Of a DNA stretch of 64,000 nucleotides, positions 1 through 64,000 are shown piece by piece. Numbering within the stretch: the first letter of the stretch is position 1; every line of letters starts with the position of its first letter. Both the position numbers and the translations under genes were made by a program. Under the pieces are notes generated by a model that searched no databases, had not been told where the DNA came from, and saw nothing but the letters and a program-made list of their open reading frames with translations. The DNA comes from Methylovulum sp. (GTDB lineage: Bacteria; Pseudomonadota; Gammaproteobacteria; Methylococcales; Methylomonadaceae): positions 62,001 to 126,000 of the forward strand of contig NZ_JAQTZU010000010.1 of the NCBI RefSeq assembly GCF_028687615.1. The letters are read 5' to 3'.

Positions 1-141
1 GTCGCCTGCTTTTGCCTGTTTTTTAAGGATGGCAAAAATTAAATCCTGTTTGCGTGATCTGGCGACATTTTCCAGTCCCAAAGACTCGGCGATGTCTATG
101 ACTTCACTGATTTGTTTAAGCTTTAACTCGGTTAGATTCAT
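1..141 (-). CDS. rho: Transcription termination factor Rho, N-terminal part (runs off the window)
   Basis: The reverse strand encodes 47 residues from an ATG at 141 with no stop before the window edge. They begin MNLTELKLKQISEVIDIAES and continue with GLENVARSRKQDLIFAILK, the N-terminal domain of the hexameric RNA-DNA helicase Rho, which releases transcripts at Rho-dependent terminators. The ATP-binding core lies outside the window. It follows trxA on the same strand with rhlB divergent beyond, the order known from enterobacteria. The 195-bp gap from trxA leaves room for its own promoter and leader, but I see no clear promoter or strong ribosome binding site. Too short for the ORF track; identification rests on the N-terminus and synteny. 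Confidence 0.9.
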   Translation of the reverse strand, partial: MNLTELKLKQISEVIDIAESLGLENVARSRKQDLIFAILKKQAKAGD

Positions 142-336
142 AAAAAGATAACTTGAAGGAAAGCGGCCGGGACGTGTGGGCCCAACTGCCTACTATAGGA
201 TGGATTGAATGTCAGGGGTGTATAATCGGATGATATGATGAGTGCGCGTGACCACCGCACGGGGGTAAGTATAACTGACGCACCCAGACCCGTCCAACTA
301 TTTGTGGCGGATCTGGATCAAGGGGCGAAGCTAGGT

Positions 337-663
337 TTAGATGTTGTTATCAAGAAATTTGGTAAGTTCTGATTTAGTCAGCGCTCCGACTTTTGTCGCT
401 TCCACTTCGCCGTCCTTAAACAGCATCAGGGTGGGAATGCCGCGTACTCCATAATGTTGTGGAGTTTGTGGGTTTTCATCGATGTTCACTTTTACCACAG
501 TCAGTTTGCCTGCGTATTCTTCGGCAATAGCATCCAGTACAGGGGCGATCATTTTGCAAGGCCCGCACCATTCCGCCCAATAGTCGACCAGGACAGGGCC
601 GGTAGATTTAAGGACTGTTTCGTTAAATTCACTATCACTTACATGAAGGACTGAGTCACTCAC
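337..663 (-). CDS. trxA: Thioredoxin 1
   Basis: Cytoplasmic dithiol-disulfide carrier of 108 aa with the WCGPCK active site, the cis-proline motif GIPTL and the usual ending FLDNNI. It reduces disulfides in enzymes such as ribonucleotide reductase. The track extends to a TTG at 684, but a GTG at 663 is preferred: it gives the family N-terminus (SDSVLHVSD) and has GGAG at proper distance upstream. rho lies downstream on the same strand, and rhlB is divergent across 115 bp that must hold both promoters. Confidence 0.95.
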
Positions 664-778
664 ACTAATTCTCCAACAATTCAAAATGTAAAACTATAGG
701 AGGCTTGGCAACGTGAGTCAATCAATTTTTAGGCCCTGCCATTTCAACCTAAGAGCGTTTTACGATATGCTATAGCCC

Positions 779-2155
779 ATGAAACAGACACATCTTACCG
801 AAACCCGATTTAGCAACCTCGAATTATCTGGCAGTATTCTCCGAAGCCTGGACGATGCCGGCTTTAATTACTGCACGCCGATTCAGGATAAGGCGTTGCC
901 TTTACTGCTACGCGACAAAGACATAGCCGGACAGGCACAAACCGGAACCGGAAAAACCGCGACGTTTTTACTGGCCACTTTTCAATATCTCATCAATGAT
1001 GGCGGTGATGAACCGGCAGACGTTGAATATGATGAATATGATGAATATGGCGAAGAGAAAGAGATAATATCCGCACCTGTCGCCGTCTTCGCCGATAAAA
1101 ATATCAACAATCCGCGGGCAATTATCCTCGCCCCGACCCGCGAACTGGCGATCCAGATCCACAAGGATGCGTTATTGCTGGGCAAGCATCTGGATTTGAA
1201 GTTCGCGTTGATTTACGGCGGTACTGATTATGAAAAACAGCGCGACAAAATAAAATCCAATGTCGATATTATTATCGGGACGCCCGGGCGGATCATTGAT
1301 TTTTATAAGCAAAAAGTGTTTACCTTAGAGCATGTCAAAGTCACCGTAATGGATGAAGCTGACCGTATGTTTGATTTGGGCTTTATCAAGGACATCCGCT
1401 ATTTGCTCAACCGTATGCCATCGCCGGACAAGCGTCTGAATATGTTGTTTTCAGCCACCTTGTCTTATAAAGTCACGGAGCTGGCTTACGAACACATGAA
1501 CAATCCGGTGCTGATCCGTATCGAAAGCGAAGAAGTCACGTCCAAAGCCATAGAGCAAAGCGCGTATTGCCCGTCTAACGAGCAGAAGCTGCCGTTGCTC
1601 ATCGGTATCCTCAACCATTATCAGCCGCTACGCAGCATCATTTTTGTCAACACCAAGCGTTGCGCCGAACTGCTGGATGATACGCTCAATGCCAATGGCT
1701 ATAAAACCGCCGCCCTGAGTGGCGATGTGCCGCAAGATAAACGCCAGCGCTTATTGAATGATTTTCAGGAAAACCGTATCCGCTTATTGATTGCGACGGA
1801 TGTTGCCGCCAGAGGGCTGCATATCGCCGATGTGTCGCATGTGTTCAATTACGATTTGCCGCAAGATGTGGAAGATTATGTGCATAGGATAGGCCGCACC
1901 GCCCGCTTTGGCGCCAGTGGCGAGGCGATCAGTTTTGTCTGTGAGCAATACGCGTATTCCATGCCCGACATTGAAGACTATATCGGGCAAAAAATTCCCG
2001 TGAAAGCGATTCCGAAGGCGTTGCTTGCCGAAGTCATCGTACCGGAAAGGAAAATACGGGAATATAAACCGATGTCTGGCGACAAGCGTCCAGACCGTAG
2101 CAAAAAGCCTTACAAACCTAAAGCCCGTCCATCAACTCCCGAAAATCCTCAATAG
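779..2155 (+). CDS. rhlB: DEAD-box ATP-dependent RNA helicase RhlB
   Basis: A 458-residue DEAD-box helicase. Motifs in order: Q motif (FNYCTPIQ), Walker A AQTGTGKT, PTREL, GTPGR, DEAD, SAT, ARGLH and HRIGRT. The N-terminus KQTHLTETRFSNLEL and the segment MPSPDKRLNMLFSATLSYKV match RhlB, the degradosome helicase that unwinds RNA for RNase E/PNPase. An acidic insert rich in DE and Y (about residues 78-98, VEYDEYDEYGEEKE) is longer than in the E. coli protein. The C-terminal tail is basic and proline-rich. It is divergent from trxA-rho as in enterobacteria, and its 3' end overlaps convergent yrfG by 38 bp. Confidence 0.93.
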   Translation: MKQTHLTETRFSNLELSGSILRSLDDAGFNYCTPIQDKALPLLLRDKDIAGQAQTGTGKTATFLLATFQYLINDGGDEPADVEYDEYDEYGEEKEIISAPVAVFADKNINNPRAIILAPTRELAIQIHKDALLLGKHLDLKFALIYGGTDYEKQRDKIKSNVDIIIGTPGRIIDFYKQKVFTLEHVKVTVMDEADRMFDLGFIKDIRYLLNRMPSPDKRLNMLFSATLSYKVTELAYEHMNNPVLIRIESEEVTSKAIEQSAYCPSNEQKLPLLIGILNHYQPLRSIIFVNTKRCAELLDDTLNANGYKTAALSGDVPQDKRQRLLNDFQENRIRLLIATDVAARGLHIADVSHVFNYDLPQDVEDYVHRIGRTARFGASGEAISFVCEQYAYSMPDIEDYIGQKIPVKAIPKALLAEVIVPERKIREYKPMSGDKRPDRSKKPYKPKARPSTPENPQ

Positions 2156-2774
2156 CCAAAAATCCGTCAATATCGCGTTTGGGCTGTTGGCTATCGGGCT
2201 TGGCGACGGCGATCAGGTGTTCAATTCCGAATTGCCGTGCCGACGCCAGCACGGCAAGATTGTCGTCAACAAACAAGGTTGTGTTTTTTGTAAATGGCTG
2301 TTGCTGCTGCAACAATGACCAAAATCCTGATTGTTCTTTGGCGACACCCAAGTCATGCGAACAGATAATGCCGTCAAAAAACTGCTGTAAACAGGTTTTT
2401 TGCATTTTTATCTCCAAGCCGTCACGATGTGCATTCGTCACTAAATACACCGATTTTGACGATGACTGGACTTTTTCCAAAAATTCCGTGACATGTGGCA
2501 ATACGGTGATCAAGCCGGCGATTTCGGCTTTTAAGCCAGCAATATCCAGTTTTAAAGCATCGCTCCAATAATCCAGGCAATACCATTCCAATTGCCCTTC
2601 CATCATTTTAAAGCGCGGGATTAATTGCTGTTTGGCTTCCGCCGCCGTCACCCCTTGTTGCTCGGCAAATTTCTGCGGCACAAATTCCTTCCAGAAATGG
2701 TTGTCGAAGTTCAAGTCCAGCAAGGTACCGTCCATATCCAACATCACGGTATCAATTTTGTTCCAATCTATCAT
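2118..2774 (-). CDS. yrfG: GMP/IMP nucleotidase YrfG (HAD superfamily)
   Basis: A 218-aa HAD-superfamily phosphatase. Motif I is DMDGTLLD near residue 13; FDNHFWKEFVP and WYCLDYWSDAL are the diagnostic YrfG segments, and FVDDN is the C-terminal acidic motif. In E. coli the enzyme dephosphorylates GMP and IMP. The gene is divergent from nudE with only 43 bp between the start codons; the two are also near neighbours in enterobacteria, where both act on purine nucleotides. Its end overlaps the end of rhlB by 38 bp. Confidence 0.88.
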   Translation of the reverse strand: MIDWNKIDTVMLDMDGTLLDLNFDNHFWKEFVPQKFAEQQGVTAAEAKQQLIPRFKMMEGQLEWYCLDYWSDALKLDIAGLKAEIAGLITVLPHVTEFLEKVQSSSKSVYLVTNAHRDGLEIKMQKTCLQQFFDGIICSHDLGVAKEQSGFWSLLQQQQPFTKNTTLFVDDNLAVLASARQFGIEHLIAVAKPDSQQPKRDIDGFLAIEDFRELMDGL

Positions 2775-2817
2775 AAGAGTGCGTTATAGTTAGGTTACTG
2801 ACTTAAAAAATATTTCG

Positions 2818-3375
2818 ATGACAGAAAAACCGACCATCCTCACCAAAACCACTGTTGCTAAAAGCCGGTTATTCAGGATTGAATCACTGGAAATACAATT
2901 TAGCAATGGCGAGTTACGCCAATATGAACGCTTGGCAAGAAGCGGTATGGGGGGCGCGGTTTTGGTCATCCCGATGTTGGATAACGCCACTGTTTTGTTG
3001 ATCCGCGAGTATTCGGCGGGTACACACCGTTATGAATTGGGCTTGCCCAAGGGCAAAGTCGATGCGGGCGAGTCATTTTTCGAGGCCGCCAACCGCGAAC
3101 TGAAAGAAGAAGTCGGCTTTGGCGCGAGGAATTTATGCCGGTTAAGCACCTTCTCCATCGCCCCCGCTTATCTGGAGCACACCACGGAAATCATCCTCGC
3201 CCAAGATTTATACGCCGAAAAATTGCTGGGGGATGAACCCGAAGAATTGGAAGTGGTGGCCTGGAAACTTGCCGATATTAACGATTTATTGGCAACGGGG
3301 GAATGTTCCGAAGCCCGTTCCATCGCCGCCTTGTTTATGGCGAGGGAGTACTTACAACAATTTTCTGCCGATTAA
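2818..3375 (+). CDS. nudE: ADP compounds hydrolase NudE (Nudix)
   Basis: A 185-aa Nudix hydrolase. The Nudix box is complete (GKVDAGESFFEAANRELKEE then VGF), with catalytic glutamates in REL-EE. The start (TEKPTILTKTTVAKSRLF) and IREYSAGTHRYELGLPKG match NudE, which cleaves ADP-ribose, NADH and Ap3A to AMP plus a phosphate-containing half. It is divergent from yrfG across 43 bp, so both promoters must overlap. An 8-bp dyad about 36 bp after the stop may end the transcript. Confidence 0.9.
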   Translation: MTEKPTILTKTTVAKSRLFRIESLEIQFSNGELRQYERLARSGMGGAVLVIPMLDNATVLLIREYSAGTHRYELGLPKGKVDAGESFFEAANRELKEEVGFGARNLCRLSTFSIAPAYLEHTTEIILAQDLYAEKLLGDEPEELEVVAWKLADINDLLATGECSEARSIAALFMAREYLQQFSAD

Positions 3376-3410
3376 ATCCAACGATCAAATATTCCGCCCC
3401 CTACGTCAAA

Positions 3411-3442
3411 ACTGATAATATCCCTTCAGCGATGTTATCAGT
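3411..3442. terminator. Inverted repeat between nudE and batD
   Basis: Arms ACTGATAA and TTATCAGT are separated by 16 nt in the gap between the convergent 3' ends of nudE and batD. No T-run follows on either strand, so it may be only a weak bidirectional terminator or an mRNA-stabilising hairpin. Confidence 0.35.
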
Positions 3443-3458
3443 ACGGTGCCAACTCCAC

Positions 3459-5156
3459 TTACAAACGATACAAGGGTTCTAACGGGCTATCTTCTTTCCC
3501 CGCCAACTTAGCCCTCGCTTGGTTTTCAGTAAAGGTCTGGAACAAACGCTTGCCTTCCCATTCGTGGGCGTCTTTGCCATATAACGCTTGATTCAACAAT
3601 AAAATTTCATCACGCAGACGCGCTTCACAAAACGTCGCAACTGCCCCTAGGCTAGTGGCCTTAAATTGTAATTGCCCCCATGCCAACAAGGCTGATTTTG
3701 CCGCTGTGGCATCGTTCGCGGCACAGGCTTTTTTCAAGCGGTTCACCACGTCCTTCAAGCGAATTTCCCGCGCCAGGCTGGCTTCATCTGGCAACACTTT
3801 GTCTACAGCTTTCCTGCTTAAAAAATATCCCAGTGTTGCCAGCCAGACCAAACCCAAGCCTAAAGCCACCCAAGGCCAGTAATTGGCGGGGGAGGCTTGC
3901 GTTAAGACAACAGGCGCAGGTGCTTGGGTTTTTTCGGCTTGGCTGCTTGGGGCCGGCGTGGTGGTAACGGGTGGCGCAGGCATATCGGCACCGGCAGCCG
4001 CAGTCAGCACGGTTTCAGGGATATGTGCGGTTTCCATTTGTTGGCTTTGGGTGTTAAACCAAGGGATATTGATGGCTGGCAAGGTGATCTGGCCCGCTTG
4101 GGAAGGGATCAGCGCGATTTTTTCTTCCTTGAAAGCCGTCAGGCCATTGCTGGTTTTATTTTCTTTCAATACCGGTTGGTCAGGATAAGTTTTTACGCTG
4201 CCGTCGATTTTGCTGGCGTTCAATTCCGGCAATTGCCCGACGGTGACGCCTTTGGCTTGGATGCTCAAGGTGCGCGTCAAGGGTTCGCCGACTTTCATTT
4301 GCGTGATGTCGCCAGACCATTCCTGTTTTAACTCCAGTTGCTCGGCGGGCAACCAATGCTGCCCGCTTGCCGTAGCGGGAGCGGGTTTGACATCCAGTGT
4401 CACCGCTTGCGATTCCACCCGTTTGGCTTTCGCCATTTGCGAATTGAAAAAACTGTTATAAATCGAGCGGCTGATAGTCAGGACTTCGGCGGTCAACACT
4501 AGCGGCTTGATGGTCAATTTACCGCTTTTTTGTGGAAACACGGCATATTTACGCTCGGTGACCGAATAACTCACACCGTTGACCTGCGTGTTGTAGTTGC
4601 TGTCATCACCGAGTTTTTCAATCACGGCATCCGCCAATTCAGGCTCGGACAATTGCGCCCTGGCTATATCAACACGCGTGTAAACCCGCAAGGTGTAAAT
4701 GATTTGTGCCTGGATATAAGCGTCAGTTGGCGTGGCTTCAACTTTTAAGAACAACTCTTCGTTGCTAGTTGCGCCGCCTTGCTTGCTGTCTTGAAGCACT
4801 TGCACGGGTACAGGCGACGTGACATCATCACCAAAATGGATGGCCGGAATTTCCAGATTGCCCGCCGATTTTGCCATGACATTTAGCGTCCATTGGATGG
4901 TTTTGCTGGTTTGTCCATTCACCCAAGACGAACTGCTGGCCTGATTTTGATGCAGTATCGAAAAATCCTGTTCCAGCGGGCTAAAATCAGGGTCATCATC
5001 CGGGTCTTCTTTGGCGGTGAAAATGACCTGGAACGAGTCATTCAGATTGACCGGATTGCGGTCTACGGTGACTTGGATTTGGGCTGCTAAGGCGTAGGGG
5101 CTGATGGTTAGCAATAATAGCCAACTCAATAGCATAAAAGGTTTGATTAATGACAT
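3459..5156 (-). CDS. batD: BatD family protein
   Basis: A 565-aa envelope protein: signal peptide (residues 1-24, ending YALAA), a long beta-rich region opening IQVTVDRNPVNLNDSFQVIF, a TPAPSS/TQAPAP linker around 400-425, one transmembrane helix (YWPWVALGLGLVWLATLGYF) and a cytoplasmic helical tail. This is the BatD (Bacteroides aerotolerance) layout, a family linked to MoxR-AAA/VWA protein systems. The usual partners (moxR, batA, batB) are not adjacent; a restriction endonuclease gene ends 3 bp upstream instead. The exact biochemical role is unknown. Confidence 0.82.
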   Translation of the reverse strand: MSLIKPFMLLSWLLLLTISPYALAAQIQVTVDRNPVNLNDSFQVIFTAKEDPDDDPDFSPLEQDFSILHQNQASSSSWVNGQTSKTIQWTLNVMAKSAGNLEIPAIHFGDDVTSPVPVQVLQDSKQGGATSNEELFLKVEATPTDAYIQAQIIYTLRVYTRVDIARAQLSEPELADAVIEKLGDDSNYNTQVNGVSYSVTERKYAVFPQKSGKLTIKPLVLTAEVLTISRSIYNSFFNSQMAKAKRVESQAVTLDVKPAPATASGQHWLPAEQLELKQEWSGDITQMKVGEPLTRTLSIQAKGVTVGQLPELNASKIDGSVKTYPDQPVLKENKTSNGLTAFKEEKIALIPSQAGQITLPAINIPWFNTQSQQMETAHIPETVLTAAAGADMPAPPVTTTPAPSSQAEKTQAPAPVVLTQASPANYWPWVALGLGLVWLATLGYFLSRKAVDKVLPDEASLAREIRLKDVVNRLKKACAANDATAAKSALLAWGQLQFKATSLGAVATFCEARLRDEILLLNQALYGKDAHEWEGKRLFQTFTENQARAKLAGKEDSPLEPLYRL

Positions 5157-5159
5157 AGT

Positions 5160-6278
5160 TTATTCTTCTGCTTCCACATTAAATTCAACACGGCTTTGCA
5201 ACACAATTTCTTCTATAACGCTTGTGCCATTGCCCGACTCAAGCACTTGCTGGAATATTTCAACAAGTTTAGGAATATTGATTATCTCTTCTATGGATTC
5301 AATATATTTTTTTACAATCGCTTTGATTTGATATTTTGCTTCCGCTTGATGGCTGATTTTTTCTATTATTGCATCAGTCGATTCGTTGGTTTTGACAACA
5401 AATGTGACGGGATATCTTTGGACTTTGTCTACATCCAGAAAATATTTTCCTGCATCAACTGTTTCGGTCACTTGAAAAAATCTACCCAGCGGTTTCATGA
5501 CAAAATCTATACCGCCATCATTGGCATTCGTCCGGCCTGTTTTGTAGAGGGTTAAGGCATCTTCAACAAGTTCTTCAAGTGACCATCCCCAATAAATCCG
5601 TTGATCGGCATAATGCTGTTTTAGGATGGCAAAGCTGACAATTTCAAAAATTCGCGCATCCACATTGGGGCGCAATAAGCCCTGTATGAACTGGATCGCT
5701 TTCTCTGGCGATTTTTCCTGAACATCTATGATTTCTTGGCAATAAACCATAAATTCCGAAAATGCACTCTTCCGCGCTTGGATATACGCATCAATAATTT
5801 CATGGATTGCAGCGGCAAGATTAAATGTAACTTTGTCGAATTGGACAGAAATGAACTTCTCATTAAGCCAATAGCGGTTACTTTCCGCATCACGAATGAC
5901 GGGCAAATACTCACAAACCGGAAAATATTTTTTGAATTCTTCATTTAGGCGATGGTTTAGCGCGTGATTTTGCAGCTTGCTCCCAAATGGCAATTCACGT
6001 TGGCGGCGCAATAAATCAGTGAATTTCGCGCCTTCATAGTCCGCATAACCACCCTTGTTGGCAAATCCACCGTTTAGGTAGTCTTCTACCAAAACATAAA
6101 TCGCATAGTGATTGGCAAATCCCGCACGTGATTTTGAACCACGATTTGCCGCTTTGGTTTTGAGATTTAGATATTGGATCATCACGCTGGTGTTTAAAAT
6201 TGCTTTACCTTGGTTTTCAAAATGACGGTCAAGAATCGCAAGCAAGGTATCGGTAAAATGGTGTTCAGGAATTGACAC
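5160..6278 (-). CDS. Putative type II restriction endonuclease (partner of the adjacent methyltransferase)
   Basis: A 372-aa protein without a family I can name by sight. The assignment comes from its 14-bp overlap with the upstream adenine methyltransferase on the same strand, a classic R-M arrangement. A possible PD-(D/E)xK-like core is NDGGIDFV followed by RFFQVTE near residues 255-275, with a lysine-rich segment after it; this is inferred by eye. If the methyltransferase is a true YhdJ homologue, the expected target is ATGCAT. The gene ends 3 bp before batD. It could instead be an unrelated nuclease. Confidence 0.6.
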   Translation of the reverse strand: MSIPEHHFTDTLLAILDRHFENQGKAILNTSVMIQYLNLKTKAANRGSKSRAGFANHYAIYVLVEDYLNGGFANKGGYADYEGAKFTDLLRRQRELPFGSKLQNHALNHRLNEEFKKYFPVCEYLPVIRDAESNRYWLNEKFISVQFDKVTFNLAAAIHEIIDAYIQARKSAFSEFMVYCQEIIDVQEKSPEKAIQFIQGLLRPNVDARIFEIVSFAILKQHYADQRIYWGWSLEELVEDALTLYKTGRTNANDGGIDFVMKPLGRFFQVTETVDAGKYFLDVDKVQRYPVTFVVKTNESTDAIIEKISHQAEAKYQIKAIVKKYIESIEEIINIPKLVEIFQQVLESGNGTSVIEEIVLQSRVEFNVEAEE

Positions 6279-7143
6279 TAAAAATATCCCCTGTCATATC
6301 AATCCGCTTTATTCCTCGGCCATTTTGGATTTTGGTGTTTTTCTTGGGCTTAGCCAAATTCTCGCCTTGATAATCCAATAAGCCCAGGACACGCCGTAAA
6401 CCAATTTTTAAATAGTCTTCTTGTGATTCGATACTAATCGACTTCCGTCCCAAGGCTTTTGCCACGGCGGCGGTCGTAAATGTCCCGGAAAAAGGATCAA
6501 GTACGGTGTCGCCTACATTGCTGCTGGCGCGGATGATACGTTCAAGCAAGGCTTCTGGTTTTTGGGAAGGATGGTTTTCGTACTCATCCATCCGATATCT
6601 GACCCGCGAAAAATCCCAAACATTGCCTGGCACTTTTTGTGTGTTGTAGGGTTTTGGCACATCACCTCGATAATCAATCAATCCCCGTTTTGCACCCGTT
6701 TTTGCTTCAACGAGAATATCATCGGCATTAAAAGTATAGGCATTGGGATTCTTAACGCAATGCAAAATAGGCTCATACATAGAGCCGTAGTATTTTTTTG
6801 CCTGGACTCCTGAACTGTCATAAGACCAAATAATGCGGCTGAGGACAGTCAGCCTTTCCCTAACATAAAGGTCAAAATAGGGCATGGCTTGGGTGCTGGT
6901 CATCAAGTACATTGTTCCTGTAGGCTTAAGCACCCTGATGCATTCATCAAGCCATTGATAAGCCCAAGCAGCATAGTCAGCATCCGAAGGCCAACGGTCA
7001 TCAAATGCCGCGAATTTTTTGCCGATATTGTAAGGGGGATCAACAAAAATAAGGTCTACAGAGTTGTCTTCGATTTTTTTCCGTAGGACATCCAAGGCAT
7101 TGCCGTGATGGATACTGTGGCTTTGAATTTCGTATTTGTCCAT
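6265..7143 (-). CDS. Adenine-specific DNA methyltransferase, YhdJ-like
   Basis: A 292-aa beta-class N6-adenine methyltransferase. The catalytic motif DPPYNIGK lies near residue 36, and the SAM-binding motif (DPFSGTFTTAAVA) is C-terminal. Long stretches such as SRIIWSYDSSGVQAKKYYGS and KVPGNVWDFSRVRYRMDEYE are nearly those of E. coli YhdJ, which methylates ATGCAT. The track start at 7203 lies inside the upstream gene; ATG 7143 sits 4 nt after that gene's TGA and gives the family length. A GTG at 7155 is an alternative. YhdJ is usually an orphan, whereas here an endonuclease-like gene overlaps the 3' end. Confidence 0.87.
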   Translation of the reverse strand: MDKYEIQSHSIHHGNALDVLRKKIEDNSVDLIFVDPPYNIGKKFAAFDDRWPSDADYAAWAYQWLDECIRVLKPTGTMYLMTSTQAMPYFDLYVRERLTVLSRIIWSYDSSGVQAKKYYGSMYEPILHCVKNPNAYTFNADDILVEAKTGAKRGLIDYRGDVPKPYNTQKVPGNVWDFSRVRYRMDEYENHPSQKPEALLERIIRASSNVGDTVLDPFSGTFTTAAVAKALGRKSISIESQEDYLKIGLRRVLGLLDYQGENLAKPKKNTKIQNGRGIKRIDMTGDIFSVNS

Positions 7144-7147
7144 AGGA

Positions 7148-8605
7148 TCATTCACTATGCGATTGGAATGGATCAATAACCAACGGCAACATCTTCCCCG
7201 CATTCAAAATCCCATTCGGGTCAAACTGCTTTTGTATCGCCCGCATTAAATCCAAAGAATTGGCATCCAGTTCCCTATCGACGAAATCGCGTTTTTCTAA
7301 GCCCACACCATGTTCGCCAGACAATGTGCCGTTCAATTTCAGCACTAGCGAAAACACTTCGTCCAGACACTGGTGCGCCCTCGCGCTTTGTTCGGGATCG
7401 TCTGGGTCAAGCAAGAGATTGACGTGGATATTGCCGTTGCCGGCATGGCCAAAATTGATGATCGGCAATTGGTAGTGTTTGGACAATTCGTCCAGCCCTG
7501 CAATCAGCGTCGGGATTTCGGTGACGGGAACGACGACATCTTCATTGATTTTCTTCGGCGCGACTTTCCGCAAGGCGGGCGATAAGGCTTTGCGGGTTTG
7601 CCACAGGGCGGCGACTTCCTCCTTGGTTTGCGCGACGCGGATGTCCAGCAATCCGTCGTTCCTGGCACTGTCGGCGACTTTTTGTGCGGCGGAGTCCAAG
7701 CCATCGAGCTGCCCGTCCACTTCCATCATCAAAATCGCCCCTGCGTTTTCGGGCAAATCACAGGTGGAATATTGCCGGATCATGTTGATGGCGTTGCCGT
7801 CGATGAATTCCAAGGCGCACGGCACGACAGGCTGCGCCATAATCGCGGCGACGGCTTGGGCGGCGGCAAACACGTCTTTATACACGGCGCGTAGGGTTTT
7901 GGTGGCTTCCGGCAGCGGCGTGAGTTTAAGCGTGGCTTCGGTGATGACCGCCAAAGTGCCTTCCGAGCCGATAATCAGCCGCGTCAAATCCAGCCCGACC
8001 ACGCCTTTGCTGGTGAACACGCCGACTTTGATTTCCTTGCCCGCACCCGTGACGGCGCGTAGACCCAGCGTGTTTTCGCGTGGCGTACCGTATTTCACGG
8101 CGCGAGGCCCGGCGGAGTTGTAAGCGAGATTGCCGCCGATGCTGCAAAACGCCGCGCTGGTCGGGTCGGGTGGCCAGAAAAAGCCTTTTTTCTTCACAAA
8201 ATCTTGCACTTGCTGGTTGGTGATGCCGGGCTGGACACGGATGTAACGGTTATCGGGCGAGAATTCCAAGACTTGGTTCATGCGCTCCATTGACATGACC
8301 AAACCGCCTTTGAGCGGCACGGTCGCGCCCGTGGTTCCCGTACCGCGTCCACGGGCGGTCAGCGGCACTAAGTAGTCATTGCAGACGGCGACGGTGGCGG
8401 CGACTTGCCCGTGCGTGGTCGGGAACACCACCGCTTGCGGCGGCACATGGCGGCGGCTGTTGTCGTAGCCGTAAGTCCAGCAATCTTCCGGTTGGGTCAG
8501 CAAGTCGCTGGCGGCAAAAATCCGCGCCAAAGCCGCAACAAAACCAGCGGGCAAAGGCGGCAGGTCAATCGAGGTATTCAAAGACGGTGACGATTTGTTT
8601 GACAT
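7148..8605 (-). CDS. FAD-binding oxidase of the GlcD / D-lactate dehydrogenase family
   Basis: A 485-aa flavoprotein. The FAD-binding type 4 domain (about 50-230) shows RGRGTGTTGATVP and SIGGNLAYNSAGPRAVKYG; the FAD-oxidase C-terminal domain shows NFGHAGNGNIHVNLL and LSGEHGVGLEKR. It probably oxidises a D-2-hydroxyacid such as D-lactate or glycolate to the keto acid; the sequence alone does not fix the substrate. No glcE/glcF genes lie beside it, favouring a stand-alone D-lactate dehydrogenase. Its ATG lies inside the last 41 bp of dolP, so the two are probably co-transcribed. Confidence 0.85.
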   Translation of the reverse strand: MSNKSSPSLNTSIDLPPLPAGFVAALARIFAASDLLTQPEDCWTYGYDNSRRHVPPQAVVFPTTHGQVAATVAVCNDYLVPLTARGRGTGTTGATVPLKGGLVMSMERMNQVLEFSPDNRYIRVQPGITNQQVQDFVKKKGFFWPPDPTSAAFCSIGGNLAYNSAGPRAVKYGTPRENTLGLRAVTGAGKEIKVGVFTSKGVVGLDLTRLIIGSEGTLAVITEATLKLTPLPEATKTLRAVYKDVFAAAQAVAAIMAQPVVPCALEFIDGNAINMIRQYSTCDLPENAGAILMMEVDGQLDGLDSAAQKVADSARNDGLLDIRVAQTKEEVAALWQTRKALSPALRKVAPKKINEDVVVPVTEIPTLIAGLDELSKHYQLPIINFGHAGNGNIHVNLLLDPDDPEQSARAHQCLDEVFSLVLKLNGTLSGEHGVGLEKRDFVDRELDANSLDLMRAIQKQFDPNGILNAGKMLPLVIDPFQSHSE

Positions 8606-9140
8606 GGGGTTGGTATCTAATCAAATTGATGGCGACAGTGCCTTCGTTGCGATGGACTTTACCCATCAGGTAAACCATGCCGTTTTCAACGTAAGCTTTG
8701 ACCATTGCCGGATTAAAGCCTTGCAGGGTGCGGATTTTGTCCAGCGCGGCGCGGATATTGTCCGCCAGTTCCGCGTCGCTGGCACGGGAATGCAGGTCGC
8801 TAGGGTAGGCGATGGCGATTTTGTTGTGCACCAGTTTCACATTGTCCACCAAGCGGATGATGCCGATGATTTTAGTGCGTAAGGCTTCAGTCGGTGCTTC
8901 GCCTGTCACCAACGCCGCGCCGTTGAAAGCGTGGACGTTGATATGGGTGAGTTCCTGCAATTCTTTATCGCTGATCAATTCATCGTAACTATCCGCTTCA
9001 ATCGCCTGGTCAGTGATGATGGCTACACGGCTACGGCGGCCCTGGGCGAGTTCGGAGGCCAATTCCACTTCGTTGATAGGCGTGGTGGTGCAGCCGTTGA
9101 GGGCGGATAATGCAGCAAATAAGAGCAAAAGTTGTTTCAT
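8565..9140 (-). CDS. dolP: Outer-membrane lipoprotein with two BON domains, DolP/YraP-like
   Basis: A 191-aa lipoprotein. The signal peptide MKQLLLLFAALSALNGC ends in a lipobox with the cysteine at residue 17. Two BON domains follow (about 45-110 and 120-190), the second holding VKAYVENGMVYLMGKV. DolP binds anionic phospholipid and supports outer-membrane integrity and BAM activity. The ATG at 9140 is preferred over the track start because AAGGTG sits just upstream and it opens the signal peptide directly. It lies downstream of yraN and diaA, the conserved gammaproteobacterial order. Confidence 0.88.
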   Translation of the reverse strand: MKQLLLLFAALSALNGCTTTPINEVELASELAQGRRSRVAIITDQAIEADSYDELISDKELQELTHINVHAFNGAALVTGEAPTEALRTKIIGIIRLVDNVKLVHNKIAIAYPSDLHSRASDAELADNIRAALDKIRTLQGFNPAMVKAYVENGMVYLMGKVHRNEGTVAINLIRYQPHVKQIVTVFEYLD

Positions 9141-9187
9141 GGCGCACCTTGATTTCATATTCGACCTGTCGGTCTCGTGTTAGTAAA

Positions 9188-9772
9188 TTAACCAAATAGT
9201 TGATGGTCTATTAAATCACAAAGGCAATGGGTGATCAGAATGTGGATTTCCTGGATATGGGCGCGGGAGTCGCTAGGCACGCGAATTTCTATGTCCACTT
9301 CATTCAATAACGGCGAAATCTTGCCGCCATCGTTGCCCGTCAATGCGACGACGGATATGTCCTTGTCATGCGCCACGGTAATGGCTTTAGCAAGGTTGGC
9401 GGCGTTATGGCTATCGCAATAAACGACCAGTATATCGCCGCTTTGTCCCAAGGCGCGTAGTTGTTTGGCGAAAATTTCATCAAAATGATGGTCATTGGCA
9501 ATGCCTGTCAAAATCACGGCATCGCTGTTCAGTCCGATCACCGGCAAAGACGGGCGGTCACGTTCATATTGGTTGAGTAAGGCCGACGCCAGCAATTGTG
9601 CGGTGGCGGCGGAACGTCCATTGCCGCAAGCGAAGATTTTTCTATCATTCAACAGCGTGGAAACCAAGCGTTGCGAAGCGTATTCAATCAGCTCGCATAA
9701 GCTGCCCAGGGTTTGCTGCTGGCATTGGATGCTATCTGAGAAATGGTTGATGATTCTGTCTTGTAAGCTCAT
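9188..9772 (-). CDS. diaA: SIS-domain protein DiaA (DnaA initiator-associating factor)
   Basis: A SIS-domain (sugar isomerase-like) protein of 194 aa from the ATG at 9772: SLQDRIINHFSDSIQ, then FACGNGRSAATAQLLASALL, and the ending HCLCDLIDHQLFG. In E. coli DiaA forms a tetramer that binds DnaA and times replication initiation. An upstream ATG at 9814 overlaps the yraN stop as TGATG and would add 14 residues; coupling favours it, family alignment favours 9772. Synteny with yraN and dolP distinguishes it from the closely related GmhA phosphoheptose isomerase. Confidence 0.85.
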   Translation of the reverse strand: MSLQDRIINHFSDSIQCQQQTLGSLCELIEYASQRLVSTLLNDRKIFACGNGRSAATAQLLASALLNQYERDRPSLPVIGLNSDAVILTGIANDHHFDEIFAKQLRALGQSGDILVVYCDSHNAANLAKAITVAHDKDISVVALTGNDGGKISPLLNEVDIEIRVPSDSRAHIQEIHILITHCLCDLIDHQLFG

Positions 9773-9813
9773 GGGGTGACTATTCAATGAATGTGCCGGA
9801 AGGTAGGCAGGCA

Positions 9814-10176
9814 TCAAAACGCATTTTTTATCCAATCCAGTTGCCCGTTACCGGATAAGGCAACCACGTCAAAACGCAGTGGTGGATTAATTTTGTTTGC
9901 TGCCAGATAGGTTTGTGTGGCGGCTATTATACGCGATTGCTTGGCGGGTGTGATGCTCTCGGCGGCACTGCCGAAATGGTCGGATTTGCGGTATCTGACT
10001 TCGACAATCACCAAAGTGTGCTGATCCTGCATGACCAAATCCAGCTCGCCATGTTTACAGCGGAAATTGCGGCAAACCAGTTGCAGGCCCTGTTCCCGTA
10101 AATGAATCAAAGCCCGTTCTTCGGCTTGTTCGCCAGTTAGCAGATGGGAGGCTTTGGATGTACGAAATAGACACAT
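9814..10176 (-). CDS. yraN: UPF0102 family protein YraN
   Basis: A 120-aa predicted nuclease-fold protein of unknown function. The hallmark is GELDLVMQDQHTLVIVEVRYR near residues 45-65, resembling a PD-(D/E)xK core, after TGEQAEERALIHLREQG. The ATG at 10176 gives the standard length; the track start at 10224 adds 16 atypical residues. First gene of the leftward yraN-diaA-dolP string. rsmI and lpoA, which often precede it, are absent, and the sequence upstream turns into mobile-element debris. Confidence 0.85.
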   Translation of the reverse strand: MCLFRTSKASHLLTGEQAEERALIHLREQGLQLVCRNFRCKHGELDLVMQDQHTLVIVEVRYRKSDHFGSAAESITPAKQSRIIAATQTYLAANKINPPLRFDVVALSGNGQLDWIKNAF

Positions 10177-10340
10177 CGTAATTTTTCGAAATAAGTGTGA
10201 TTTTTTAATAAGATTCAACATCATGTTAGCACACAGGTTTTATTATATTTGCGAAATTCTGTTGCCCGTGATAGCAAATGGTGTTGATATGAATTTGAGA
10301 TGTATTGCAATTGATATGCGGATTTCTTATTTTATAAATT

Positions 10341-10650
10341 ATGCCTAAGGGGGGTTATGTGTTTTTTTGTTTATTTAAGTTGATTTGCTTGTCCTTATGT
10401 TTGGGGTTGGTTTATTCGCCGTTTGTTAGGGCATCGTTGGACCAAGAAATGCCTATGCAATTACAAATACAACAAAAGGATGCCGGATGGATTCCGATGA
10501 TGGAATTTCTAACAGAGCAGTTGTCGGGTTCATCCGTCCTCAAGGAAACGGATTATGTCGGTGGGCAATTCCCTCTAACCTTTGTACGTTATTTCCTGTC
10601 GCCAAAAGGCAACTACGATTGCAACCAACAAGGCTGGTTGCACAATTATT
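10341..10650 (+). pseudogene. 5' remnant of an unrecognised secreted protein
   Basis: The first about 100 codons of the 10341-11111 ORF start with a hydrophobic segment (VFFCLFKLICLSLCLGLVY) that looks like a signal peptide and then an unfamiliar sequence with no domain I recognise. From about 10655 the ORF reads into an IS3-type transposase fragment in mixed frames, so the original gene has lost its 3' end. The upstream 116 bp is AT-rich and could carry a promoter. Confidence 0.35.
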
Positions 10651-10654
10651 CAAG

Positions 10655-11111
10655 TTGCTTGTTCAGCCGCCTTGGACGTGCGGCATCACCATCAGCATGG
10701 ACAGATATTTGCTCCTGCAATATCTGCATTCCCCACATCCATGTGGGTCATGGGCGAGGCCGGGCGCTGGACAACATTTTTGTCGGGCGCTTGTGGCGGA
10801 CCGTGAAATACGAAGAAGTGTATTTAAAGCAGCACGGCAACCTGCCGGACTTGTTGATGGGATTGACGCAGTACTTCCAATTCTATAACCAGGAACGCCG
10901 GCATCAATCACTGGCTTACAAAACGCCCGATGAAGTCCATAAAACGGCTATCGGCGGCGGTGCAAAGATTGTGGATAAATTTAATGATACGGGTGAGGCA
11001 TCAGAACCCGTACAACAAAATCGGGACAGCGCCGTTCAGATGGAGTGCGAATTGAGTTCTATCTTAACACAGGTGTTTTTTGTCTGGACTTTGGGGGCCA
11101 CTATACAGTAA
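10655..11111 (+). pseudogene. IS3-family transposase, 3' fragment with palindromic insertion
   Basis: The C-terminal part of an IS3-type DDE integrase: ITISMD in one frame, then GRGRALDNIFVGRLWRTVKY, YNQERRHQSLAYKTPDEV in the next. The ISMD-GRGRALDN junction is split by 49 bp, shifting the frame. The first catalytic aspartate and everything upstream are missing. The last coding stretch runs into TTTGGGGGCCACTATACAG, plausibly the right end of the insertion sequence. Not functional. Confidence 0.8.
10703..10751. repeat. 49-bp double-palindrome insertion inside the IS3 remnant
   Basis: Two adjacent dyads, AGATATTTGC/GCAATATCT and CCCACAT/ATGTGGG, occupy exactly the bases that separate two halves of a conserved transposase motif. 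It shifts the transposase frame by 1. Looks like a miniature palindromic unit; no second copy seen in the window. Confidence 0.55.
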
Positions 11112-11185
11112 CCGCCATTGTTAAAAAACTTTTGAACAGTTACTTACTAATTCCATCGGTCTTTACGCCTTATTCTTTAAATTTT

Positions 11186-12046
11186 TTAAGCAACCAGAAT
11201 TTTGTTAAGTGAGTTTTCCCACTCGTTTTCAAACACCATGTGAAAAGATATTTTTTCTTTGGAATTTATCAATTCCAATTCGCCTTTGGGCTTAATATCA
11301 CCCATGAGCGTGGCATTGATAGTGCTGAATAATTTTTGTTTATAGTCGGTGTCTTTGTTGCCTTCCAAGTGTTCCCCTTTGGATTCCACAAAATACAGCC
11401 TTTCTATACCATCCGCCCCCGCCTCTAATTTAACCAGAAAATCAGAGTATATTTTTTCGCGCCTCCAGCCCTGTATTGAATATTCCGTACCCTTAACCGC
11501 TAATCTGTGCCACCATGCCACAACGTCTTTATTATTGATGGCGTGTGCCACGGCTTTTTCAAGCCCGTTATAATTAGAAAAATAGTGGGGTTCAAACAGG
11601 CTTTTTTCTAAGGTGACGGCAGTTTCGTTTAAATTGCGCTGCATTTCTATTTTTTCTGCCATTTGCCAGTTTAAATTAAAGAACGGCTCGGCAAGCAAAT
11701 GTAAAAAAACCGTACCTTCATCCAGTTTGCGCCTGAAAATTGCCTCTGATTGTTCAAGCATCCAGCGGAAACAATCCTTTTTTATTTCCTCAACGATAAA
11801 CACGGAATTAAGGGCTATTTTTGCCTCACTTTCGCCTTTTTCCCTTAACTCGGACAATACACCATCAATAATTCGGAAGGCTTGCCAAGCGTTCGGGACT
11901 TTATCCATTAACTGGCTAACCATTAAAGTAATGCTAATTTCGTTAGTTATTTTCTCTGATTTTTTCTGACTCTTAAAAAAATCAATCTGCCCAGACTTTC
12001 CCTTTTCTAAATCCACAACTCGTAAGGCGGATTCGCCGCGAGGCAA
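11186..12046 (-). pseudogene. C-terminal remnant of a type III restriction subunit (Res)
   Basis: About 286 codons resembling the end of a type III restriction Res protein: the endonuclease core YSDFLVKLEAGADG...YFVESKGEHL carries a D-ExK arrangement, preceded by GWRREK and AWWHRLAVKG. The helicase domain that should precede it is absent, and the reading frame starts within palindromic repeat DNA at about 12030. No mod methyltransferase gene is nearby. 5'-truncated and most likely dead, although a stand-alone nuclease domain cannot be excluded. Confidence 0.65.
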
Positions 12047-12094
12047 TCCGCCATAATTTTCGGATGTGGTGGCGGTTTGCTTCGCGAAACCGCC
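12026..12094. repeat. Two REP-like palindromes
   Basis: GGCGGATTCGCC...GGCAATCCGCC (12026-12052) and GGCGGTTT...AAACCGCC (12071-12094) lie head to tail at the truncated 5' edge of the Res remnant. Their compact dyads resemble dispersed REP elements. Confidence 0.6.
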
Positions 12095-12116
12095 CTATAC
12101 CCTAACCCGTAAGACA

Positions 12117-12212
12117 CATACCGTTAGGGTGCAATAGGCGATAGCCGTATTGCACCTGTTGGCCTTCAAACATCGGCGCATTACGCTATCGCTAATGCGC
12201 CCTACGCGGGCT
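12117..12212. repeat. Double-palindrome module, copy A (edge of toxin tail A)
   Basis: Contains GGTGCAATA...TATTGCACC and GGCGCATTA...TAATGCGCC hairpins and ends CCTACGCGGGCT. A near-identical module occurs at 13084-13179. In both cases a different toxin-like reading frame begins exactly where the similarity ends. Confidence 0.8.
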
Positions 12213-12411
12213 CGATGCACTTAATGACCCCAATATCAAAGTACATTTTAATTTAGATGGGGTGGATATTTGGCAAGGGATTCAGAGAGCGGCATCAGGT
12301 AGAGGAGGAGCAACAGATTGGGAGCTTTTACAAATAAGACAAAACCCCCAATTTTGGGATACTTTACAATTTTGGATGAACGGTAAACCCGTTCCCAACC
12401 CGTTTAAATGA
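12211..12411 (+). pseudogene. Detached C-terminal tail of a polymorphic (RHS/CDI-type) toxin
   Basis: An open frame without a start codon encodes about 66 residues: HFNLDGVDIWQGIQRA, then GATDWELLQIRQNPQFWDTL and a final NGKPVPNPFK. The composition, the ending and the directly overlapping downstream gene (ATGA) are typical of the variable toxin end of an RHS or contact-dependent inhibition protein. The delivery portion is missing: upstream is only the palindromic module. The toxin activity is not recognised. Confidence 0.5.
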
Positions 12412-12422
12412 GGAATACACAA

Positions 12423-12776
12423 ATGGTTACTCAGCGTACTTTTTTAGGCAGGACTTTTCAATTATGGGAATACCATGTCAGCCATGGTTCATTGCTAATC
12501 CGTAGTCCGAAAAGCTTAAATGAGACAACAAATATTGATATCATTTGTTCGGGAATTGAATATTTGTCTGTGCCTAGGTTTATTTTTAATTTGGAAGTTA
12601 CTGAACCGACTTTAGAAGAATTTCAGAATTTGCAAACGATAATTCGTAGTCCCGTGCCAATTTCATATATTCATGTTCTTGTTTCTAATGGCAATCGTTT
12701 TCTAGTTGTAGCAGCGAGCTTTAAGATTGTGGAAAACACATCTGACATTTTCGAAAGTCCATTCGATAACATGTAA
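12423..12776 (+). CDS. Putative immunity protein for toxin tail A
   Basis: A 117-aa soluble protein (VTQRTFLGRTFQLWEYHVSH) with no domain I can name. It follows the toxin tail, whose stop overlaps an upstream ATG at 12408; the ATG at 12423 is preferred because GAGG lies 9 nt before it. Small size, position and the toxin-tail context suggest an immunity protein that binds the toxin domain. AT-richer than the housekeeping genes, as is common for exchanged toxin cassettes. Confidence 0.55.
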   Translation: MVTQRTFLGRTFQLWEYHVSHGSLLIRSPKSLNETTNIDIICSGIEYLSVPRFIFNLEVTEPTLEEFQNLQTIIRSPVPISYIHVLVSNGNRFLVVAASFKIVENTSDIFESPFDNM

Positions 12777-12782
12777 ACCTTA

Positions 12783-12941
12783 GTTCGTGTTTTAAAAGTC
12801 TCGATTTAGTAAAAATTGGTCACAATCAACTGGGTTGCCCGAACGTAACATTGGAAAATTGGATGAAATCACCTTGTTTCAAGATGAATTTGATCTAAAA
12901 AACCTCAGTTTTCACCACCGCCGTACTTTTAAAACACGCAC
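12783..12941 (+). mobile_element. 159-bp MITE, copy 1 (target duplication TTA)
   Basis: Terminal inverted repeats GTGCGTGTTTTAAAAGT (left end carries GTT for GTG) bound a 159-bp non-coding body. TTA occurs directly before and after it, consistent with a 3-bp target-site duplication. A second copy at 58616-58773 is in inverted orientation and differs by about one base in the ends and one A in a run. Confidence 0.85.
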
Positions 12942-12953
12942 TTAACACTTTGA

Positions 12954-13091
12954 AGCCCCTATGCGTATGACGCCAACCGCCAGCGGGTGTTGAAGACCGG
13001 GACCGGCGGGACCCGGCGTTATGTTTACGACGGCCAAGGCCACCTGCTCTTTGAGCGCTCCGCCAACAACGCGGTAAGGCGCACACCGTAG
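12954..13091 (+). pseudogene. RHS-repeat core fragment
   Basis: Reads YAYDANRQRVLKTG, then TRRYVYDGQGHLLFERS, the YD/RHS repeat signature of RHS toxin-delivery shells. The frame has a stop just upstream (12951) and ends at 13091 in the next palindromic module. GC-rich, unlike the flanking toxin/immunity genes. Confidence 0.75.
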
Positions 13092-13179
13092 GGTGCAATA
13101 GGCGATAGCCGTATTGCACCGCAGTCGGCGTTCAAACATCCGGCGCATTACGCTATCGCTAATGCGCCCTACGCGGGCT
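13084..13179. repeat. Double-palindrome module, copy B (edge of toxin tail B)
   Basis: Nearly the same sequence as 12117-12212, including both hairpins and the ending CCTACGCGGGCT. The coding sequence of toxin tail B begins immediately after it. Confidence 0.8.
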
Positions 13180-13323
13180 GATGGATGGACCTGGCATCAT
13201 GTTCCAGACCAACCCGGAATAATGCAACTGGTTCCGAGAAGCCAACACCAAGGAGGCCCTTGGCAATCCATACTACATCCTAATCGTGAAGGTGGTTTTA
13301 AACTTTGGGGTAACCAGTACTAG
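13180..13323 (+). pseudogene. Detached WHH-type HNH nuclease toxin tail
   Basis: About 47 codons without a start: DGWTWHHVPDQPGIMQLVPR followed by GGFKLWG and a stop. WTWHH plus the MQLVP segment is the signature of the WHH branch of HNH nuclease toxins at the C-terminus of RHS and related polymorphic toxins. The upstream part of the domain and the delivery module are missing. A small gene follows 9 bp later. Confidence 0.7.
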
Positions 13324-13332
13324 AGGTCAACT

Positions 13333-13632
13333 ATGAAATTAATAAATGCACTTGATCAAATCCAAGAAACACAAGATGAAAATAATGATGTTATTTTTGC
13401 AAAAAAGCCTTGGACATTAGATTCAGAAGCCGATGTTAGGCCGTTAGATGTTGATCTTCACGTACCTAAAGAAATAGTAGATCTCGGACTAACTTACTTT
13501 CTTGAAATTAACATTGCAAAAGAGGTGTTGGAAGTTTTCGAAGAGCGTGTACCAACAGATGAGGAGCGTTATGCTTTACTGATCTATTACGCTGAAAATG
13601 ATGCTTATCCTGATTGGATATATAACCCGTAA
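13333..13632 (+). CDS. Putative immunity protein for the WHH toxin tail
   Basis: A 99-aa acidic protein starting MKLINALDQIQETQ, with LTYFLEINIAKEVLEVFEER and the ending YYAENDAYPDWIY. It resembles small proteins commonly found behind HNH-type toxin tails; I do not assign a family. Position 9 bp after the toxin stop and the preceding AGAGG support translation and an immunity role. It seems intact although its toxin is a fragment, so it may act as an orphan immunity gene. Confidence 0.6.
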   Translation: MKLINALDQIQETQDENNDVIFAKKPWTLDSEADVRPLDVDLHVPKEIVDLGLTYFLEINIAKEVLEVFEERVPTDEERYALLIYYAENDAYPDWIYNP

Positions 13633-13648
13633 GATTCGCCGCTAGCCG

Positions 13649-13779
13649 GGTAGGTCGGGCATGCTGTTTATGCCCGACACTCCACCATCCTATAATTGAC
13701 GGGCAATCGCTTTCATTGCGGCTTCCTGTTTTCGGACGCTTGAATGTCGGGCAACGATACGGCTGTTGCCCGACCTACC
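13649..13779. repeat. REPIN-like element, copy 1
   Basis: GGTAGGTCGGGCA at the left and TGCCCGACCTACC at the right form inverted ends; each end is itself a hairpin (GTCGGGCAT/ATGCCCGAC and GTCGGGCAAC/GTTGCCCGAC). This is the architecture of paired REP sequences. The ORF called across it in the track is not credible. Confidence 0.7.
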
Positions 13780-13854
13780 TCGCTCAGGAAAACATCACCC
13801 CCGCCCCGCCCGCCGATGGCTTGGGCGGCCCCAATGACCCGTACCAGCCCGTAG

Positions 13855-14005
13855 GCTGGGATGACGTAAGGAATCCCAGCCGGGTAGGTCGGGCATGCTG
13901 TTTATGCCCAACACTTCACTGTCTGATAATTGAAGGGCCATCGGTTTCATTGCAACATTCCGTCATCGGATGCTTGAATGTCGGGCAACGATACGGCTGT
14001 TGCCA
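13855..14005. repeat. GGCTGGGAT hairpin plus REPIN-like element copy 2 (right end truncated)
   Basis: A hairpin GGCTGGGAT/AATCCCAGCC at 13855-13880 abuts a second copy of the REPIN-like unit (13883-14005). Copy 2 keeps the left REP and the GTCGGGCAACGATACGGCTGTTGCC part but loses CGACCTACC. Confidence 0.65.
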
Positions 14006-14024
14006 CCGCCCCGAAAAAAATAAC

Positions 14025-14143
14025 TGGGGTCAGAGTAAATTTAAATATGCTCGGTTGATTGCCTTGTCTGGTTGTTTTACCACAATTAACTTTACTCTGA
14101 ACCCCAACTCGTATAAAAGAATTCCGGCAAGGGGTGCCGGAAT
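14025..14143. repeat. TGGGGTCAGAGTAAA inverted-repeat element and ATTCCGGCA hairpin
   Basis: TGGGGTCAGAGTAAAttt (14025) pairs with aacTTTACTCTGAaCCCCA (ending 14106), a terminal repeat type known from small elements tied to IS200-like REP-associated transposases. A compact ATTCCGGCA/TGCCGGAAT hairpin (14121-14143) follows. No coding potential seen in 13633-14182. Confidence 0.65.
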
Positions 14144-14182
14144 CTAGTGTGCAAGCTTTAATGTGTTTAATACTTAAACAGC

Positions 14183-15190
14183 TCAATTTAATGCCATCAA
14201 ACCATATTTTGCCGGCTGCTTTTTGAGCATTTCTTCGCCATAGATACGTTTGAGAATATCTTTTTTGGCTTCCAGCCAGTCCAGCAATTCGTAACCAGGC
14301 GAGAAATTACGTTTTTCTGCACGGTAATAAGCCGCTTCTGCAATCATGAATTCTAAATTAGCCGGTAATGGCTGTTCTATAGAAACCGATGTTGGCATGT
14401 TAAAACCCAATTTAAGCAAATTGATAAGATCCTGTGGTGAGTCACCTTTAATGCCGATTGTCTTCGGCTCACGCTCGTTGAGCGTACCTGACAGGCGGTC
14501 CCAAATAGATAATACCGCGCCATAATTGCTGTCATGCTCATGACGCTCGGTGGAATGATGGGTGCGGTGCAAGTATGGAGCAATAATCAGGCTGCCCAAG
14601 GTTTTCTCACCTGTAAACCTTATATTGGTGTGGTGAAATAGTGTGAACAGCATAATCACCATTTCATTGACCAGCATCATCAATTGGTCAACTCCTAGCA
14701 AGACGATGTATCCCGCTTTCAGTAGGTTGGTGATCAATAACTCCAGCACATGCACCCGAAAAGCGGTTGATGTGTTCAGATAAGGGTCATTGTGATGCAC
14801 CCGATGGAACAGCCACAGGCTATCCAAGCGGTGGCACAATCTATGCCAAGTATATAGTAGTAAATCCAACAGCAAGAATGATACGGTGAATTGGACTAAA
14901 GAATTGTTGATATAACGTAGCAAGCCTTGTTGTGAGAAATGTTGCGCCAGAAAAAACAGCGATGATACCGACAACAAAGACATCAGGGTGTTGTTCACGA
15001 CAAAAAAGCTGATGTTGGTGGCATACGAGCGGCGCAGATTCGTCCCAGGCAGATGCCGATGCGGAAAAAGCTGCTCCAGCCAAGAAAACAGGCCGAAAAA
15101 AGCCAGCAAGATAACCGCTACGCCTTCTGGTGATAAAGTGGCCGGCCACTTAATAGTCATATCGTCTAAGAAAGTCATTAAATCTAACAT
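14183..15190 (-). CDS. Sterol desaturase / fatty acid hydroxylase superfamily membrane protein
   Basis: A 335-aa integral membrane enzyme with the three histidine clusters of the di-iron hydroxylase family: HRLCH (about 130), HRVHH (about 144) and HRTHHS (about 225), among four to five hydrophobic helices. Such enzymes use O2 and a di-iron centre to hydroxylate or desaturate lipids; the substrate cannot be read from the sequence. The ATG at 15190 is chosen over 15271 because GGAGG sits 8 nt upstream and the extension lacks family character. It stands alone, with repeats downstream. Confidence 0.82.
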   Translation of the reverse strand: MLDLMTFLDDMTIKWPATLSPEGVAVILLAFFGLFSWLEQLFPHRHLPGTNLRRSYATNISFFVVNNTLMSLLSVSSLFFLAQHFSQQGLLRYINNSLVQFTVSFLLLDLLLYTWHRLCHRLDSLWLFHRVHHNDPYLNTSTAFRVHVLELLITNLLKAGYIVLLGVDQLMMLVNEMVIMLFTLFHHTNIRFTGEKTLGSLIIAPYLHRTHHSTERHEHDSNYGAVLSIWDRLSGTLNEREPKTIGIKGDSPQDLINLLKLGFNMPTSVSIEQPLPANLEFMIAEAAYYRAEKRNFSPGYELLDWLEAKKDILKRIYGEEMLKKQPAKYGLMALN

Positions 15191-15930
15191 TGGTAATCCT
15201 CCATTAAGACTGATGCAATCATTCAAGACAAGATCATCATAGATAGGCTCAGTGACAATCTTATGAAGCAAGCAGCAAGCTATTGGCCTGTGCCTGAAAG
15301 TCGGGAATGTGCATCAAGGTAAGAGACTTCAATCTAAATTTAGCAATGTATGTGCCATAAGATCTATTTCAATATTTTTGTGTTAATTTGTTTAAAATAA
15401 TGAGAAATATCCCACAATTTAACGGGTAAAAGTATGGCTTTGATGTTAGAAAGAGAGGGCTAGAGGAAATTAAAATGTATCAACTAGGTGCGATTATGCG
15501 TTGTTTTGCACCAAATAATTGTAATTATGTTGTAATTATTAACTATTTATATACATATTGTTGTCGAAATATTTCGCCAACACTTGCCATCCAACATCCG
15601 GGCAACACATCAACACCAGTTTTTATTTACCGCAAAGGACACGGGGAAGGCACGAAGCTATACTCTGAACAGTCAAGTTTTCAGTTTTTGGAGCGCGGTC
15701 ATCTTGACCGCAAGTGGCGGGCAGGATGCCCGCGCTCCCTTCCCCTCCCACTAACAACCGAAAACGTGACCGTTTGAAGTGTATTTCAGGCCTGACACCG
15801 CGCATAAAAACAATATCGCTTCAAGCGCATTGAAAAGATGGGTATAAGGAGAAATAATCGGTAATGTCGTAATAAACAGCGTTTGCCATCCCTCGTGGCT
15901 GGTCTATCTTACTCGTGTCGTGCACCATTT
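15191..15930. other. 740-bp gene-free stretch
   Basis: AT-rich up to about 15600, then a GC-rich repeat segment. The ORF at 15475-15777 has GAGG before its ATG but runs straight into a palindromic repeat and shows no protein-like composition, so I do not call it. Apart from the REPIN-like element at 15690 I see nothing assignable. Confidence 0.5.
15690..15738. repeat. REPIN-like double hairpin
   Basis: GGAGCGCGGTCATCTTGACCGC is followed after 5 nt by GCGGGCAGGATGCCCGCGCTCC. The two halves are near inverted copies and each half folds (GCGGTC/GACCGC and GCGGGC/GCCCGC). Confidence 0.7.
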
Positions 15931-16740
15931 ATGCAGCAACCCATTTTTATCTACACGGCTTTACCTTGTGAAGCAAAACCCTTTATTGAGCATTTCCGCC
16001 TGAAAAAAGACTTGCGTGTGCAAGCGTTTGCGGTGTTCACACGCGACAATATTAGCCTTACTGTAACCGGGGTCGGTAAAAGCGCAATGGCGGCGGGCGT
16101 TGCCTACACCCAGGCTTTGTTCGCCCCATCCCCCAATCCGGTGCTGGTGAATATCGGTATTGCCGGACACCAAAATTATCCGCTAGGCAGTCTGTTTTTG
16201 CTCAACAAAATCACCGATGCGGATAGTCAGAGATGTTATTACCCGCCGCTGGTGTTCAAACCGCCCTGCGCAACCACGGGCATCCAAACCAGCGCGAAGC
16301 CGCAGCTTGAATATCGGCATGATGAATTATGCGACATGGAAGCGTCCGCGTTTTATGAAATTGCAGTGCGGTTTTCCACCGGCGAGTTGATACAAGCCTT
16401 TAAAGTTGTTTCCGACAACCAAGTCAATCCAATCACACAAGTGACCGTACAAACCGTCAGCGGGATGCTTGCCACCCATGTTAAGGCGATTGTGCAAGTG
16501 ATAGCGCAACTCGATAGACTGGCGGGGCCGCTAGGTGTTGCAGAACCCGCTTGTTTTAAGGAATTGCTGGGCCACTATCATTTTAGCGTCAATGAACAAC
16601 AGCAATTGAAAGCCAAACTGATGCGTTTGCGGGTGCTGGGCGGTCAAGCCGTTTTTGAAGATATGCTTAGTTTGAGGAATGGCAAGGAGGTTTTGAGATG
16701 GCTGGAGGAGAAAATCGGCGATATTCACTTTTATTTGTAA
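15931..16740 (+). CDS. Nucleoside-phosphorylase-like protein (PNP/UDP superfamily)
   Basis: A 269-aa protein. FIYTALPCEAKPFIEHF opens the fold, VTGVGKSAMAAGVAY and VNIGIAGH form the phosphate/nucleobase-site elements, and CDMEASAFYEIA is the conserved ribose-binding methionine-glutamate motif. Related enzymes split purine nucleosides or methylthioadenosine; the substrate is open. The C-terminal about 80 residues (LLGHYHFSVNEQQQLKAKL...) look like an added helical module. The ATG at 15931 is chosen because the track's TTG extension is not family-like; the ribosome binding site is weak. Confidence 0.7.
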   Translation: MQQPIFIYTALPCEAKPFIEHFRLKKDLRVQAFAVFTRDNISLTVTGVGKSAMAAGVAYTQALFAPSPNPVLVNIGIAGHQNYPLGSLFLLNKITDADSQRCYYPPLVFKPPCATTGIQTSAKPQLEYRHDELCDMEASAFYEIAVRFSTGELIQAFKVVSDNQVNPITQVTVQTVSGMLATHVKAIVQVIAQLDRLAGPLGVAEPACFKELLGHYHFSVNEQQQLKAKLMRLRVLGGQAVFEDMLSLRNGKEVLRWLEEKIGDIHFYL

Positions 16741-16830
16741 GTGCGCTTCCTGTTTTGGCAGAAGAATTATTGCCTGTATAAACCAGCCGCCAGCTCATGT
16801 AAGGTGGCGGCTGGCTATCAGTGAACCGGT

Positions 16831-17193
16831 TTACAAGAAAAACAACGGGTTTTTGGTGACAGCGACAATGCCGATGTAAACAAAACACGCCATCGCACCG
16901 GCAAAAGCCAGCCAGCGGTTGGTGCCGCGTGTACGCAGGGTGACGACGCCCAAGCCTATATAACCCAGCAAGCCAAGGACTTTGCCGACCAGCCAGGCAT
17001 TTTCCCCTGATAGCCAAGAGCCTTGGAAAACCAAGATGATGCCGCTGAGTAACAGCAGGCTATCAATCACATGCGGGGCTATTTTAAAGAGGGGTTGTTT
17101 GAGCAAGGCGGGGTGGGTTTCAGATAGGATGACCCTGCCGACAAAGCTGAAAATTGACAGCAAAATAAAGCTAAGGTGGATTATTTTTATCAT
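16831..17193 (-). CDS. SirB2 family membrane protein
   Basis: A 120-aa protein with four predicted transmembrane helices: start IKIIHLSFILLSIFSFVGR, then APHVIDSLLLLSGIILVFQG, LVGKVLGLLGYIGLGVVTLR and a final hydrophobic segment. The family name comes from a Salmonella gene; the function is unknown. Monocistronic here. Its upstream region (17194-17478) contains a 71-bp tandem repeat that may influence expression. Confidence 0.8.
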   Translation of the reverse strand: MIKIIHLSFILLSIFSFVGRVILSETHPALLKQPLFKIAPHVIDSLLLLSGIILVFQGSWLSGENAWLVGKVLGLLGYIGLGVVTLRTRGTNRWLAFAGAMACFVYIGIVAVTKNPLFFL

Positions 17194-17231
17194 ACGTTTC
17201 TCTGGAAAGGGAAGCGGTGGCTTCAGTTAAG

Positions 17232-17412
17232 GGTTGCAACGTGACCGTCATCATGACGAAGCGGTTCAATCACGTGAAACGTTATTGCGCTCTAGGGTTA
17301 TAGGTTGCAACGTGACCGTCATCATGACGAAGCGGTTCAATCACGTGAAACATTATTGCGCTCTAGGGTTATAGGTTGCAACGTGACCGTCATCATGACG
17401 AAGCGGTTCAAT
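17232..17412. repeat. 71-bp tandem repeat, about 2.5 copies
   Basis: GGTTGCAACGTGACCGTCAT recurs at 17232, 17303 and 17374, a strict 71-bp period. The first two units differ by one base (AACGTTATT vs AACATTATT). Each unit holds the dyad CGTCA-TCA-TGACG and a CACGTG core. It lies upstream of the leftward sirB2-like gene. Confidence 0.9.
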
Positions 17413-17478
17413 ACGGTTTGCGCTTATTTCCAATAATCAACTGGACTGGCGGTAAAAACGTTTTTGTTTTGGTGGCTT

Positions 17479-18372
17479 TTATTTAATTTCCGACAGTAGT
17501 TTTGCCAACTGGCTTTCCGCCTGCCGTGCATAGCCGCCGCCAAACAAATTCAGATGATTCAAAATATGGTAGAGATTGTACAGGATTTTGCGTGTGCTAA
17601 AACCCGGATCTACGGGCCAAGCCGATTGATAGGCGGCATAAAAGTCCCGGTCAAATCCGCCGAACAATTCGGTCATTGCCAAATCGGTTTCGCGGTCACC
17701 GTAATAACAGGCGGGGTCAAAAATAACGGGACGGCCTTGTTGGTCAACGGCGGTGTTGCCGCCCCATAAATCGCCGTGCAACAGGGAGGGTGTGGGGTGG
17801 TAGCTGCTAAAAAATGCGTTGATATGTCCGCAAAGTTGTTCGCCCAGTGATTGCAGGCGTCCGCCATAGCCATTGGCTTTTGCCAGATTTAATTGGACGC
17901 CAAGACGTTGGTCGCGCCAGAAAGTGGGCCAATCTGCGTGTTGCCGGTTGCTTTGCGGTGTGCTACCGATGGTGTTGTCACGATGCCAACCAAAATACGC
18001 TTGTTGCGGCTGGTGCATCAGAGCCAGTTGTTGTCCTAATAAACGGCTGGTGGTGCTTGTGTTTGCGCCCCAGACAATGTGTTCCATCACCAAAAACGCA
18101 TGGCCTTCGGTTTTGCCAGATACGATGGGGAGGGGGACACGCAGTGTTTGGGAGGCGGCCAGTTCATGTAATCCGGCTTGCTCCGCTTCAAACATGTCTA
18201 ATAACTGGGGGCGGTTGAGTTTGACAAAATAGCTTTGCTCACCACCTTGTAAACGGAAGGCGGAATTGATGTCGCCTCCGGTTATGGGCTGTGCTACCAG
18301 CGGCTCAAAATGTTTGCCCGTGGCTGTGCTGATCTGTTTGGCAACGTCTTTAAAAGTATCCTGATGTTTCAC
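17479..18372 (-). CDS. Fructosamine kinase family protein
   Basis: A 297-aa kinase of the fructosamine-3-kinase/aminoglycoside-phosphotransferase fold: PITGGDINSAFRL is the nucleotide loop, FVKLN carries the ATP lysine, LLHGDLWGGNTAVD is the catalytic loop and PVIFDPACYYGDRETDLAM the metal-binding DxD region. Bacterial members phosphorylate ribulosamine or fructosamine adducts on proteins so that the sugar is released (deglycation). The start is a GTG at 18372 with a weak ribosome binding site. It ends 285 bp before the sirB2-like gene. Confidence 0.88.
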   Translation of the reverse strand: MKHQDTFKDVAKQISTATGKHFEPLVAQPITGGDINSAFRLQGGEQSYFVKLNRPQLLDMFEAEQAGLHELAASQTLRVPLPIVSGKTEGHAFLVMEHIVWGANTSTTSRLLGQQLALMHQPQQAYFGWHRDNTIGSTPQSNRQHADWPTFWRDQRLGVQLNLAKANGYGGRLQSLGEQLCGHINAFFSSYHPTPSLLHGDLWGGNTAVDQQGRPVIFDPACYYGDRETDLAMTELFGGFDRDFYAAYQSAWPVDPGFSTRKILYNLYHILNHLNLFGGGYARQAESQLAKLLSEIK

Positions 18373-18443
18373 TTAGGTTTTCGTTAAGACAAGTTTGGGC
18401 GGAAGTCCAAAATATCCAACCCATTCGCCCTAAAGTTTGGATT

Positions 18444-19253
18444 CTACGCCAAGACAAATTTTAAACCAATCAACAATAAAATGGTTGCCAATACGGGACG
18501 CAAGAATCGCTCAGGGATTTTCGCGCTCAGATGGCTGCCTATCCAAATGCCTGGTATGGAGCCGACCAGCAAACTGCCCAACAAGACCAAATCCACGTTG
18601 CCCAAGCTGAGATGCCCAAGACCGGCAACGGCGGTGAGCGGGATGGCATGGGCTAGATCGGTGCCGACAATTTTGACGGTTTTCATTTTAGGATACAAGA
18701 ATAATAGCGCGACGGTTCCTAATGCACCTGCGCCAACGGAAGATAAAGTCACCAGGATACCTAAGACAGCACCGGTCAAGATCGTCGCCGGAATTTGCAG
18801 GTGATGAAAACGTCCGATAACTTCAAGATTGTCTTCATCTTCTACAGGGATGACAACTTTTTCTGCCCTGTGCATCATGACACTGCGCACCAGCAAAGAG
18901 ACTGCCGTCAGCAACAGCGCGATACCCAGCGTGAAAGTGATCGCCACCGTGGTTTCTTTGCCGACATCCATAAAATGTTTTAGCACCAGCAATGTTGAGA
19001 TGGCAAAAGGAATGCTGCCCGCCGCCATCCAGGTGACCACTTTCCAATCGACTGAGCTGTGTTTGGTATGGTGTACCCAAACGCCGCCGGTTTTGGTGAT
19101 CGCGGCAAACAATAAATCCGTGCCGACGGCGACCGATGGCTTGAAACCAAATAAAAATACCAATAACGGCGTCATTAACGAACCACCACCGACTCCGGTA
19201 ACACCGACTAAAAGCCCGACCAATAGCCCGGAAAAAGAATATGCTAAATTCAT
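18444..19253 (-). CDS. TauE/SafE (TSUP) family exporter
   Basis: A 269-aa membrane protein with about eight transmembrane helices and the two-fold TSUP repeat: GLLVGLLVGVTGVGGGSLMTP near the start and LGILVTLSSVGAGALGTVAL in the second half. The family exports sulfite or organosulfonates, or permeates sulfur compounds. It is divergent from the CysB-type regulator across 117 bp holding a dyad, which suggests control by sulfur status; that link is inference. Confidence 0.88.
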   Translation of the reverse strand: MNLAYSFSGLLVGLLVGVTGVGGGSLMTPLLVFLFGFKPSVAVGTDLLFAAITKTGGVWVHHTKHSSVDWKVVTWMAAGSIPFAISTLLVLKHFMDVGKETTVAITFTLGIALLLTAVSLLVRSVMMHRAEKVVIPVEDEDNLEVIGRFHHLQIPATILTGAVLGILVTLSSVGAGALGTVALLFLYPKMKTVKIVGTDLAHAIPLTAVAGLGHLSLGNVDLVLLGSLLVGSIPGIWIGSHLSAKIPERFLRPVLATILLLIGLKFVLA

Positions 19254-19310
19254 AAGAAATAATGTCTGCCGTTGTTAAAATTAGATGACGGCATCTTATC
19301 AGCGGTTTTC

Positions 19311-19358
19311 TATAACTATTAATGATATGTTATTCTATAGTTATATCTTTTAGTTATA
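19311..19358. promoter_or_regulatory. Candidate CysB-type operator between tauE-like gene and cysB
   Basis: TATAACTAT (19311) pairs with ATAGTTATA (19337) and TAGTTATA recurs at 19351. LysR-type regulators bind such spaced dyads in divergent intergenic regions. Position near both start codons supports regulation of both genes. Confidence 0.45.
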
Positions 19359-19370
19359 TAAAACTTGGCT

Positions 19371-20324
19371 ATGAAGCTACATCAGCTACGCTATGTGCGT
19401 GAAATCGCACGCCAGAATTTGAATATTTCCCAGGCCGCCGAAATCCTCCATACTTCACAATCGGGAATCAGCAAGCAGATCCAATTGTTGGAGGAAGAAT
19501 TGAACCTGCATGTTTTTGAGCGCAACGGCAAGCGTTTAACGGGGGTCACCGAGTCGGGGAAATTGATTTTAACGTTGGCTGAGAGGGCATTGCGGGAAAT
19601 TGAAAATATCAAACGGGTTAGCGAGGAGTTCAGCCAAAAAGAAACGGGCAGCTTGACCTTGGCGACCACGCACACGCAGGCACGTTACCGGTTGCCATCG
19701 GCGGTACAGGCGTTTATACAGCGTTATCCCGATGTGAAGCTGCATATCCATCAAGGCAATCCCACGCAAGTTGCCGAACAGGTTGCCAGAGGCGAGGCCG
19801 ATATTGGCATTGCCACCGAAGTGATCAGCAGTTATGACAAGTTGTTGTGCTTCCCATGTTATCAATGGAACCGCTGCATCATTGCCCCGCATTCGCATCC
19901 ATTGTTCAATGACCTGCCGTTGACCTTGGAAAAAATCTCCCAATACCCGCTCATTACTTATGATTTCACTTTTACCGGGGGGTCTGTGGTCAATCGGGTG
20001 TTTGCCGAGGCGGGTTTAGTCCCGAATGTGGTGCTGACAGCAATTGATGCCGATGTGATTAAAACGTATGTCAACCTGGGTTTGGGGATCGGCTTGTTGG
20101 CGAATATCGCATTCGACCCTGAACGTGACGGCGGCTTGGGCATCATTGACGCCAGCCATCTTTTTCCTTCCAGCACCACCTATCTTGGCCTACGCCGCGA
20201 TGTTTATTTACGCGGTTATATGTATGAATTAATTCAATTGCTTGCGCCGCAGTTTGACCGTAAGGCCATTGATGCGGGATTACAGGGCACGGCAATTAAC
20301 CGGATTTGCTTTGAAGCTGTTTAG
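19371..20324 (+). CDS. cysB: CysB-type LysR transcriptional regulator
   Basis: A 317-aa LysR-family protein. The N-terminal helix-turn-helix covers residues 1-60 (KLHQLRYVREIA...SQAAEILHTSQSGISKQIQ) and the periplasmic-binding-like effector domain contains TTHTQARYRLP and YDFTFTGGSVVNRVF, matching CysB/Cbl. CysB activates sulfate assimilation with N-acetylserine as inducer and sulfide as antagonist. The ATG at 19371 is preferred over the track TTG at 19365. Divergent from a TauE-type exporter. It could be the paralogue Cbl, but the length and start favour CysB. Confidence 0.86.
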   Translation: MKLHQLRYVREIARQNLNISQAAEILHTSQSGISKQIQLLEEELNLHVFERNGKRLTGVTESGKLILTLAERALREIENIKRVSEEFSQKETGSLTLATTHTQARYRLPSAVQAFIQRYPDVKLHIHQGNPTQVAEQVARGEADIGIATEVISSYDKLLCFPCYQWNRCIIAPHSHPLFNDLPLTLEKISQYPLITYDFTFTGGSVVNRVFAEAGLVPNVVLTAIDADVIKTYVNLGLGIGLLANIAFDPERDGGLGIIDASHLFPSSTTYLGLRRDVYLRGYMYELIQLLAPQFDRKAIDAGLQGTAINRICFEAV

Positions 20325-20451
20325 CGGTCCGCTGGCAAGAAAAATAAAGTATTCTGGATGCTTTAAGGTATAATCGCCCACTCAAAAAGGGGGCTTTAAT
20401 AAAGAATAACCTACCCCCAAGCTTCCTAAAGTTATTCGGATATTGAGAGTT

Positions 20452-20781
20452 ATGAAAAAAGTGAACGTTGCGTTGGTCAGGTTGCTACAGTTTGTGGTTT
20501 TTGTTTTGTTTACGTTTATGGTGATCGCTTATTTTGGGGCGATGGTGTTATTGCCGCTTGATGCCATAGTGATGTTGACTAAGCTGATGGGGCTTTTCGG
20601 TTTGCACGGTTTCATCAGTGCCTTGATTGCTGTTCCGGCGGTCGGTTATTTATGTCTTATGGTTTACAAAACACCAAGTTTGTGCCAAATGGTCGTTGAC
20701 ACCGGTGTCGATTTGGTGAAAACCGGTAAAGCCAGGGTTGAGGCTTTTAATGAGATTGCCAATGCAGTAAACGCTGGATAG
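20452..20781 (+). CDS. Small membrane protein of unknown function
   Basis: A 109-aa protein starting MKKVNVALVRLLQFVVFVLF, with two predicted transmembrane helices (about 10-38 and 48-72) and a soluble tail VDTGVDLVKTGKARVEAFNE. I recognise no family. The ATG at 20452 has GAGAG upstream; the track's TTG at 20443 is less likely. A terminator-like hairpin follows 23 bp after the stop, so it is probably a monocistronic transcript. Confidence 0.6.
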   Translation: MKKVNVALVRLLQFVVFVLFTFMVIAYFGAMVLLPLDAIVMLTKLMGLFGLHGFISALIAVPAVGYLCLMVYKTPSLCQMVVDTGVDLVKTGKARVEAFNEIANAVNAG

Positions 20782-20803
20782 CCCCGTTTTAATTGGGTCA
20801 AAC

Positions 20804-20834
20804 AGGGTGTGCCGGTGACGGTGCGCCCTTTTTT
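20804..20834 (+). terminator. Rho-independent terminator after the small membrane protein gene
   Basis: AGGGTGTGCCG-GTGA-CGGTGCGCCCT forms an 11-bp stem (with G-U pairs) followed by six T. It faces the end of the convergent carboxylesterase gene. Confidence 0.75.
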
Positions 20835-20847
20835 ATGCCTGATGGTT

Positions 20848-21522
20848 TTATGCTTGATGGAAACATGAGTTTATAAATGCCGCAATATGATGTATTTCTT
20901 CGACGCAGACTGAATGTTCCATCAGGTAATCATGCCATTTGATCTGGTATTCCAGTGCTTCCAAGGAATCAAAAGCCGCTTTGGCGGTTTCAATGTCCAC
21001 CACGCTGTCGAGGATGCCATGCGCCATAAAAATGGGGGTGCTGTAATTTGTTGCACTGCCTTCGGATTTGAGTTGCTCGACAGTCGGCAAATAAGTCGAT
21101 AACGCGACAATTCCCGCCAGTTTTTTGGGGTAGCGCAAACCCGCATGGAGTGCGATGACGCCCCCTTGCGAAAATCCCGCGAGCAAAATGTGTTCCGAAG
21201 CAATGCCTAAGGCAATTTCCCGTCCAATAAGCCGGTTGATGGCCTCGGCAGATTGGTATATGCCTGGGATATCGACTTTTCTAACCAGTGTGGCTTCGAA
21301 AATGTCGTACCATGAGCGTATCTTGGCACCGCGATTGATTGTTACTGGCTGGATAGGGGCGTTAGGAAATATAAAGTGGATATGGGCTACGGCCTGTAAA
21401 TGCAGTTCTGGCACAATGGTTTCAAAATCATGGCCATCCGCCCCTAAGCCGTGCAGCCAGATGACGGAGTATTTGTGTGCCGCAGTAGGCAAGATTTCAA
21501 CGAGGGTGAGTTCAGAGGGCAT
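20848..21522 (-). CDS. Alpha/beta-hydrolase carboxylesterase
   Basis: A 224-aa phospholipase/carboxylesterase-family hydrolase: SVIWLHGLGADGHDF is the oxyanion-hole region, LLAGFSQGGVIALHAGL holds the nucleophile serine (GFSQG), HGILDSVVDI supplies the aspartate and MEHSVCVEEIHHI the histidine. It hydrolyses short-chain carboxylic esters or possibly acyl-thioesters. No operon partner. The natural substrate is not readable. Confidence 0.86.
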   Translation of the reverse strand: MPSELTLVEILPTAAHKYSVIWLHGLGADGHDFETIVPELHLQAVAHIHFIFPNAPIQPVTINRGAKIRSWYDIFEATLVRKVDIPGIYQSAEAINRLIGREIALGIASEHILLAGFSQGGVIALHAGLRYPKKLAGIVALSTYLPTVEQLKSEGSATNYSTPIFMAHGILDSVVDIETAKAAFDSLEALEYQIKWHDYLMEHSVCVEEIHHIAAFINSCFHQA

Positions 21523-21722
21523 GGCGGTCTTAAAAATAGGAGTTTAGAGTGGGTTCGGTTGCAAACGGACGGATAACAGTCGGCTTAATTTACCATTAGT
21601 TGTCGGCAAATCAATAAGGAAACAATATTTGCGTGTCCCATTGATACAGGCCATCGCCGCTTTTAAGGCGAATGTTAGTACAATATCAGCTTCACACTTC
21701 ATTTTATGAGCCAACGCCCGCC

Positions 21723-22040
21723 ATGATAGATCATATTTTTTTAATCGCCTTATTAGTGCTTGGTTTTTTATATTGGTACCACGGTCAAAAAGTGAAGCAA
21801 ATCGCTTACCAAGCAACCCAGGCGTATTGCCAGTCCGTAGACGTGCAAATGCTTGATGATTACATTGCAGGGCATGGCCTGTGGTTAAAAAGGGATAAGA
21901 CAGGGAAAATGCGCTTGCAACGCACGTTTGCGTTTGAATTTTCGTCTACTGGCGAACAGCGGTATAACGGCAAAATCATCATGTTAGGCCAACAAGTCGA
22001 TGCGATTGTCATGGAGCCGTATCGGGTGGATTTTAATTGA
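21723..22040 (+). CDS. DUF3301 domain protein
   Basis: A 105-aa protein: one N-terminal transmembrane helix (DHIFLIALLVLGFLYWYHGQ), then QATQAYCQSVDVQMLDDYIA and RLQRTFAFEFSSTGEQRYNG, which match DUF3301. The function is unknown. The ATG at 21723 follows the family start; the track extension of 17 residues is atypical. The next gene, a zinc-ribbon protein, begins 28 bp later and is probably co-transcribed. Confidence 0.78.
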   Translation: MIDHIFLIALLVLGFLYWYHGQKVKQIAYQATQAYCQSVDVQMLDDYIAGHGLWLKRDKTGKMRLQRTFAFEFSSTGEQRYNGKIIMLGQQVDAIVMEPYRVDFN

Positions 22041-22068
22041 TCCCAGGCGCTAATATCAGGAGTTTGTC

Positions 22069-22356
22069 ATGAAAAAATGCCCTTCATGTGGTCACGAAAC
22101 CGACCAACAAGAGATGCGCTGTCCTGAATGTGGCAGTTTTTATTCGAAAATTATTGAACTGATAGAGCAGGAAGTGGCGGAGGAAGAGCGGCAAAGTGTT
22201 AAGGGCCGTTGCCGTAGGATTTTGAATTCCGATAATAAACTGCACTCGATCAAGTTTGAATTTGAACAATTTAAGGCAGGTTTGACGTTGCAGGCTAAAA
22301 TTACGTTGTGGGTGATTTTTGCGTTTGTATTTGCGTTGATGGTTATTGTTTTGTAA
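22069..22356 (+). CDS. Zinc-ribbon protein with C-terminal membrane helix
   Basis: A 95-aa protein. Residues 1-25 form a CxxC...CxxC zinc ribbon (KCPSCGHETDQQEMRCPECG), an acidic helix follows (IELIEQEVAEEERQ), and the last 20 residues are a transmembrane segment (ITLWVIFAFVFALMVIVL). A tail-anchored metal-binding protein of unknown role. Good ribosome binding site (AGGAG). A TTGAA microsatellite begins 5 bp after the stop. Confidence 0.65.
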   Translation: MKKCPSCGHETDQQEMRCPECGSFYSKIIELIEQEVAEEERQSVKGRCRRILNSDNKLHSIKFEFEQFKAGLTLQAKITLWVIFAFVFALMVIVL

Positions 22357-22360
22357 CTTA

Positions 22361-22414
22361 TTGAATTGAAATGAATTGAATTGAATTGAATTGAATTGAA
22401 TTGAATTGGATTGG
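22361..22414. repeat. TTGAA pentanucleotide microsatellite
   Basis: TTGAA units run from 22361, interrupted once (ATGAA) near 22371 and ending in TTGGA variants. It lies in the 3' flank of the zinc-ribbon gene, outside any frame. Confidence 0.9.
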
Positions 22415-22565
22415 ATTTATTTTTATGCTTTACATATTCTTAAGCACCAATGATGGGCAAAAAATATATGCTGCCCATGACTTTAGCTTGTAAAAAAATG
22501 GGTTTCTTGTAAAAGCGGCGGGCAATGCCTTTGTTGAAATAAACCGATACAGATAGCATCTTTTG

Positions 22566-22691
22566 GGTAGTCCTGCCATCGGAATGATTTGTAAAAAGTC
22601 AAACTTGCCGTTTTATGGGCACGACTGCGCTTCCTTAAAGGACGCGCAGTCGTCTCAGTGAATGCCTTATCATTCCGATTGCAGGACTACC
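22566..22691. mobile_element. 126-bp insertion element with 8-bp target duplication
   Basis: GGTAGTCCTGCCATCGGAAT at the left and ATTCCGATTGCAGGACTACC at the right form 23-bp inverted ends with one mismatch. ATCTTTTG occurs immediately outside both ends (22558-22565 and 22692-22699), an 8-bp target duplication. The centre is a second palindrome, CGACTGCGC/GCGCAGTCG. No coding capacity; a MITE. Confidence 0.82.
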
Positions 22692-22765
22692 ATCTTTTGA
22701 AGGGATATTATCCGCCGACCCGCACTTTAAGTTGTAAGAGTTGGCTTGACACGAACCTGCTTGAA

Positions 22766-23026
22766 TTACATTTCTTCTTTACCGGTTAGCCGTTGTTCTA
22801 TTTCAATAACGCGTTTTTCCAGATCTTCGAGTTTGGAGCGGGTTTTAGCCAGAACCATTTTCTGGACTTCAAATTCTTCACGGGCCACCAAATCCAATTT
22901 GCTTAATGCACTTTGTAAAATGGCGTGGAAGTTTTTTTCCAGGTCTTCTTTAAGATTGTTTAAACCGGGCGGAATGGCACCAGCTAAACGGTTGGCAATA
23001 TCATCTATGGCTTTAGGGTCAAACAT
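22766..23026 (-). CDS. ubiK: Ubiquinone biosynthesis accessory factor UbiK
   Basis: An 86-aa BMFP-domain protein (formerly YqiC): FDPKAIDDIANRLAGAIPPG then a long coiled coil ending LEKRVIEIEQRLTG. UbiK partners UbiJ in the cytosolic ubiquinone-synthesis complex. The ATG at 23026 gives the standard start. It lies 30 bp downstream of the MarR-type gene on the same strand and may share its transcript. Confidence 0.85.
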   Translation of the reverse strand: MFDPKAIDDIANRLAGAIPPGLNNLKEDLEKNFHAILQSALSKLDLVAREEFEVQKMVLAKTRSKLEDLEKRVIEIEQRLTGKEEM

Positions 23027-23056
23027 GCGGGTTCTCACATTGAAAAAAAAGGCCTA

Positions 23057-23650
23057 CTAAAAAAGAGGTTTAGTAGATAAATTAAAGTCATCAGCCAGAA
23101 CATGCTCACGACATATTTTCTTTGAATCGTTTTGGCTTAATGGCAACTGGGTTAAATTGCATAAATAATGGTCTTCCACTTCGACGAAATTAACACAGGA
23201 ATGGCAGACCCCAAAACTTTTGGTATTGTTGGCTTTTTGTAATTCGATAAGGATTTCGTTCAATGCCGCTTCAATAGTCGTAAATCCGTGTGAGGAAATG
23301 GCGGCTTGCGCCTGGGCGAATACGTCAACGGGCTTAAGTTCATCCAGCAATTGCTTGCCTTGTGTCGATAAAGCCAGATGCACAACGCGACCGTCTTGGC
23401 TGTCCTGGCTTTTTTCGACATAATTTTTACGTTCAAGCACTTGAATCGATTGGGAAATAGTGCCTTTGGTCATGCCTAGGTATTCAGCCACGGCAGCAGG
23501 GGTGTCGCTGAAACGGTTGCAGGTCGATAAATAATCCAAAACTTGGATATGTACTGGCTGCAAACCGATTGCGGCATATTTTTTACGCTCTTCCGAGCGT
23601 AACAAGTTGCTGATGCGCTCGATGAGCCTAAAAGAATTTAACTCGTGCAT
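23057..23650 (-). CDS. MarR-family regulator with C-terminal cysteine cluster
   Basis: A 197-aa protein. Residues 1-140 are a winged-helix MarR domain (PVHIQVLDYLSTC, MTKGTISQSIQVLERKNYVE, DGRVVHLALS). The last about 45 residues add FGVCHSCVNFVEVEDHYLC...KICREH, a C-x2-C-x11-C-x15-C arrangement that could bind zinc or an iron-sulfur cluster; I infer a redox or metal sensor. Its start codon follows the speE stop directly (TAA-ATG), so translation is likely coupled. Confidence 0.78.
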   Translation of the reverse strand: MHELNSFRLIERISNLLRSEERKKYAAIGLQPVHIQVLDYLSTCNRFSDTPAAVAEYLGMTKGTISQSIQVLERKNYVEKSQDSQDGRVVHLALSTQGKQLLDELKPVDVFAQAQAAISSHGFTTIEAALNEILIELQKANNTKSFGVCHSCVNFVEVEDHYLCNLTQLPLSQNDSKKICREHVLADDFNLSTKPLF

Positions 23651-24499
23651 TTATAGGGAAAAAGCCTTTTTAAAAAATTCTGGTTGCGCCAATGCCGCTT
23701 TGTGGATATCAGCGTTGTAATAGCGGGTATCGAAAGGCTTGTTAGCGGCATCCAATTCGCGGAAGTTTGCCAAGCTGGATTTACTGGCAATGGTCGCGCT
23801 CCACCAACCTGATGGGTAGATACATTGTGGGAAAAACAGCGTCTGCAAATACCCAAGGCCCGCAGAACTCATCGCATCTCGCATTTCACCTATCAATTTT
23901 AGGTGAAGCAAGGCTGATTCGCTTTGCTGGACAACCATGCCGTGTTCTGTCAGGCAGTTGAAGCAATCTTGGTAAAACGCTTTGCTGAACAAGCCTTCCG
24001 CAGGGCCGACGGGATCTGTGCTGTCGACAATAATGATATCGACAGAATTGGGTTCGGCGTCTTTGACCCATTTGATGCCGTCGATAAATTTCAATTCCGC
24101 GCGTGGGTCGCTGTTTGATTCACAAAGTTCAGGGAAATAAATTTCAGCAAGGCGGGTCACCCGTTCGTCAATATCGATCTGGATGGCTTGTTCAATCGAG
24201 CTATGTTTCAACACTTCTTTTAAAGTGCCGCAATCACCGCCGCCGATAATCCATACTCTTTTAGGTTCAGGATGCGTGAATAAGGCCGGATGGCTGATCA
24301 TTTCGTGATAAAAGAAATTATCGCGGGTGGATACCATCGTGCAGCCGTCAATGACCATCAGGTTGCCGAAACCTTCGGTTTCATAAATTTCCAAAAACTG
24401 GAACGCCGATTGTTCCCCGTGCAGTTTCTTTTTTATCTTTAAAGAGAAGGCGGAGTCGGCACCAGGTAATTCTTCGGTAAACCAATCTGAAGGGTTCAT
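23651..24499 (-). CDS. speE: Polyamine aminopropyltransferase (spermidine synthase)
   Basis: A 282-aa enzyme: start WFTEELPGADSAFSLKIKKK, SAM-type binding segment VWIIGGGDCGTLKEVLKH, catalytic DSTDPVGPAEGLF and QSESALLHLKL. It transfers the aminopropyl group from decarboxylated SAM to putrescine. No speD or speA nearby. The downstream MarR-type gene abuts it. Upstream are about 270 bp without a gene. Confidence 0.93.
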   Translation of the reverse strand: MNPSDWFTEELPGADSAFSLKIKKKLHGEQSAFQFLEIYETEGFGNLMVIDGCTMVSTRDNFFYHEMISHPALFTHPEPKRVWIIGGGDCGTLKEVLKHSSIEQAIQIDIDERVTRLAEIYFPELCESNSDPRAELKFIDGIKWVKDAEPNSVDIIIVDSTDPVGPAEGLFSKAFYQDCFNCLTEHGMVVQQSESALLHLKLIGEMRDAMSSAGLGYLQTLFFPQCIYPSGWWSATIASKSSLANFRELDAANKPFDTRYYNADIHKAALAQPEFFKKAFSL

Positions 24500-24771
24500 G
24501 TATGTTTCCTAATAAGTAAATAAATTAAGTGGCTATTATATTAGTATCAATTCGATTTTGAGTAGTGTTATCGGGGTTGCTTATAGAAAGCAGGGGTTTT
24601 GACAAAAATTACCATAAGTTTTGATTTGGACGAAATAGGGGGAAGGGGTATTTTTACGGAAATTATTGGCAATACCACTAGTTTTTTAGGTGTGTGGATA
24701 GTATTTATTGCCATTGAAAGTATTTTTGAGACTGGATAAAGACGATTTAAGTAAATTTATTAAACAATCTG
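24500..24771. other. Gene-free region between speE and the tRNA cluster
   Basis: AT-rich; presumably holds the speE promoter. I see no open frame, no repeat and no clear hairpin before the tRNA promoter at 24772. Confidence 0.5.
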
Positions 24772-24800
24772 TTGACATTATAAAGCTTGTTTACGATAAT
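24772..24800 (+). promoter_or_regulatory. Sigma70 promoter of the tRNA-tuf operon
   Basis: TTGACA, 17-nt spacer, GATAAT; the spacing and a start point near 24807 place the transcript 5' end about 13 nt before tRNA-Tyr. Confidence 0.85.
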
Positions 24801-24819
24801 GTAGAGCTTACCCGATACT

Positions 24820-24904
24820 GGAGGGGTTCCCGAGCGGCCAAAGGGATCAGACTGTAAATCTGCCGGCTCTGCCTTCGGAGGTTCGAATCCTCCCCCCTCC
24901 ACCA
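24820..24904 (+). tRNA. tRNA-Tyr (GUA)
   Basis: 85 nt with encoded CCA, long variable arm (class II), T-loop GTTCGAATC and anticodon loop CTGTAAA giving GUA. First of three tRNAs before tuf, as in the enterobacterial tyrU-glyT-thrT-tufB unit. Confidence 0.96.
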
Positions 24905-24924
24905 TCTCATATTTTTAGTTAAAA

Positions 24925-24998
24925 GCGGGTGTAGTTCAATGGTAGAACTCCAGCCTTCCAAGCTGATCACGTGGGTTCGATTCCCATCACCCGCTCCA
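24925..24998 (+). tRNA. tRNA-Gly (UCC)
   Basis: 74 nt; acceptor GCGGGTG/CACCCGC, encoded CCA, anticodon loop CTTCCAA giving UCC. Lies 20 nt after tRNA-Tyr in the same transcript. Confidence 0.96.
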
Positions 24999-25011
24999 AT
25001 TATTGGGTTGT

Positions 25012-25087
<76 letters not shown>

Positions 25088-25120
25088 TTTGCAATGTCGA
25101 TAGATTAAAGGTGTATTTTC

Positions 25121-26311
25121 ATGGCCAAAGAAAAATTTTCACGTAGCAAGCCGCACGTCAACGTAGGCACCATCGGGCACGTTGACCATGGCAAGACAAC
25201 ATTGACCGCCGCGCTGACCAAGGTGATGGCCGAGCTGCAAGGCGGTGAAGTTAAAGCCTTCGATCAAATTGACAACGCCCCCGAAGAGCGCGCGCGTGGT
25301 ATCACCATCGCCACTTCACACGTTGAGTATGAATCGGCCGTACGCCACTATGCCCACGTTGACTGCCCCGGCCATGCCGACTATGTCAAAAACATGATCA
25401 CCGGTGCGGCGCAAATGGACGGCGCCATCCTGGTCTGCTCGGCCGCTGACGGCCCGATGCCGCAGACCCGCGAGCACATCCTGTTGTCGCGGCAGGTTGG
25501 CGTCCCTTACATCGTCGTGTTCCTGAACAAGGCCGACATGGTTGACGACGAAGAATTGTTGGAACTGGTGGAAATGGAAATCCGCGAACTGCTGGACATG
25601 TACGAATTCCCTGGCGACGACACCCCGATCATCAAAGGCTCCGCCCTGCTGGCGTTGAACGGCGACACCAGCGAAATCGGTGCGCCTTCCGTCGTCCGCT
25701 TGGTTGAAGCCCTTGACACTTACATCCCGTTGCCTGAGCGCGCCGTTGACGGCGCCTTCCTGATGCCCATCGAAGACGTGTTCTCAATCTCAGGCCGTGG
25801 CACCGTGGTGACCGGCCGTATCGAACGTGGCGTGATCAAGGTCGGCCAGGAAGTTGAAATCGTCGGCATCCGCCCGACCGTGTCAACCACCGTCACCGGC
25901 GTCGAAATGTTCCGCAAATTACTGGACCAAGGCGAAGCGGGCGACAACGTCGGCCTGCTGTTGCGCGGCACCAAGCGCGACGATGTCGAGCGCGGCCAGG
26001 TCTTGGCGCACAAAAACACCATCAAGCCGCACGCCCACTTCAATGCCGAGATTTACGTCCTGTCCAAGGAAGAAGGCGGCCGCCATACCCCGTTCTTCGA
26101 CGGCTACCGCCCGCAGTTCTACTTCCGCACCACCGACGTGACCGGTGCGGTCAAACTGCCCGAAGGCGTGGAAATGGTCATGCCCGGCGACAACATCTCG
26201 GTCAGCGTGAAATTGATCTCGCCGATTGCGATGGAAGAGGGCTTGCGTTTTGCTATCCGCGAAGGTGGCCGCACCGTCGGTGCCGGCGTCGTCGCTTCCA
26301 TTATTGAATAG
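25121..26311 (+). CDS. tuf: Elongation factor Tu, copy 1
   Basis: A 396-aa GTPase that delivers aminoacyl-tRNA to the ribosome: G1 GHVDHGKT, G3 DCPGH, G4 NKADMV, followed by beta-barrel domains 2 and 3. Position after the tRNA trio and before secE corresponds to E. coli tufB. The DNA is nearly identical to the copy at 41479; I see only a synonymous change and a different stop near the 3' end. Its third codon positions are strongly GC-rich, unlike the AT-rich neighbours, indicating strong codon selection and gene conversion between copies. Confidence 0.98.
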
Positions 26312-26410
26312 CTTATATGGTGCGTCAATTTGTTGGCATCCTTTCATTATGGCTTGAATAATATTTTTTTGTAATATATCATATCTAGCTATTTAAAGTT
26401 TTGTCTGAAT

Positions 26411-26486
26411 AGGTCAGTAGTTCAATTGGTAGAATAGCGGTCTCCAAAACCGCGGGTTGGGGGTTCGAGACCCTCCTGGCCTGCCA
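26411..26486 (+). tRNA. tRNA-Trp (CCA)
   Basis: 76 nt; acceptor AGGTCAG/CTGGCCT with encoded CCA, anticodon loop CTCCAAA giving CCA. Sits between tuf and secE, an arrangement common outside the enterobacteria. The 99 bp between tuf and this tRNA contain no obvious terminator. Confidence 0.96.
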
Positions 26487-26530
26487 TTCAGATTAAAACA
26501 TCAATTTTCTAATTTCATATTCCATAGCGC

Positions 26531-26908
26531 ATGAATAGCCAAGCAGAAGCTGATGTACCTGTTCTTGATATTGTCAAGCAGGTTTTATCCGTAGTTTTAG
26601 TTGTTGCCGGTATCGCTGGGTTCTATTATTTTTCGGACGTTAAGCTTTTGTTTAGGGTTATTGGGCTATTGGCTGTATTTTCTGCTGTGGTTGCCATGAT
26701 GCTGACTACGGGTTTGGGTCGCACGGTTTGGGTGTTCGCCCTTGAATCAAGGCAAGAGGTCAAAAAGGTGGTTTGGCCTAACCGCGAAGAAACTGTCCGT
26801 ACCACCTTGCTTGTTTTTGCTATGGTGTCTGTGGTGGGCTTGGTGTTGTGGTTGTTGGATACCTTTTTGTTTTGGGGTGTGCGCCTTTTAACTGGTCAGG
26901 GCGGGTAA
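26531..26908 (+). CDS. secE: Preprotein translocase subunit SecE
   Basis: A 125-aa membrane protein with three transmembrane helices, the gammaproteobacterial long form. The conserved amphipathic segment [20 protein letters not shown] precedes the last helix. It clamps SecY in the SecYEG channel. It starts 45 bp after tRNA-Trp and is followed 5 bp later by nusG, as in E. coli. Confidence 0.95.
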
Positions 26909-26913
26909 TAAGG

Positions 26914-27447
26914 ATGTCATTACGATGGTATGTTGTACACGCTTATTCCAATTTTGAAAATAAGGTTAAGCAGTCGTTGGAAGAAAGGATAAAGCGTGAT
27001 GGCCTCGAGCAATATTTTGGAAAAATACTCGTTCCAACTGAGGAAGTGGTTGAAATGCGCATGGGTCAGCAGCGTAAAAGCGAAAGAAAATTCTTTCCTG
27101 GATATGTGTTGGTACAAATGGAATTGACTGATCAAACATGGCATTTGGTTAAAGATATTCCAAAAGTCTTGGGTTTTATTGGCGGCGTGTCCGATAGGCC
27201 GGCTCCGATCTCTGAAAAAGAAGCGATGGCTATATTAAACAGGGTTGAAGAGGGTGTCAATAAGCCAAGGCCAAAGGTTTTGTTTGAAGCAGGTGAAGTG
27301 GTGAGGATTGTCGATGGTCCCTTTAAAGATTTTAATGGCGCTATCGAAGAGGTTAATTACGAAAAGAGCAAGCTTAAAATATCGGTTCTGATTTTTGGCA
27401 GATCCACTTCTGTTGAGTTAGGTTTTTCTCAAGTCGAAAAAGGCTAG
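26914..27447 (+). CDS. nusG: Transcription antitermination factor NusG
   Basis: A 177-aa protein: NGN domain ([40 protein letters not shown]) and C-terminal KOW domain ([20 protein letters not shown]). It links RNA polymerase to Rho or to ribosomal S10. The ATG at 26914, with AAGG before it, is used; the track ORF begins inside secE. Confidence 0.96.
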
Positions 27448-27474
27448 TAGTTAGTTTAAATAAGATTTTTAAAG

Positions 27475-27506
27475 ATCCCTGCCTGCATAAGGCTGGGATT
27501 TTTGTT
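27475..27506 (+). terminator. Rho-independent terminator between nusG and rplK
   Basis: ATCCC-T-GCCT / AGGC-T-GGGAT stem with a short loop, followed by TTTTTG. It would separate secE-nusG from the rplKAJL-rpoBC unit or attenuate between them. Confidence 0.75.
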
Positions 27507-27551
27507 TCTACGGGGAGCTGAAATGCGTTTGTACCCATATCGGAGTTAAAA

Positions 27552-27983
27552 ATGGCAAAGAAAATAGCTGCATACATAAAATTGCAAGTAAAGGCAGGCG
27601 AAGCTAATCCAAGTCCGCCTATCGGCCCTGCGTTAGGTCAGCGTGGCGTAAATATCATGGAGTTTTGTAAGGCATTCAATGCCAAGACCCAGGATGTCGA
27701 AAAAGGGCTCCCCTTGCCCGTAGTAATTACGGTTTATAGTGACAGAAGCTTTACTTTTATTACCAAAACCCCCCCAGCATCAATTCTCCTGAAGAAAGCC
27801 ACGGGATTAAAGAGCGGTAGCAGCAATCCCAATACCAAAAAGGTGGGTACTGTTACGCGTGAGCAATTGGAAGAAATTGCTAAGATTAAAATGGAAGATT
27901 TAAATGCGGCAAGTCTTGATGCTGCGATAAAAACAATTGCAGGCAGTGCGCGCAGCATGGGCCTGAATGTGGAGGGTTTGTAA
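27552..27983 (+). CDS. rplK: 50S ribosomal protein L11
   Basis: 143 aa; [20 protein letters not shown] and [20 protein letters not shown] are the L11 N-terminal domain, and the C-terminal domain ends [12 protein letters not shown]. It forms the GTPase-associated centre with 23S rRNA and binds RelA and release factors. GGAG precedes the ATG. Its stop overlaps the rplA start (TAATG). Confidence 0.97.
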
Positions 27984-28678
27984 TGGCTACGTTATCCAAA
28001 AAAGCAAAGCTGGTAAAAGAAAAGGTAAGCAGGGCTAAACAATATACCATCGTAGAAGCGGTAGGTTTGTTAAAAGAATTAAGCACATCTAAGTTCAACG
28101 AAGCGATTGATGTCAGCGTCAACTTGGGTGTCGATCCACGTAAGTCAGATCAAAATGTCCGGGGGGCCACGGTGTTGCCGAACGGAACCGGAAAAACGGT
28201 AAGGGTTGCGGTTTTTACCCAAGGGCCTAATGCAGATGCGGCAAGAGCGGCGGGAGCTGATATTGTTGGGATGGATGATTTAGGTGATCTTGTCAAAAAA
28301 GGTGAGATGAATTTTGATGTGGTTATTGCTTCGCCGGACGCAATGCGCGTGGTCGGGCAACTTGGCCAGATTTTAGGGCCTAGGGGTTTGATGCCTAACC
28401 CGAAAGTTGGTACGGTTACTGCCGATGTTGCCACTGCCGTGAAAAATGCCAAATCAGGTCAGGTTCGTTATCGTACCGATAAGGGTGGCATCATTCATTG
28501 CACATTAGGAAAGGTTAGCTTTGATGCGGAGGCTATTCAAGGCAATTTGGAAGCGTTATTGGCTGATTTAAGAAAAGCCAAGCCATCTTCTGCCAAAGGC
28601 GTTTATATCAAAAAAATCACCCTGTCCTCGACAATGGGGCCGGGTTTGTGGTTGGACCCAAGCAGCATAGCTGGCTAA
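27983..28678 (+). CDS. rplA: 50S ribosomal protein L1
   Basis: 231 aa; [20 protein letters not shown] and [11 protein letters not shown] are L1 signatures. It forms the L1 stalk and in E. coli represses its own rplKA mRNA. Coupled to rplK by TAATG with GGAGGG inside the rplK end. Confidence 0.97.
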
Positions 28679-28699
28679 AGCAAAGACTTTGGGTTGCCG

Positions 28700-28868
28700 T
28701 TTAACCACGGTGACCGTCAAAGACCGCAGGTGTTGCAAAACTTAATTTTCTGCGCAGACGGAAACTGGAACCTAAGATTTTAACTGGGGAAAAGAGCCGT
28801 AAGGAGCATCTGGAAAAAAGATGCATTTTATCAATCTGAATTATTCAGAAATTCATCGGAGGTAAACT
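28700..28868 (+). ncRNA. L10 ribosomal protein leader (rplJ 5' UTR)
   Basis: The 190 bp between rplA and rplJ are non-coding with multiple short stems (for example CATCT...AGATG near 28808-28822) and end in GGAGGT before a GTG start. In gammaproteobacteria this place holds the L10(L12)4-binding leader that autoregulates rplJL. The assignment rests mainly on position. Confidence 0.55.
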
Positions 28869-29396
28869 GTGGCACTAAATTTAGATAGCAAAAAAGCTGT
28901 CGTAGAAGAAGTCGCTACATACGCCGCTAAAGCTCATTCTGCAATTGCTGCGGAGTATCGTGGATTGACAGTGACGGAATTGACCGAACTGCGCAAAACT
29001 GCGAGGGAGACAGGCGTTTATCTGCGGGTCGTAAAAAATACCCTGGCAAGACGGGCTGTTGCCGGAACAGAATTTGAGTGTATGCAAAGCGGCTTGGTTG
29101 GCCCCTTGTTGATTGCATTCTCAATGGAAGATCCTGGTGCAGCCGCGCGTTTGATTGGCGAATTTGCCAAAAGTCATGACAAATTAATTCCCAAAGTGGT
29201 TGCTATTGGTGGTCAGTTATTTGATTCATCAGAGCTTGGGCGTCTGGCAAGCCTGCCGACCCGTGATCAGGCTATCAGTCTGTTGATGGCGGTTATGAAG
29301 GCGCCAATAGAGAAATTTGTCCGTACTTTGGCCGAACCGCATGCAAAATTGGTCCGCACCGTAGCGGCGATCAGAGATCAGAAAGAAGCTGCATAG
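28869..29396 (+). CDS. rplJ: 50S ribosomal protein L10
   Basis: 175 aa; [20 protein letters not shown] and [20 protein letters not shown] type sequence, with a C-terminal helix that binds L7/L12 dimers. GTG start with GGAGGT 5 nt upstream. A long leader precedes it, consistent with translational autocontrol by L10-L12. Confidence 0.96.
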
Positions 29397-29445
29397 GCTT
29401 CAAATCTAACCAGTTAAAACTAATTTATTTTTAGAGGAACAAAAA

Positions 29446-29823
29446 ATGGCATTAACACAAGAAGATATCTTGGAAGCTATCTCAAATATGAGCGTTATGG
29501 AAGTCGTTGCCTTAATTTCAGCGATGGAAGAAAAATTTGGCGTTTCCGCAGCGGCGGTCGCTGTTGCTGCTGCGCCTGCTGCTGGAGCGGCTGCTCCTGC
29601 GGCAGAAGAACAAACCGAGTTCGACGTTGTATTGACCGGTTTTGGTGAAAACAAGGTTTCTGTTATTAAAACTGTCCGTACTATTACAGGCTTAGGCTTG
29701 AAAGAAGCGAAAGATGCGGTAGAAGGCGTGCCAACTGTGTTGAAAGAAGGTATACCTAAAGCCGAAGCCGAAACTATTAAAAAGCAACTGTTAGAAGCAG
29801 GTGCGACAGTCGATATTAAGTAA
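29446..29823 (+). CDS. rplL: 50S ribosomal protein L7/L12
   Basis: 125 aa; N-terminal dimer domain, an alanine/proline-rich flexible hinge ([17 protein letters not shown]) and the C-terminal factor-binding domain ([20 protein letters not shown]). AGAGGAA precedes the ATG. The following 124 bp hold a hairpin that may reduce read-through to rpoB. Confidence 0.97.
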
Positions 29824-29862
29824 TAATATTGACACCTATTGAGACCTAGGTCTTTTAAGTAT

Positions 29863-29890
29863 GGCTGGTGGCAATAGTCACCGGCCTTTT
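29863..29890 (+). terminator. Attenuator hairpin between rplL and rpoB
   Basis: GGCTGGTG/CACCGGCC with an 8-nt loop followed by TTTT. A partial terminator at this position is known in E. coli. It overlaps the track's N-terminal extension of rpoB, arguing against that start. A perfect AGACCTAGGTCT palindrome lies just upstream (29842-29853). Confidence 0.65.
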
Positions 29891-29947
29891 ACTGTTTACA
29901 TTAATTGTGCAGTAAAAACATTTCATGACGAAAAGTTTGGAAGCGAT

Positions 29948-32900
29948 ATGTCCTATTCTTTTACCGAAAAAAAGCGTATTCGAAATAACTTTGGCAAAAG
30001 CACCGAAGTACTCGAAGTCCCTTATCTTCTGGCAACACAAATTAATTCTTATGCCAGCTTTTTGCAACTGGGCGTGACGCCTGAGAAACGTGCCGATATT
30101 GGCTTGCATTCTGCTTTTTCCAGCGTGTTTCCAATTGAGAGCCATTCCGGTTATGCGGTGCTTGAGTATGTGAAATACAGGTTAGGAGAACCCGTTTTTG
30201 ATGTCAGGGAATGTCAACAACGGGGGGCTACCTTTGCCGCGCCCCTAAGGGTTTTGGTGCGTCTGGTCATTTATGACAAAGAAGCCCCGGCCAATGCCAA
30301 GGTCGTCAAAGACATTCGTGAACAAGAAGTCTACATGGGCGAATTGCCTTTAATGACAGAAAACGGAACTTTTGTCATCAATGGGACGGAGCGCGTGATT
30401 GTCTCGCAATTGCACCGTTCGCCAGGCGTGTTTTTTGACCATGATAAAGGTAAAACCCATTCATCGGGTAAATTATTATTCAATGCGCGGGTGATTCCTT
30501 ACCGTGGATCATGGCTTGATTTCGAGTTTGATCATAAAGACTGTGTGTATGTACGGATAGACAGGCGCAGAAAAATCCCCGCCACCATTTTGCTGCGGGC
30601 TTTAGGTTTTGATAACGAAGAAATGATTAAAATATTCTTCGAAACTAATAAATTTACGTTGAGTGCGGAACAGTGTTTGTTCCACATTGTGCCTGAAAGG
30701 ATGCGTGGCGAAATTGCCGCATTCGACATCAAATACAACGGACAGGCATTGGTTGAAGAAGGCCGCAGAATTACCGCCAAGCATATTCGGGAAATGAATA
30801 AAGCCGGTATGACTGAAGTTGAAGTCCCGCGGGAATATTTAATTGGCAAGATTTTAGGGCACAATGTCATTGAACAGTCGACCGGGGAGTTGATTGCCAA
30901 CGTCAATGATGAAATTACTGATGCCTTGATTGAGCGTTGTATAGAAAATAATATTTCAGAAATCAACACGCTTTTCGTCAATGACCTGGATAGGGGGCCC
31001 TACATCAGCAATGCCATGCGTTTGGATGTGACGACAAATTCCCTCGAAGCGTTAGTTGAAATTTACCGCATGATGCGCCCTGGCGAGCCGCCTACAAAAG
31101 AATCAGCCGAGAATTTGTTTCAAAACTTGTTTTTTACCGACGACAGATATGATCTGTCAACCGTCGGTCGGATGAAATTTAACCGCCGTTTGGGACGTGA
31201 AGAAATTGTCGGGCCAGGAACCTTGACTAAAAATGACATCATTGATGTCCTCAAAGAATTGATCAGCATCCGTAATGGAAACGGCAACGTTGATGATATA
31301 GACCATTTGGGCAATCGCCGCGTCCGTTCAGTTGGCGAGATGATTGAAAACCAATTCCGTGTCGGCTTGGTCAGGGTTGAACGTGCCGTGAAAGAACGTT
31401 TAACTTTGGCTGATTCAGAAGGGTTGATGCCGCAAGAAATCATCAATGCCAAACCGGTTTCGGCGGCGGTCAAAGAATTCTTTGGCTCCAGCCAGTTGTC
31501 GCAATTTATGGATCAAAACAATCCATTATCACAAGTGACACATAAACGCCGCGTCTCAGCTTTGGGGCCTGGTGGTTTGGCCCGTGAGCGTGCCGGTTTT
31601 GAAGTCCGCGACGTACACGCCACGCATTATGGTCGTGTTTGCCCAATTGAAACGCCTGAAGGCCCGAACATTGGCTTGATCAATTCATTGTCGGTTTATG
31701 CACGCACCAACAACTACGGTTTTCTGGAAACGCCTTATCGGAAAGTGGTCGATGGACATGTGACCGATCAAGTCGATTATTTGTCGGCTATTGAAGAAGG
31801 TGAATTTGTCATCGCCCAGGCCAGTGTGGCGGTCGATGAAAAGGGCAAATTAGTCGATGGCCTGGTGTCATGCCGGCACAAAGACGAGTTTACCCTGGCA
31901 ATGTCCGACACGGTCCAATACATGGACGTGTCTTCCAAGCAAATTGTCTCGGTCGCGGCATCCATCATCCCGTTCTTGGAACATGATGACGCTAACCGCG
32001 CCTTGATGGGCTCCAACATGCAGCGTCAAGCCGTGCCTACGCTCAGGGCTGAAAAGCCATTGGTGGGCACAGGTATGGAGCGGACGGTTGCCAAAGACTC
32101 CGGGGTGACCGTTGTTGCCACCCGTGGCGGAAAAATTGAAGCGGTCGATGCCGCCAGGATCGTAGTCCGGGTCAATGACACCGAAACCGAAACGGGTAGT
32201 CCAGGTGTGGATATTTACAACTTGATAAAATATACCCGCTCCAACCAAAACACCTGTATCAATCAAAAACCCTTGGTGAAGCCTGGGGATTTGGTCAACG
32301 CTGGCGATATTATCGCCGATGGCCCATCCACTGATATGGGTGAATTGGCTTTAGGCCAAAATATGTTGGTGGCTTTTATGCCGTGGAATGGTTACAACTT
32401 CGAAGACTCCATTTTGGTGTCCGAGCGGGTTGTCAAAGAAGACCGCTTCACTACCATCCATATTGAAGAAAAAACCTGCGTTGCGCGTGACACCAAGCAT
32501 AGCCCAGAAGAAATCACGGCCGATATTCCTAATGTCAGCGAAGAAGCGTTGGCAAAATTGGACGAATCCGGGATTGTTTATGTCGGTGCGGAAGTGAAGG
32601 GCGGCGATATTCTGGTCGGCAAGGTCACACCCAAAGGCGAGACCCAACTGACGCCGGAAGAAAAATTGTTACGCGCCATTTTTGGCGAGAAAGCCGCCGA
32701 TGTGAAGGACACTTCGCTACGCGTACCTGGCAGCATTGAAGGTACGGTCATTGATGTACAGGTCTTTACCCGTGATGGCGTCAAAAAAGATAAACGCGCC
32801 TTGGACATTGAGCACGAGCAAATCAAAAGTTATCGGAAAGATTTGGATGACCAGTTGAAAATTCTCGAAGAAGATATTTTCTTACGCGTCGCCAAGTTAT

Positions 32901-34021
32901 TGGTCGGTAAAGTGGCGATGGCAGGTGCGGGCTTGCGGGCTAATACTGAAATAAGCCAGGAGCATCTGGATGGACTGAAACGTTCTGATTGGTTGAAAAT
33001 CAAAATGCAGGATGAAGAAATCAACCTGCAATTGGAAATGGTTGTCATCCAAATCGAGCAGCAACGCAAAGATTTTGACGAAAAATTTGAAATCAAGCGC
33101 AAAAAAATCACGATGGGCGATGATTTGCCGCCAGGTGTGTTGAAAATGGTCAAAGTCTATTTGGCGGTGAAACGACGCATCCAGCCAGGTGACAAAATGG
33201 CGGGTCGCCACGGTAACAAAGGTGTCATCTCGATGATTAGGCCGATTGAAGACATGCCTTATACTGCCGATGGCAATCCGGTTGACATCGTTCTGAACCC
33301 TTTGGGTGTACCGTCGCGTATGAACGTCGGGCAGGTTTTGGAAACCCATTTAGGCTGGGCGGCGAAAGGTTTGGGTATAAAAATCGGCAAGATGCTTGAA
33401 GCGAAAGCGAAAATTATTGAAATTCGCGAGTATCTGGACAAAATTTATAACTGTAGCGGTCGCAAAGAAGATTTGGATTCGTTCACGGATAAAGAAATTC
33501 TGGAAATGGCTGCCAATCTGGTGGCGGGCGTGCCGATGGCAACACCTGTTTTTGATGGGGCAGACGAAGAAGACATCCGTACCATGCTCAGATTGGCGGA
33601 TTTGCCTGAGCACGGGCAGATCACCCTGTATGACGGACTGACTGGAGAGCCGTTCGAGCGCGAAGTCACGGTCGGTTACATGTACATGTTGAAGCTGAAC
33701 CATTTGGTCGATGACAAAATGCACGCCCGCTCGACCGGCCCTTACAGCTTAGTCACCCAACAACCGTTAGGCGGCAAGGCGCAGTTTGGCGGCCAGCGTT
33801 TCGGGGAAATGGAAGTCTGGGCATTGGAAGCTTATGGCGCGGCTTATACTTTACAGGAAATGCTCACCGTCAAATCTGATGACGTGACGGGTCGTACCCG
33901 CATGTATAAAAATATCGTGGACGGTGATCATAAAATGGAAGCAGGTATGCCAGAATCATTTAATGTTTTAATTAAAGAAATTCGCTCATTGGCTGTGGAT
34001 ATTGAATTACAACGCGAATAA
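29948..34021 (+). CDS. rpoB: DNA-directed RNA polymerase subunit beta
   Basis: 1357 aa; [20 protein letters not shown] start, rifampicin region [23 protein letters not shown] with wild-type-like residues, and C-terminal [19 protein letters not shown]. It forms half of the RNA polymerase cleft. The ATG at 29948 with GGAAG upstream matches the family; the track's start 87 bp earlier lies in the attenuator hairpin. Confidence 0.97.
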
Positions 34022-34095
34022 TCGCGTAGTTTACCGCCACTACATGAAAGCCTGTTCTGGGATACTCCAGAGATTATTTTAAAGAGGACTAGCTC

Positions 34096-37000
34096 TTGAA
34101 AGATTTAATGAACTTCTTAAAACGCCAAGGTCGTGCGGACGATTTTGACGGAATTAGCATCGGTTTGGCCTCGCCAGATATGATCCGTTCCTGGTCTTAC
34201 GGTGAAGTAAAAAAGCCGGAAACCATCAACTACCGTACTTTTAAACCAGAGCGTGACGGCTTGTTTTGCGCCAAGATTTTTGGCCCGGTCAGTGATTATG
34301 AATGTTTGTGCGGTAAGTACAAGCGTCTGAAGCATCGTGGGGTCATTTGCGAAAAATGTGGTGTCGAAGTCACTTTGTCGAAAGTTCGCCGTGAGCGTAT
34401 GGGCCATATCGACTTGGCTAGCCCGGTTGCACATATTTGGTTTTTAAAATCGTTGCCGTCCAGAATCGCACTGTTGTTGGATATGACTTTGCGTGAAATT
34501 GAGCGTGTGCTCTATTTTGAATCATTCGTGGTTTTAGATCCTGGCTTGACTCCGTTGGATAAAGGCCAATTACTGACCGATGATGAATATCTGGATGCGG
34601 TCGAACTGCATGGCGATGACTTTGTCGCAAAAATGGGTGCCGAGGCTATTTATGAATTGTTAAAAGCCATTGATTTACAAGATCAAGTCAATGTCTTGCG
34701 TGAGGAAATCAATTCCACTAGCTCCGAAACAAAGATAAAAAAATATGCCAAACGACTAAAAGTCATGGACGCGTTGTTGAGTTCTAAAAACCGTCCTGAA
34801 TGGATGATTTTGCAGGTTCTCCCCGTTTTACCACCCGAATTGCGTCCGTTGGTGCCTTTGGATGGGGGGCGTTTTGCGACCTCCGACCTGAATGATTTGT
34901 ATCGCCGTGTCATTAACCGGAACAACCGTCTGAACAGGTTGTTGGATTTGAACGCGCCTGACATCATCGTCCGTAACGAAAAACGTATGTTGCAAGAATC
35001 GGTCGATGCGTTGCTGGACAATGGCCGTCGTGGCCGGGCCATCACCGGCACTAACAGGCGTCCGTTGAAATCGTTGGCGGACATGATCAAAGGCAAGCAA
35101 GGCCGTTTCCGGCAAAACTTGCTGGGTAAACGGGTGGATTACTCAGGCCGTTCCGTTATCGTGGTGGGGCCGTCATTGCGCTTGCACCAATGTGGTTTGC
35201 CGAAAAAAATGGCTTTGGAATTGTTCAAGCCGTTCATTTTTAGCAAATTGCAATTCCGTGGTTTGGCGACGACGATCAAAGCCGCCAAGAAAATGGTCGA
35301 AAGGGAAGGCACGGAAGTATGGGATATTCTCGAAGAAGTTATCCGCGAACATCCTATTTTGCTCAACCGTGCGCCGACTTTGCACAGATTGGGTATCCAG
35401 GCATTTGAGCCGACCTTGATCGAAGGTAAGGCGATCCAATTGCATCCATTGGTTTGTAGCGCGTTCAACGCCGACTTTGACGGTGACCAGATGGCGGTGC
35501 ATATTCCGTTGTCCATCGAAGCGCAGTTGGAAGCCAGAACCTTAATGATGGCGACCAACAATATTTTGTCGCCTGCTAATGGTGAACCGGTCATTAATCC
35601 ATCGCAAGACGTGGTTTTGGGCTTGTACTACATCAGCCGCGAAAAAATCAATGCTAAAGGCGATGGCAGTATTTTTGTCGATGTCGCTGAAATACACAAA
35701 GCATTGCAAGCCAAAACGGTCGAATTGCAAGCTAAGATTCATGTTCGGATCACGCAAAAAACGCGCAACGAACAAGGCGAAATTGAAGAAAAGACTTATC
35801 GTGTCAAAACGACGGTAGGCCGCGCGTTGATTTGGGAAGTTGTCCCTGACCTCATGCCTTATGAATTGGTCAACTGCGATATGACCAAAAAGAACATTTC
35901 CCGATTGATCAATTACAGTTACCGTTATTTAGGCAATAAAGACACGGTGGTGTTGGCTGACCAGTTGATGTATCTAGGTTTCCGCTATGCGACCATTTCC
36001 GGTGTGTCCTTCGGTATCGAAGACATGGCGATCCCCGCCAAAAAAGTGGACATCATTGCCGCAGCGGAAGCCGAGGTGAATGAAATCCAAAGCCAATATT
36101 CTTCCGGTTTGGTGACTGATGGGGAACGGTACAACAAGGTGGTGGACATTTGGTCACATGCCAACGATCAAGTCGCAAAAGTCATGATGGATGGTTTGGG
36201 GGAAGAATCGGTCGTGGATGCCGAAGGCAATATCGTAAAACAAAAATCCTTCAACTCCATTTTTATGATGGCGGAGTCCGGTGCGCGGGGTTCTGCAGCG
36301 CAGATACGGCAGTTGGCTGGTATGCGGGGCTTGATGGCAAAACCTGATGGTTCGATCATTGAAACGCCGATTACCGCAAATTTCCGCGAAGGGCTGGACG
36401 TACTGCAATACTTTATTTCCACCCACGGCGCACGTAAAGGCTTGGCTGATACGGCGTTAAAAACCGCAAACTCTGGTTATTTGACACGCCGTCTGGTTGA
36501 TGTCGCCCAGGATTTGGTCATTACGGGCCATGATTGCGGTACGAAGGATGGCTTGGTCATGATGCCGATTATTGAAGGTGGTGATGTTGTTGAGCCTTTG
36601 TCGGAGCGTGTATTAGGCCGGGTTGTTGTCAACGATGTTATGGATCCGGCTGGTGAAAAAGTAATCGTCCCTATGGGCACATTGCTGAATGAACATTGGG
36701 TTTCTGTACTGGATGAACACAGTGTCGACCAGCTTGTCGTGCGTTCGGTCATCACATGTGAAAACCGTCACGGTGTTTGTGCCGCTTGTTATGGCCGGGA
36801 TTTAGGTCGTGGCCATCACGTCAATATAGGCGAAGCAGTAGGCGTGATTGCCGCACAGTCGATTGGTGAGCCTGGAACCCAGTTGACCATGCGTACTTTC
36901 CATATCGGTGGTGCGGCGTCCAGATCGGCGGCGATTAGTAATGTCCAAGTCAAATCTGCAGGTACTGTACGCCTTAGTAACTTGAAATCGGTTGCGAACC

Positions 37001-38292
37001 GTGAAGGCAATCTAGTTGCTGTTTCAAGATCGGGTGAGGTCTGTGTCGTTGATGACTATGGCCGTGAAAGGGAACGTTATAAAATCCCTTATGGCGCGGT
37101 GCTTTCTGTGCAGGAAGGCAGCAAAATCAGTGCTGGTGATATTATTGTAAATTGGGATCCGTTTACACATCCCGTTGTTACTGAAGTGGATGGTTTTGTT
37201 GAGTTGGTCAGCTTTGTTGACGGTGTCACTGTACAAAAACAATCTGATGAAGTCACCGGTTTAAGTTCTTTAGTGGTTACAGATCCGAAACAACGTGGAA
37301 GTGCGGGTAAAGAATTACGGCCTATGGTCAAGTTAATTGATCGTGATGGTAATGGTATCTTATTGCCAGGCACAGAAATTCCGGCGCAATATTTTTTACC
37401 TGCGGGCGCAATTGCCGGCATCAAAGATGGTGGTGAAGTAAAAGTAGGTGACGTTCTGGCAAGAATTCCGCAAGAGTCAAGTAAGACTAGGGATATTACC
37501 GGTGGTTTGCCGCGCGTAGCGGACTTATTTGAAGCCCGTAAAACCAAAGATCCAGCCATCCTTGCTGAAACCAGCGGTACGATTTCTTTTGGTAAAGAGA
37601 CCAAAGGCAAGCAACGGGTCATTATCACCGATGCGCAGGGCGAACAAATTGAAACGCTAATACCTAAGTGGCGGCATATCACCGTTTTTGAAGGTGAATA
37701 TGTAGAGAAAGGCGAGACGATCGCTGAAGGTGAGTTGACGCCTCATGATATTTTGAGGTTAAGAGGTATCGAAGAGTTAGCAAACTATTTGGTTAAAGAA
37801 ATTCAGGATGTCTATCGTCTGCAAGGCGTGAAGATCAACGATAAGCATATTGAATGTATTATTCGACAAATGCTTAGAAAAGTTGAGATTACTGCGTCTG
37901 GTGACACCACGTTCTTAAAAGGTGATCAAGTCGAACGCGCCGCTGTTAGGGTTGAAAACGATAAAATGGAAACCGAAGGAAAAATCCCCGCCAGCTTCGA
38001 ATCCATTTTGTTAGGTATCACCAAAGCTTCTTTAGCAACCGAGTCCTTTATTTCAGCAGCTTCTTTCCAAGAAACAACGCGTGTCTTAACAGATGCCGCT
38101 GTTAGAGGCTTAAGTGATAGTTTACAAGGGCTTAAAGAAAACGTGATAGTTGGCCGCTTGATTCCAGCTGGAACAGGACTGGCTTATCATGAGCATAGAA
38201 AAAATAGGTTTGCCCAGCATCAGGCCGTTGACAGCAATAGTACGCCGGTCATTGATACGGAAGAAGCCTTGAAACAAGCCTTGAATATATAA
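34096..38292 (+). CDS. rpoC: DNA-directed RNA polymerase subunit beta'
   Basis: 1398 aa; N-terminal zinc site [20 protein letters not shown], catalytic [12 protein letters not shown] and a second zinc site including [12 protein letters not shown]. The start is TTG at 34096: the translation [17 protein letters not shown] aligns from residue 1 with the family and AGAGGA lies upstream; an ATG at 34108 would trim four residues. 74 bp after rpoB in the same operon. Confidence 0.97.
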
Positions 38293-38319
38293 ATCTAATC
38301 AAGGAAATTTAAAATATGC

Positions 38320-38348
38320 TTGACCTGCATGTTATAGGCAAGTAAAAT
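38320..38348 (+). promoter_or_regulatory. Sigma70 promoter upstream of rpsL (str operon)
   Basis: TTGACC, 17-nt spacer, TAAAAT, in the 177-bp gap between rpoC and rpsL. Confidence 0.7.
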
Positions 38349-38398
38349 GTCCTGCTAACGTGAGTTAAAGTAATTTAGTTAAATCGAAAACAATTTTG

Positions 38399-38441
38399 AC
38401 CGTCAGTGTTCTTGATGGTTGGTGAGTTATTGTCTGACGGT
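38399..38441 (+). promoter_or_regulatory. Leader hairpin before rpsL
   Basis: ACCGTCAG pairs with CTGACGGT across 27 nt, just before the rpsL ribosome binding site (GGAGAG at 38454). Could stabilise or regulate the str mRNA leader. Confidence 0.45.
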
Positions 38442-38469
38442 TAATTGTATATCGGAGAGAAAAATAAAT

Positions 38470-38844
38470 ATGGCCACGATTAACCAATTGGTTCGTAAAC
38501 CGCGTGCTAAGAGAATAGAGAAAAGCAACGTGCCGGCGCTTGAGGCGTGTCCTCAGCGCAGGGGTGTTTGTACCCGTGTTTACACAACAACACCTAAAAA
38601 ACCTAACTCGGCCTTGCGTAAGGTTGCAAGGGTCAGGCTGACAAATGGCGCTGAAGTGAGTAGTTACATTGGCGGCGAGGGCCATAACCTCCAAGAGCAT
38701 TCCGTGGTCTTGATAAGAGGTGGTCGTGTTAAGGATTTGCCTGGTGTGCGGTATCACGTTGTTCGTGGTAGCTTGGATGCTTCTGGCGTAAACAACAGAA
38801 AGTGTGGGCGCTCCAAGTATGGAACTAAGCGGCCTAAAAGCTAA
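38470..38844 (+). CDS. rpsL: 30S ribosomal protein S12
   Basis: 124 aa; [20 protein letters not shown] start, [15 protein letters not shown] and [15 protein letters not shown]. Both lysines linked to streptomycin resistance in other bacteria (KKPNS and RVKDL) are the wild-type residue. The ATG at 38470 gives the family length; the track start lies in the leader. Confidence 0.97.
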
Positions 38845-38862
38845 AAAAATTGGATAATAAAA

Positions 38863-39333
38863 ATGTCTAGAAGAAGAGTTGCAACAAAAAGAGAGATTAT
38901 TCCTGATCCAAGATTCAATAGCGTGATGTTGACGAAGTTCATGAATATGATCATGGAAAGCGGTAAAAAGTCTGTTGCTGAATCTATTGTTTATGGTGCT
39001 CTTGACGTGATTGAGCATAAGGGGCACTCGGTTCCATTGGATGTGTTGTCTAAAGCGCTAGAAAATGTCCAGCCACGGGTTGAGGTTAAGTCCCGTAGGG
39101 TTGGTGGTGCGACTTATCAGGTTCCAGTTGAGGTAAGGCCTTCCAGACGCATGGCGTTGGCAATGCGTTGGTTGATCGATGCTTCTCGTAAGAGAAACGA
39201 AAGAAGCATGGCTTCAAAATTGGCTGGTGAGTTGATGGATGCTTTCGAAGGCAAAGGAAATGCTGCTAAGAAACGTGAAGATACCCATAGAATGGCGGAA
39301 GCAAACAAGGCATTTTCTCATTATCGGTTTTAA
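38863..39333 (+). CDS. rpsG: 30S ribosomal protein S7
   Basis: 156 aa; [20 protein letters not shown] start and [20 protein letters not shown]. Primary binder of the 16S 3' domain and, in E. coli, translational repressor of the str operon. 18 bp after rpsL. Confidence 0.97.
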
Positions 39334-39354
39334 CTAAAATAGGTTTTATGTAGA

Positions 39355-41451
39355 GTGGCTCGTAAAACACCTGTTGATAGGTATCGAAATATTGGCATTA
39401 TGGCCCATATTGATGCCGGGAAGACCACTACTACGGAGCGCATTCTTTATTATACCGGTGTTTCCCATAAAATTGGGGAAGTGCACGATGGTGCTGCTAC
39501 TATGGATTGGATGCAGCAGGAGCAAGAAAGAGGTATTACGATAACTTCAGCTGCGACCACATGTTTTTGGAGTGGTATGCAAAAACAGTTTCAGCCACAT
39601 CGCATAAATATAATTGATACGCCTGGTCATGTGGATTTTACGATTGAGGTGGAGCGGTCATTGCGGGTTCTGGATGGGGCGTGTGCGGTTTTTTGTGCAG
39701 TAGGTGGTGTTGAGCCACAGTCAGAAACTGTGTGGCGGCAGGCAAATAAATATAATGTGCCGCGGCTGGTCTTTGTAAATAAAATGGACCGTACCGGTGC
39801 AAGCTTTTTTAGGGTGGTTGAGCAAATAAAAAATAGGCTTGGCGCAAACCCGGTGCCAATGCAGTTGCCTATCGGTGTGGAAGAAGATTATAAGGGCGTT
39901 GTTGATTTGGTGAAGATGAAAGCCATATATTGGGAGGAAGCCAATATGGGTATGACTTTTACTGAGGAAGAAGTGCCGTCAGATATGCTTTCAGAGTGTG
40001 AAAAGTGGCGTGAAAATATTATTGAAGCGGCTGCTGAAGCAAATGAAGAGTATATGGGCAAATATCTTGAAAACGGAATTTTAACCGATGAAGAGATAAA
40101 GCACGGAATACGGATAAGGACCATAGAAAATCAAATAGTGCCGGCTTTTTGTGGTTCAGCCTTTAAAAACAAAGGTGTTCAGGCAATGTTGGATGCTGTG
40201 ATTGAATATCTGCCCGCTCCTGTTGATATTCCACCTGTGGTAGGCCTGTTAGAAAACGAGGAAAGGGAGGTTCTTCGAAAGGCAGATGATGCAGAGCCTT
40301 TTTCTGCTTTGGCCTTCAAGATTGCTGCGGATCCATTTGTCGGGGTATTGACCTTTTTCCGGGTTTATTCAGGGATTTTGAATTCCGGGGATGTTATTTA
40401 CAATCCAATAAAAAAGAAAAAAGAGCGCATTGGTCGTATCGTGCAAATGCATGCCAATAGCAGGGAAGAAGTAAAAGAAGTTTATGCGGGTGATATTGCG
40501 GCCGCCATCGGTCTTAAAGATGTGACAACCGGCGATACTCTGTGTGATTTGAATTCAGTGATTCTATTGGAAAAAATGGACTTTCCTGATCCTGTTATTT
40601 CAATAGCCGTTGAGCCTAGAACCAAAGCCGATCAAGACAAGATGGCGGTTGCGCTAGCCAGATTGGCCCAGGAAGACCCTTCATTTAGAGTTTACACTGA
40701 TGAGGAGTCTGGGCAGGTGATAATTTCAGGGATGGGTGAGTTGCATCTTGAAATAATTGTCGACAGGATGAAAAGGGAGTTTAGCGTTGATGCGAACATA
40801 GGTAATCCTCAGGTTGCTTATAGGGAAACAATACGCAAATCTGTTGAGCATGAAAAAAAGTTTATAAGACAAACCGGAGGTCGAGGGCAATATGGACATG
40901 TCTGGCTACGGATTGAGCCGCTTGAAGCAGGCAAAGGCTACGAATTTGTAAATGAAATAGTTGGTGGTGTTGTTCCAAAAGAATATATACCCGCAGTTGA
41001 TAAAGGTGTTCAGGAACAGCTAAAAAGCGGTGTTTTAGCGGGGTTTCCTGTTTTAGATGTAAAGGTTTCATTATTTGATGGTTCGTATCATGATGTGGAT
41101 TCGAACGAAATGGCTTTTAGAATTGCAGGTTCCATGTGTTTCCGAGAGGGCTTACATGAAGCATCTCCTGTTTTGCTTGAGCCAATAATGAAAGTTGAAG
41201 TTGTAACTCCAGAAGAATATATGGGTGATGTTGTTGGCGACATTAATAGACGTCGTGGCATTATTCAGGGTATGGAAGATTTGCCATCCGGTAAAGTAAT
41301 TAGTTGCGAAGTGCCGCTTGCTGAAATGTTTGGCTATGCAACTGATCTGCGTTCTTCAACCCAAGGGCGGGCTACATACAGTATGCTGTTTGAAAAATAC
41401 AATGAAACACCTGCCCATATTGCAGATGCTATCATTAAAAAATCTTCATAA
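39355..41451 (+). CDS. fusA: Elongation factor G
   Basis: 698-aa translocation GTPase: G1 AHIDAGKT, switch [18 protein letters not shown], and domain [20 protein letters not shown] start at 39355, weak ribosome binding site. Codon use is AT-leaning, contrasting with the adjacent GC-rich tuf. Stands between rpsG and tuf copy 2 as in the classic str operon. Confidence 0.97.
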
Positions 41452-41478
41452 AATTGAATAAATATAAGGTATTAACTC

Positions 41479-42669
41479 ATGGCCAAAGAAAAATTTTCAC
41501 GTAGCAAGCCGCACGTCAACGTAGGCACCATCGGGCACGTTGACCATGGCAAGACAACATTGACCGCCGCGCTGACCAAGGTGATGGCCGAGCTGCAAGG
41601 CGGTGAAGTTAAAGCCTTCGATCAAATTGACAACGCCCCCGAAGAGCGCGCGCGTGGTATCACCATCGCCACTTCACACGTTGAGTATGAATCGGCCGTA
41701 CGCCACTATGCCCACGTTGACTGCCCCGGCCATGCCGACTATGTCAAAAACATGATCACCGGTGCGGCGCAAATGGACGGCGCCATCCTGGTCTGCTCGG
41801 CCGCTGACGGCCCGATGCCGCAGACCCGCGAGCACATCCTGTTGTCGCGGCAGGTTGGCGTCCCTTACATCGTCGTGTTCCTGAACAAGGCCGACATGGT
41901 TGACGACGAAGAATTGTTGGAACTGGTGGAAATGGAAATCCGCGAACTGCTGGACATGTACGAATTCCCTGGCGACGACACCCCGATCATCAAAGGCTCC
42001 GCCCTGCTGGCGTTGAACGGCGACACCAGCGAAATCGGTGCGCCTTCCGTCGTCCGCTTGGTTGAAGCCCTTGACACTTACATCCCGTTGCCTGAGCGCG
42101 CCGTTGACGGCGCCTTCCTGATGCCCATCGAAGACGTGTTCTCAATCTCAGGCCGTGGCACCGTGGTGACCGGCCGTATCGAACGTGGCGTGATCAAGGT
42201 CGGCCAGGAAGTTGAAATCGTCGGCATCCGCCCGACCGTGTCAACCACCGTCACCGGCGTCGAAATGTTCCGCAAATTACTGGACCAAGGCGAAGCGGGC
42301 GACAACGTCGGCCTGCTGTTGCGCGGCACCAAGCGCGACGATGTCGAGCGCGGCCAGGTCTTGGCGCACAAAAACACCATCAAGCCGCACGCCCACTTCA
42401 ATGCCGAGATTTACGTCCTGTCCAAGGAAGAAGGCGGCCGCCATACCCCGTTCTTCGACGGCTACCGCCCGCAGTTCTACTTCCGCACCACCGACGTGAC
42501 CGGTGCGGTCAAACTGCCCGAAGGCGTGGAAATGGTCATGCCCGGCGACAACATCTCGGTCAGCGTGAAATTGATCTCGCCGATTGCGATGGAAGAGGGC
42601 TTGCGTTTTGCTATCCGCGAAGGTGGCCGCACCGTCGGTGCCGGTGTCGTCGCTTCCATTATTGAGTAA
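41479..42669 (+). CDS. tuf: Elongation factor Tu, copy 2
   Basis: Same 396-aa protein as copy 1 and the same DNA over nearly the whole gene; I noted GGCGTC to GGTGTC near the end and TAA instead of TAG. Corresponds to tufA in the str operon. Identity stops sharply at the start and stop codons, the pattern of ongoing gene conversion. rpsJ begins only 5 bp later. Confidence 0.98.
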
Positions 42670-42674
42670 TAAAT

Positions 42675-42986
42675 ATGTCAAATCAAACTATCAGAATCCG
42701 GTTGAAATCTTTTGATCATAAATTGATTGACCAATCGGCTGGTGAGATAGTAGAAACAGCAAGGAGGACTGGTGCGCAAGTAAAAGGCCCGATCCCTTTG
42801 CCTACTAAAAAGGAACGTTTCACAATCCTGATTTCTCCGCATGTAAACAAAGATGCGCGGGATCAATATGAGTTGAGAACGTATAAAAGATTGTTGGATA
42901 TTGTAGAACCGACAGACAAGACTGTAGATGCGTTGATGAAACTGGATCTGGCAGCTGGTGTCGATGTTCAAATAAAATTGAATTAG
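42675..42986 (+). CDS. rpsJ: 30S ribosomal protein S10
   Basis: 103 aa; [20 protein letters not shown] and [20 protein letters not shown]. Also the NusE antitermination factor. Only 5 bp separate it from tuf, so no independent S10 leader (the L4-responsive attenuator of E. coli) can exist here. Confidence 0.97.
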
Positions 42987-43004
42987 AAGTAGAGGAATTG
43001 GCAA

Positions 43005-43655
43005 ATGTCAATAGGTCTTATTGGTCGTAAATGTGGAATGACCAGAATATTTTGTGAAGATGGCAAATCAGTCCCTGTGACGGTTGTCCAAATTGAAGCA
43101 AACAAGGTGACTCAAATGAAAGATATTGAGACAGATGGATATCGCTCAATTCAGGTCACAACGGGTGAAAAAAAATCTTCAAGAGTCAACAAAGCAATGT
43201 CTGGCCATTTCGCTGCGGCTAATGTCACCGCTGGTCGTGGTTTATGGGAGTTTCGTCTTGAAGAAGGCGAGGGTTCAGACTTAAGTATTGGTTCGGAGTT
43301 GCCGCTGACTATGTTTACTGAAGGTCAGTATATTGACGTGCAAGGCAGAAGTATTGGTAAAGGTTTTGCTGGTGGTATTAAGCGCCACAACTTCCATATG
43401 CAGGATGCAACACATGGTAACTCGCGTTCACATAGGGTTTTAGGATCTATTGGTATGAACCAGACGCCAGGTAGGGTTTTTAAGGGCAAGAAGATGGAAG
43501 GTCATATGGGTGATGTGAAAACCACAATCCAGAATCTGACTATCCATTCTATTGACATGGAACGTAGTTTAATTTTAGTCAGGGGTTCGGTGCCAGGTGC
43601 CAAAGGCGGTGATGTGGTTATTACTCCCGCGATGAAAATGAAAAATAAGGGTTAA
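43005..43655 (+). CDS. rplC: 50S ribosomal protein L3
   Basis: 216 aa; [20 protein letters not shown] start and [17 protein letters not shown]. Initiator of 50S assembly near the peptidyl-transferase centre; its conserved Gln ([19 protein letters not shown]) is the usual PrmB methylation site. GAGG before the ATG. Confidence 0.97.
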
Positions 43656-43658
43656 GCC

Positions 43659-44279
43659 ATGGGTTTGTATATACCTGCGTTAAATAATTTGGATTCTGCC
43701 GGATCTCTGGAAGTTGCGGAGTCTGTGTTTGGACAGTCTTTTAATGAGACACTGGTTCACCAACTAGTAGTCCGTTATATGGCTGGAGGCCGTGCTGGTA
43801 CAAAAGCACAAAAAACACGTTCTGATGTCAGTGGTGGCGGTATAAAGCCTTGGCGTCAAAAAGGTACCGGCCGTGCCAGATCGGGTACCACGCGCAGTCC
43901 AATTTGGCGGACAGGTGGCGTAACTTTTGCGGCAAGACCAAGATCATACGAGCAAAAATTAAATAAAAAGATGTTTCGTGTAGGGATAAAGTCTATTTTG
44001 TCAGAATTATTAAGACAAGAAAGGCTGGTTGTCAGTAAAGACATTATTCCTCTTAAAATTAAAACTAAAGAGTTAAGTCTGAAGTTAAAAGAAATAAATG
44101 CAAAACGTATTTTGATTATTGTTGATCAACTTGATGAAAATTTAGCCTTGTCGGCAAGAAACATTCCTTATGTAGAAGTTGTGGAAGCCATAAATTTAAG
44201 TCCAGTTCTGTTGGTTTCGTCTGATAAAGTAATCGTAACCCCCGAAGCATTGAAAAAAATAGAGGAGCGTTTGTCATGA
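43659..44279 (+). CDS. rplD: 50S ribosomal protein L4
   Basis: 206 aa; the extended loop KPWRQKGTGRARSGTTRSPI W reaches the exit tunnel. In E. coli it autoregulates the S10 operon, but the leader it would bind is absent here. Overlaps rplW by 4 bp (ATGA). AT-rich codon use. Confidence 0.97.
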   Translation: MGLYIPALNNLDSAGSLEVAESVFGQSFNETLVHQLVVRYMAGGRAGTKAQKTRSDVSGGGIKPWRQKGTGRARSGTTRSPIWRTGGVTFAARPRSYEQKLNKKMFRVGIKSILSELLRQERLVVSKDIIPLKIKTKELSLKLKEINAKRILIIVDQLDENLALSARNIPYVEVVEAINLSPVLLVSSDKVIVTPEALKKIEERLS

Positions 44280-44575
44280 ATTTAAATTCATATCAGTTAG
44301 CAAATGTATTGCTTGCTCCTGTTATATCTGAAAAATCAGCAAATGCAGCAGAAAATAATAAGCAATTTGTTTTTAGAGTAGAAAAAAACTCAACAAAAGA
44401 TCAAATTAAAAATGCAGTTGAAGTAATGTTCAGTGTCGAAGTTGATACCGTTAATATTTTAAATGTTAAGGGTAAACAAAAAAAATCGGCACGTGGTCTT
44501 TATAAGAAATCTGATTGGAAAAAAGCCTATGTAAAACTCAAGGATGGGTTTGACATAGAGTTCTCTGCCGCTTAG
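44276..44575 (+). CDS. rplW: 50S ribosomal protein L23
   Basis: 99 aa; VLLAPVISEKSANAAENNKQ and VNTVNILNVKGKQKK-type loop. Docking site for trigger factor and SRP at the tunnel exit. Coupled to rplD through ATGA with GAGGAG upstream. Confidence 0.96.
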   Translation: MNLNSYQLANVLLAPVISEKSANAAENNKQFVFRVEKNSTKDQIKNAVEVMFSVEVDTVNILNVKGKQKKSARGLYKKSDWKKAYVKLKDGFDIEFSAA

Positions 44576-44611
44576 TTACAATAAAAAGTCAATAGGAAAC
44601 GGTAAAAAACA

Positions 44612-45433
44612 ATGGCTATTGTAAAGTCAAAACCGACATCTCCAGGATCACGGTTTGTTATACGAATTAAAAATGATCAACTGCATAAAGGTAGCCCTTA
44701 CGCGCCTTTATTAAGTAAACTTAGTAAAAGTGGTGGTCGTAATAACCAAGGGCGCATAACAACCCGTCATATTGGTGGAGGTCATAAACAGCATTACCGG
44801 ATTGTTGACTTTAAGAGAAATAAGACAGATATTCCGGCAATTGTTGAACGTTTAGAATACGACCCTAATCGTACCGCCAATATTGCTTTAATTTTGTTTA
44901 GAGATGGTGAGCGTCGATATATCATTGCCCCTAAAGGATTGCAAATAGGGCAAGAAATTTTATCTTCAGAAAATGTACCTGTGAAACCAGGCAATTGTAT
45001 GCCTTTAAGAAATATACCAATGGGTACTACAGTACATTGTGTTGAATTAAAACCTGGAAAAGGCGCCCAAGTTGCTAGAAGTGCTGGAACATCAGTCCAG
45101 TTAGTTGCTAGGGACGGCGCACATGCAACCATTAGAATGCGTTCAGGGGAAATGCGCAAAGTAATGGCCGATTGCCGCGCTGTGATTGGCGAAGTTTCTA
45201 ATGCCGAGCATAACTTATCTTCTTTGGGTAAAGCCGGGGCATCAAGATGGAAGGGTATTCGCCCTACCGTGAGAGGTGTTGTTATGAATCCAGTAGACCA
45301 TCCTCATGGTGGTGGTGAAGGTCGTACTTCTGGTGGCAGGCATCCAGTTTCACCTTGGGGTATGCCAACCAAAGGCTATAAAACGAGAAAAAACAAACGT
45401 ACTGATAATATGATTATCAGACGCCGTAAGTAG
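44612..45433 (+). CDS. rplB: 50S ribosomal protein L2
   Basis: 273 aa; [17 protein letters not shown], and [20 protein letters not shown] carrying the conserved histidine near the peptidyl-transferase centre. Standard length. Confidence 0.97.
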
Positions 45434-45449
45434 ATAAAGAGGGATTAAC

Positions 45450-45722
45450 GTGCCGCGCTCAATTAAAAAAGGTCCTTTTATTGATCACCATCTTCTAAAA
45501 AAAGTCGAAGATGCCGTAAGTAGTAATAATAGGAAACCAATTAAAACATGGTCAAGAAGGTCAATGATAATTCCTGACATGCTTGGCCTGACTATAGCTA
45601 TACATAATGGTCGGCTCCATATACCAGTGCTTATTTCTGAAAATATGATAGGGCATAAGTTAGGTGAATTTGCGCCTACCCGAACATATAAAGGCCATGT
45701 GGCTGATAAAAAATCCAGATAG
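45450..45722 (+). CDS. rpsS: 30S ribosomal protein S19
   Basis: 90 aa; [20 protein letters not shown] and [20 protein letters not shown]. Contacts S13 in the head of the 30S subunit. GTG start with AGAGGG upstream. Confidence 0.97.
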
Positions 45723-45730
45723 GAGGGTAT

Positions 45731-46066
45731 ATGGAAATTTCGGCAAAATTAAGTAATGCGCCATTATCAGCGCAAAAAGCCCGTCTAGTCGGTGATCAAA
45801 TTCGTGGCTTGGCTGTTGACAAGGCCTTGAACACATTAAAGTTCAGCTCCAAAAAAGCCGCCGCGATCATAAAAAAAATACTTGAATCTGCCATCGCAAA
45901 TGCAGAGCATAACGAAAGTATTGATATTGATGATCTTAGGGTGTCTACCGTTTTTGTAAACGAAGGACCAACCATGAAGCGGTTTAAGGCAAGAGCTAAA
46001 GGACGTGCAAACCATATCCTTAAAAGAACCTGTCATATCACAATTAGCGTTGCAGAATTCGAGTAG
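45731..46066 (+). CDS. rplV: 50S ribosomal protein L22
   Basis: 111 aa; [20 protein letters not shown] and the tunnel hairpin [20 protein letters not shown]. Lines the exit tunnel; this loop is the site of macrolide-resistance changes elsewhere and looks wild type. AGGAGG before the ATG. Confidence 0.97.
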
Positions 46067-46078
46067 GGGTATATTGAA

Positions 46079-46750
46079 ATGGGTCAAAAAGTACATCCAA
46101 CAGGCATACGCCTTGGAATTGTGAAGGATTGGAACTCAAGATGGTATGCCAATTCACAAGATTACTCAGTTTTTCTGCATCAAGATTTGACTATCAGGGA
46201 ATACATAAGAAAAAAACTGGCTAATGCTTCCGTGAGCCGCATACAGATAAATCGTCCGGCAAATAATGCCCATATCACTATTCATACGGCAAGACCAGGA
46301 ATAGTAATCGGTAAAAAAGGCGAAGACATTGACGTTTTAAAACAAGAAATTTCTAAAATGATCGGAATGCCCGTTCAAGTCAATGTTGAAGAAATAAGAA
46401 AACCTGAATTGGACGCTCAATTAGTCGCAGAGGGTATCGCCCAACAGCTTGAAAAACGCATTATGTACAGACGTGCCATGAAGCGGGCTGTGACGAATAC
46501 CATGCGTCTTGGTGCTGAAGGGATTAAAATTAGCATCGGTGGCCGTTTGAATGGTGCTGAAATTGCCCGTACCGAATGGTATCGAGAAGGCCGGGTGCCT
46601 TTGCATACCTTAAGGGCTGACATAGATTATGCAACAGCCGAAGCAAATACTACCTATGGAATTATCGGTATAAAAATCTGGATATTCAAAGGTGAAGTAT
46701 TCGATATGGATGCACATATTGCATCCATTAATTCTGAATCTAAAAAATAG
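46079..46750 (+). CDS. rpsC: 30S ribosomal protein S3
   Basis: 223 aa; [20 protein letters not shown] start, KH-domain segment [18 protein letters not shown] and C-terminal GVIGIKIWI-type strand. Part of the mRNA entry site with helicase activity. Confidence 0.97.
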
Positions 46751-46766
46751 TTGAAGGGAAAAAGTT

Positions 46767-47180
46767 ATGCTTCAACCAAAAAGAACAAAATTTCGTAAGC
46801 AACATAAAGGTAGAAATAACGGGACCGCAGTAAAAGGTTCGTCAGTCAGCTTTGGTGAATACGGATTAAAATCAGTTAGCCGTGGTAGATTGACCGCGCG
46901 TCAGATAGAATCTGCGCGTAGGACAATAACCCGTCATGTCAAACGGGGCGGTAAGATCTGGATTAGAATCTTTCCAGATAAGCCAATTACTAAGAAACCT
47001 TTAGAAGTTCGTATGGGAAAAGGAAAAGGTAGTGTAGAATATTGGGTTGCACAAATTAGACCTGGCACTATGCTTTACGAAATACAAGGTGTTTCCGAAG
47101 AATTAGCTCGTGAAGCCTTTGCCCTTGCTGCTGCCAAGTTGCCATTAAAAACACTCTTTACCGTTCGGACCATAATGTAA
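46767..47180 (+). CDS. rplP: 50S ribosomal protein L16
   Basis: 137 aa; [20 protein letters not shown] and [20 protein letters not shown]. Organises the A-site of the 50S. Stop overlaps the rpmC start (TAATG). Confidence 0.97.
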
Positions 47181-47371
47181 TGAAAGCAACCGAATTACGT
47201 CAAAAAACCAAAGCCGAATTACAGGCAATGTTGCTCGAGCTTTCGCGTGAGCGATTTAACCTTAGAATGCAAAAAGCTACAGGCCAATTGTCTAAGTCAG
47301 ATCAAGTAAAAAAAGTAAGGCGTGATATCGCACGTATCCAAACAGTATTGACTCAAATGGTAGGTGCATGA
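47180..47371 (+). CDS. rpmC: 50S ribosomal protein L29
   Basis: 63 aa; [20 protein letters not shown] and [15 protein letters not shown]. Helical-hairpin protein beside L23 at the tunnel exit. Coupled to rplP by a one-base overlap. Confidence 0.95.
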
Positions 47372-47372
47372 T

Positions 47373-47636
47373 ATGAGCGAAAACGTAACCAAGATAAGAA
47401 CTGTATCTGGTCGAGTTGTTAGCAATAAAATGGACAAAACCATTACGGTTTTAGTCGAACGTGTTGTTAAACATCCTGTCTACGGAAAATATATTAAACG
47501 TTCTACTAAAATGATGGCTCATGACGAAAATAATGTTTGTCAAGAGGGTGATATTGTTGCAATTGCTTCATGTAGGCCTTTGTCAAAACATAAAACGTTT
47601 AAGTTAATACAAGTTTTAGAAAGTTCGAACAAATAG
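47373..47636 (+). CDS. rpsQ: 30S ribosomal protein S17
   Basis: 87 aa from the ATG at 47373 ([20 protein letters not shown]); the track start 9 bp earlier lies inside rpmC. OB-fold protein binding 16S helix 11. [16 protein letters not shown] is the S17 signature. Confidence 0.96.
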
Positions 47637-47674
47637 CCGTAGCTATTTATATAAAGTCAAATTAGGAATAAATC

Positions 47675-48043
47675 ATGATTCAGATGCAAACTAACCTTGA
47701 TGTCGCTGATAACAGCGGCGCGAAAAAGGTCATGTGTATCAAAGTCCTGGGTGGTTCTCATCGGCGTTATGCCGGCATTGGTGACATCATCAAAGTCAGT
47801 ATAAAAGATGCGATTCCACGCGGAAGGGTAAAGAAAGGTGAGGTTTACAACGCACTAGTCGTTAGAACCCGTAAAGGTGTTCGTCGGTCAGATGGTTCAG
47901 TAATTCGTTTTGACGGTAACGCGGCAGTTATTTTAAATAATAACTTACAGCCTTTAGGTACACGTATTTTTGGCCCAGTTACACGCGAGCTTAGAGGGGA
48001 AAAATTTATGAAAATTATTTCTTTGGCTCCTGAAGTATTATAA
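47675..48043 (+). CDS. rplN: 50S ribosomal protein L14
   Basis: 122 aa; [20 protein letters not shown] and [20 protein letters not shown]. Contacts 16S h14 and RsfS. First gene of the spc group; the 38-bp gap after rpsQ shows no clear promoter. Confidence 0.97.
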
Positions 48044-48052
48044 GGCGGGAAT

Positions 48053-48370
48053 ATGCAAAAATTAAAAAAAGGTGATGACGTTATCATTCGTTCAGGCAAG
48101 GATAAAGGCAAAAGCGGACGGATCACTCAAATTCTGAAAAATGACAAGGTTTTGGTTGAAGGGATTAACCAAGTTAAAAAAACGCAGAAAGCGAATCCAA
48201 ATACCGGGGTTTCTGGTGGTATTGTTGTAAAAGATATGCCCATCCATATTTCCAACGTTGGTTTGTATAATCCTGCGACAAAAAAGGCGGGTCGTATTGG
48301 CTTTAGATTATTGGAAGATGGAAAAAAAGTCAGATACTTTAAATCTACCAATCAAGTCGTTGATAATTAA
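48053..48370 (+). CDS. rplX: 50S ribosomal protein L24
   Basis: 105 aa with the KOW motif KKGDDVIIRSGKDKGKSGRI. Assembly initiator near the tunnel exit. GGCGGGA before the ATG. Confidence 0.96.
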   Translation: MQKLKKGDDVIIRSGKDKGKSGRITQILKNDKVLVEGINQVKKTQKANPNTGVSGGIVVKDMPIHISNVGLYNPATKKAGRIGFRLLEDGKKVRYFKSTNQVVDN

Positions 48371-48384
48371 GGTGTAGATAGGTT

Positions 48385-48924
48385 ATGACCAGATTAAAAG
48401 AAACATATAAAGAAACCGTGCTTCCTGCTTTGATGCAGCAGTTTGCATATAAGTCCGTTATGCAAGCACCAAAAATTACCAAGATTACATTAAATATGGG
48501 CGTAAGCGGTGCAGTAACTGATAAAAAAGTGTTGCAGTCAGCTGTGGCCGATATGGAAAAAATCGCTGGTCAAAAGCCAGTGGTCACTTTGGCAAGAAAG
48601 TCTATCGCTGGCTTTAAAATACGTGATGATATGCCGATTGGTTGTAAGGTGACTTTACGTAGCGACAGAATGTATGAGTTTTTAGATAGATTGATAAGTA
48701 TCTCTATACCTAGAATACGTGACTTTAGAGGGTTGAATCCTAAAAGTTTTGATGGTCGCGGCAATTATTCTATGGGTGTGAAAGAGCAAATTATATTTCC
48801 AGAAATTGATTACGACAAAATTGATGCTTTGAGAGGCATGGATATTACCATTACTACGACAGCACGGACAAATGAAGAAGGTTTAGCTTTGCTGAAATTA
48901 TTCAATTTTCCATTCAAGAGCTAA
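48385..48924 (+). CDS. rplE: 50S ribosomal protein L5
   Basis: 179 aa; [20 protein letters not shown] and [20 protein letters not shown]. Binds 5S rRNA and contacts the P-site tRNA. Ends [11 protein letters not shown]. Confidence 0.97.
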
Positions 48925-48938
48925 AGGGTAGGTTTATC

Positions 48939-49244
48939 ATGGCAAAAAAATCAATGATCGCTCGTGAAGTCAAGCGTAAAAAATTAGTAAAAAAACTTAG
49001 TGTTAAACGTAATGCTTTGAAAGAAGCTATTAGGAATCCTAATGCAACGTTTGAAGAAAAAGAATTGGCGCAATTGCAATTGCAAAAAATGCCACGGGAT
49101 TCGAGCATGTCCAGAGTGCGTAACCGTTGTAATTTAACCGGTCGTCCGCACGGATATTATCGTAAGTTTGGCCTTAGCCGTAATAAGCTAAGAGAAGCCA
49201 CAATGCGTGGTGACGTGCCTGGCTTAGTGAAGGCTAGCTGGTAA
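48939..49244 (+). CDS. rpsN: 30S ribosomal protein S14 (zinc-free form)
   Basis: 101 aa; [20 protein letters not shown] and [24 protein letters not shown]. The paired cysteines of the zinc-binding short form are absent, so this is the long C-minus type. Confidence 0.96.
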
Positions 49245-49274
49245 TATCTGGTAGATCGAGTTTGGAGAATTAAA

Positions 49275-49670
49275 ATGAGTATGACAGATCCTGTAGCGGA
49301 CATGCTAACACGAATTAGAAACGGTCAATCTGCTGGGAAAAAATTGATCAAGCAGCCGTCATCTAAATTAAAAGTGTCGATAGCGAAAGTATTAAAAGAA
49401 GAAGGTTACATTGCCGATTTTAGTACGGAAACGATAGGTAATCACATCGAAATGACTATTGAGCTGAAATACTATAAAGGTGTTCCAGTTATTGAAAATA
49501 TTAAAAGGATTAGTAGACCCGGATTGCGCATCTATAAGTCTAAAGATGAGTTGCCAAAGGTTCTTGGTGGTTTGGGTATTGCTATTGTTTCAACATCGAA
49601 TGGTGTTATGACTGACCGGGCTGCGCGTGCTATTGGGCATGGCGGCGAAGTTATTTGTACCGTTTGTTAA
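49275..49670 (+). CDS. rpsH: 30S ribosomal protein S8
   Basis: 131 aa; [20 protein letters not shown] and [19 protein letters not shown]. Binds 16S h20-21 and in E. coli represses the spc operon at the rplE start. GGAG before the ATG. Confidence 0.97.
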
Positions 49671-49682
49671 TGTAGGCGTGTT

Positions 49683-50216
49683 ATGTCAAGAATTGCTAAA
49701 GCCCCCATCACTATACCTAAGGGTGTAGATATAAAACTGGAAGATAACAATGTGACCGTTAAAGGAGCTAAAGGTCATTTATCATTTATCATTAATCCAT
49801 CAGTAAGTCTTGATATTACGGAAAACGTAATTCAAATGACATGGAATAAAGATGATAAGAATGCAACAGCACAAGCTGGTACAGCACGAGCGATTGTGGG
49901 TAACATGGTTACTGGTGTTTCAATCGGTTTTGAAAGGAAATTGACCTTAATCGGTGTTGGTTATAGAGCGCAAGCGAAAGATAGAGTCTTGAGCTTGGCG
50001 TTAGGTTATTCACATCCGGTCGATTTTGAGATTCCTGCTGGCGTGACAATTGAAACTCCTTCCCAGACTGAAATTATTATCAAAGGTAGCGATAAGCAAC
50101 AAGTAGGGCAAGTGGCTGCCAAAATTAGGGCGTATCGTCCACCAGAACCTTATAAAGGCAAAGGTGTTAGATATGCTGAAGAGAATGTTATCAAGAAAGA
50201 AGCTAAGAAGAAATAA
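49683..50216 (+). CDS. rplF: 50S ribosomal protein L6
   Basis: 177 aa; SRIAKAPITIPKGVDIKLED start and YKGKGVRYAEENVIKKEAKK end. Located near the sarcin-ricin loop. Confidence 0.97.
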   Translation: MSRIAKAPITIPKGVDIKLEDNNVTVKGAKGHLSFIINPSVSLDITENVIQMTWNKDDKNATAQAGTARAIVGNMVTGVSIGFERKLTLIGVGYRAQAKDRVLSLALGYSHPVDFEIPAGVTIETPSQTEIIIKGSDKQQVGQVAAKIRAYRPPEPYKGKGVRYAEENVIKKEAKKK

Positions 50217-50225
50217 GGTGGCGTG

Positions 50226-50579
50226 ATGGAAAAAAAGCAAACTCGTATGAAGCACGCATTAAAATTGCGTTGCAAAATAAAAAAATTGAACGCCATCCGC
50301 TTATCGGTTCATAAAACATCCCAGCATATTTATGCCCAGATTATCAGTGGTGACGGTTGTAGCACATTGGTGAGCGCGTCAACGACCCAATCGGAAATTA
50401 AGTCGTTATTGAAAAACACTGATAACGTCCAAGCTGCGGCTGAAGTTGGTAAGCATATCGCTCAGAAAGCTCTAGCTGCTGGAATTACAGAGGTGGCTTT
50501 TGATCGATCTGGTTTTAAATATCATGGTCGCGTGAAAGCATTGGCGGATGCTGCTCGTGAAGTCGGCTTGAAGTTTTAG
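50226..50579 (+). CDS. rplR: 50S ribosomal protein L18
   Basis: 117 aa from the ATG at 50226, which has AAGGTGG 6-8 nt upstream; the track begins one codon earlier at a [23 protein letters not shown] and [20 protein letters not shown] bind 5S rRNA. Confidence 0.96.
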
Positions 50580-50585
50580 GAGAAT

Positions 50586-51095
50586 ATGATGTCTACAGCA
50601 CCTGCTCAAGGCAGTACTGATGGTTTGCAAGAAAAACTCGTTAATGTAAGGCGGGTTGCCAAAGTTGTAAAGGGTGGTCGCGTTTTTGGTTTTACCGCGT
50701 TGACAGTGGTTGGCGATGGTGCTGGTCGCGTTGGTTATGGTGTTAGTAAAGCCCGTGAGGTTCCTATCGCTATCCAAAAGTCTTTGGAACAAGCACGAAA
50801 AAATATGCGTAAAGTGTCATTGAAAGGTGATACCTTGCAATATCCGATAATGAACACAACCGGCGCGGCGAAAGTTTATATGCAACCCGCATCAGAAGGT
50901 ACCGGCATTATTGCTGGTGGTGCGATGCGTGCTGTTTTCGAAGTTGTTGGCGTTCATAATGTGTTAGCAAAATGTATTGGAACTAACAACCCTATTAACG
51001 TTGTCAGGGCAACTATTAATGGTCTTACTGGGATGCACAATATCAATCAAGTAGCGGCCAAGCGTGGTTTGTCCGTCGATCAAATTATCGGATAA
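50586..51095 (+). CDS. rpsE: 30S ribosomal protein S5
   Basis: 169 aa; double-stranded RNA-binding-like domain [24 protein letters not shown] and [20 protein letters not shown]. Involved in accuracy and mRNA entry. Two adjacent ATG codons (50586, 50589) could start it. Confidence 0.97.
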
Positions 51096-51100
51096 TTAAG

Positions 51101-51286
51101 ATGGCTACTACTAAATTGAGTGTAACAATGGTTAAGAGCAAGTTTGGCCGTCTGCCTAATCATCAAGCTTGTTTAAATGGTTTGGGATTACGCAAGATGC
51201 ATCAAACCGTTGAAGTTCCTAATACACCAGAAAACAGAGGCATGATAAATAAAATATCATTTATGCTAAAAGTTGAGGAAGTATAA
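51101..51286 (+). CDS. rpmD: 50S ribosomal protein L30
   Basis: 61 aa; [20 protein letters not shown] and [20 protein letters not shown]. Stop overlaps the rplO start (TAATG). Confidence 0.96.
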
Positions 51287-51720
51287 TGTTTCTTAATACA
51301 ATTCAATCAAGTGAAGGATCACGAAAAAAATCCAAACGTGTTGGTCGAGGTATCGGTTGTACTTTAGGAAAAACATGCGGAAGAGGTCATAAAGGTCAAA
51401 AAGCCAGAAGCGGTGGCTTCCATAAAGTTGGTTTTGAAGGTGGTCAGATGCCTCTACAACGCCGGTTGCCTAAAGTAGGTTTTGTTTCTAGATCTGGGAA
51501 ATATTCTGCTGAAGTTCGTTTGAATGAGTTAAATTCATTTGATTCCGATGTAATTGATTTAAAATCTCTTATTGATGCAAACGTGGTTCCCGCTTTTACT
51601 AAGGCCGCAAAAATTATTAAATCAGGTGAAGTCAACAAACCTTTTACAATTAAAGGGATTAAGGTGACATCAGGTGCAAGGGAAGCAATTGAAGCCGTTG
51701 GTGGAAAAATCGAGGCTTAA
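51286..51720 (+). CDS. rplO: 50S ribosomal protein L15
   Basis: 144 aa; glycine/lysine-rich N-terminus [30 protein letters not shown]. Extends into the 50S core. GAGGAAG before the ATG. Confidence 0.97.
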
Positions 51721-51724
51721 TAAG

Positions 51725-53047
51725 GTGAATACTTCAAGAGCTCAAATGGTCAATAAAACCGGTAATTATTCGGAACTTCAAGCAAGATTGTTATTTGTTT
51801 TGGGCGCCCTTGTTGTTTATCGGATTGGGGCGCACATTCCTGTTCCTGGTATCGACCCGAAGGCTTTGGCCATTATGTTTGAACAGCAAAGCGGATCGAT
51901 ATTGGACATGTTTAACATGTTTTCTGGCGGTGCCTTAATGCGATTAAGCTTATTCGCTCTGGGAATAATGCCCTATATTTCTGCTTCAATCATTATGCAA
52001 TTAATGACAGTTGTTATTCCGTCAATGGAGCAGATGAAGAAAGAAGGGGAGGCCGGCAGAAGGAAAATATCCCAATTTACCCGCTATGGAACTGTTGTGT
52101 TAGCAACTTTTCAAGCGATCGGGATCTCGTTGGCTTTACAAAATCAAACTGCCGGTGGTCTATCGGTTGTTTTAAATCCAGGAATCGGATTTGTAGCCGT
52201 TACAACCATTACTTTGGTCACGGGTACAGTTTTTTTAATGTGGTTAGGTGAGCAAGTAACCGAGCGTGGTATTGGTAATGGAATCTCAATGATCATTTTT
52301 GCAGGTATTGTATCAGGGTTGCCCAAGGCGGTTGGCGGGACTCTCGAACTTGCTAGGACAGGGGAAATGAATGGAGCATTTATAATGCTTCTTTTCCTGT
52401 TGTCTGTTGGTGTGACTGCGTTGGTTGTATTTGTTGAAAGAGGCCAAAGAAGGATACTTATTAATTATCCTAAGCGTCAAGAGGGGCGCAAGCTTTATGC
52501 GGCGCAAAGCAGTTTTCTGCCATTAAAAATAAATATGGCAGGTGTTATTCCCCCTATATTCGCTTCGAGCATAATATTATTTCCTGCAACAATCGCGGGA
52601 TGGTTTGGCAATGCAGAAGGTTTTACTTGGCTTCAGGATATAGCAACCATGTTGTCTCCTGGTCAACCAATCTATGTAATGCTTTATGCCTCAGCTATTG
52701 TTTTCTTTTGCTTTTTTTATACGGCATTAGTTTTTAATTCGAAAGAAACGGCTGATAATTTAAAAAAATCTGGTGCTTTTTTACCAGGTATTAGGCCGGG
52801 TTTACAAACTAGCATGTACATTGATAAGGTTATGACAAGATTAACTCTAACGGGTGCATCTTACATAACGCTGGTATGTTTGTTGCCGGAGTTTTTAATT
52901 GTGTATTGGAACGTGCCATTTTATTTTGGCGGAACTTCCTTGCTAATTATTGTTGTGGTTGTCATGGATTTTATTTCGCAAATGCAAACCCATGTTATGT
53001 CGCAGCAATATGAAGGCTTAATGAAGAAAGCCAATTTAAAAAAATGA
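51725..53047 (+). CDS. secY: Preprotein translocase subunit SecY
   Basis: 440-aa channel protein with ten transmembrane helices: [20 protein letters not shown], plug region [20 protein letters not shown] and the cytoplasmic loop [20 protein letters not shown] that binds SecA and ribosomes. GTG at 51725, 4 bp after rplO, gives the family length; an ATG at 51746 with AAGAG upstream is an alternative. The track start lies inside rplO. Confidence 0.96.
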
Positions 53048-53075
53048 TCTATTGTAAGAACACTTAGGAGTTGTC

Positions 53076-53189
53076 ATGAAAGTTCGAGCATCTGTAAAAA
53101 AAATTTGTAGAAATTGTAAAATAGTTAAAAGAAACGGTGTTGTTAGGGTTATTTGCCTAGATGGTAGACATAAGCAACGGCAAGGTTGA
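53076..53189 (+). CDS. rpmJ: 50S ribosomal protein L36 (zinc-binding form)
   Basis: 37 aa, too short for the ORF track: [20 protein letters not shown] then [17 protein letters not shown]. Three cysteines and a histidine form the zinc site of the C-plus type. TAGGAG sits before the ATG. Closes the spc group after secY. Confidence 0.95.
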
Positions 53190-53264
53190 TTTTATTTTGT
53201 TTTTATTTCTAATGTGCTAAAATTCGGCACTTAACTTTAGAATATTACTCAGGGGAGTATCTGA

Positions 53265-53621
53265 ATGGCACGTATTGCCGGGATAAATGTACCAGATCAT
53301 AAGCATGCGGTTATAGCGTTAACTGCTATTTATGGAATTGGTCGTCAAACTGCATCTGAAATTTGTACAGAAGTTGGTATCTTGCCGTCCATAAAAATTA
53401 AAGAATTGTCTGAAGATCAATTGGAAATGATTCGTGGGGTTGTTTCCAAAATGACCGTCGAAGGTGATCTTCGCCGCGAAGTCTCTATGAATATAAAACG
53501 CTTAATGGATTTAGGATGTTATCGCGGGATTAGGCATCGTCGAGGGCTTCCGTTAAGGGGTCAGAGAACAAGAACGAATGCTAGGACAAGAAAAGGTCCG
53601 CGTAAACCAATTAGAAAATAA
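53265..53621 (+). CDS. rpsM: 30S ribosomal protein S13
   Basis: 118 aa; [20 protein letters not shown] start and [20 protein letters not shown] tail touching the P-site tRNA. First gene of the alpha group; the 75-bp gap upstream holds a TAAAAT box inside a GTGC/GCAC dyad that may be a promoter. GGGGAG precedes the ATG. Confidence 0.97.
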
Positions 53622-53644
53622 GATATTCTTAAAGAGAAATAGTT

Positions 53645-54031
53645 ATGGCAAGTCCAAATCGTTCCAGAAAACGTATAAAAAAAGAAGTTGCTGATGGCAT
53701 TGTCCATGTGCATGCTTCTTTTAATAATACAATTATTACAATAACTGACAGAAAAGGAAATGCGCTGTCTTGGGCCACTTCAGGTGGGTCTGGTTTTCGA
53801 GGATCGAGAAAAAGTACGCCATTTGCAGCACAGGTCGCCGCTGAAAAAGCTGGCGTGGTTGCGCAAGAATTTGGCATGAAAAATTTAGATGTTTTGGTTA
53901 AAGGGCCAGGTCCTGGACGTGAGTCAGCCGTTCGATCTTTGAACAATCTCGGTTTTAAGATCAACAACATTATTGATGTCACTCCCATTCCTCATAATGG
54001 TTGCCGACCACCTAAGAAACGCCGCGTATAA
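53645..54031 (+). CDS. rpsK: 30S ribosomal protein S11
   Basis: 128 aa; [20 protein letters not shown] and the end [16 protein letters not shown]. Lines the platform by the Shine-Dalgarno cleft; residue G in HNGCR precedes the usual isoaspartate site. Confidence 0.97.
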
Positions 54032-54049
54032 AGAATTTGGAGTAATAAT

Positions 54050-54670
54050 ATGGCAAGATACCTAGGCCCCACCTGTAAATTAAGTCGAAGAGAAGGCGCC
54101 GACCTGCTTTTGAAAAGCAGAGGCAAATCTTTAGAAGGTAAATGTAAATTAGATCAAAAGCCTGGTCAGCATGGTACTAAGCGTACCAGAAATTCTGATT
54201 ATGCAATCCAGTTAAGAGCTAAACAACGTTTGCGTCGAATTTACGGTGTCTTAGAAAAACAGTTTAGAAATTATTATAAGATCGCAGATATGAAAAAAGG
54301 CGCAACAGGTGAAAACTTGTTGAACCTTCTTGAATCTAGACTCGATAATGTTGTATATCGTATGGGTTTTGCTTGCACAAGAGCCGAGGCTCGGCAATTG
54401 GTAAGCCACAAATCCATTGAGGTAAACGGTAGTCTACTCAATATACCTTCTTATCAAATTGTCCCAGGTGATGTTGTTAGTATTCGCGAAAAGGCAAAAA
54501 AGCAACAGAGAATTGTTGATGCATTAACTGTAACCGAACAATATGGTTTCCCAGTTTGGGTCGAAGTCAATTCAAAGGAGATGAAAGGTACTTTTAATTC
54601 ATTGCCTGATCGTGTTGATTTAGGTAGTGATATAAATGAACAGTTAGTAGTTGAGCTTTACTCCAAATAA
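54050..54670 (+). CDS. rpsD: 30S ribosomal protein S4
   Basis: 206 aa; [20 protein letters not shown] and the S4 RNA-binding domain [24 protein letters not shown]. Assembly initiator; in E. coli represses the alpha operon. No N-terminal four-cysteine zinc cluster. Confidence 0.97.
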
Positions 54671-54689
54671 TTAAATTCGAGGGATATAA

Positions 54690-55706
54690 ATGCAGAATTC
54701 TATTTCTGGCTTATTGAAGCCTCGTCTTGTCGAGGTTGTAAATAAAACCCCTAATCATTCAAGAATAGTGATAGAGCCGCTCGAACGCGGTTTTGGTCAT
54801 TCTCTTGGTAATGCATTGAGACGAGTTTTATTATCTACAATTCCTGGTTGTGCTGTAACCGATGTAGAAATTGAAGGTGTGCTTCATGAATACACCACAA
54901 TCGAGGGTGTACAGGAAGACGTTATCGATATAATGTTAAATTTGAAAAAATTGGCCGTTATATTACATTCTAAAGATGAAGTTGAGCTTATTTTAACGAA
55001 ATTTGGGGCTGGTAGCGTCACTGCAGGTGATATTACCTTGCCGCACGATGTCGAAATCGTTAATCCTGATTTAATTATCGCCAATTTAACTCAAGCTGGC
55101 GTGTTAAATATGAAGTTGAGAGTGCGTCGCGGCCGAGGATATGAACCTGTAAGTGTGCGCAAATCAATGCCAAATTATAATGCTCCTGTTATGGGGGCAT
55201 TGCAGTTAGATGCTTCATATAGCCCTATAGTAAAGGTATCTTATCAAGTTGAAAGCACTCGCGTTGAACAGCGTACTAATTTAGACAAGCTGATTATTGA
55301 ACTTGAAACAAATGGAACAGTTGATCCCGAAGAAACTATTAAATTGGCTGCAACAATTTTGCACGAGCAATTATCAGTATTCGTTGATTTTGAAAAAGTA
55401 AATGATCAACTTGAAGAAGAAAAAATCGAAGTGGAAGAAATATTTGAGCCTGTTTTGCTTCGTCCAGTTGATGATCTCGAATTGACCGTCCGTTCAGCGA
55501 ATTGTTTGAAGGCCGAAAATATCTTTTACATTGGTGATCTTATTCAGCGTACCGAAGTTGAGTTATTAAAAACGCCTAATCTGGGTAAAAAATCACTAAC
55601 CGAAATTAAAGACATACTTGCTTTAAAAGGCTTGTCACTAGGTATGCGCTTGGAAAACTGGCCACCCGACAATCTTGCAGATCAATCTCATTCAATAACG
55701 CATTAA
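54690..55706 (+). CDS. rpoA: DNA-directed RNA polymerase subunit alpha
   Basis: 338 aa; N-terminal dimer domain ([20 protein letters not shown]) and C-terminal DNA/activator-binding domain ([36 protein letters not shown]). GAGGGAT before the ATG; within the alpha operon. Confidence 0.97.
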
Positions 55707-55727
55707 CTTTATTAGGTCATCATAATA

Positions 55728-56090
55728 ATGAGACACCGTAAATCTGGTAGAAAATTTAATATGAATAGTAGCCATCGTAAGGCGCTGTTCAGTAATATGA
55801 TTAATTCATTGTTTAAACATGAATTAATAAAGACAACTTTGCCTAAAGCAAAAGAGTTAAGAGGTTTTGCCGAACCTTTAATTACCTTAGCTAAAGAAGA
55901 TAGTGTGGCTAAAAGACGTTTAGCCTTTGCAAAATTACGTGATCGTGAGATTGTGACTAAATTATTTAACGAATTAGGACCACGATATAAAAATAGGCCA
56001 GGCGGCTATTTGCGTATTATGAAATGTGGGTTCAGATCGGGCGATGATACGCCAATGGCCTATGTTGAATTAGTTGATAAGCCTGAATAA
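55728..56090 (+). CDS. rplQ: 50S ribosomal protein L17
   Basis: 120 aa; [20 protein letters not shown] start and [20 protein letters not shown]. Last gene of the alpha operon; no T-tailed terminator is visible before transposase debris begins at about 56150. Confidence 0.97.
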
Positions 56091-56229
56091 TTAAATAAAG
56101 CAAAGAAAGGTAGTTCAACAATGAATTGCCTGAATGAGGCCATCCAAAAAATACCTGTATCCAAGTTGCATAAAGCCCTGCCATTAACATGTGGCAGGCG
56201 TCCCTTCTTTCAACACGTGGATTCAACTC

Positions 56230-56830
56230 CGAAGTGCCATACGGCCTCTTGCTCTTGTTCAGCAAAAACACCGCATGGGATGTTTGGTAATTGAGTGATT
56301 TTCGTGGGCGGTGGTTCAGCTTGTACATCACCGCTTCAACGTCCGCATCCGTGATATTCTCAAAACTGCTCCCTCTAGCGCCCCGTGTGGGCATTGGTAA
56401 AGTGTTGCCTGGTCAACCCGTTGGTGTTTTCATTTAAACCGCGCTCCCACGAATGGTAGGGATGCGCAAAACACACCTCCGCATTGAGATGTGCCTTGAT
56501 GGTTTCATGTCCGGCGGACTCCCTGCCGTTATCGGCGGTGATCGTCAACGCCTTGTCCAGATAAGGCTTGGGCAAAATAACCGTCGCTTCCGTGACGGCT
56601 TTGGCATGTTTGCCGTCTACTTTTTTAATCAAGGTGAATTGTCCTTAGACCACACTTGAGGTGGGACACCCTGTCCACTATCGTCACCAGTGCACCCTGA
56701 TGGTTCTGGCCTATCCACTGTGTCGATCCCCCAGTCGCCCATGGGGGGGGGCTTTTCCTCGACGATGGCGGGACGCCCATCAATACTGACACAGTTTCTG
56801 ATTTGTCCACGCTTATCCCTTGTGCCAGTT
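56230..56830 (-). pseudogene. IS30-family transposase, frameshifted fragment
   Basis: Pieces in three frames line up with the C-terminal integrase domain of IS30 transposases: VSIDGRPAIVEEKSP, then QWIGQNHQGALVTIVDRVSH, KKVDGKHAKAVTEATVILPK, ITADNGRESAGHETIKAHLN, SWERGLNENTNGL and NITDADVEAVMYKLNHRPRK. A run of G at about 56748 and the region near 56390 carry frameshifts. The N-terminal helix-turn-helix is missing. It adjoins the decayed 3' end of the phage gene at 56904. Inactive. Confidence 0.85.
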
Positions 56831-56903
56831 GACCATCTAAGTTACCAACCCCAATCCTCGGAAAAACCAGTGCCCCATCCGCCGCCAGCCCTCGGTCAGT
56901 CAG

Positions 56904-57164
56904 TTAGGCGACGCACAGGTCGCCATAAAAGTGGTAGCGCAACACCGCCGTCACTTGGCCCAGCCAAGCAATCTCAACCCTCAGCTTCTCAATGCTGACG
57001 GCATGGCCTTGCCCGCGCAGGGCGGCCAAGATCATCGTCTCATTGGCAACATAGCGGTCTGATGAACTCAGCACCTTGAGCACACGCAGACGCAAGTCAA
57101 TCAACCGAAAATTATCCGCTCTGGCGGCAAACGGCTTAACGCCGGAATAATCGGTAGTTGGCAT
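56904..57164 (-). pseudogene. VpaChn25_0724-type phage protein, copy 1 (nonsense-truncated)
   Basis: 86 codons (RLIDLRLRVLKVLSSSDRYV, AALRGQGHAVSIEKLRVEIA WLGQV) resemble small proteins of transposable Mu-like phages. After the stop the frame continues with LTDRGLAADGA, which aligns with QLGNKGLDVV in the second copy, so a TAA has replaced a sense codon. Follows a DNA-binding-like gene on the same strand. Role in the phage unknown. Confidence 0.6.
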
Positions 57165-57385
57165 AACTGTCTCATTATTGTTTGTAATTTTTCTAATACC
57201 TCGTTTTTTAAGTGATTTAATATCAATCTAGCTAATCCGCCGTGTGGTTCTTTATCCTGTCGAAGCCACCAGCGTTGCGCCACAATGCAAACTGTCCGGT
57301 GGTTGTAGCCTTTGAGCTGGGCAAAATCGGCCAGCGATGAGTTACGCTCGCGTAAGATATGCTTTACCTCTTTGCTGCTTTCCAT
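57101..57385 (-). CDS. Phage regulatory-type small protein (Mu-like prophage remnant)
   Basis: 94 aa from the ATG at 57385: ESSKEVKHILRERNSSLADF AQLKGYNHRTVCIVAQRWW then DKEPHGGLARLILNHLKNEV. Similar proteins stand next to the repressor in transposable phages and probably bind DNA; this is recognition of a pattern, not a named family. Divergent from the repressor remnant across 245 bp. The C-terminal 30 residues overlap the next gene and may be a frame artefact. Confidence 0.5.
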   Translation of the reverse strand: MESSKEVKHILRERNSSLADFAQLKGYNHRTVCIVAQRWWLRQDKEPHGGLARLILNHLKNEVLEKLQTIMRQLCQLPIIPALSRLPPERIIFG

Positions 57386-57495
57386 TAAGTTATGCTCACT
57401 ATTCATTTGTTGTGTATATGCTAATCACAATTAATGAAGGCTCCATATGGATTTTGGGGTCTTTTTATTTTTAATAAATAAGCGACTATAAATGC

Positions 57496-57547
57496 ACCCG
57501 TCATTCCGGCAGGGAGAGCGTAGCGAGGGTTGGCCGGAATGACGGGT
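57496..57547. repeat. Palindromic repeat in the phage control region
   Basis: Perfect 15-bp arms ACCCGTCATTCCGGC/GCCGGAATGACGGGT with a 22-bp centre, inserted between the divergent phage regulatory genes. Related in core (ATTCCGGC) to the hairpin at 14121. Confidence 0.8.
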
Positions 57548-57630
57548 ATCTTTGTGGTTGCCATGTTAGTTATGACAAAAGACCCTGAAACCCATATAGA
57601 GCCTTAATGAATTTTCAAGGGAATTTATAC

Positions 57631-57957
57631 ATGAAAAATGAATTTAATTTTGACGACATTATTTTTCTTTTAAAAACAGTAGCTAATATCGGAAATGATG
57701 CTGAATGAAGAAATTATTAAGCTTGCTAATTCAGAAAACGTGAATATTGATTGGATTTTTTCAGGACAAGGCGCGATGCACCGCCACGCACTGGACGAAA
57801 GCACGGAAGATAATGTATCGAAACGCCATGAGGCGTTGCTGACGATGTTTGATGCGCTGAACGAGGATCAAAAAAGGAAATACTTTCAAGCGCTCAAGAA
57901 AAGGAACGTTTGAATAAGCTGGAGGAATTGATGGGTGACGTTTTAAAAAAGGTGGGT
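57631..57957 (+). pseudogene. Phage repressor remnant with lost helix-turn-helix
   Basis: Starts MKNEFNFDDIIFLLKTVANI at 57631 with AAGGGA upstream and stops at a TGA after 25 codons. Another frame continues EEIIKLANSENVNIDWIFSG QG, the segment that normally follows a CI-type helix-turn-helix, so the DNA-binding core is deleted. A third frame (EKERLNKLEELMGDVLKKVG, ending 57957) supplies the usual coiled C-terminus after an A-run slip. Non-functional. Confidence 0.65.
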
Positions 57958-57961
57958 TAGC

Positions 57962-58496
57962 ATGGAAAATCAGCATCTTAAGTCCAGATTGGCTGAGTTT
58001 AACCAAGCTGATGTACGGTTACGCATCCTACAAATCTTGACCGGCCGCCAAGCAATGCCAGTAATCAAGCAGTGTTACTCTATGCCTTGCGCGAGCAAGG
58101 CCAAGCCATCAGCCATGACTGGCTCTATGTGGAATTGCCGTGGCTTCAGCAGGTGGCGGGTGTTTTAGTTTATCAGTACGCAGGCGGGGCGCATGTTGCC
58201 CAATTGGGCAATAAGGGTTTGGATGTGGTGAATGATCTATTAGCCATTCCCGGCATCCGCAGGCCAGCGCCTGACGAGCTATTCAGGGCAAGCGCATATA
58301 AATCAATCAAAATATCAATAAGTTATGTTATTTAAGGCTTTACCATAATGAATTGAGCGTCCATCGTTGCCGATGGTATCAACAAACAAGCTGATTATCA
58401 CTGTCTTATACATAACTTGTCCGGCTGTATCCTATAAGTCTTTGATTGTTTGAAAATTTTATATGCGCTTGCCCTGACGAGCTATTCTGTTTTTAG
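57962..58496 (+). pseudogene. VpaChn25_0724-type phage protein, copy 2 (frameshift plus insertion)
   Basis: ENQHLKSRLAEFNQADVRLR ILQIL in one frame, then LLYALREQGQAISHDWLYVE LPWLQQV and QLGNKGLDVVNDLLAIPGIR in the next; one base is lost near 58045. The last codons are displaced by a 191-bp element at 58285-58475; joined across its 12-bp duplication the gene would end PDELFCF-stop at 58496. Homologous to the copy at 56904 on the other strand. Confidence 0.7.
58285..58475. mobile_element. 191-bp MITE with 12-bp direct repeats
   Basis: Inverted ends AGGGCAAGCGCATATAAA/TTTATATGCGCTTGCCCT bound a non-coding AT-rich body. GACGAGCTATTC flanks both sides (58273-58284, 58476-58487). A target duplication of 10-12 bp is typical of IS4/IS231-type transposases. 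A loose hairpin GTCCATCGTTGCCGATGG lies inside. Confidence 0.85.
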
Positions 58497-58523
58497 AACC
58501 TTAATTTTATTTGGAGTTTAGGC

Positions 58524-58885
58524 ATGAGCGAAACTAAACCACAACTGCAATTACTGCCTTGCCCATTTTGTGGCGGTGAAGCGGTACTAAAACAAGGGTT
58601 TACCGGATTTCCTGAGTGCGTGTTTTAAAAGTACGGCGGTGGTGAAAACTGAGGTTTTTAGATCAAATTCATCTTGAAACAAGGTGATTTCATCCAATTT
58701 TCCAATGTTACGTTCGGGCAACCCAGTTGATTGTGACCAATTTTTACTAAATCGAGACTTTTAAAACACGCACTGAAGCTTATATAGTTTTTTGTCCCGA
58801 TAAAAGCCGTAATGTGATGATGCTTGGTGTTGATTTAAATTAGGATGATATTGTGAAAGCATGGAATAGACGCGTTAATTCCTAA
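58524..58885 (+). pseudogene. Lar-type (restriction alleviation) zinc-ribbon gene split by a MITE
   Basis: SETKPQLQLLPCPFCGGEAV is the Lar-family start with a CPFCG zinc knuckle. The frame is broken at 58616 by the second copy of the 158-bp MITE. Removing the element and one TGA duplication restores PEAYIVFCPDKSRNVMMLGV, then an in-frame TAG, then DDIVKAWNRRVNS, the typical Lar ending. So the gene has both an insertion and an amber codon. Lar proteins of phages protect against type I restriction. Confidence 0.75.
58616..58773 (-). mobile_element. 158-bp MITE, copy 2 (target duplication TGA)
   Basis: Same element as 12783-12941 in the opposite orientation, with perfect 17-bp ends GTGCGTGTTTTAAAAGT/ACTTTTAAAACACGCAC. 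TGA stands on both sides. The exact ends are confirmed by restoration of the host reading frame when it is removed. Confidence 0.92.
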
Positions 58886-59171
58886 AAATTTATCACGCCA
58901 AATAAAATCAAAAAACGTATTTTTTACCCAGAAATCACGCCAAATAAAAAACAAATTCAAAAACAACAATAATCCTCTGCAAGCACCGTCCTCCCTAACT
59001 TTCGGCGTTATCCCACGTCTTCCCGCTTTCACGCCAAATATCGGACCAAAACACACTTTACTATCTTTATCAAGCCGTTTCGTTGAATCCGTTGGAAAAC
59101 TCAAAGGTGAAGTAAGAATGTAGTAATTTATAGAAAAATGTCCCATAAAAAAATGTAACACATTGATTAAA
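58886..59171. other. Gene-free stretch with three TATTTGGCGTGA motifs
   Basis: TCACGCCAAATA occurs at about 58892, 58934 and 59030. The reverse-strand ORF 58835-59161 has no protein-like features and is not called. Confidence 0.45.
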
Positions 59172-59218
59172 TGGAGCTAGTGGGGGGAATCGAACCCAAG
59201 ACCCACACATTACGAATG
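59172..59218 (-). tRNA. tRNA-Thr (CGU) 3' half, probable attachment-site scar
   Basis: Read on the reverse strand the sequence is CATTCGTAATGTGTGGGTC, a T-arm GGGTTCGATTCC and ACTAGCTCCA: the anticodon loop through CCA of a Thr(CGU) tRNA. The acceptor 5' strand and D-arm are absent. Duplicated 3' tRNA ends mark att sites of tyrosine-integrase elements. Confidence 0.6.
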
Positions 59219-59392
59219 AGCAAAAACCAACAAACCACAAAAAATAGCAACAAACTATAATAAAATAATCAATGCCTTACACGCTATTGACACTTGCCTT
59301 GTGTTGCCATTTATTGCCCTTATTTATTCTCAAGTGTCCCGCCAGTGTCCCACGGGACAGGGGCATTTTTAAGCAATAAAACTATATCTGCC
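59219..59392. other. Gene-free flank of the tRNA scar
   Basis: AT-rich to 59290, then a TGTCCC/GGGACA dyad near 59346-59359. No integrase gene or other frame is seen here. Confidence 0.4.
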
Positions 59393-60067
59393 TTACCAAT
59401 AATCCGGCTTAACGGCTGGTTTTTTCTTGGTTGGCACTTTGTCGGGCAATTGGAATTGTTTCAGTTCATCTTCCAAAATGTAAGAACGTGTCCAGTTAGC
59501 CAAATTTGACAAGCTGGCATTCGCTGGTCGATGCTCGTTTTTGCTTGGTACTCTTCTCGGCAAAATCAGGCCAATGGGATAATCGGGAAAATCTTGTTTT
59601 AGAAACGCCAAAGCGGGGACAAGGTCAGAATCACTGGAAACCAAAACGCCATGCTCACAATGCTTAAGGACGGCATCACGATAGAGTTGCAGGGCAATAT
59701 TCACATCGGTTTGTTTTTCCTCAAGCCGCCACACTTCCACACGGTCTTGCTTGTCAATGGGGTTTTTATAGCGGGGCGGATTGCCTTTTTCCAGAATATA
59801 GTAACCATTAATGATTTCTAAAGTCTGGGGGTGTTTACTTAATAGGGCTTTGTGATAACTATCTTGGGATTGCTGGGCTTTATCGCCCCTGGTGGCTACG
59901 CGGGTTATTACGGGGGCGGTAAAGAATTTAACCGCGACAACATCCAGTTGTGGGTTTACATGGCAAATGTGCTTAACCAAGCTGGCAACATCTAGCCATT
60001 TGTAAGCCGTGTTTCTGAGCACACCAAAATAAAAGTTGTACCCGTCAATATAAACAATCGTCCGCAT
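59393..60067 (-). CDS. NYN-domain (PIN-like) putative ribonuclease
   Basis: A 224-aa protein: VYIDGYNFYFGVLRN carries the first acidic residue, EEKQTDVNIALQLYRDAV the central one and GVLVSSDSDLVPALAFLKQD the last pair, the LabA/DUF88-type NYN active site. PTKKKPAVKP at the C-terminus is a basic tail that could bind RNA. Stand-alone, between a tRNA attachment scar and mazEF, so a mobile-island cargo gene. Other possibilities are an RNA-processing or defence nuclease. Confidence 0.75.
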   Translation of the reverse strand: MRTIVYIDGYNFYFGVLRNTAYKWLDVASLVKHICHVNPQLDVVAVKFFTAPVITRVATRGDKAQQSQDSYHKALLSKHPQTLEIINGYYILEKGNPPRYKNPIDKQDRVEVWRLEEKQTDVNIALQLYRDAVLKHCEHGVLVSSDSDLVPALAFLKQDFPDYPIGLILPRRVPSKNEHRPANASLSNLANWTRSYILEDELKQFQLPDKVPTKKKPAVKPDYW

Positions 60068-60083
60068 CCTTTGCCCTATAAAT

Positions 60084-60106
60084 GAAAAAACCGCCCGGAG
60101 GCGGTC
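60084..60106 (-). terminator. Rho-independent terminator after mazF
   Basis: On the reverse strand ACCGCC-TCCG-GGCGGT followed by TTTTTT. It ends the mazEF transcript and insulates the NYN gene that starts 17 bp further on. Confidence 0.85.
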
Positions 60107-60260
60107 TTTCCGTCTTACAGTGAAGCCAACTTAATGACAGCCCCATAAGATGAGTTGTGTAGGTATTCTAGTGAGTAAATTATTGCTAAGCAAGCAAATT
60201 CTAAGAATGGGTTAATTAATGCCTATGGGATATTTGAAGTTGTGGATGTAATCATCAACA

Positions 60261-60638
60261 TCACGCCAACTGAATAATTTGATTCAGCCGCTCGCACACT
60301 TGCCCAAAAAACGCATCGTCCAGCTTGCCTAAAGGATGGGATAAGGCACCGCGCAAACGCCAATCAAACGATTTGGGTTGATGGCATAGCACATAACTGG
60401 TTTTGTCGGCCTTGCGTCCTGATGCCTTGCCCACGGTGATTGCAAAAGGATTGTCCGCGTTATAAGCGGCGGTGGTCATTGGCAAACCAATCACCAGCGA
60501 GGTTTTATCGTTAAAAATGCGCGGGGATAACACTAAAAAGGGGCGAATGTCGCGCATTTCCTGCCCGACTTGGGGGTTGCAATCAATCCAGATAATGTCT
60601 TGGCGGTCGGGTAGCCATACACCGCTGGCTTTTACCAT
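60261..60638 (-). CDS. mazF: MazF/PemK-type toxin (mRNA interferase)
   Basis: A 125-aa PemK/MazF-family protein: LPDRQDIIWIDCNPQVGQEM RDIRPFLVLSPRIFN, IGLPMTTA and DWRLRGALSHPLGKLDDAFF. The family cuts mRNA at short sites. It overlaps the antitoxin gene upstream by 7 bp, giving coupled translation. Starts at the ATG at 60638. Confidence 0.88.
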   Translation of the reverse strand: MVKASGVWLPDRQDIIWIDCNPQVGQEMRDIRPFLVLSPRIFNDKTSLVIGLPMTTAAYNADNPFAITVGKASGRKADKTSYVLCHQPKSFDWRLRGALSHPLGKLDDAFFGQVCERLNQIIQLA

Positions 60639-60886
60639 TGTTCCGCGCCTAAGCGTTGCATGGTGACCATCGCTTCGCCGCCGTGCCGTTCAGGGTCATA
60701 CGCGTCCAGCCGCTCTTCTAAGGTTAATGGCTTATCTGGCATAGGGGTGATAATGATTTGCCCCTCAATTACTGCTATCCGTACCCGTTGATGGGTGTGT
60801 AACTGGGCTTCACGGGCAATCGCCGCAGGTAGGCGGACACCTAAATTATTGCCCCATTGCTTTATGTCCAGTGTTACTTCGGTCAT
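60632..60886 (-). CDS. mazE: MazE-type antitoxin (AbrB-like)
   Basis: An 84-aa protein with the AbrB/MazE DNA-binding fold (DIKQWGNNLGVRLPAAIARE, VRIAVIEGQIIITPM) and an acidic, flexible C-terminus that neutralises MazF. A perfect 18-bp inverted repeat lies 10 bp upstream of the start, a likely autoregulatory operator. Confidence 0.88.
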   Translation of the reverse strand: MTEVTLDIKQWGNNLGVRLPAAIAREAQLHTHQRVRIAVIEGQIIITPMPDKPLTLEERLDAYDPERHGGEAMVTMQRLGAEQW

Positions 60887-60895
60887 AATGAAACC

Positions 60896-60941
60896 CCATA
60901 GTTAATATGTTTACACTCATGTTTAAACATATTAACTATGG
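60896..60941. promoter_or_regulatory. Operator-like palindrome upstream of mazEF
   Basis: CCATAGTTAATATGTTTA pairs perfectly with TAAACATATTAACTATGG across 10 nt. The position over the presumed mazE promoter fits binding of the MazEF complex. Confidence 0.75.
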
Positions 60942-61081
60942 CTATCAAATTGTCAATCAAAATAGCCGTGGCTAAAAACACAAAATTGGCTACACTTAAA
61001 TTGGATTGGGGCTTAAAATTGCGGCTAACCAATATGTTACAATCCTAACTCCTTGCGTTCACAACGAAATAGAAAGGTTAC

Positions 61082-62113
61082 ATGGCTAACATCCGTACCC
61101 ATTACGACAATTTAAAAGTCGCAAGAAACGCTCCTGTCAACATCATAAAAGCAGCTTACAAAGCCCTTTGGCAAACCTATCACCCTGATAAATTCCAAGG
61201 AGGCAAAGAGGAAGCCGAAAGAATCATGAAAATTGTTACTGCTTCCTATGCCGTGTTATCAGACCCTGTTACACGGGCAAAACATGATGCTTGGATTTTG
61301 GAACAAGAAGCTAAGACTTCGCAGCAAAATGAAAAACCGGAGTATAGCGAGATTAAAAACTCATCAGAGCAACAGTTTCATAAGCGAGCCTATGAACATA
61401 AAAATTACTCAGAAGAAGATTTGTATGAAATCGCTGGAAATGAGATTTCTTCAGGGATGGTGAAACAGGGAATAATGGCAAAGGCATTAGTTGAAACAAA
61501 TGGAGATGATAAAAATATAGCCGCCAGGTACATACAACTTAGAGTTATGGCGTTGAAAACAGAATTATTGAAGGTTATCAATGATAGGGAGATGGAAACT
61601 GAGCAATTCTATATTCAGGAACTAACAAGCCTAGGTTGTAAAATATCATCAAATATTTCCATGATATGGAAAACAAAAAAATGGAAAATAACAACAAAAC
61701 AAAATGAAGTTTTTGAGCTTACTAAATTGGATGAATTTCAATCCGTTATTAATCATTGTAAGCAGAAAGAATACGAGGAGAAAAAAGCACTTGATTATAT
61801 TCAAGAATTAACGAATCTAGGCTGTGCGGTAACTTCCAGCGGGAAAGATACAGAAAAAAAGTGGAAAATAGTAACAAAACAAAATGAGGTGCTTAAGCTT
61901 ACTAAATTGGATGAATTTCAATCCGTTATTGATTACTGCCTAGTATGTTTAAAATATGAGAAGTTGTTTGATTCTCACGGATACCTTTTAGAATGTAATA
62001 AAAATGGAGTTTTTAAATGGATAATAGCAGATTTTATCGGCTCAAAAAAAGCATTTCGGAATATTGATGAAATGGCTGCTTTTGCTAAAAATCTTAAAAA
62101 TCCAACAAATTGA
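61082..62113 (+). CDS. J-domain protein with duplicated C-terminal segment
   Basis: A 343-aa protein. Residues 5-70 are a J domain (HYDNLKVARNAPVNIIKAAY, YHPDKFQGGKEEAERIMKIV) with the HPD motif that stimulates Hsp70. Two about 50-residue segments are near repeats: FYIQELTSLGCKISSN...KWKITTKQNEVFELTKLDEF and DYIQELTNLGCAVTSS...KWKIVTKQNEVLKLTKLDEF; a third, diverged segment follows at the C-terminus. AAAGG precedes the ATG. AT-rich, accessory-like. Partner and role unknown. Confidence 0.75.
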   Translation: MANIRTHYDNLKVARNAPVNIIKAAYKALWQTYHPDKFQGGKEEAERIMKIVTASYAVLSDPVTRAKHDAWILEQEAKTSQQNEKPEYSEIKNSSEQQFHKRAYEHKNYSEEDLYEIAGNEISSGMVKQGIMAKALVETNGDDKNIAARYIQLRVMALKTELLKVINDREMETEQFYIQELTSLGCKISSNISMIWKTKKWKITTKQNEVFELTKLDEFQSVINHCKQKEYEEKKALDYIQELTNLGCAVTSSGKDTEKKWKIVTKQNEVLKLTKLDEFQSVIDYCLVCLKYEKLFDSHGYLLECNKNGVFKWIIADFIGSKKAFRNIDEMAAFAKNLKNPTN

Positions 62114-62274
62114 AGGCTAAACTCACAAAAGTAGATTAAACCTATGCCCGTACAAACATGAACTATACTGCTACCGTTGGAACGTAACAGATAATTTATC
62201 TTAGTTACCTTGTTTAACATGATTCCTCTGATTGTGGGGGACAATGAAATTTAACTCCACCAAGGTGCAATCTC

Positions 62275-62961
62275 ATGGGTTTATTTGATATTTTTAAGAA
62301 TAAAGAGCAGAGGGAGTTCGATAAGCTAATGGAGGAGATGCTTGATGTTTTGTTTCCAAATGGCGAAAACGATATAGCTAGGGATTCTAAGCGGGTTTAT
62401 TTGCTTATCCAAGGCAAACTTAGCATGGATGAATGCAGAAATTGCGTTAAAGGAAGTAAAGCGGTAGTTGTATTTGCCGAAGACAAATCTGCTGAACATG
62501 CCGTACCTAGTATTAGGGCTAAATTTAACAATAAAATCACTGAGAAAGAGGCCTACGGTATTTATGCCTATTTATCAGGTGAGGCGATGTACCTTGATCG
62601 ACTCAATGCAATTATGGGAATGGATGACGATGAGGAAATGGACGCAATAAAAGAAATTTTTAAAAATGGCGTAGATGCAGAGAAATTACCTGATGGATAT
62701 GGAGAGTATGGGCACACAGTAACTAACCCTATCCTTACTATATCTGTTAATGGAAGCAAAGATTATTTAAGTCGTTTGCGTTTTAATGGAAAGCCGATTA
62801 ATTATGAACGTACTGGTTCCGTAAGTTCTGATGTTACCTCTGGTTCTATTGATATTTATTCAATTACATGTTCTGGTAAGCCTTTAGGGGATATTTATAT
62901 CTGCCCTTACCACAAGCGGAATTCAAAAAAAGCCCCCAAAGAATTTACATTTATCAATTAA
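62275..62961 (+). CDS. Protein of unknown function
   Basis: A 228-aa soluble protein starting GLFDIFKNKEQREFDKLMEE, an N-terminus common to small cytosolic proteins of unknown function. The N-terminal half is helical; the C-terminal half (ILTISVNGSKDYLSRLRFNG to CSGKPLGDIYICPYHK) looks like a beta domain with two cysteines. AAGGTG precedes the ATG. It follows the J-domain gene on the same strand after 161 bp; a functional link is possible but unproven. Confidence 0.6.
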   Translation: MGLFDIFKNKEQREFDKLMEEMLDVLFPNGENDIARDSKRVYLLIQGKLSMDECRNCVKGSKAVVVFAEDKSAEHAVPSIRAKFNNKITEKEAYGIYAYLSGEAMYLDRLNAIMGMDDDEEMDAIKEIFKNGVDAEKLPDGYGEYGHTVTNPILTISVNGSKDYLSRLRFNGKPINYERTGSVSSDVTSGSIDIYSITCSGKPLGDIYICPYHKRNSKKAPKEFTFIN

Positions 62962-63009
62962 GCAAGAATCTAACATTGGGGCTTCGCGCGTTCATTCACA
63001 ATTAAGGGG

Positions 63010-63765
63010 TTGCAAATATACGAAATTGAACAGGGAGAGCTTCCGAAAGAATTTACTTCTGCTTGGCAGTGCGCGGGTAAACACATTCATAAAATGGGAC
63101 AAGAGGGTGTACAGTGGCTTCGAGCCAATTTAAATCCGCCAATCGCGGAGCATCTTTCATTTCGTCTTGGCAATCAACTGTTCTTTGTATATGTTGATGT
63201 TAATGTGTTGCCATTTGTTGGCAAACGCAAAGACTTGTTTATAAATGTCGCTCGGGAGGCCACAGCAACCCCATGTGTATTAAAGATGCAATCCAGACGA
63301 GGAGCATTCGATCCAGTTAATTCTGGATGGGGCTTTATTGATGCAGTTACTGGACGAACTGTAAATCCGTCTAATATGGTTTCGAATGAACTTATCGAAA
63401 TATCAGACTGGGAATTACATGACTTCGCCATTCAAATAGTTCGTTCACATCTTGAAAAAGAAGGGAAAAACGTATTTTCCGCTCAATCCTCGCTCCATAT
63501 CGATCCATCAATTTGGTTTGAAGATAATAATAGTCCATTTTGGGTTGTAGTAAGAGTAGGGCGTTACCCAATGAAAGAAGCTGACATTCCCGCAAATCTT
63601 CAAAATATAAAACAATCTTGTTCCCGAATGAGCCGAGTTGGTTTCTTCGCCTCTGTAACGGTTGCAAACGCTAATGACCCGTTCGATCCAAGCGGGGAAA
63701 ACGCTATGCCTCTTTATCGTGGTCACGGCATGATAGTTCGATTTGAAGGACTTGAGTCCGTATGA
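63010..63765 (+). CDS. Protein of unknown function, start uncertain
   Basis: About 251 aa from a TTG at 63010; no ATG exists between the upstream in-frame stop (62971) and the body of the protein, and AAGGGG lies too close to the TTG, so the 5' end may be truncated or the start non-standard. Visible segments are LSFRLGNQLFFVYVDVNVLP and WGFIDAVTGRTVNPSNMVSN. I recognise no domain. AT-leaning accessory gene. Confidence 0.5.
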   Translation: MQIYEIEQGELPKEFTSAWQCAGKHIHKMGQEGVQWLRANLNPPIAEHLSFRLGNQLFFVYVDVNVLPFVGKRKDLFINVAREATATPCVLKMQSRRGAFDPVNSGWGFIDAVTGRTVNPSNMVSNELIEISDWELHDFAIQIVRSHLEKEGKNVFSAQSSLHIDPSIWFEDNNSPFWVVVRVGRYPMKEADIPANLQNIKQSCSRMSRVGFFASVTVANANDPFDPSGENAMPLYRGHGMIVRFEGLESV

Positions 63766-63839
63766 CAATGTATTTAAGTTATGGCGATAATGGCTTTTAA
63801 TTACAGTTACTTAAAAATATTACAGATGTCCATCACAAT

Positions 63840-63990
63840 TCATTTCCATATTTAACCAGCTTTTAGCTGGTTAGCTTTAGCATCAAAGGCTTAAAGCACT
63901 AATTCGACTGCGCGGGACACAGAGGACTAAAGTCCACCCGATTTGTGTCCCGCGCTAACCCCCCCTACTTTAGTAGGTGGTTGTTAAGTT
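63840..63990. repeat. Hairpin cluster, possible IS200/IS605-type element end
   Basis: Successive dyads AACCAGC/GCTGGTT, a long GCGCGGGACACA/TGTGTCCCGCGC enclosing GGACT/AGTCC, and CCTAC/GTAGG. Compact subterminal hairpins of this type mark IS200/IS605 elements and the RNA overlapping tnpB ends. No transposase gene lies inside the window. Confidence 0.4.
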
Positions 63991-64000
63991 TCAGTCAAAA

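What the first reader, a model, noticed from the sequence alone, without database searches (positions are those of the whole stretch)
5160..7143. YhdJ-like methyltransferase paired with an unfamiliar endonuclease gene
YhdJ is best known as an orphan ATGCAT methylase. Here a very similar methylase overlaps a 372-aa gene whose only nuclease-like feature is GGIDFV...FQVTE. This could be a complete R-M system with an ATGCAT target and a poorly described nuclease, inserted in a housekeeping gene string.
Basis: partly seen in the sequence, partly recalled or inferred. Interest (0 to 1): 0.56.

Follow-up and report, generated by a model that had tools for sequence, protein, structure and literature searches.

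The report
EcoT22I-type ATGCAT restriction-modification pair
Two overlapping bacterial genes encode an ordinary two-part DNA defence, a methylase that probably marks ATGCAT sites and a nuclease of the same family as the long-known enzyme EcoT22I; it is a new copy of a widespread known system.

Summary
A 292-aa YhdJ-like adenine methylase gene (7143-6265, minus strand) overlaps by 14 bp a 372-aa GTG-start gene (6278-5160). The second gene is not a new nuclease. It matches the PADLOC type II restriction enzyme profile PDLC03455 over its full length (E=1.9e-183). Homologues lie next to a YhdJ-like methylase in all 90 loci examined, spanning many bacterial phyla and some archaea. One homologue is the only restriction-enzyme candidate on E. 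coli plasmid pEC22, published as coding for the EcoT22I (ATGCAT) methylase and nuclease. The family shares a near-invariant block, KTGRTNANDGGIDFVxxPxGRFFQVTE. AlphaFold models give a PD-(D/E)XK-like core with E212, D258 and Q269-V-T271-E272; fold matches to MspJI, Cap4 and Ecl18kI are suggestive, none significant. Of 61 genomes (its own and 60 relatives) only its own has the R gene, suggesting horizontal acquisition. ATGCAT is depleted in the genome, but so are many palindromes here, so that does not confirm the target. Verdict: a new member of the known EcoT22I-type R-M systems. Two details are under-described: no Pfam, NCBIfam or PDB sequence covers the nuclease, and its active site has Thr where Lys is usual.

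The parts
6265..7143 (-). M gene: 292-aa YhdJ/M.EcoT22I-type adenine-N6 DNA methyltransferase
   Evidence: NF008572 484 bits (cut-off 292); PDLC03299 MTase_II 7e-135; 63% identical to K-12 YhdJ over 260 aa; DPPYNIG catalytic motif and DPFSGTF SAM motif intact
5160..6278 (-). R gene: 372-aa EcoT22I-type type II restriction endonuclease, GTG start, overlaps M by 14 bp
   Evidence: PDLC03455 REase_II 1.9e-183; homologue of the only R candidate on pEC22; M gene adjacent in 90 of 90 homologous loci
5454..5534 (-). Invariant catalytic-core block of R, residues 249-275 (RTNANDGGIDFVMKPLGRFFQVTETVD), with D258, Q269, T271, E272
   Evidence: Alignments of 52 and 11 homologues; predicted strands 259-261 and 265-271, also seen in a domain-only model
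6265..6278 (-). M-R overlap (14 bp), consistent with translational coupling
   Evidence: Sequence; M to R tandem on one strand in 86 of 90 loci, mostly overlapping

Best explanation
A complete two-gene type II restriction-modification system of the EcoT22I kind. The methylase adds N6-methyl to the second A of ATGCAT on both strands of host DNA. The R protein is a PD-(D/E)XK-like endonuclease that cleaves unmodified ATGCAT in incoming DNA. The methylase gene comes first and overlaps the nuclease gene, so the two are probably co-transcribed and translationally coupled. The system was acquired horizontally by this gammaproteobacterium. Shown here: gene layout, family membership, M-R linkage across phyla, conserved active-site block, patchy distribution. 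Inferred: ATGCAT specificity (from characterised relatives), cleavage, metal-dependent chemistry and defence function.
For: PADLOC type II REase full-length match, shared by all 11 diverse members including the pEC22 protein. pEC22 is published as 'a plasmid coding for MR.EcoT22I' (Elhai, Cai and Wolk 1994, cited in PMC5052281 and PMC5034289); its record has one methylase, yhdJ-like, and one adjacent 343-aa 'hypothetical protein' homologous to R. EcoT22I recognises ATGCAT (PMC3656875). YhdJ (M.EcoKII) methylates ATGC(m6A)T (PMC4444293). K-12 YhdJ is 77.5% identical to the pEC22 methylase and groups with the pEC22-type methylases at 100/99 support; the window M is 63% identical to YhdJ. M is next to R in 90 of 90 loci. 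The predicted fold has an E212-bearing helix, then strands bearing D258 and Q269/T271/E272, then a helix and a strand; top PDB matches include MspJI (prob 0.89), Cap4 and Ecl18kI. Neither gene's orthologue occurs in 60 relatives.
Against: No fold match reaches E<=0.001 and the catalytic loop is modelled with low confidence. R is only about 37% identical to the pEC22 protein, so its target could differ. R.EcoT22I is assigned to the pEC22 gene by elimination; the 1994 paper itself could not be read. ATGCAT depletion (14 observed, 86 expected in 464 kb) is shared by many palindromes, and some congeners lacking the system are as poor in ATGCAT, so it is no evidence for the target. The canonical catalytic Lys is Thr.
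Confidence: 0.9

Rival explanations
1. A type II R-M system whose target differs from ATGCAT, R and M having shifted specificity together since divergence from EcoT22I.
For: R is only 36-37% identical to the pEC22 protein; genome ATGCAT depletion is not specific.
Against: M is 54-63% identical to YhdJ and M.EcoT22I with long invariant stretches through the protein; the conserved block of R is almost unchanged across the family.
Confidence: 0.07
2. The R gene is inactive and M acts as a de facto orphan methylase, as YhdJ does in E. coli K-12.
For: YhdJ is silent and has no partner nuclease in K-12 (PMC4444293; gene context); the Lys of the usual nuclease motif is Thr.
Against: R is full length with an intact reading frame and keeps the family-invariant residues; QVTE without Lys is the family norm, also in the pEC22 protein.
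Confidence: 0.03

Closest known systems
EcoT22I R-M system (E. coli plasmid pEC22)
   Same: YhdJ-like methylase next to a homologous nuclease sharing KTGRTNANDGGIDFVxxPxGRFFQVTE; both proteins align over nearly full length
   Different: pEC22 genes are convergent with a small HTH (possible controller) gene upstream of R; here M and R are in tandem and overlap, and no HTH gene is adjacent. R identity about 37%.
YhdJ / M.EcoKII orphan methylase of enterics
   Same: Methylase family, 63% identical over 260 aa; scores well above the YhdJ family cut-off
   Different: YhdJ has no partner nuclease and is silent in K-12; this one has an overlapping R gene
PADLOC PDLC03455 REase_II family, e.g. Beggiatoa, Thioploca, Planktothrix and Microcystis copies
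   Same: Same M-R tandem arrangement; R up to 78-80% identical
   Different: No meaningful difference seen
NsiI and other ATGCAT enzymes (AvaIII, Mph1103I, Zsp2I)
   Same: Same recognition sequence is predicted (their specificity from general knowledge)

Membership tests
EcoT22I-type type II R-M system | R homologous over nearly full length to the pEC22 nuclease | tested here: met
   tblastn E=7e-59, 37.6% over 90%; alignment A2; both match PDLC03455
EcoT22I-type type II R-M system | Adjacent YhdJ-like m6A methylase | tested here: met
   NF008572 484 bits; adjacency in all 90 loci
EcoT22I-type type II R-M system | Cleaves ATGCAT | not testable with these tools
   Needs an enzyme assay; only homology here
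EcoT22I-type type II R-M system | The pEC22 R-candidate gene really is R.EcoT22I | tested here: inconclusive
   By elimination on the plasmid map and the paper's title; the paper is not held
YhdJ (M.EcoKII) methylase family | Match over the curated cut-off of NF008572 | tested here: met
   484 against 292 bits
YhdJ (M.EcoKII) methylase family | Orphan, no partner nuclease (as in K-12) | tested here: not met
   An R gene overlaps
PD-(D/E)XK nuclease superfamily | alpha-beta-beta-beta-alpha-beta core with acidic residues on the central strands | tested here: inconclusive
   Topology and E212/D258 placement fit; fold hits to MspJI, Cap4, Ecl18kI but none with E<=0.001
PD-(D/E)XK nuclease superfamily | (D/E/Q)-x-K half of the motif | tested here: not met
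   The family has Q269-V-T271-E272, with Thr in the Lys position in 90% or more of members

The most novel reading that the evidence does not exclude
EcoT22I-type nucleases use an unusual PD-(D/E)XK variant in which the catalytic Lys is Thr followed by an invariant Glu (D-x10-QVTE), with the Lys role taken by another invariant residue such as K278 or K285.
Probability: 0.35. Interest if true: 0.3.

Novelty: new member of a known kind. Interest (0 to 1): 0.13.

Why it matters
It gives the 'unfamiliar' gene a name and shows that YhdJ-like methylases commonly form half of EcoT22I-type R-M systems across phyla. K-12 YhdJ groups with the EcoT22I methylase, so the enteric orphan may descend from such a system; my sampling, which selected R-linked loci, cannot prove that. 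The nuclease family lacks a Pfam, NCBIfam or PDB entry and several plasmid members are annotated 'hypothetical protein', so naming it would improve annotation.

Tried and rejected
ATGCAT depletion as a specificity test: depleted (observed/expected 0.16) but rank 12 of 64 palindromes, and similarly low in some congeners without the system; dropped as uninformative. Empty-site comparison: congeners have TonB-receptor-like, RibF-like or other genes after glcD and batD elsewhere, so no clean empty site. Fold search on the full-length and domain models: suggestive, not significant. PDB sequence searches: nothing. Phage genomes: no homologue; four IMG/VR contigs hold one. Reading the 1994 EcoT22I paper: not held. 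No Rfam RNA near the pair.

Full report
The two genes are present as described. On the minus strand the methylase gene runs from ATG 7143 to the stop at 6265, and the second gene from GTG 6278 to the stop at 5160, a 14-bp overlap. The pair fits tightly between a glcD-like FAD oxidase gene (stop at 7148) and a batD-like gene (start at 5156).

The methylase belongs to the YhdJ family: 484 bits against the NCBIfam equivalog (cut-off 292), and 63% identity to E. coli K-12 YhdJ over 260 residues. YhdJ, also called M.EcoKII, methylates the second A of ATGCAT and is a silent orphan in K-12 (PMC4444293).

The 372-aa protein has no Pfam, NCBIfam or PDB sequence match but matches the PADLOC type II restriction enzyme model PDLC03455 end to end, E=1.9e-183. 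At least 389 relatives were found in the species-representative genomes. In all 90 loci checked (80 genome contigs, 6 plasmids, 4 viral contigs) a YhdJ-like methylase is adjacent; in 86 it lies upstream on the same strand, mostly overlapping. That linkage is strong evidence of a functional M-R pair.

The key identification comes from E. coli plasmid pEC22. Elhai, Cai and Wolk (J Bacteriol 1994) describe it as a plasmid coding for the EcoT22I methylase and nuclease; I know this from the title as cited in PMC5052281 and PMC5034289, because the paper is not held. The pEC22 record has one methylase, YhdJ-like, and beside it one 343-aa 'hypothetical protein' homologous to our protein (37.6% identity over 90%). 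No other annotated gene on the plasmid is a restriction-enzyme candidate, so this gene is R.EcoT22I by elimination. EcoT22I recognises ATGCAT (PMC3656875).

Conservation marks the likely active site. Across 52 relatives and across an 11-member set that includes pEC22, the block KTGRTNANDGGIDFVxxPxGRFFQVTE is almost unchanged, and E212, D258, Q269, E272, K278 and K285 are invariant. Two AlphaFold2 models (mean pLDDT about 80) place E212 on a helix, D258 and Q269-V-T271 on or beside neighbouring strands, then a helix and a strand. That is the order of a PD-(D/E)XK core. Best solved matches include MspJI (probability 0.89), Cap4 and Ecl18kI, all with PD-(D/E)XK nuclease domains by general knowledge, but RNase H-fold proteins also appear and no match is significant. 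The usual Lys is Thr here, throughout nearly the whole family. The catalytic loop was modelled with low confidence, so the fold assignment is probable, not shown.

The system looks horizontally acquired. Of 61 genomes from this genus, family and order, only the window's own has the R gene or a methylase above the YhdJ cut-off; in a class-wide sample of 274, three have R and four have M. The nearest methylases are in Thiotrichaceae and a few other metagenome-derived genomes. GC is 40-44% in the pair against 51-57% in its neighbours. Gene order around it is not conserved in congeners, so an exact insertion site could not be shown.

I tested whether the host avoids ATGCAT. In 464 kb sampled it occurs 14 times against 86 expected, but many palindromes are equally avoided, and some congeners without the system have as few. 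This neither supports nor refutes the target.

Conclusion: a new copy of a known, widespread kind of R-M system, of low novelty.

Noticed in passing
window 11186-12046 (-): A 286-aa ORF matches only the C-terminal part of a type III restriction enzyme (PADLOC PDLC03653, positions 628-877 of 883, E=4.6e-52): apparently a remnant of a second, decayed R-M system.
   Followed up: partly
window 10341-11111 (+): ORF carrying an rve_3 integrase-core fragment, apparently a transposase remnant fused to other sequence, close to the type III remnant.
   Followed up: no
L161:3654-4538 compared with L084:4947-5870: E. coli K-12 YhdJ is 77.5% identical to the pEC22 (EcoT22I) methylase and is the supported sister of the pEC22-type plasmid methylases (100/99): the enteric orphan YhdJ may be the leftover methylase of an EcoT22I-type system. 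Sampling favoured R-linked loci.
   Followed up: partly
window 6938-6943: An ATGCAT site lies inside the methylase gene itself; only 4 of 90 homologous methylase genes contain one, so it is probably incidental.
   Followed up: yes
own genome, 464 kb sample: Very strong avoidance of many 6-bp palindromes (for example TCCGGA, GAGCTC, CCGCGG, CATATG at about a tenth of expectation), stronger than one R-M system would explain.
   Followed up: no
L084, L085, L086, L087: Plasmid-borne members have a small HTH gene (69-81 aa) directly upstream of R, with M convergent: a likely controller protein absent from the chromosomal tandem form.
   Followed up: no

Follow-up and report, generated by a model that had tools for sequence, protein, structure and literature searches.

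Prokaryotic MITEs that are mobilised in trans by insertion sequences (ISs) measure 50–500 bp (reviewed in PMC10969869). Members of the IS1031 group of the IS5 family insert at TNA and produce 3-bp repeats; for instance, ISLrh is an 857-bp member of this group with the 17-bp inverted repeat GAACCTGTCTAGTATCT and a TGA site (PMC12016507). The element described here, which lies in a 64,000-nucleotide stretch of DNA from a Methylovulum sp. (hereinafter the window), recalls both. Like the trans-mobilised MITEs (PMC10969869), it is small, has inverted ends and target duplications, occurs in several copies and has no transposase; like the IS1031 group (e.g., ISLrh), it displays 17-bp inverted ends, a TNA target and a 3-bp duplication. 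In contrast to ISLrh, it is only 158 bp long and without a gene, and its end sequence is not that of ISLrh. We found no published name for the family to which it belongs, the GTGCG-type MITE family.

The element occupies positions 58616–58773 (forward strand) of the window, as delimited by its copies, in the host as well as in related genomes, and by their common ends. Its perfect 17-bp terminal inverted repeats are GTGCGTGTTTTAAAAGT on the left (58616–58632, forward strand) and the same 17 bp on the reverse strand on the right (58757–58773), where the window reads ACTTTTAAAACACGCAC; on both sides stands a TGA, a TNA site (58613–58615 and 58774–58776, without strand), just as the first-pass annotation had described from this sequence. 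Its length is within the 50–500 bp of MITEs, slightly below the usual 159–160 bp of the family because its T run lacks one base, and it has no open frame capable of encoding a transposase. The end 17-mer occurs four times in the window at ≤3 mismatches, versus 0.47 expected by shuffling, and two of these occurrences are the ends of a second copy of the same MITE (12783–12941, reverse strand; 159 bp), with a TAA duplication in the orientation of the element.

The first-pass annotation had proposed searching the genome and its relatives for the element. In the host assembly, a draft of 3.49 Mb in 56 contigs, we recovered nine complete or near-complete copies, 84–100% identical to the window copy, along with fragments. 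Equal TNA triplets surround all eight two-ended host copies (TGA, TGA, TAA, TTA, TAA, TAA, TTA, TTA), so that the family recurs at different sites with target duplications. Matches were also present in 13 of 237 genomes of the family, spanning three genera: copies occur in eight genomes of the same genus and in two other genera, in one of which they are mostly 69–75% identical. The terminal inverted repeats agree at 17 of 17 positions in 16 of the 20 two-ended copies and at 15–16 of 17 in the remaining four. The borders GTGCG...CGCAC, differences in which had been named as grounds for rejecting the proposed ends, recur on the intact full-length copies of the host genome and the genus, a few of which differ by a single base at an end. 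In relatives, most copies with two ends likewise lie between equal TNA triplets, the exceptions being four divergent copies with unequal TNA triplets and one with ATA/ATA. Searches of public genome records with the MITE core pattern gave three matches, all in Methylococcaceae or Methylobacter; the core had no match in viral contigs, and the MITE had none in plasmids. The host copy on contig C41 is a special case: its left flank, which by eye resembles a transposase gene, and its right flank match different places in relatives, so its matching TGA pair may come from recombination, and an empty site built from its joined flanks was rejected on the same ground. Another copy of the MITE (genome G000, contig C30, 71635–71793) adjoins the 3′ portion of a gene for an IS481-type transposase, which it apparently interrupts.

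A clean natural empty site for the family comes from a copy nested in an IS5-family IS of a relative, G002. There, the MITE sits at codons 2–3 of the transposase gene in the context ATGTC-TAA-[159 bp]-TAA-ACG, whereas the IS of a second relative, G001, is uninterrupted at the corresponding site (ATGTCCAAACG); the difference in length between the two is the element plus 3 bp. At the level of sequence comparison, this nested copy, together with the sister copies, fixes both the ends and the 3-bp duplication. The same observations bear on the idea that the 158-bp segment is maintained as a structured repeat with a function of its own, such as a terminator or a small RNA, rather than one spread by transposition. 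Its single-strand fold is indeed better than those of shuffled sequences (z = –3.76); however, paired ends alone favour such a fold, Rfam contains no match to the MITE, copies with target duplications are found inside genes (among them lar and the gene of an IS5 transposase) and next to a fragment of an IS481 transposase, and the comparison of G002 with G001 displays a clean insertion of the element and 3 bp. We consider this idea extremely improbable.

In the window, the element interrupts a lar-type gene, as had been proposed earlier. The 5′ part (58524–58615, forward strand) contributes 30 whole codons before the junction and then runs into a TAA inside the MITE; the 3′ part (58777–58885, forward strand) contains an amber TAG at 58841–58843 and the stop at 58883–58885. 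Joining the flanks with a single TGA yields MSETKPQLQLLPCPFCGGEAVLKQGFTGFPEAYIVFCPDKSRNVMMLGVDLN(TAG)DDIVKAWNRRVNS. On its own, the N-terminal piece reaches 24.5 bits with the Pfam Lar profile, under the cut-off of 28.6, whereas the joined frame scores 32.3 bits over profile positions 2–57 of 58 (PF14354) and matches phrog_599; an alignment to a phage Lar protein also spans the junction (38% over 65 aa). Thus, the full domain of the Lar restriction alleviation proteins (PF14354, phrog_599) is covered solely when the gene is read across the junction, and unlike those proteins, the window version is interrupted by both the MITE and an amber codon. The earlier proposal that excision restores the gene stands as regards the reading frame, which does open, and fails as regards repair: with the TAG lying past the junction, lar is broken twice, excision would not mend it, and we class it as a pseudogene. 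The first-pass annotation had also taken the restored frame to fix the ends and the duplication with unusual certainty. Both are correct; nevertheless, the certainty drawn from the frame was too strong, since 158 and 161 both leave a remainder of 2 on division by three, and removing either length opens the same frame, so that frame restoration alone fixes neither. More generally, a duplication of a multiple of three bases cannot be established by restoring a frame on paper. A search of the 237 family genomes at E≤0.001 recovered neither a close lar homologue nor an empty lar site, and the site was compared solely with distant phage Lar proteins; related strains with a lar gene lacking the restored frame, which had been named as counter-evidence, were not encountered. 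Frames next to lar match phage families (the repressor-like phrog_3037, and phrog_436), in keeping with decayed prophage surroundings.

Several further features accompany this part of the window. A separate 191-bp element lies just upstream of lar (58285–58475; ends AGGGCAAGCGCATATAAA) between perfect 12-bp duplications (GACGAGCTATTC; 58273–58284 and 58476–58487); the host has one full copy of it, plus a 43-bp match on contig C10. A fragment of an IS30 family transposase is encoded at 56375–56632 on the reverse strand (NF033563, 82.7 bits versus a cut-off of 80), and an NYN-domain protein (PF01936; also matching phrog_7929) at 59393–60067, again on the reverse strand. The segment 59176–59222 resembles a reversed tRNA 3′ end (TGGAGCTAGTGGGGGGAATCGAACCC) and is perhaps an attachment site; neither ARAGORN nor Rfam called a tRNA gene there.

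The first-pass annotation had left the transposase family unnamed and had proposed looking for a full-length IS with the same ends. Such elements are present in relatives, outside the host assembly, as IS5-family ISs of 880–887 bp with the ends of the MITE and TNA duplications. That of G001 is 887 bp long, with ends GTGCGTGTTTTAAAAGTAGCC / GTGCGTGTCTCAAAAGGTCCC, a TTA duplication and a 267-aa transposase; similar ones measure 886 bp (TCA duplication) and 880 bp (TGA duplication), and TTA, TAA, TCA and TGA all occur among the duplications of the IS copies, the 3-bp TNA pattern of the IS1031 group. The transposase of the autonomous IS scores 203.9 bits against NF033580 IS5_3 (cut-off 110) and combines PF13340 (DUF4096) with the IS5-type DDE domain PF01609 (DDE_Tnp_1); its one named IS relative is ISAli1, at 47% identity. 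In carrying a 267-aa DDE transposase this autonomous relative resembles the IS1031 group, and it differs from ISLrh in having one ORF instead of two overlapping ones. Given the TNA and 3-bp rule of that group (PMC12016507), the partner IS most likely belongs to it, as judged from the duplication and the family model rather than from an ISfinder comparison. A 745-bp IS with matching ends on contig C40 of G007 was rejected as an intact partner, its gene being degenerate.

Beyond the ends, the MITE body resembles none of the IS bodies found, and in this the element departs from other trans-mobilised MITEs, its link to an IS running via the ends alone. We also considered whether the MITE arose from an IS by internal deletion; similarity of the body and subterminal regions was mostly at shuffle level (with a few low p-values in 40 comparisons), leaving such a descent unsupported. 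One might hence suppose that an unrelated transposase family, itself producing 3-bp duplications, moves the MITE and that the resemblance of its ends to those of IS5 arose by convergence, a reading with which the lack of an intact IS5_3 transposase in the host assembly also agrees. We hold this to be very unlikely: complete IS5_3 elements of the same genus and family have the 16–17-bp end sequence of the MITE, its preference for TNA and its duplication length, and related ends with TNA recur in two IS5_3 elements of cyanobacterial plasmids (GAGGATGTTTTAAAAGT with TCA, and GAGGGTGTTTATAAATAA with TTA).

Within the host's 56 draft contigs, we found no intact IS5_3 transposase. Contig C50 retains a fossil, namely the last 27 aa of a transposase followed by a decayed IS end, and C19 has a transposase fragment under the cut-off that does not resemble the partner IS. 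The lone end matches on C14, C15, C43 and C46 were examined for a full IS, and no transposase frame appeared beside the four loci for which frames were listed. With only the fossil 3′ end remaining, the MITE looks orphaned in this assembly. A collapsed IS repeat could be hidden by the draft assembly, but IS ends were seen at none of the host contig ends, in contrast to G003 and G010. The host additionally possesses a second MITE family of 129–240 bp (e.g., L052–L062), with GAACGTGTTTTAAAAG ends and equal TNA triplets in 14 of 14 copies examined. The bodies of the two families (158–160 bp with GTGCG ends, and 129–240 bp with GAACG ends) are unrelated; however, CGTGTTTTAAAAG forms the core of the ends in both, and both lie at TNA sites, which suggests the same or a related enzyme for both. 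That a single lost IS5 enzyme served both families, leaving an orphan MITE community in a transposase-less genome, is a more tentative proposal, which we rather doubt.

The sequences themselves show where the element ends, that it is present in multiple copies between TNA duplications, that an autonomous IS has matching ends, and that one empty site exists. We interpret these observations, with a probability of roughly 0.93, as a non-autonomous MITE of an IS5-family, IS1031-like IS, inserted by a trans-acting transposase into a TGA site in lar. An IS5-type DDE transposase supplied in trans would recognise the 17-bp ends, cut the element there and, following established IS5 biology, join it to a staggered TNA target; insertion at the TGA in the lar-type gene, within a prophage-like region that has decayed, would then duplicate 3 bp. 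The transposase was presumably supplied by the partner IS or a similar one, now lost from the host with a fossil left behind. The insertion would have ended lar after 30 codons, and the separate amber mutation breaks the gene too. The window MITE is ordinary in kind and otherwise a matter of routine annotation; what it adds for methanotrophs (Methylococcaceae) is an IS5-linked MITE family with its ends, its target rule and a likely source of its transposase.
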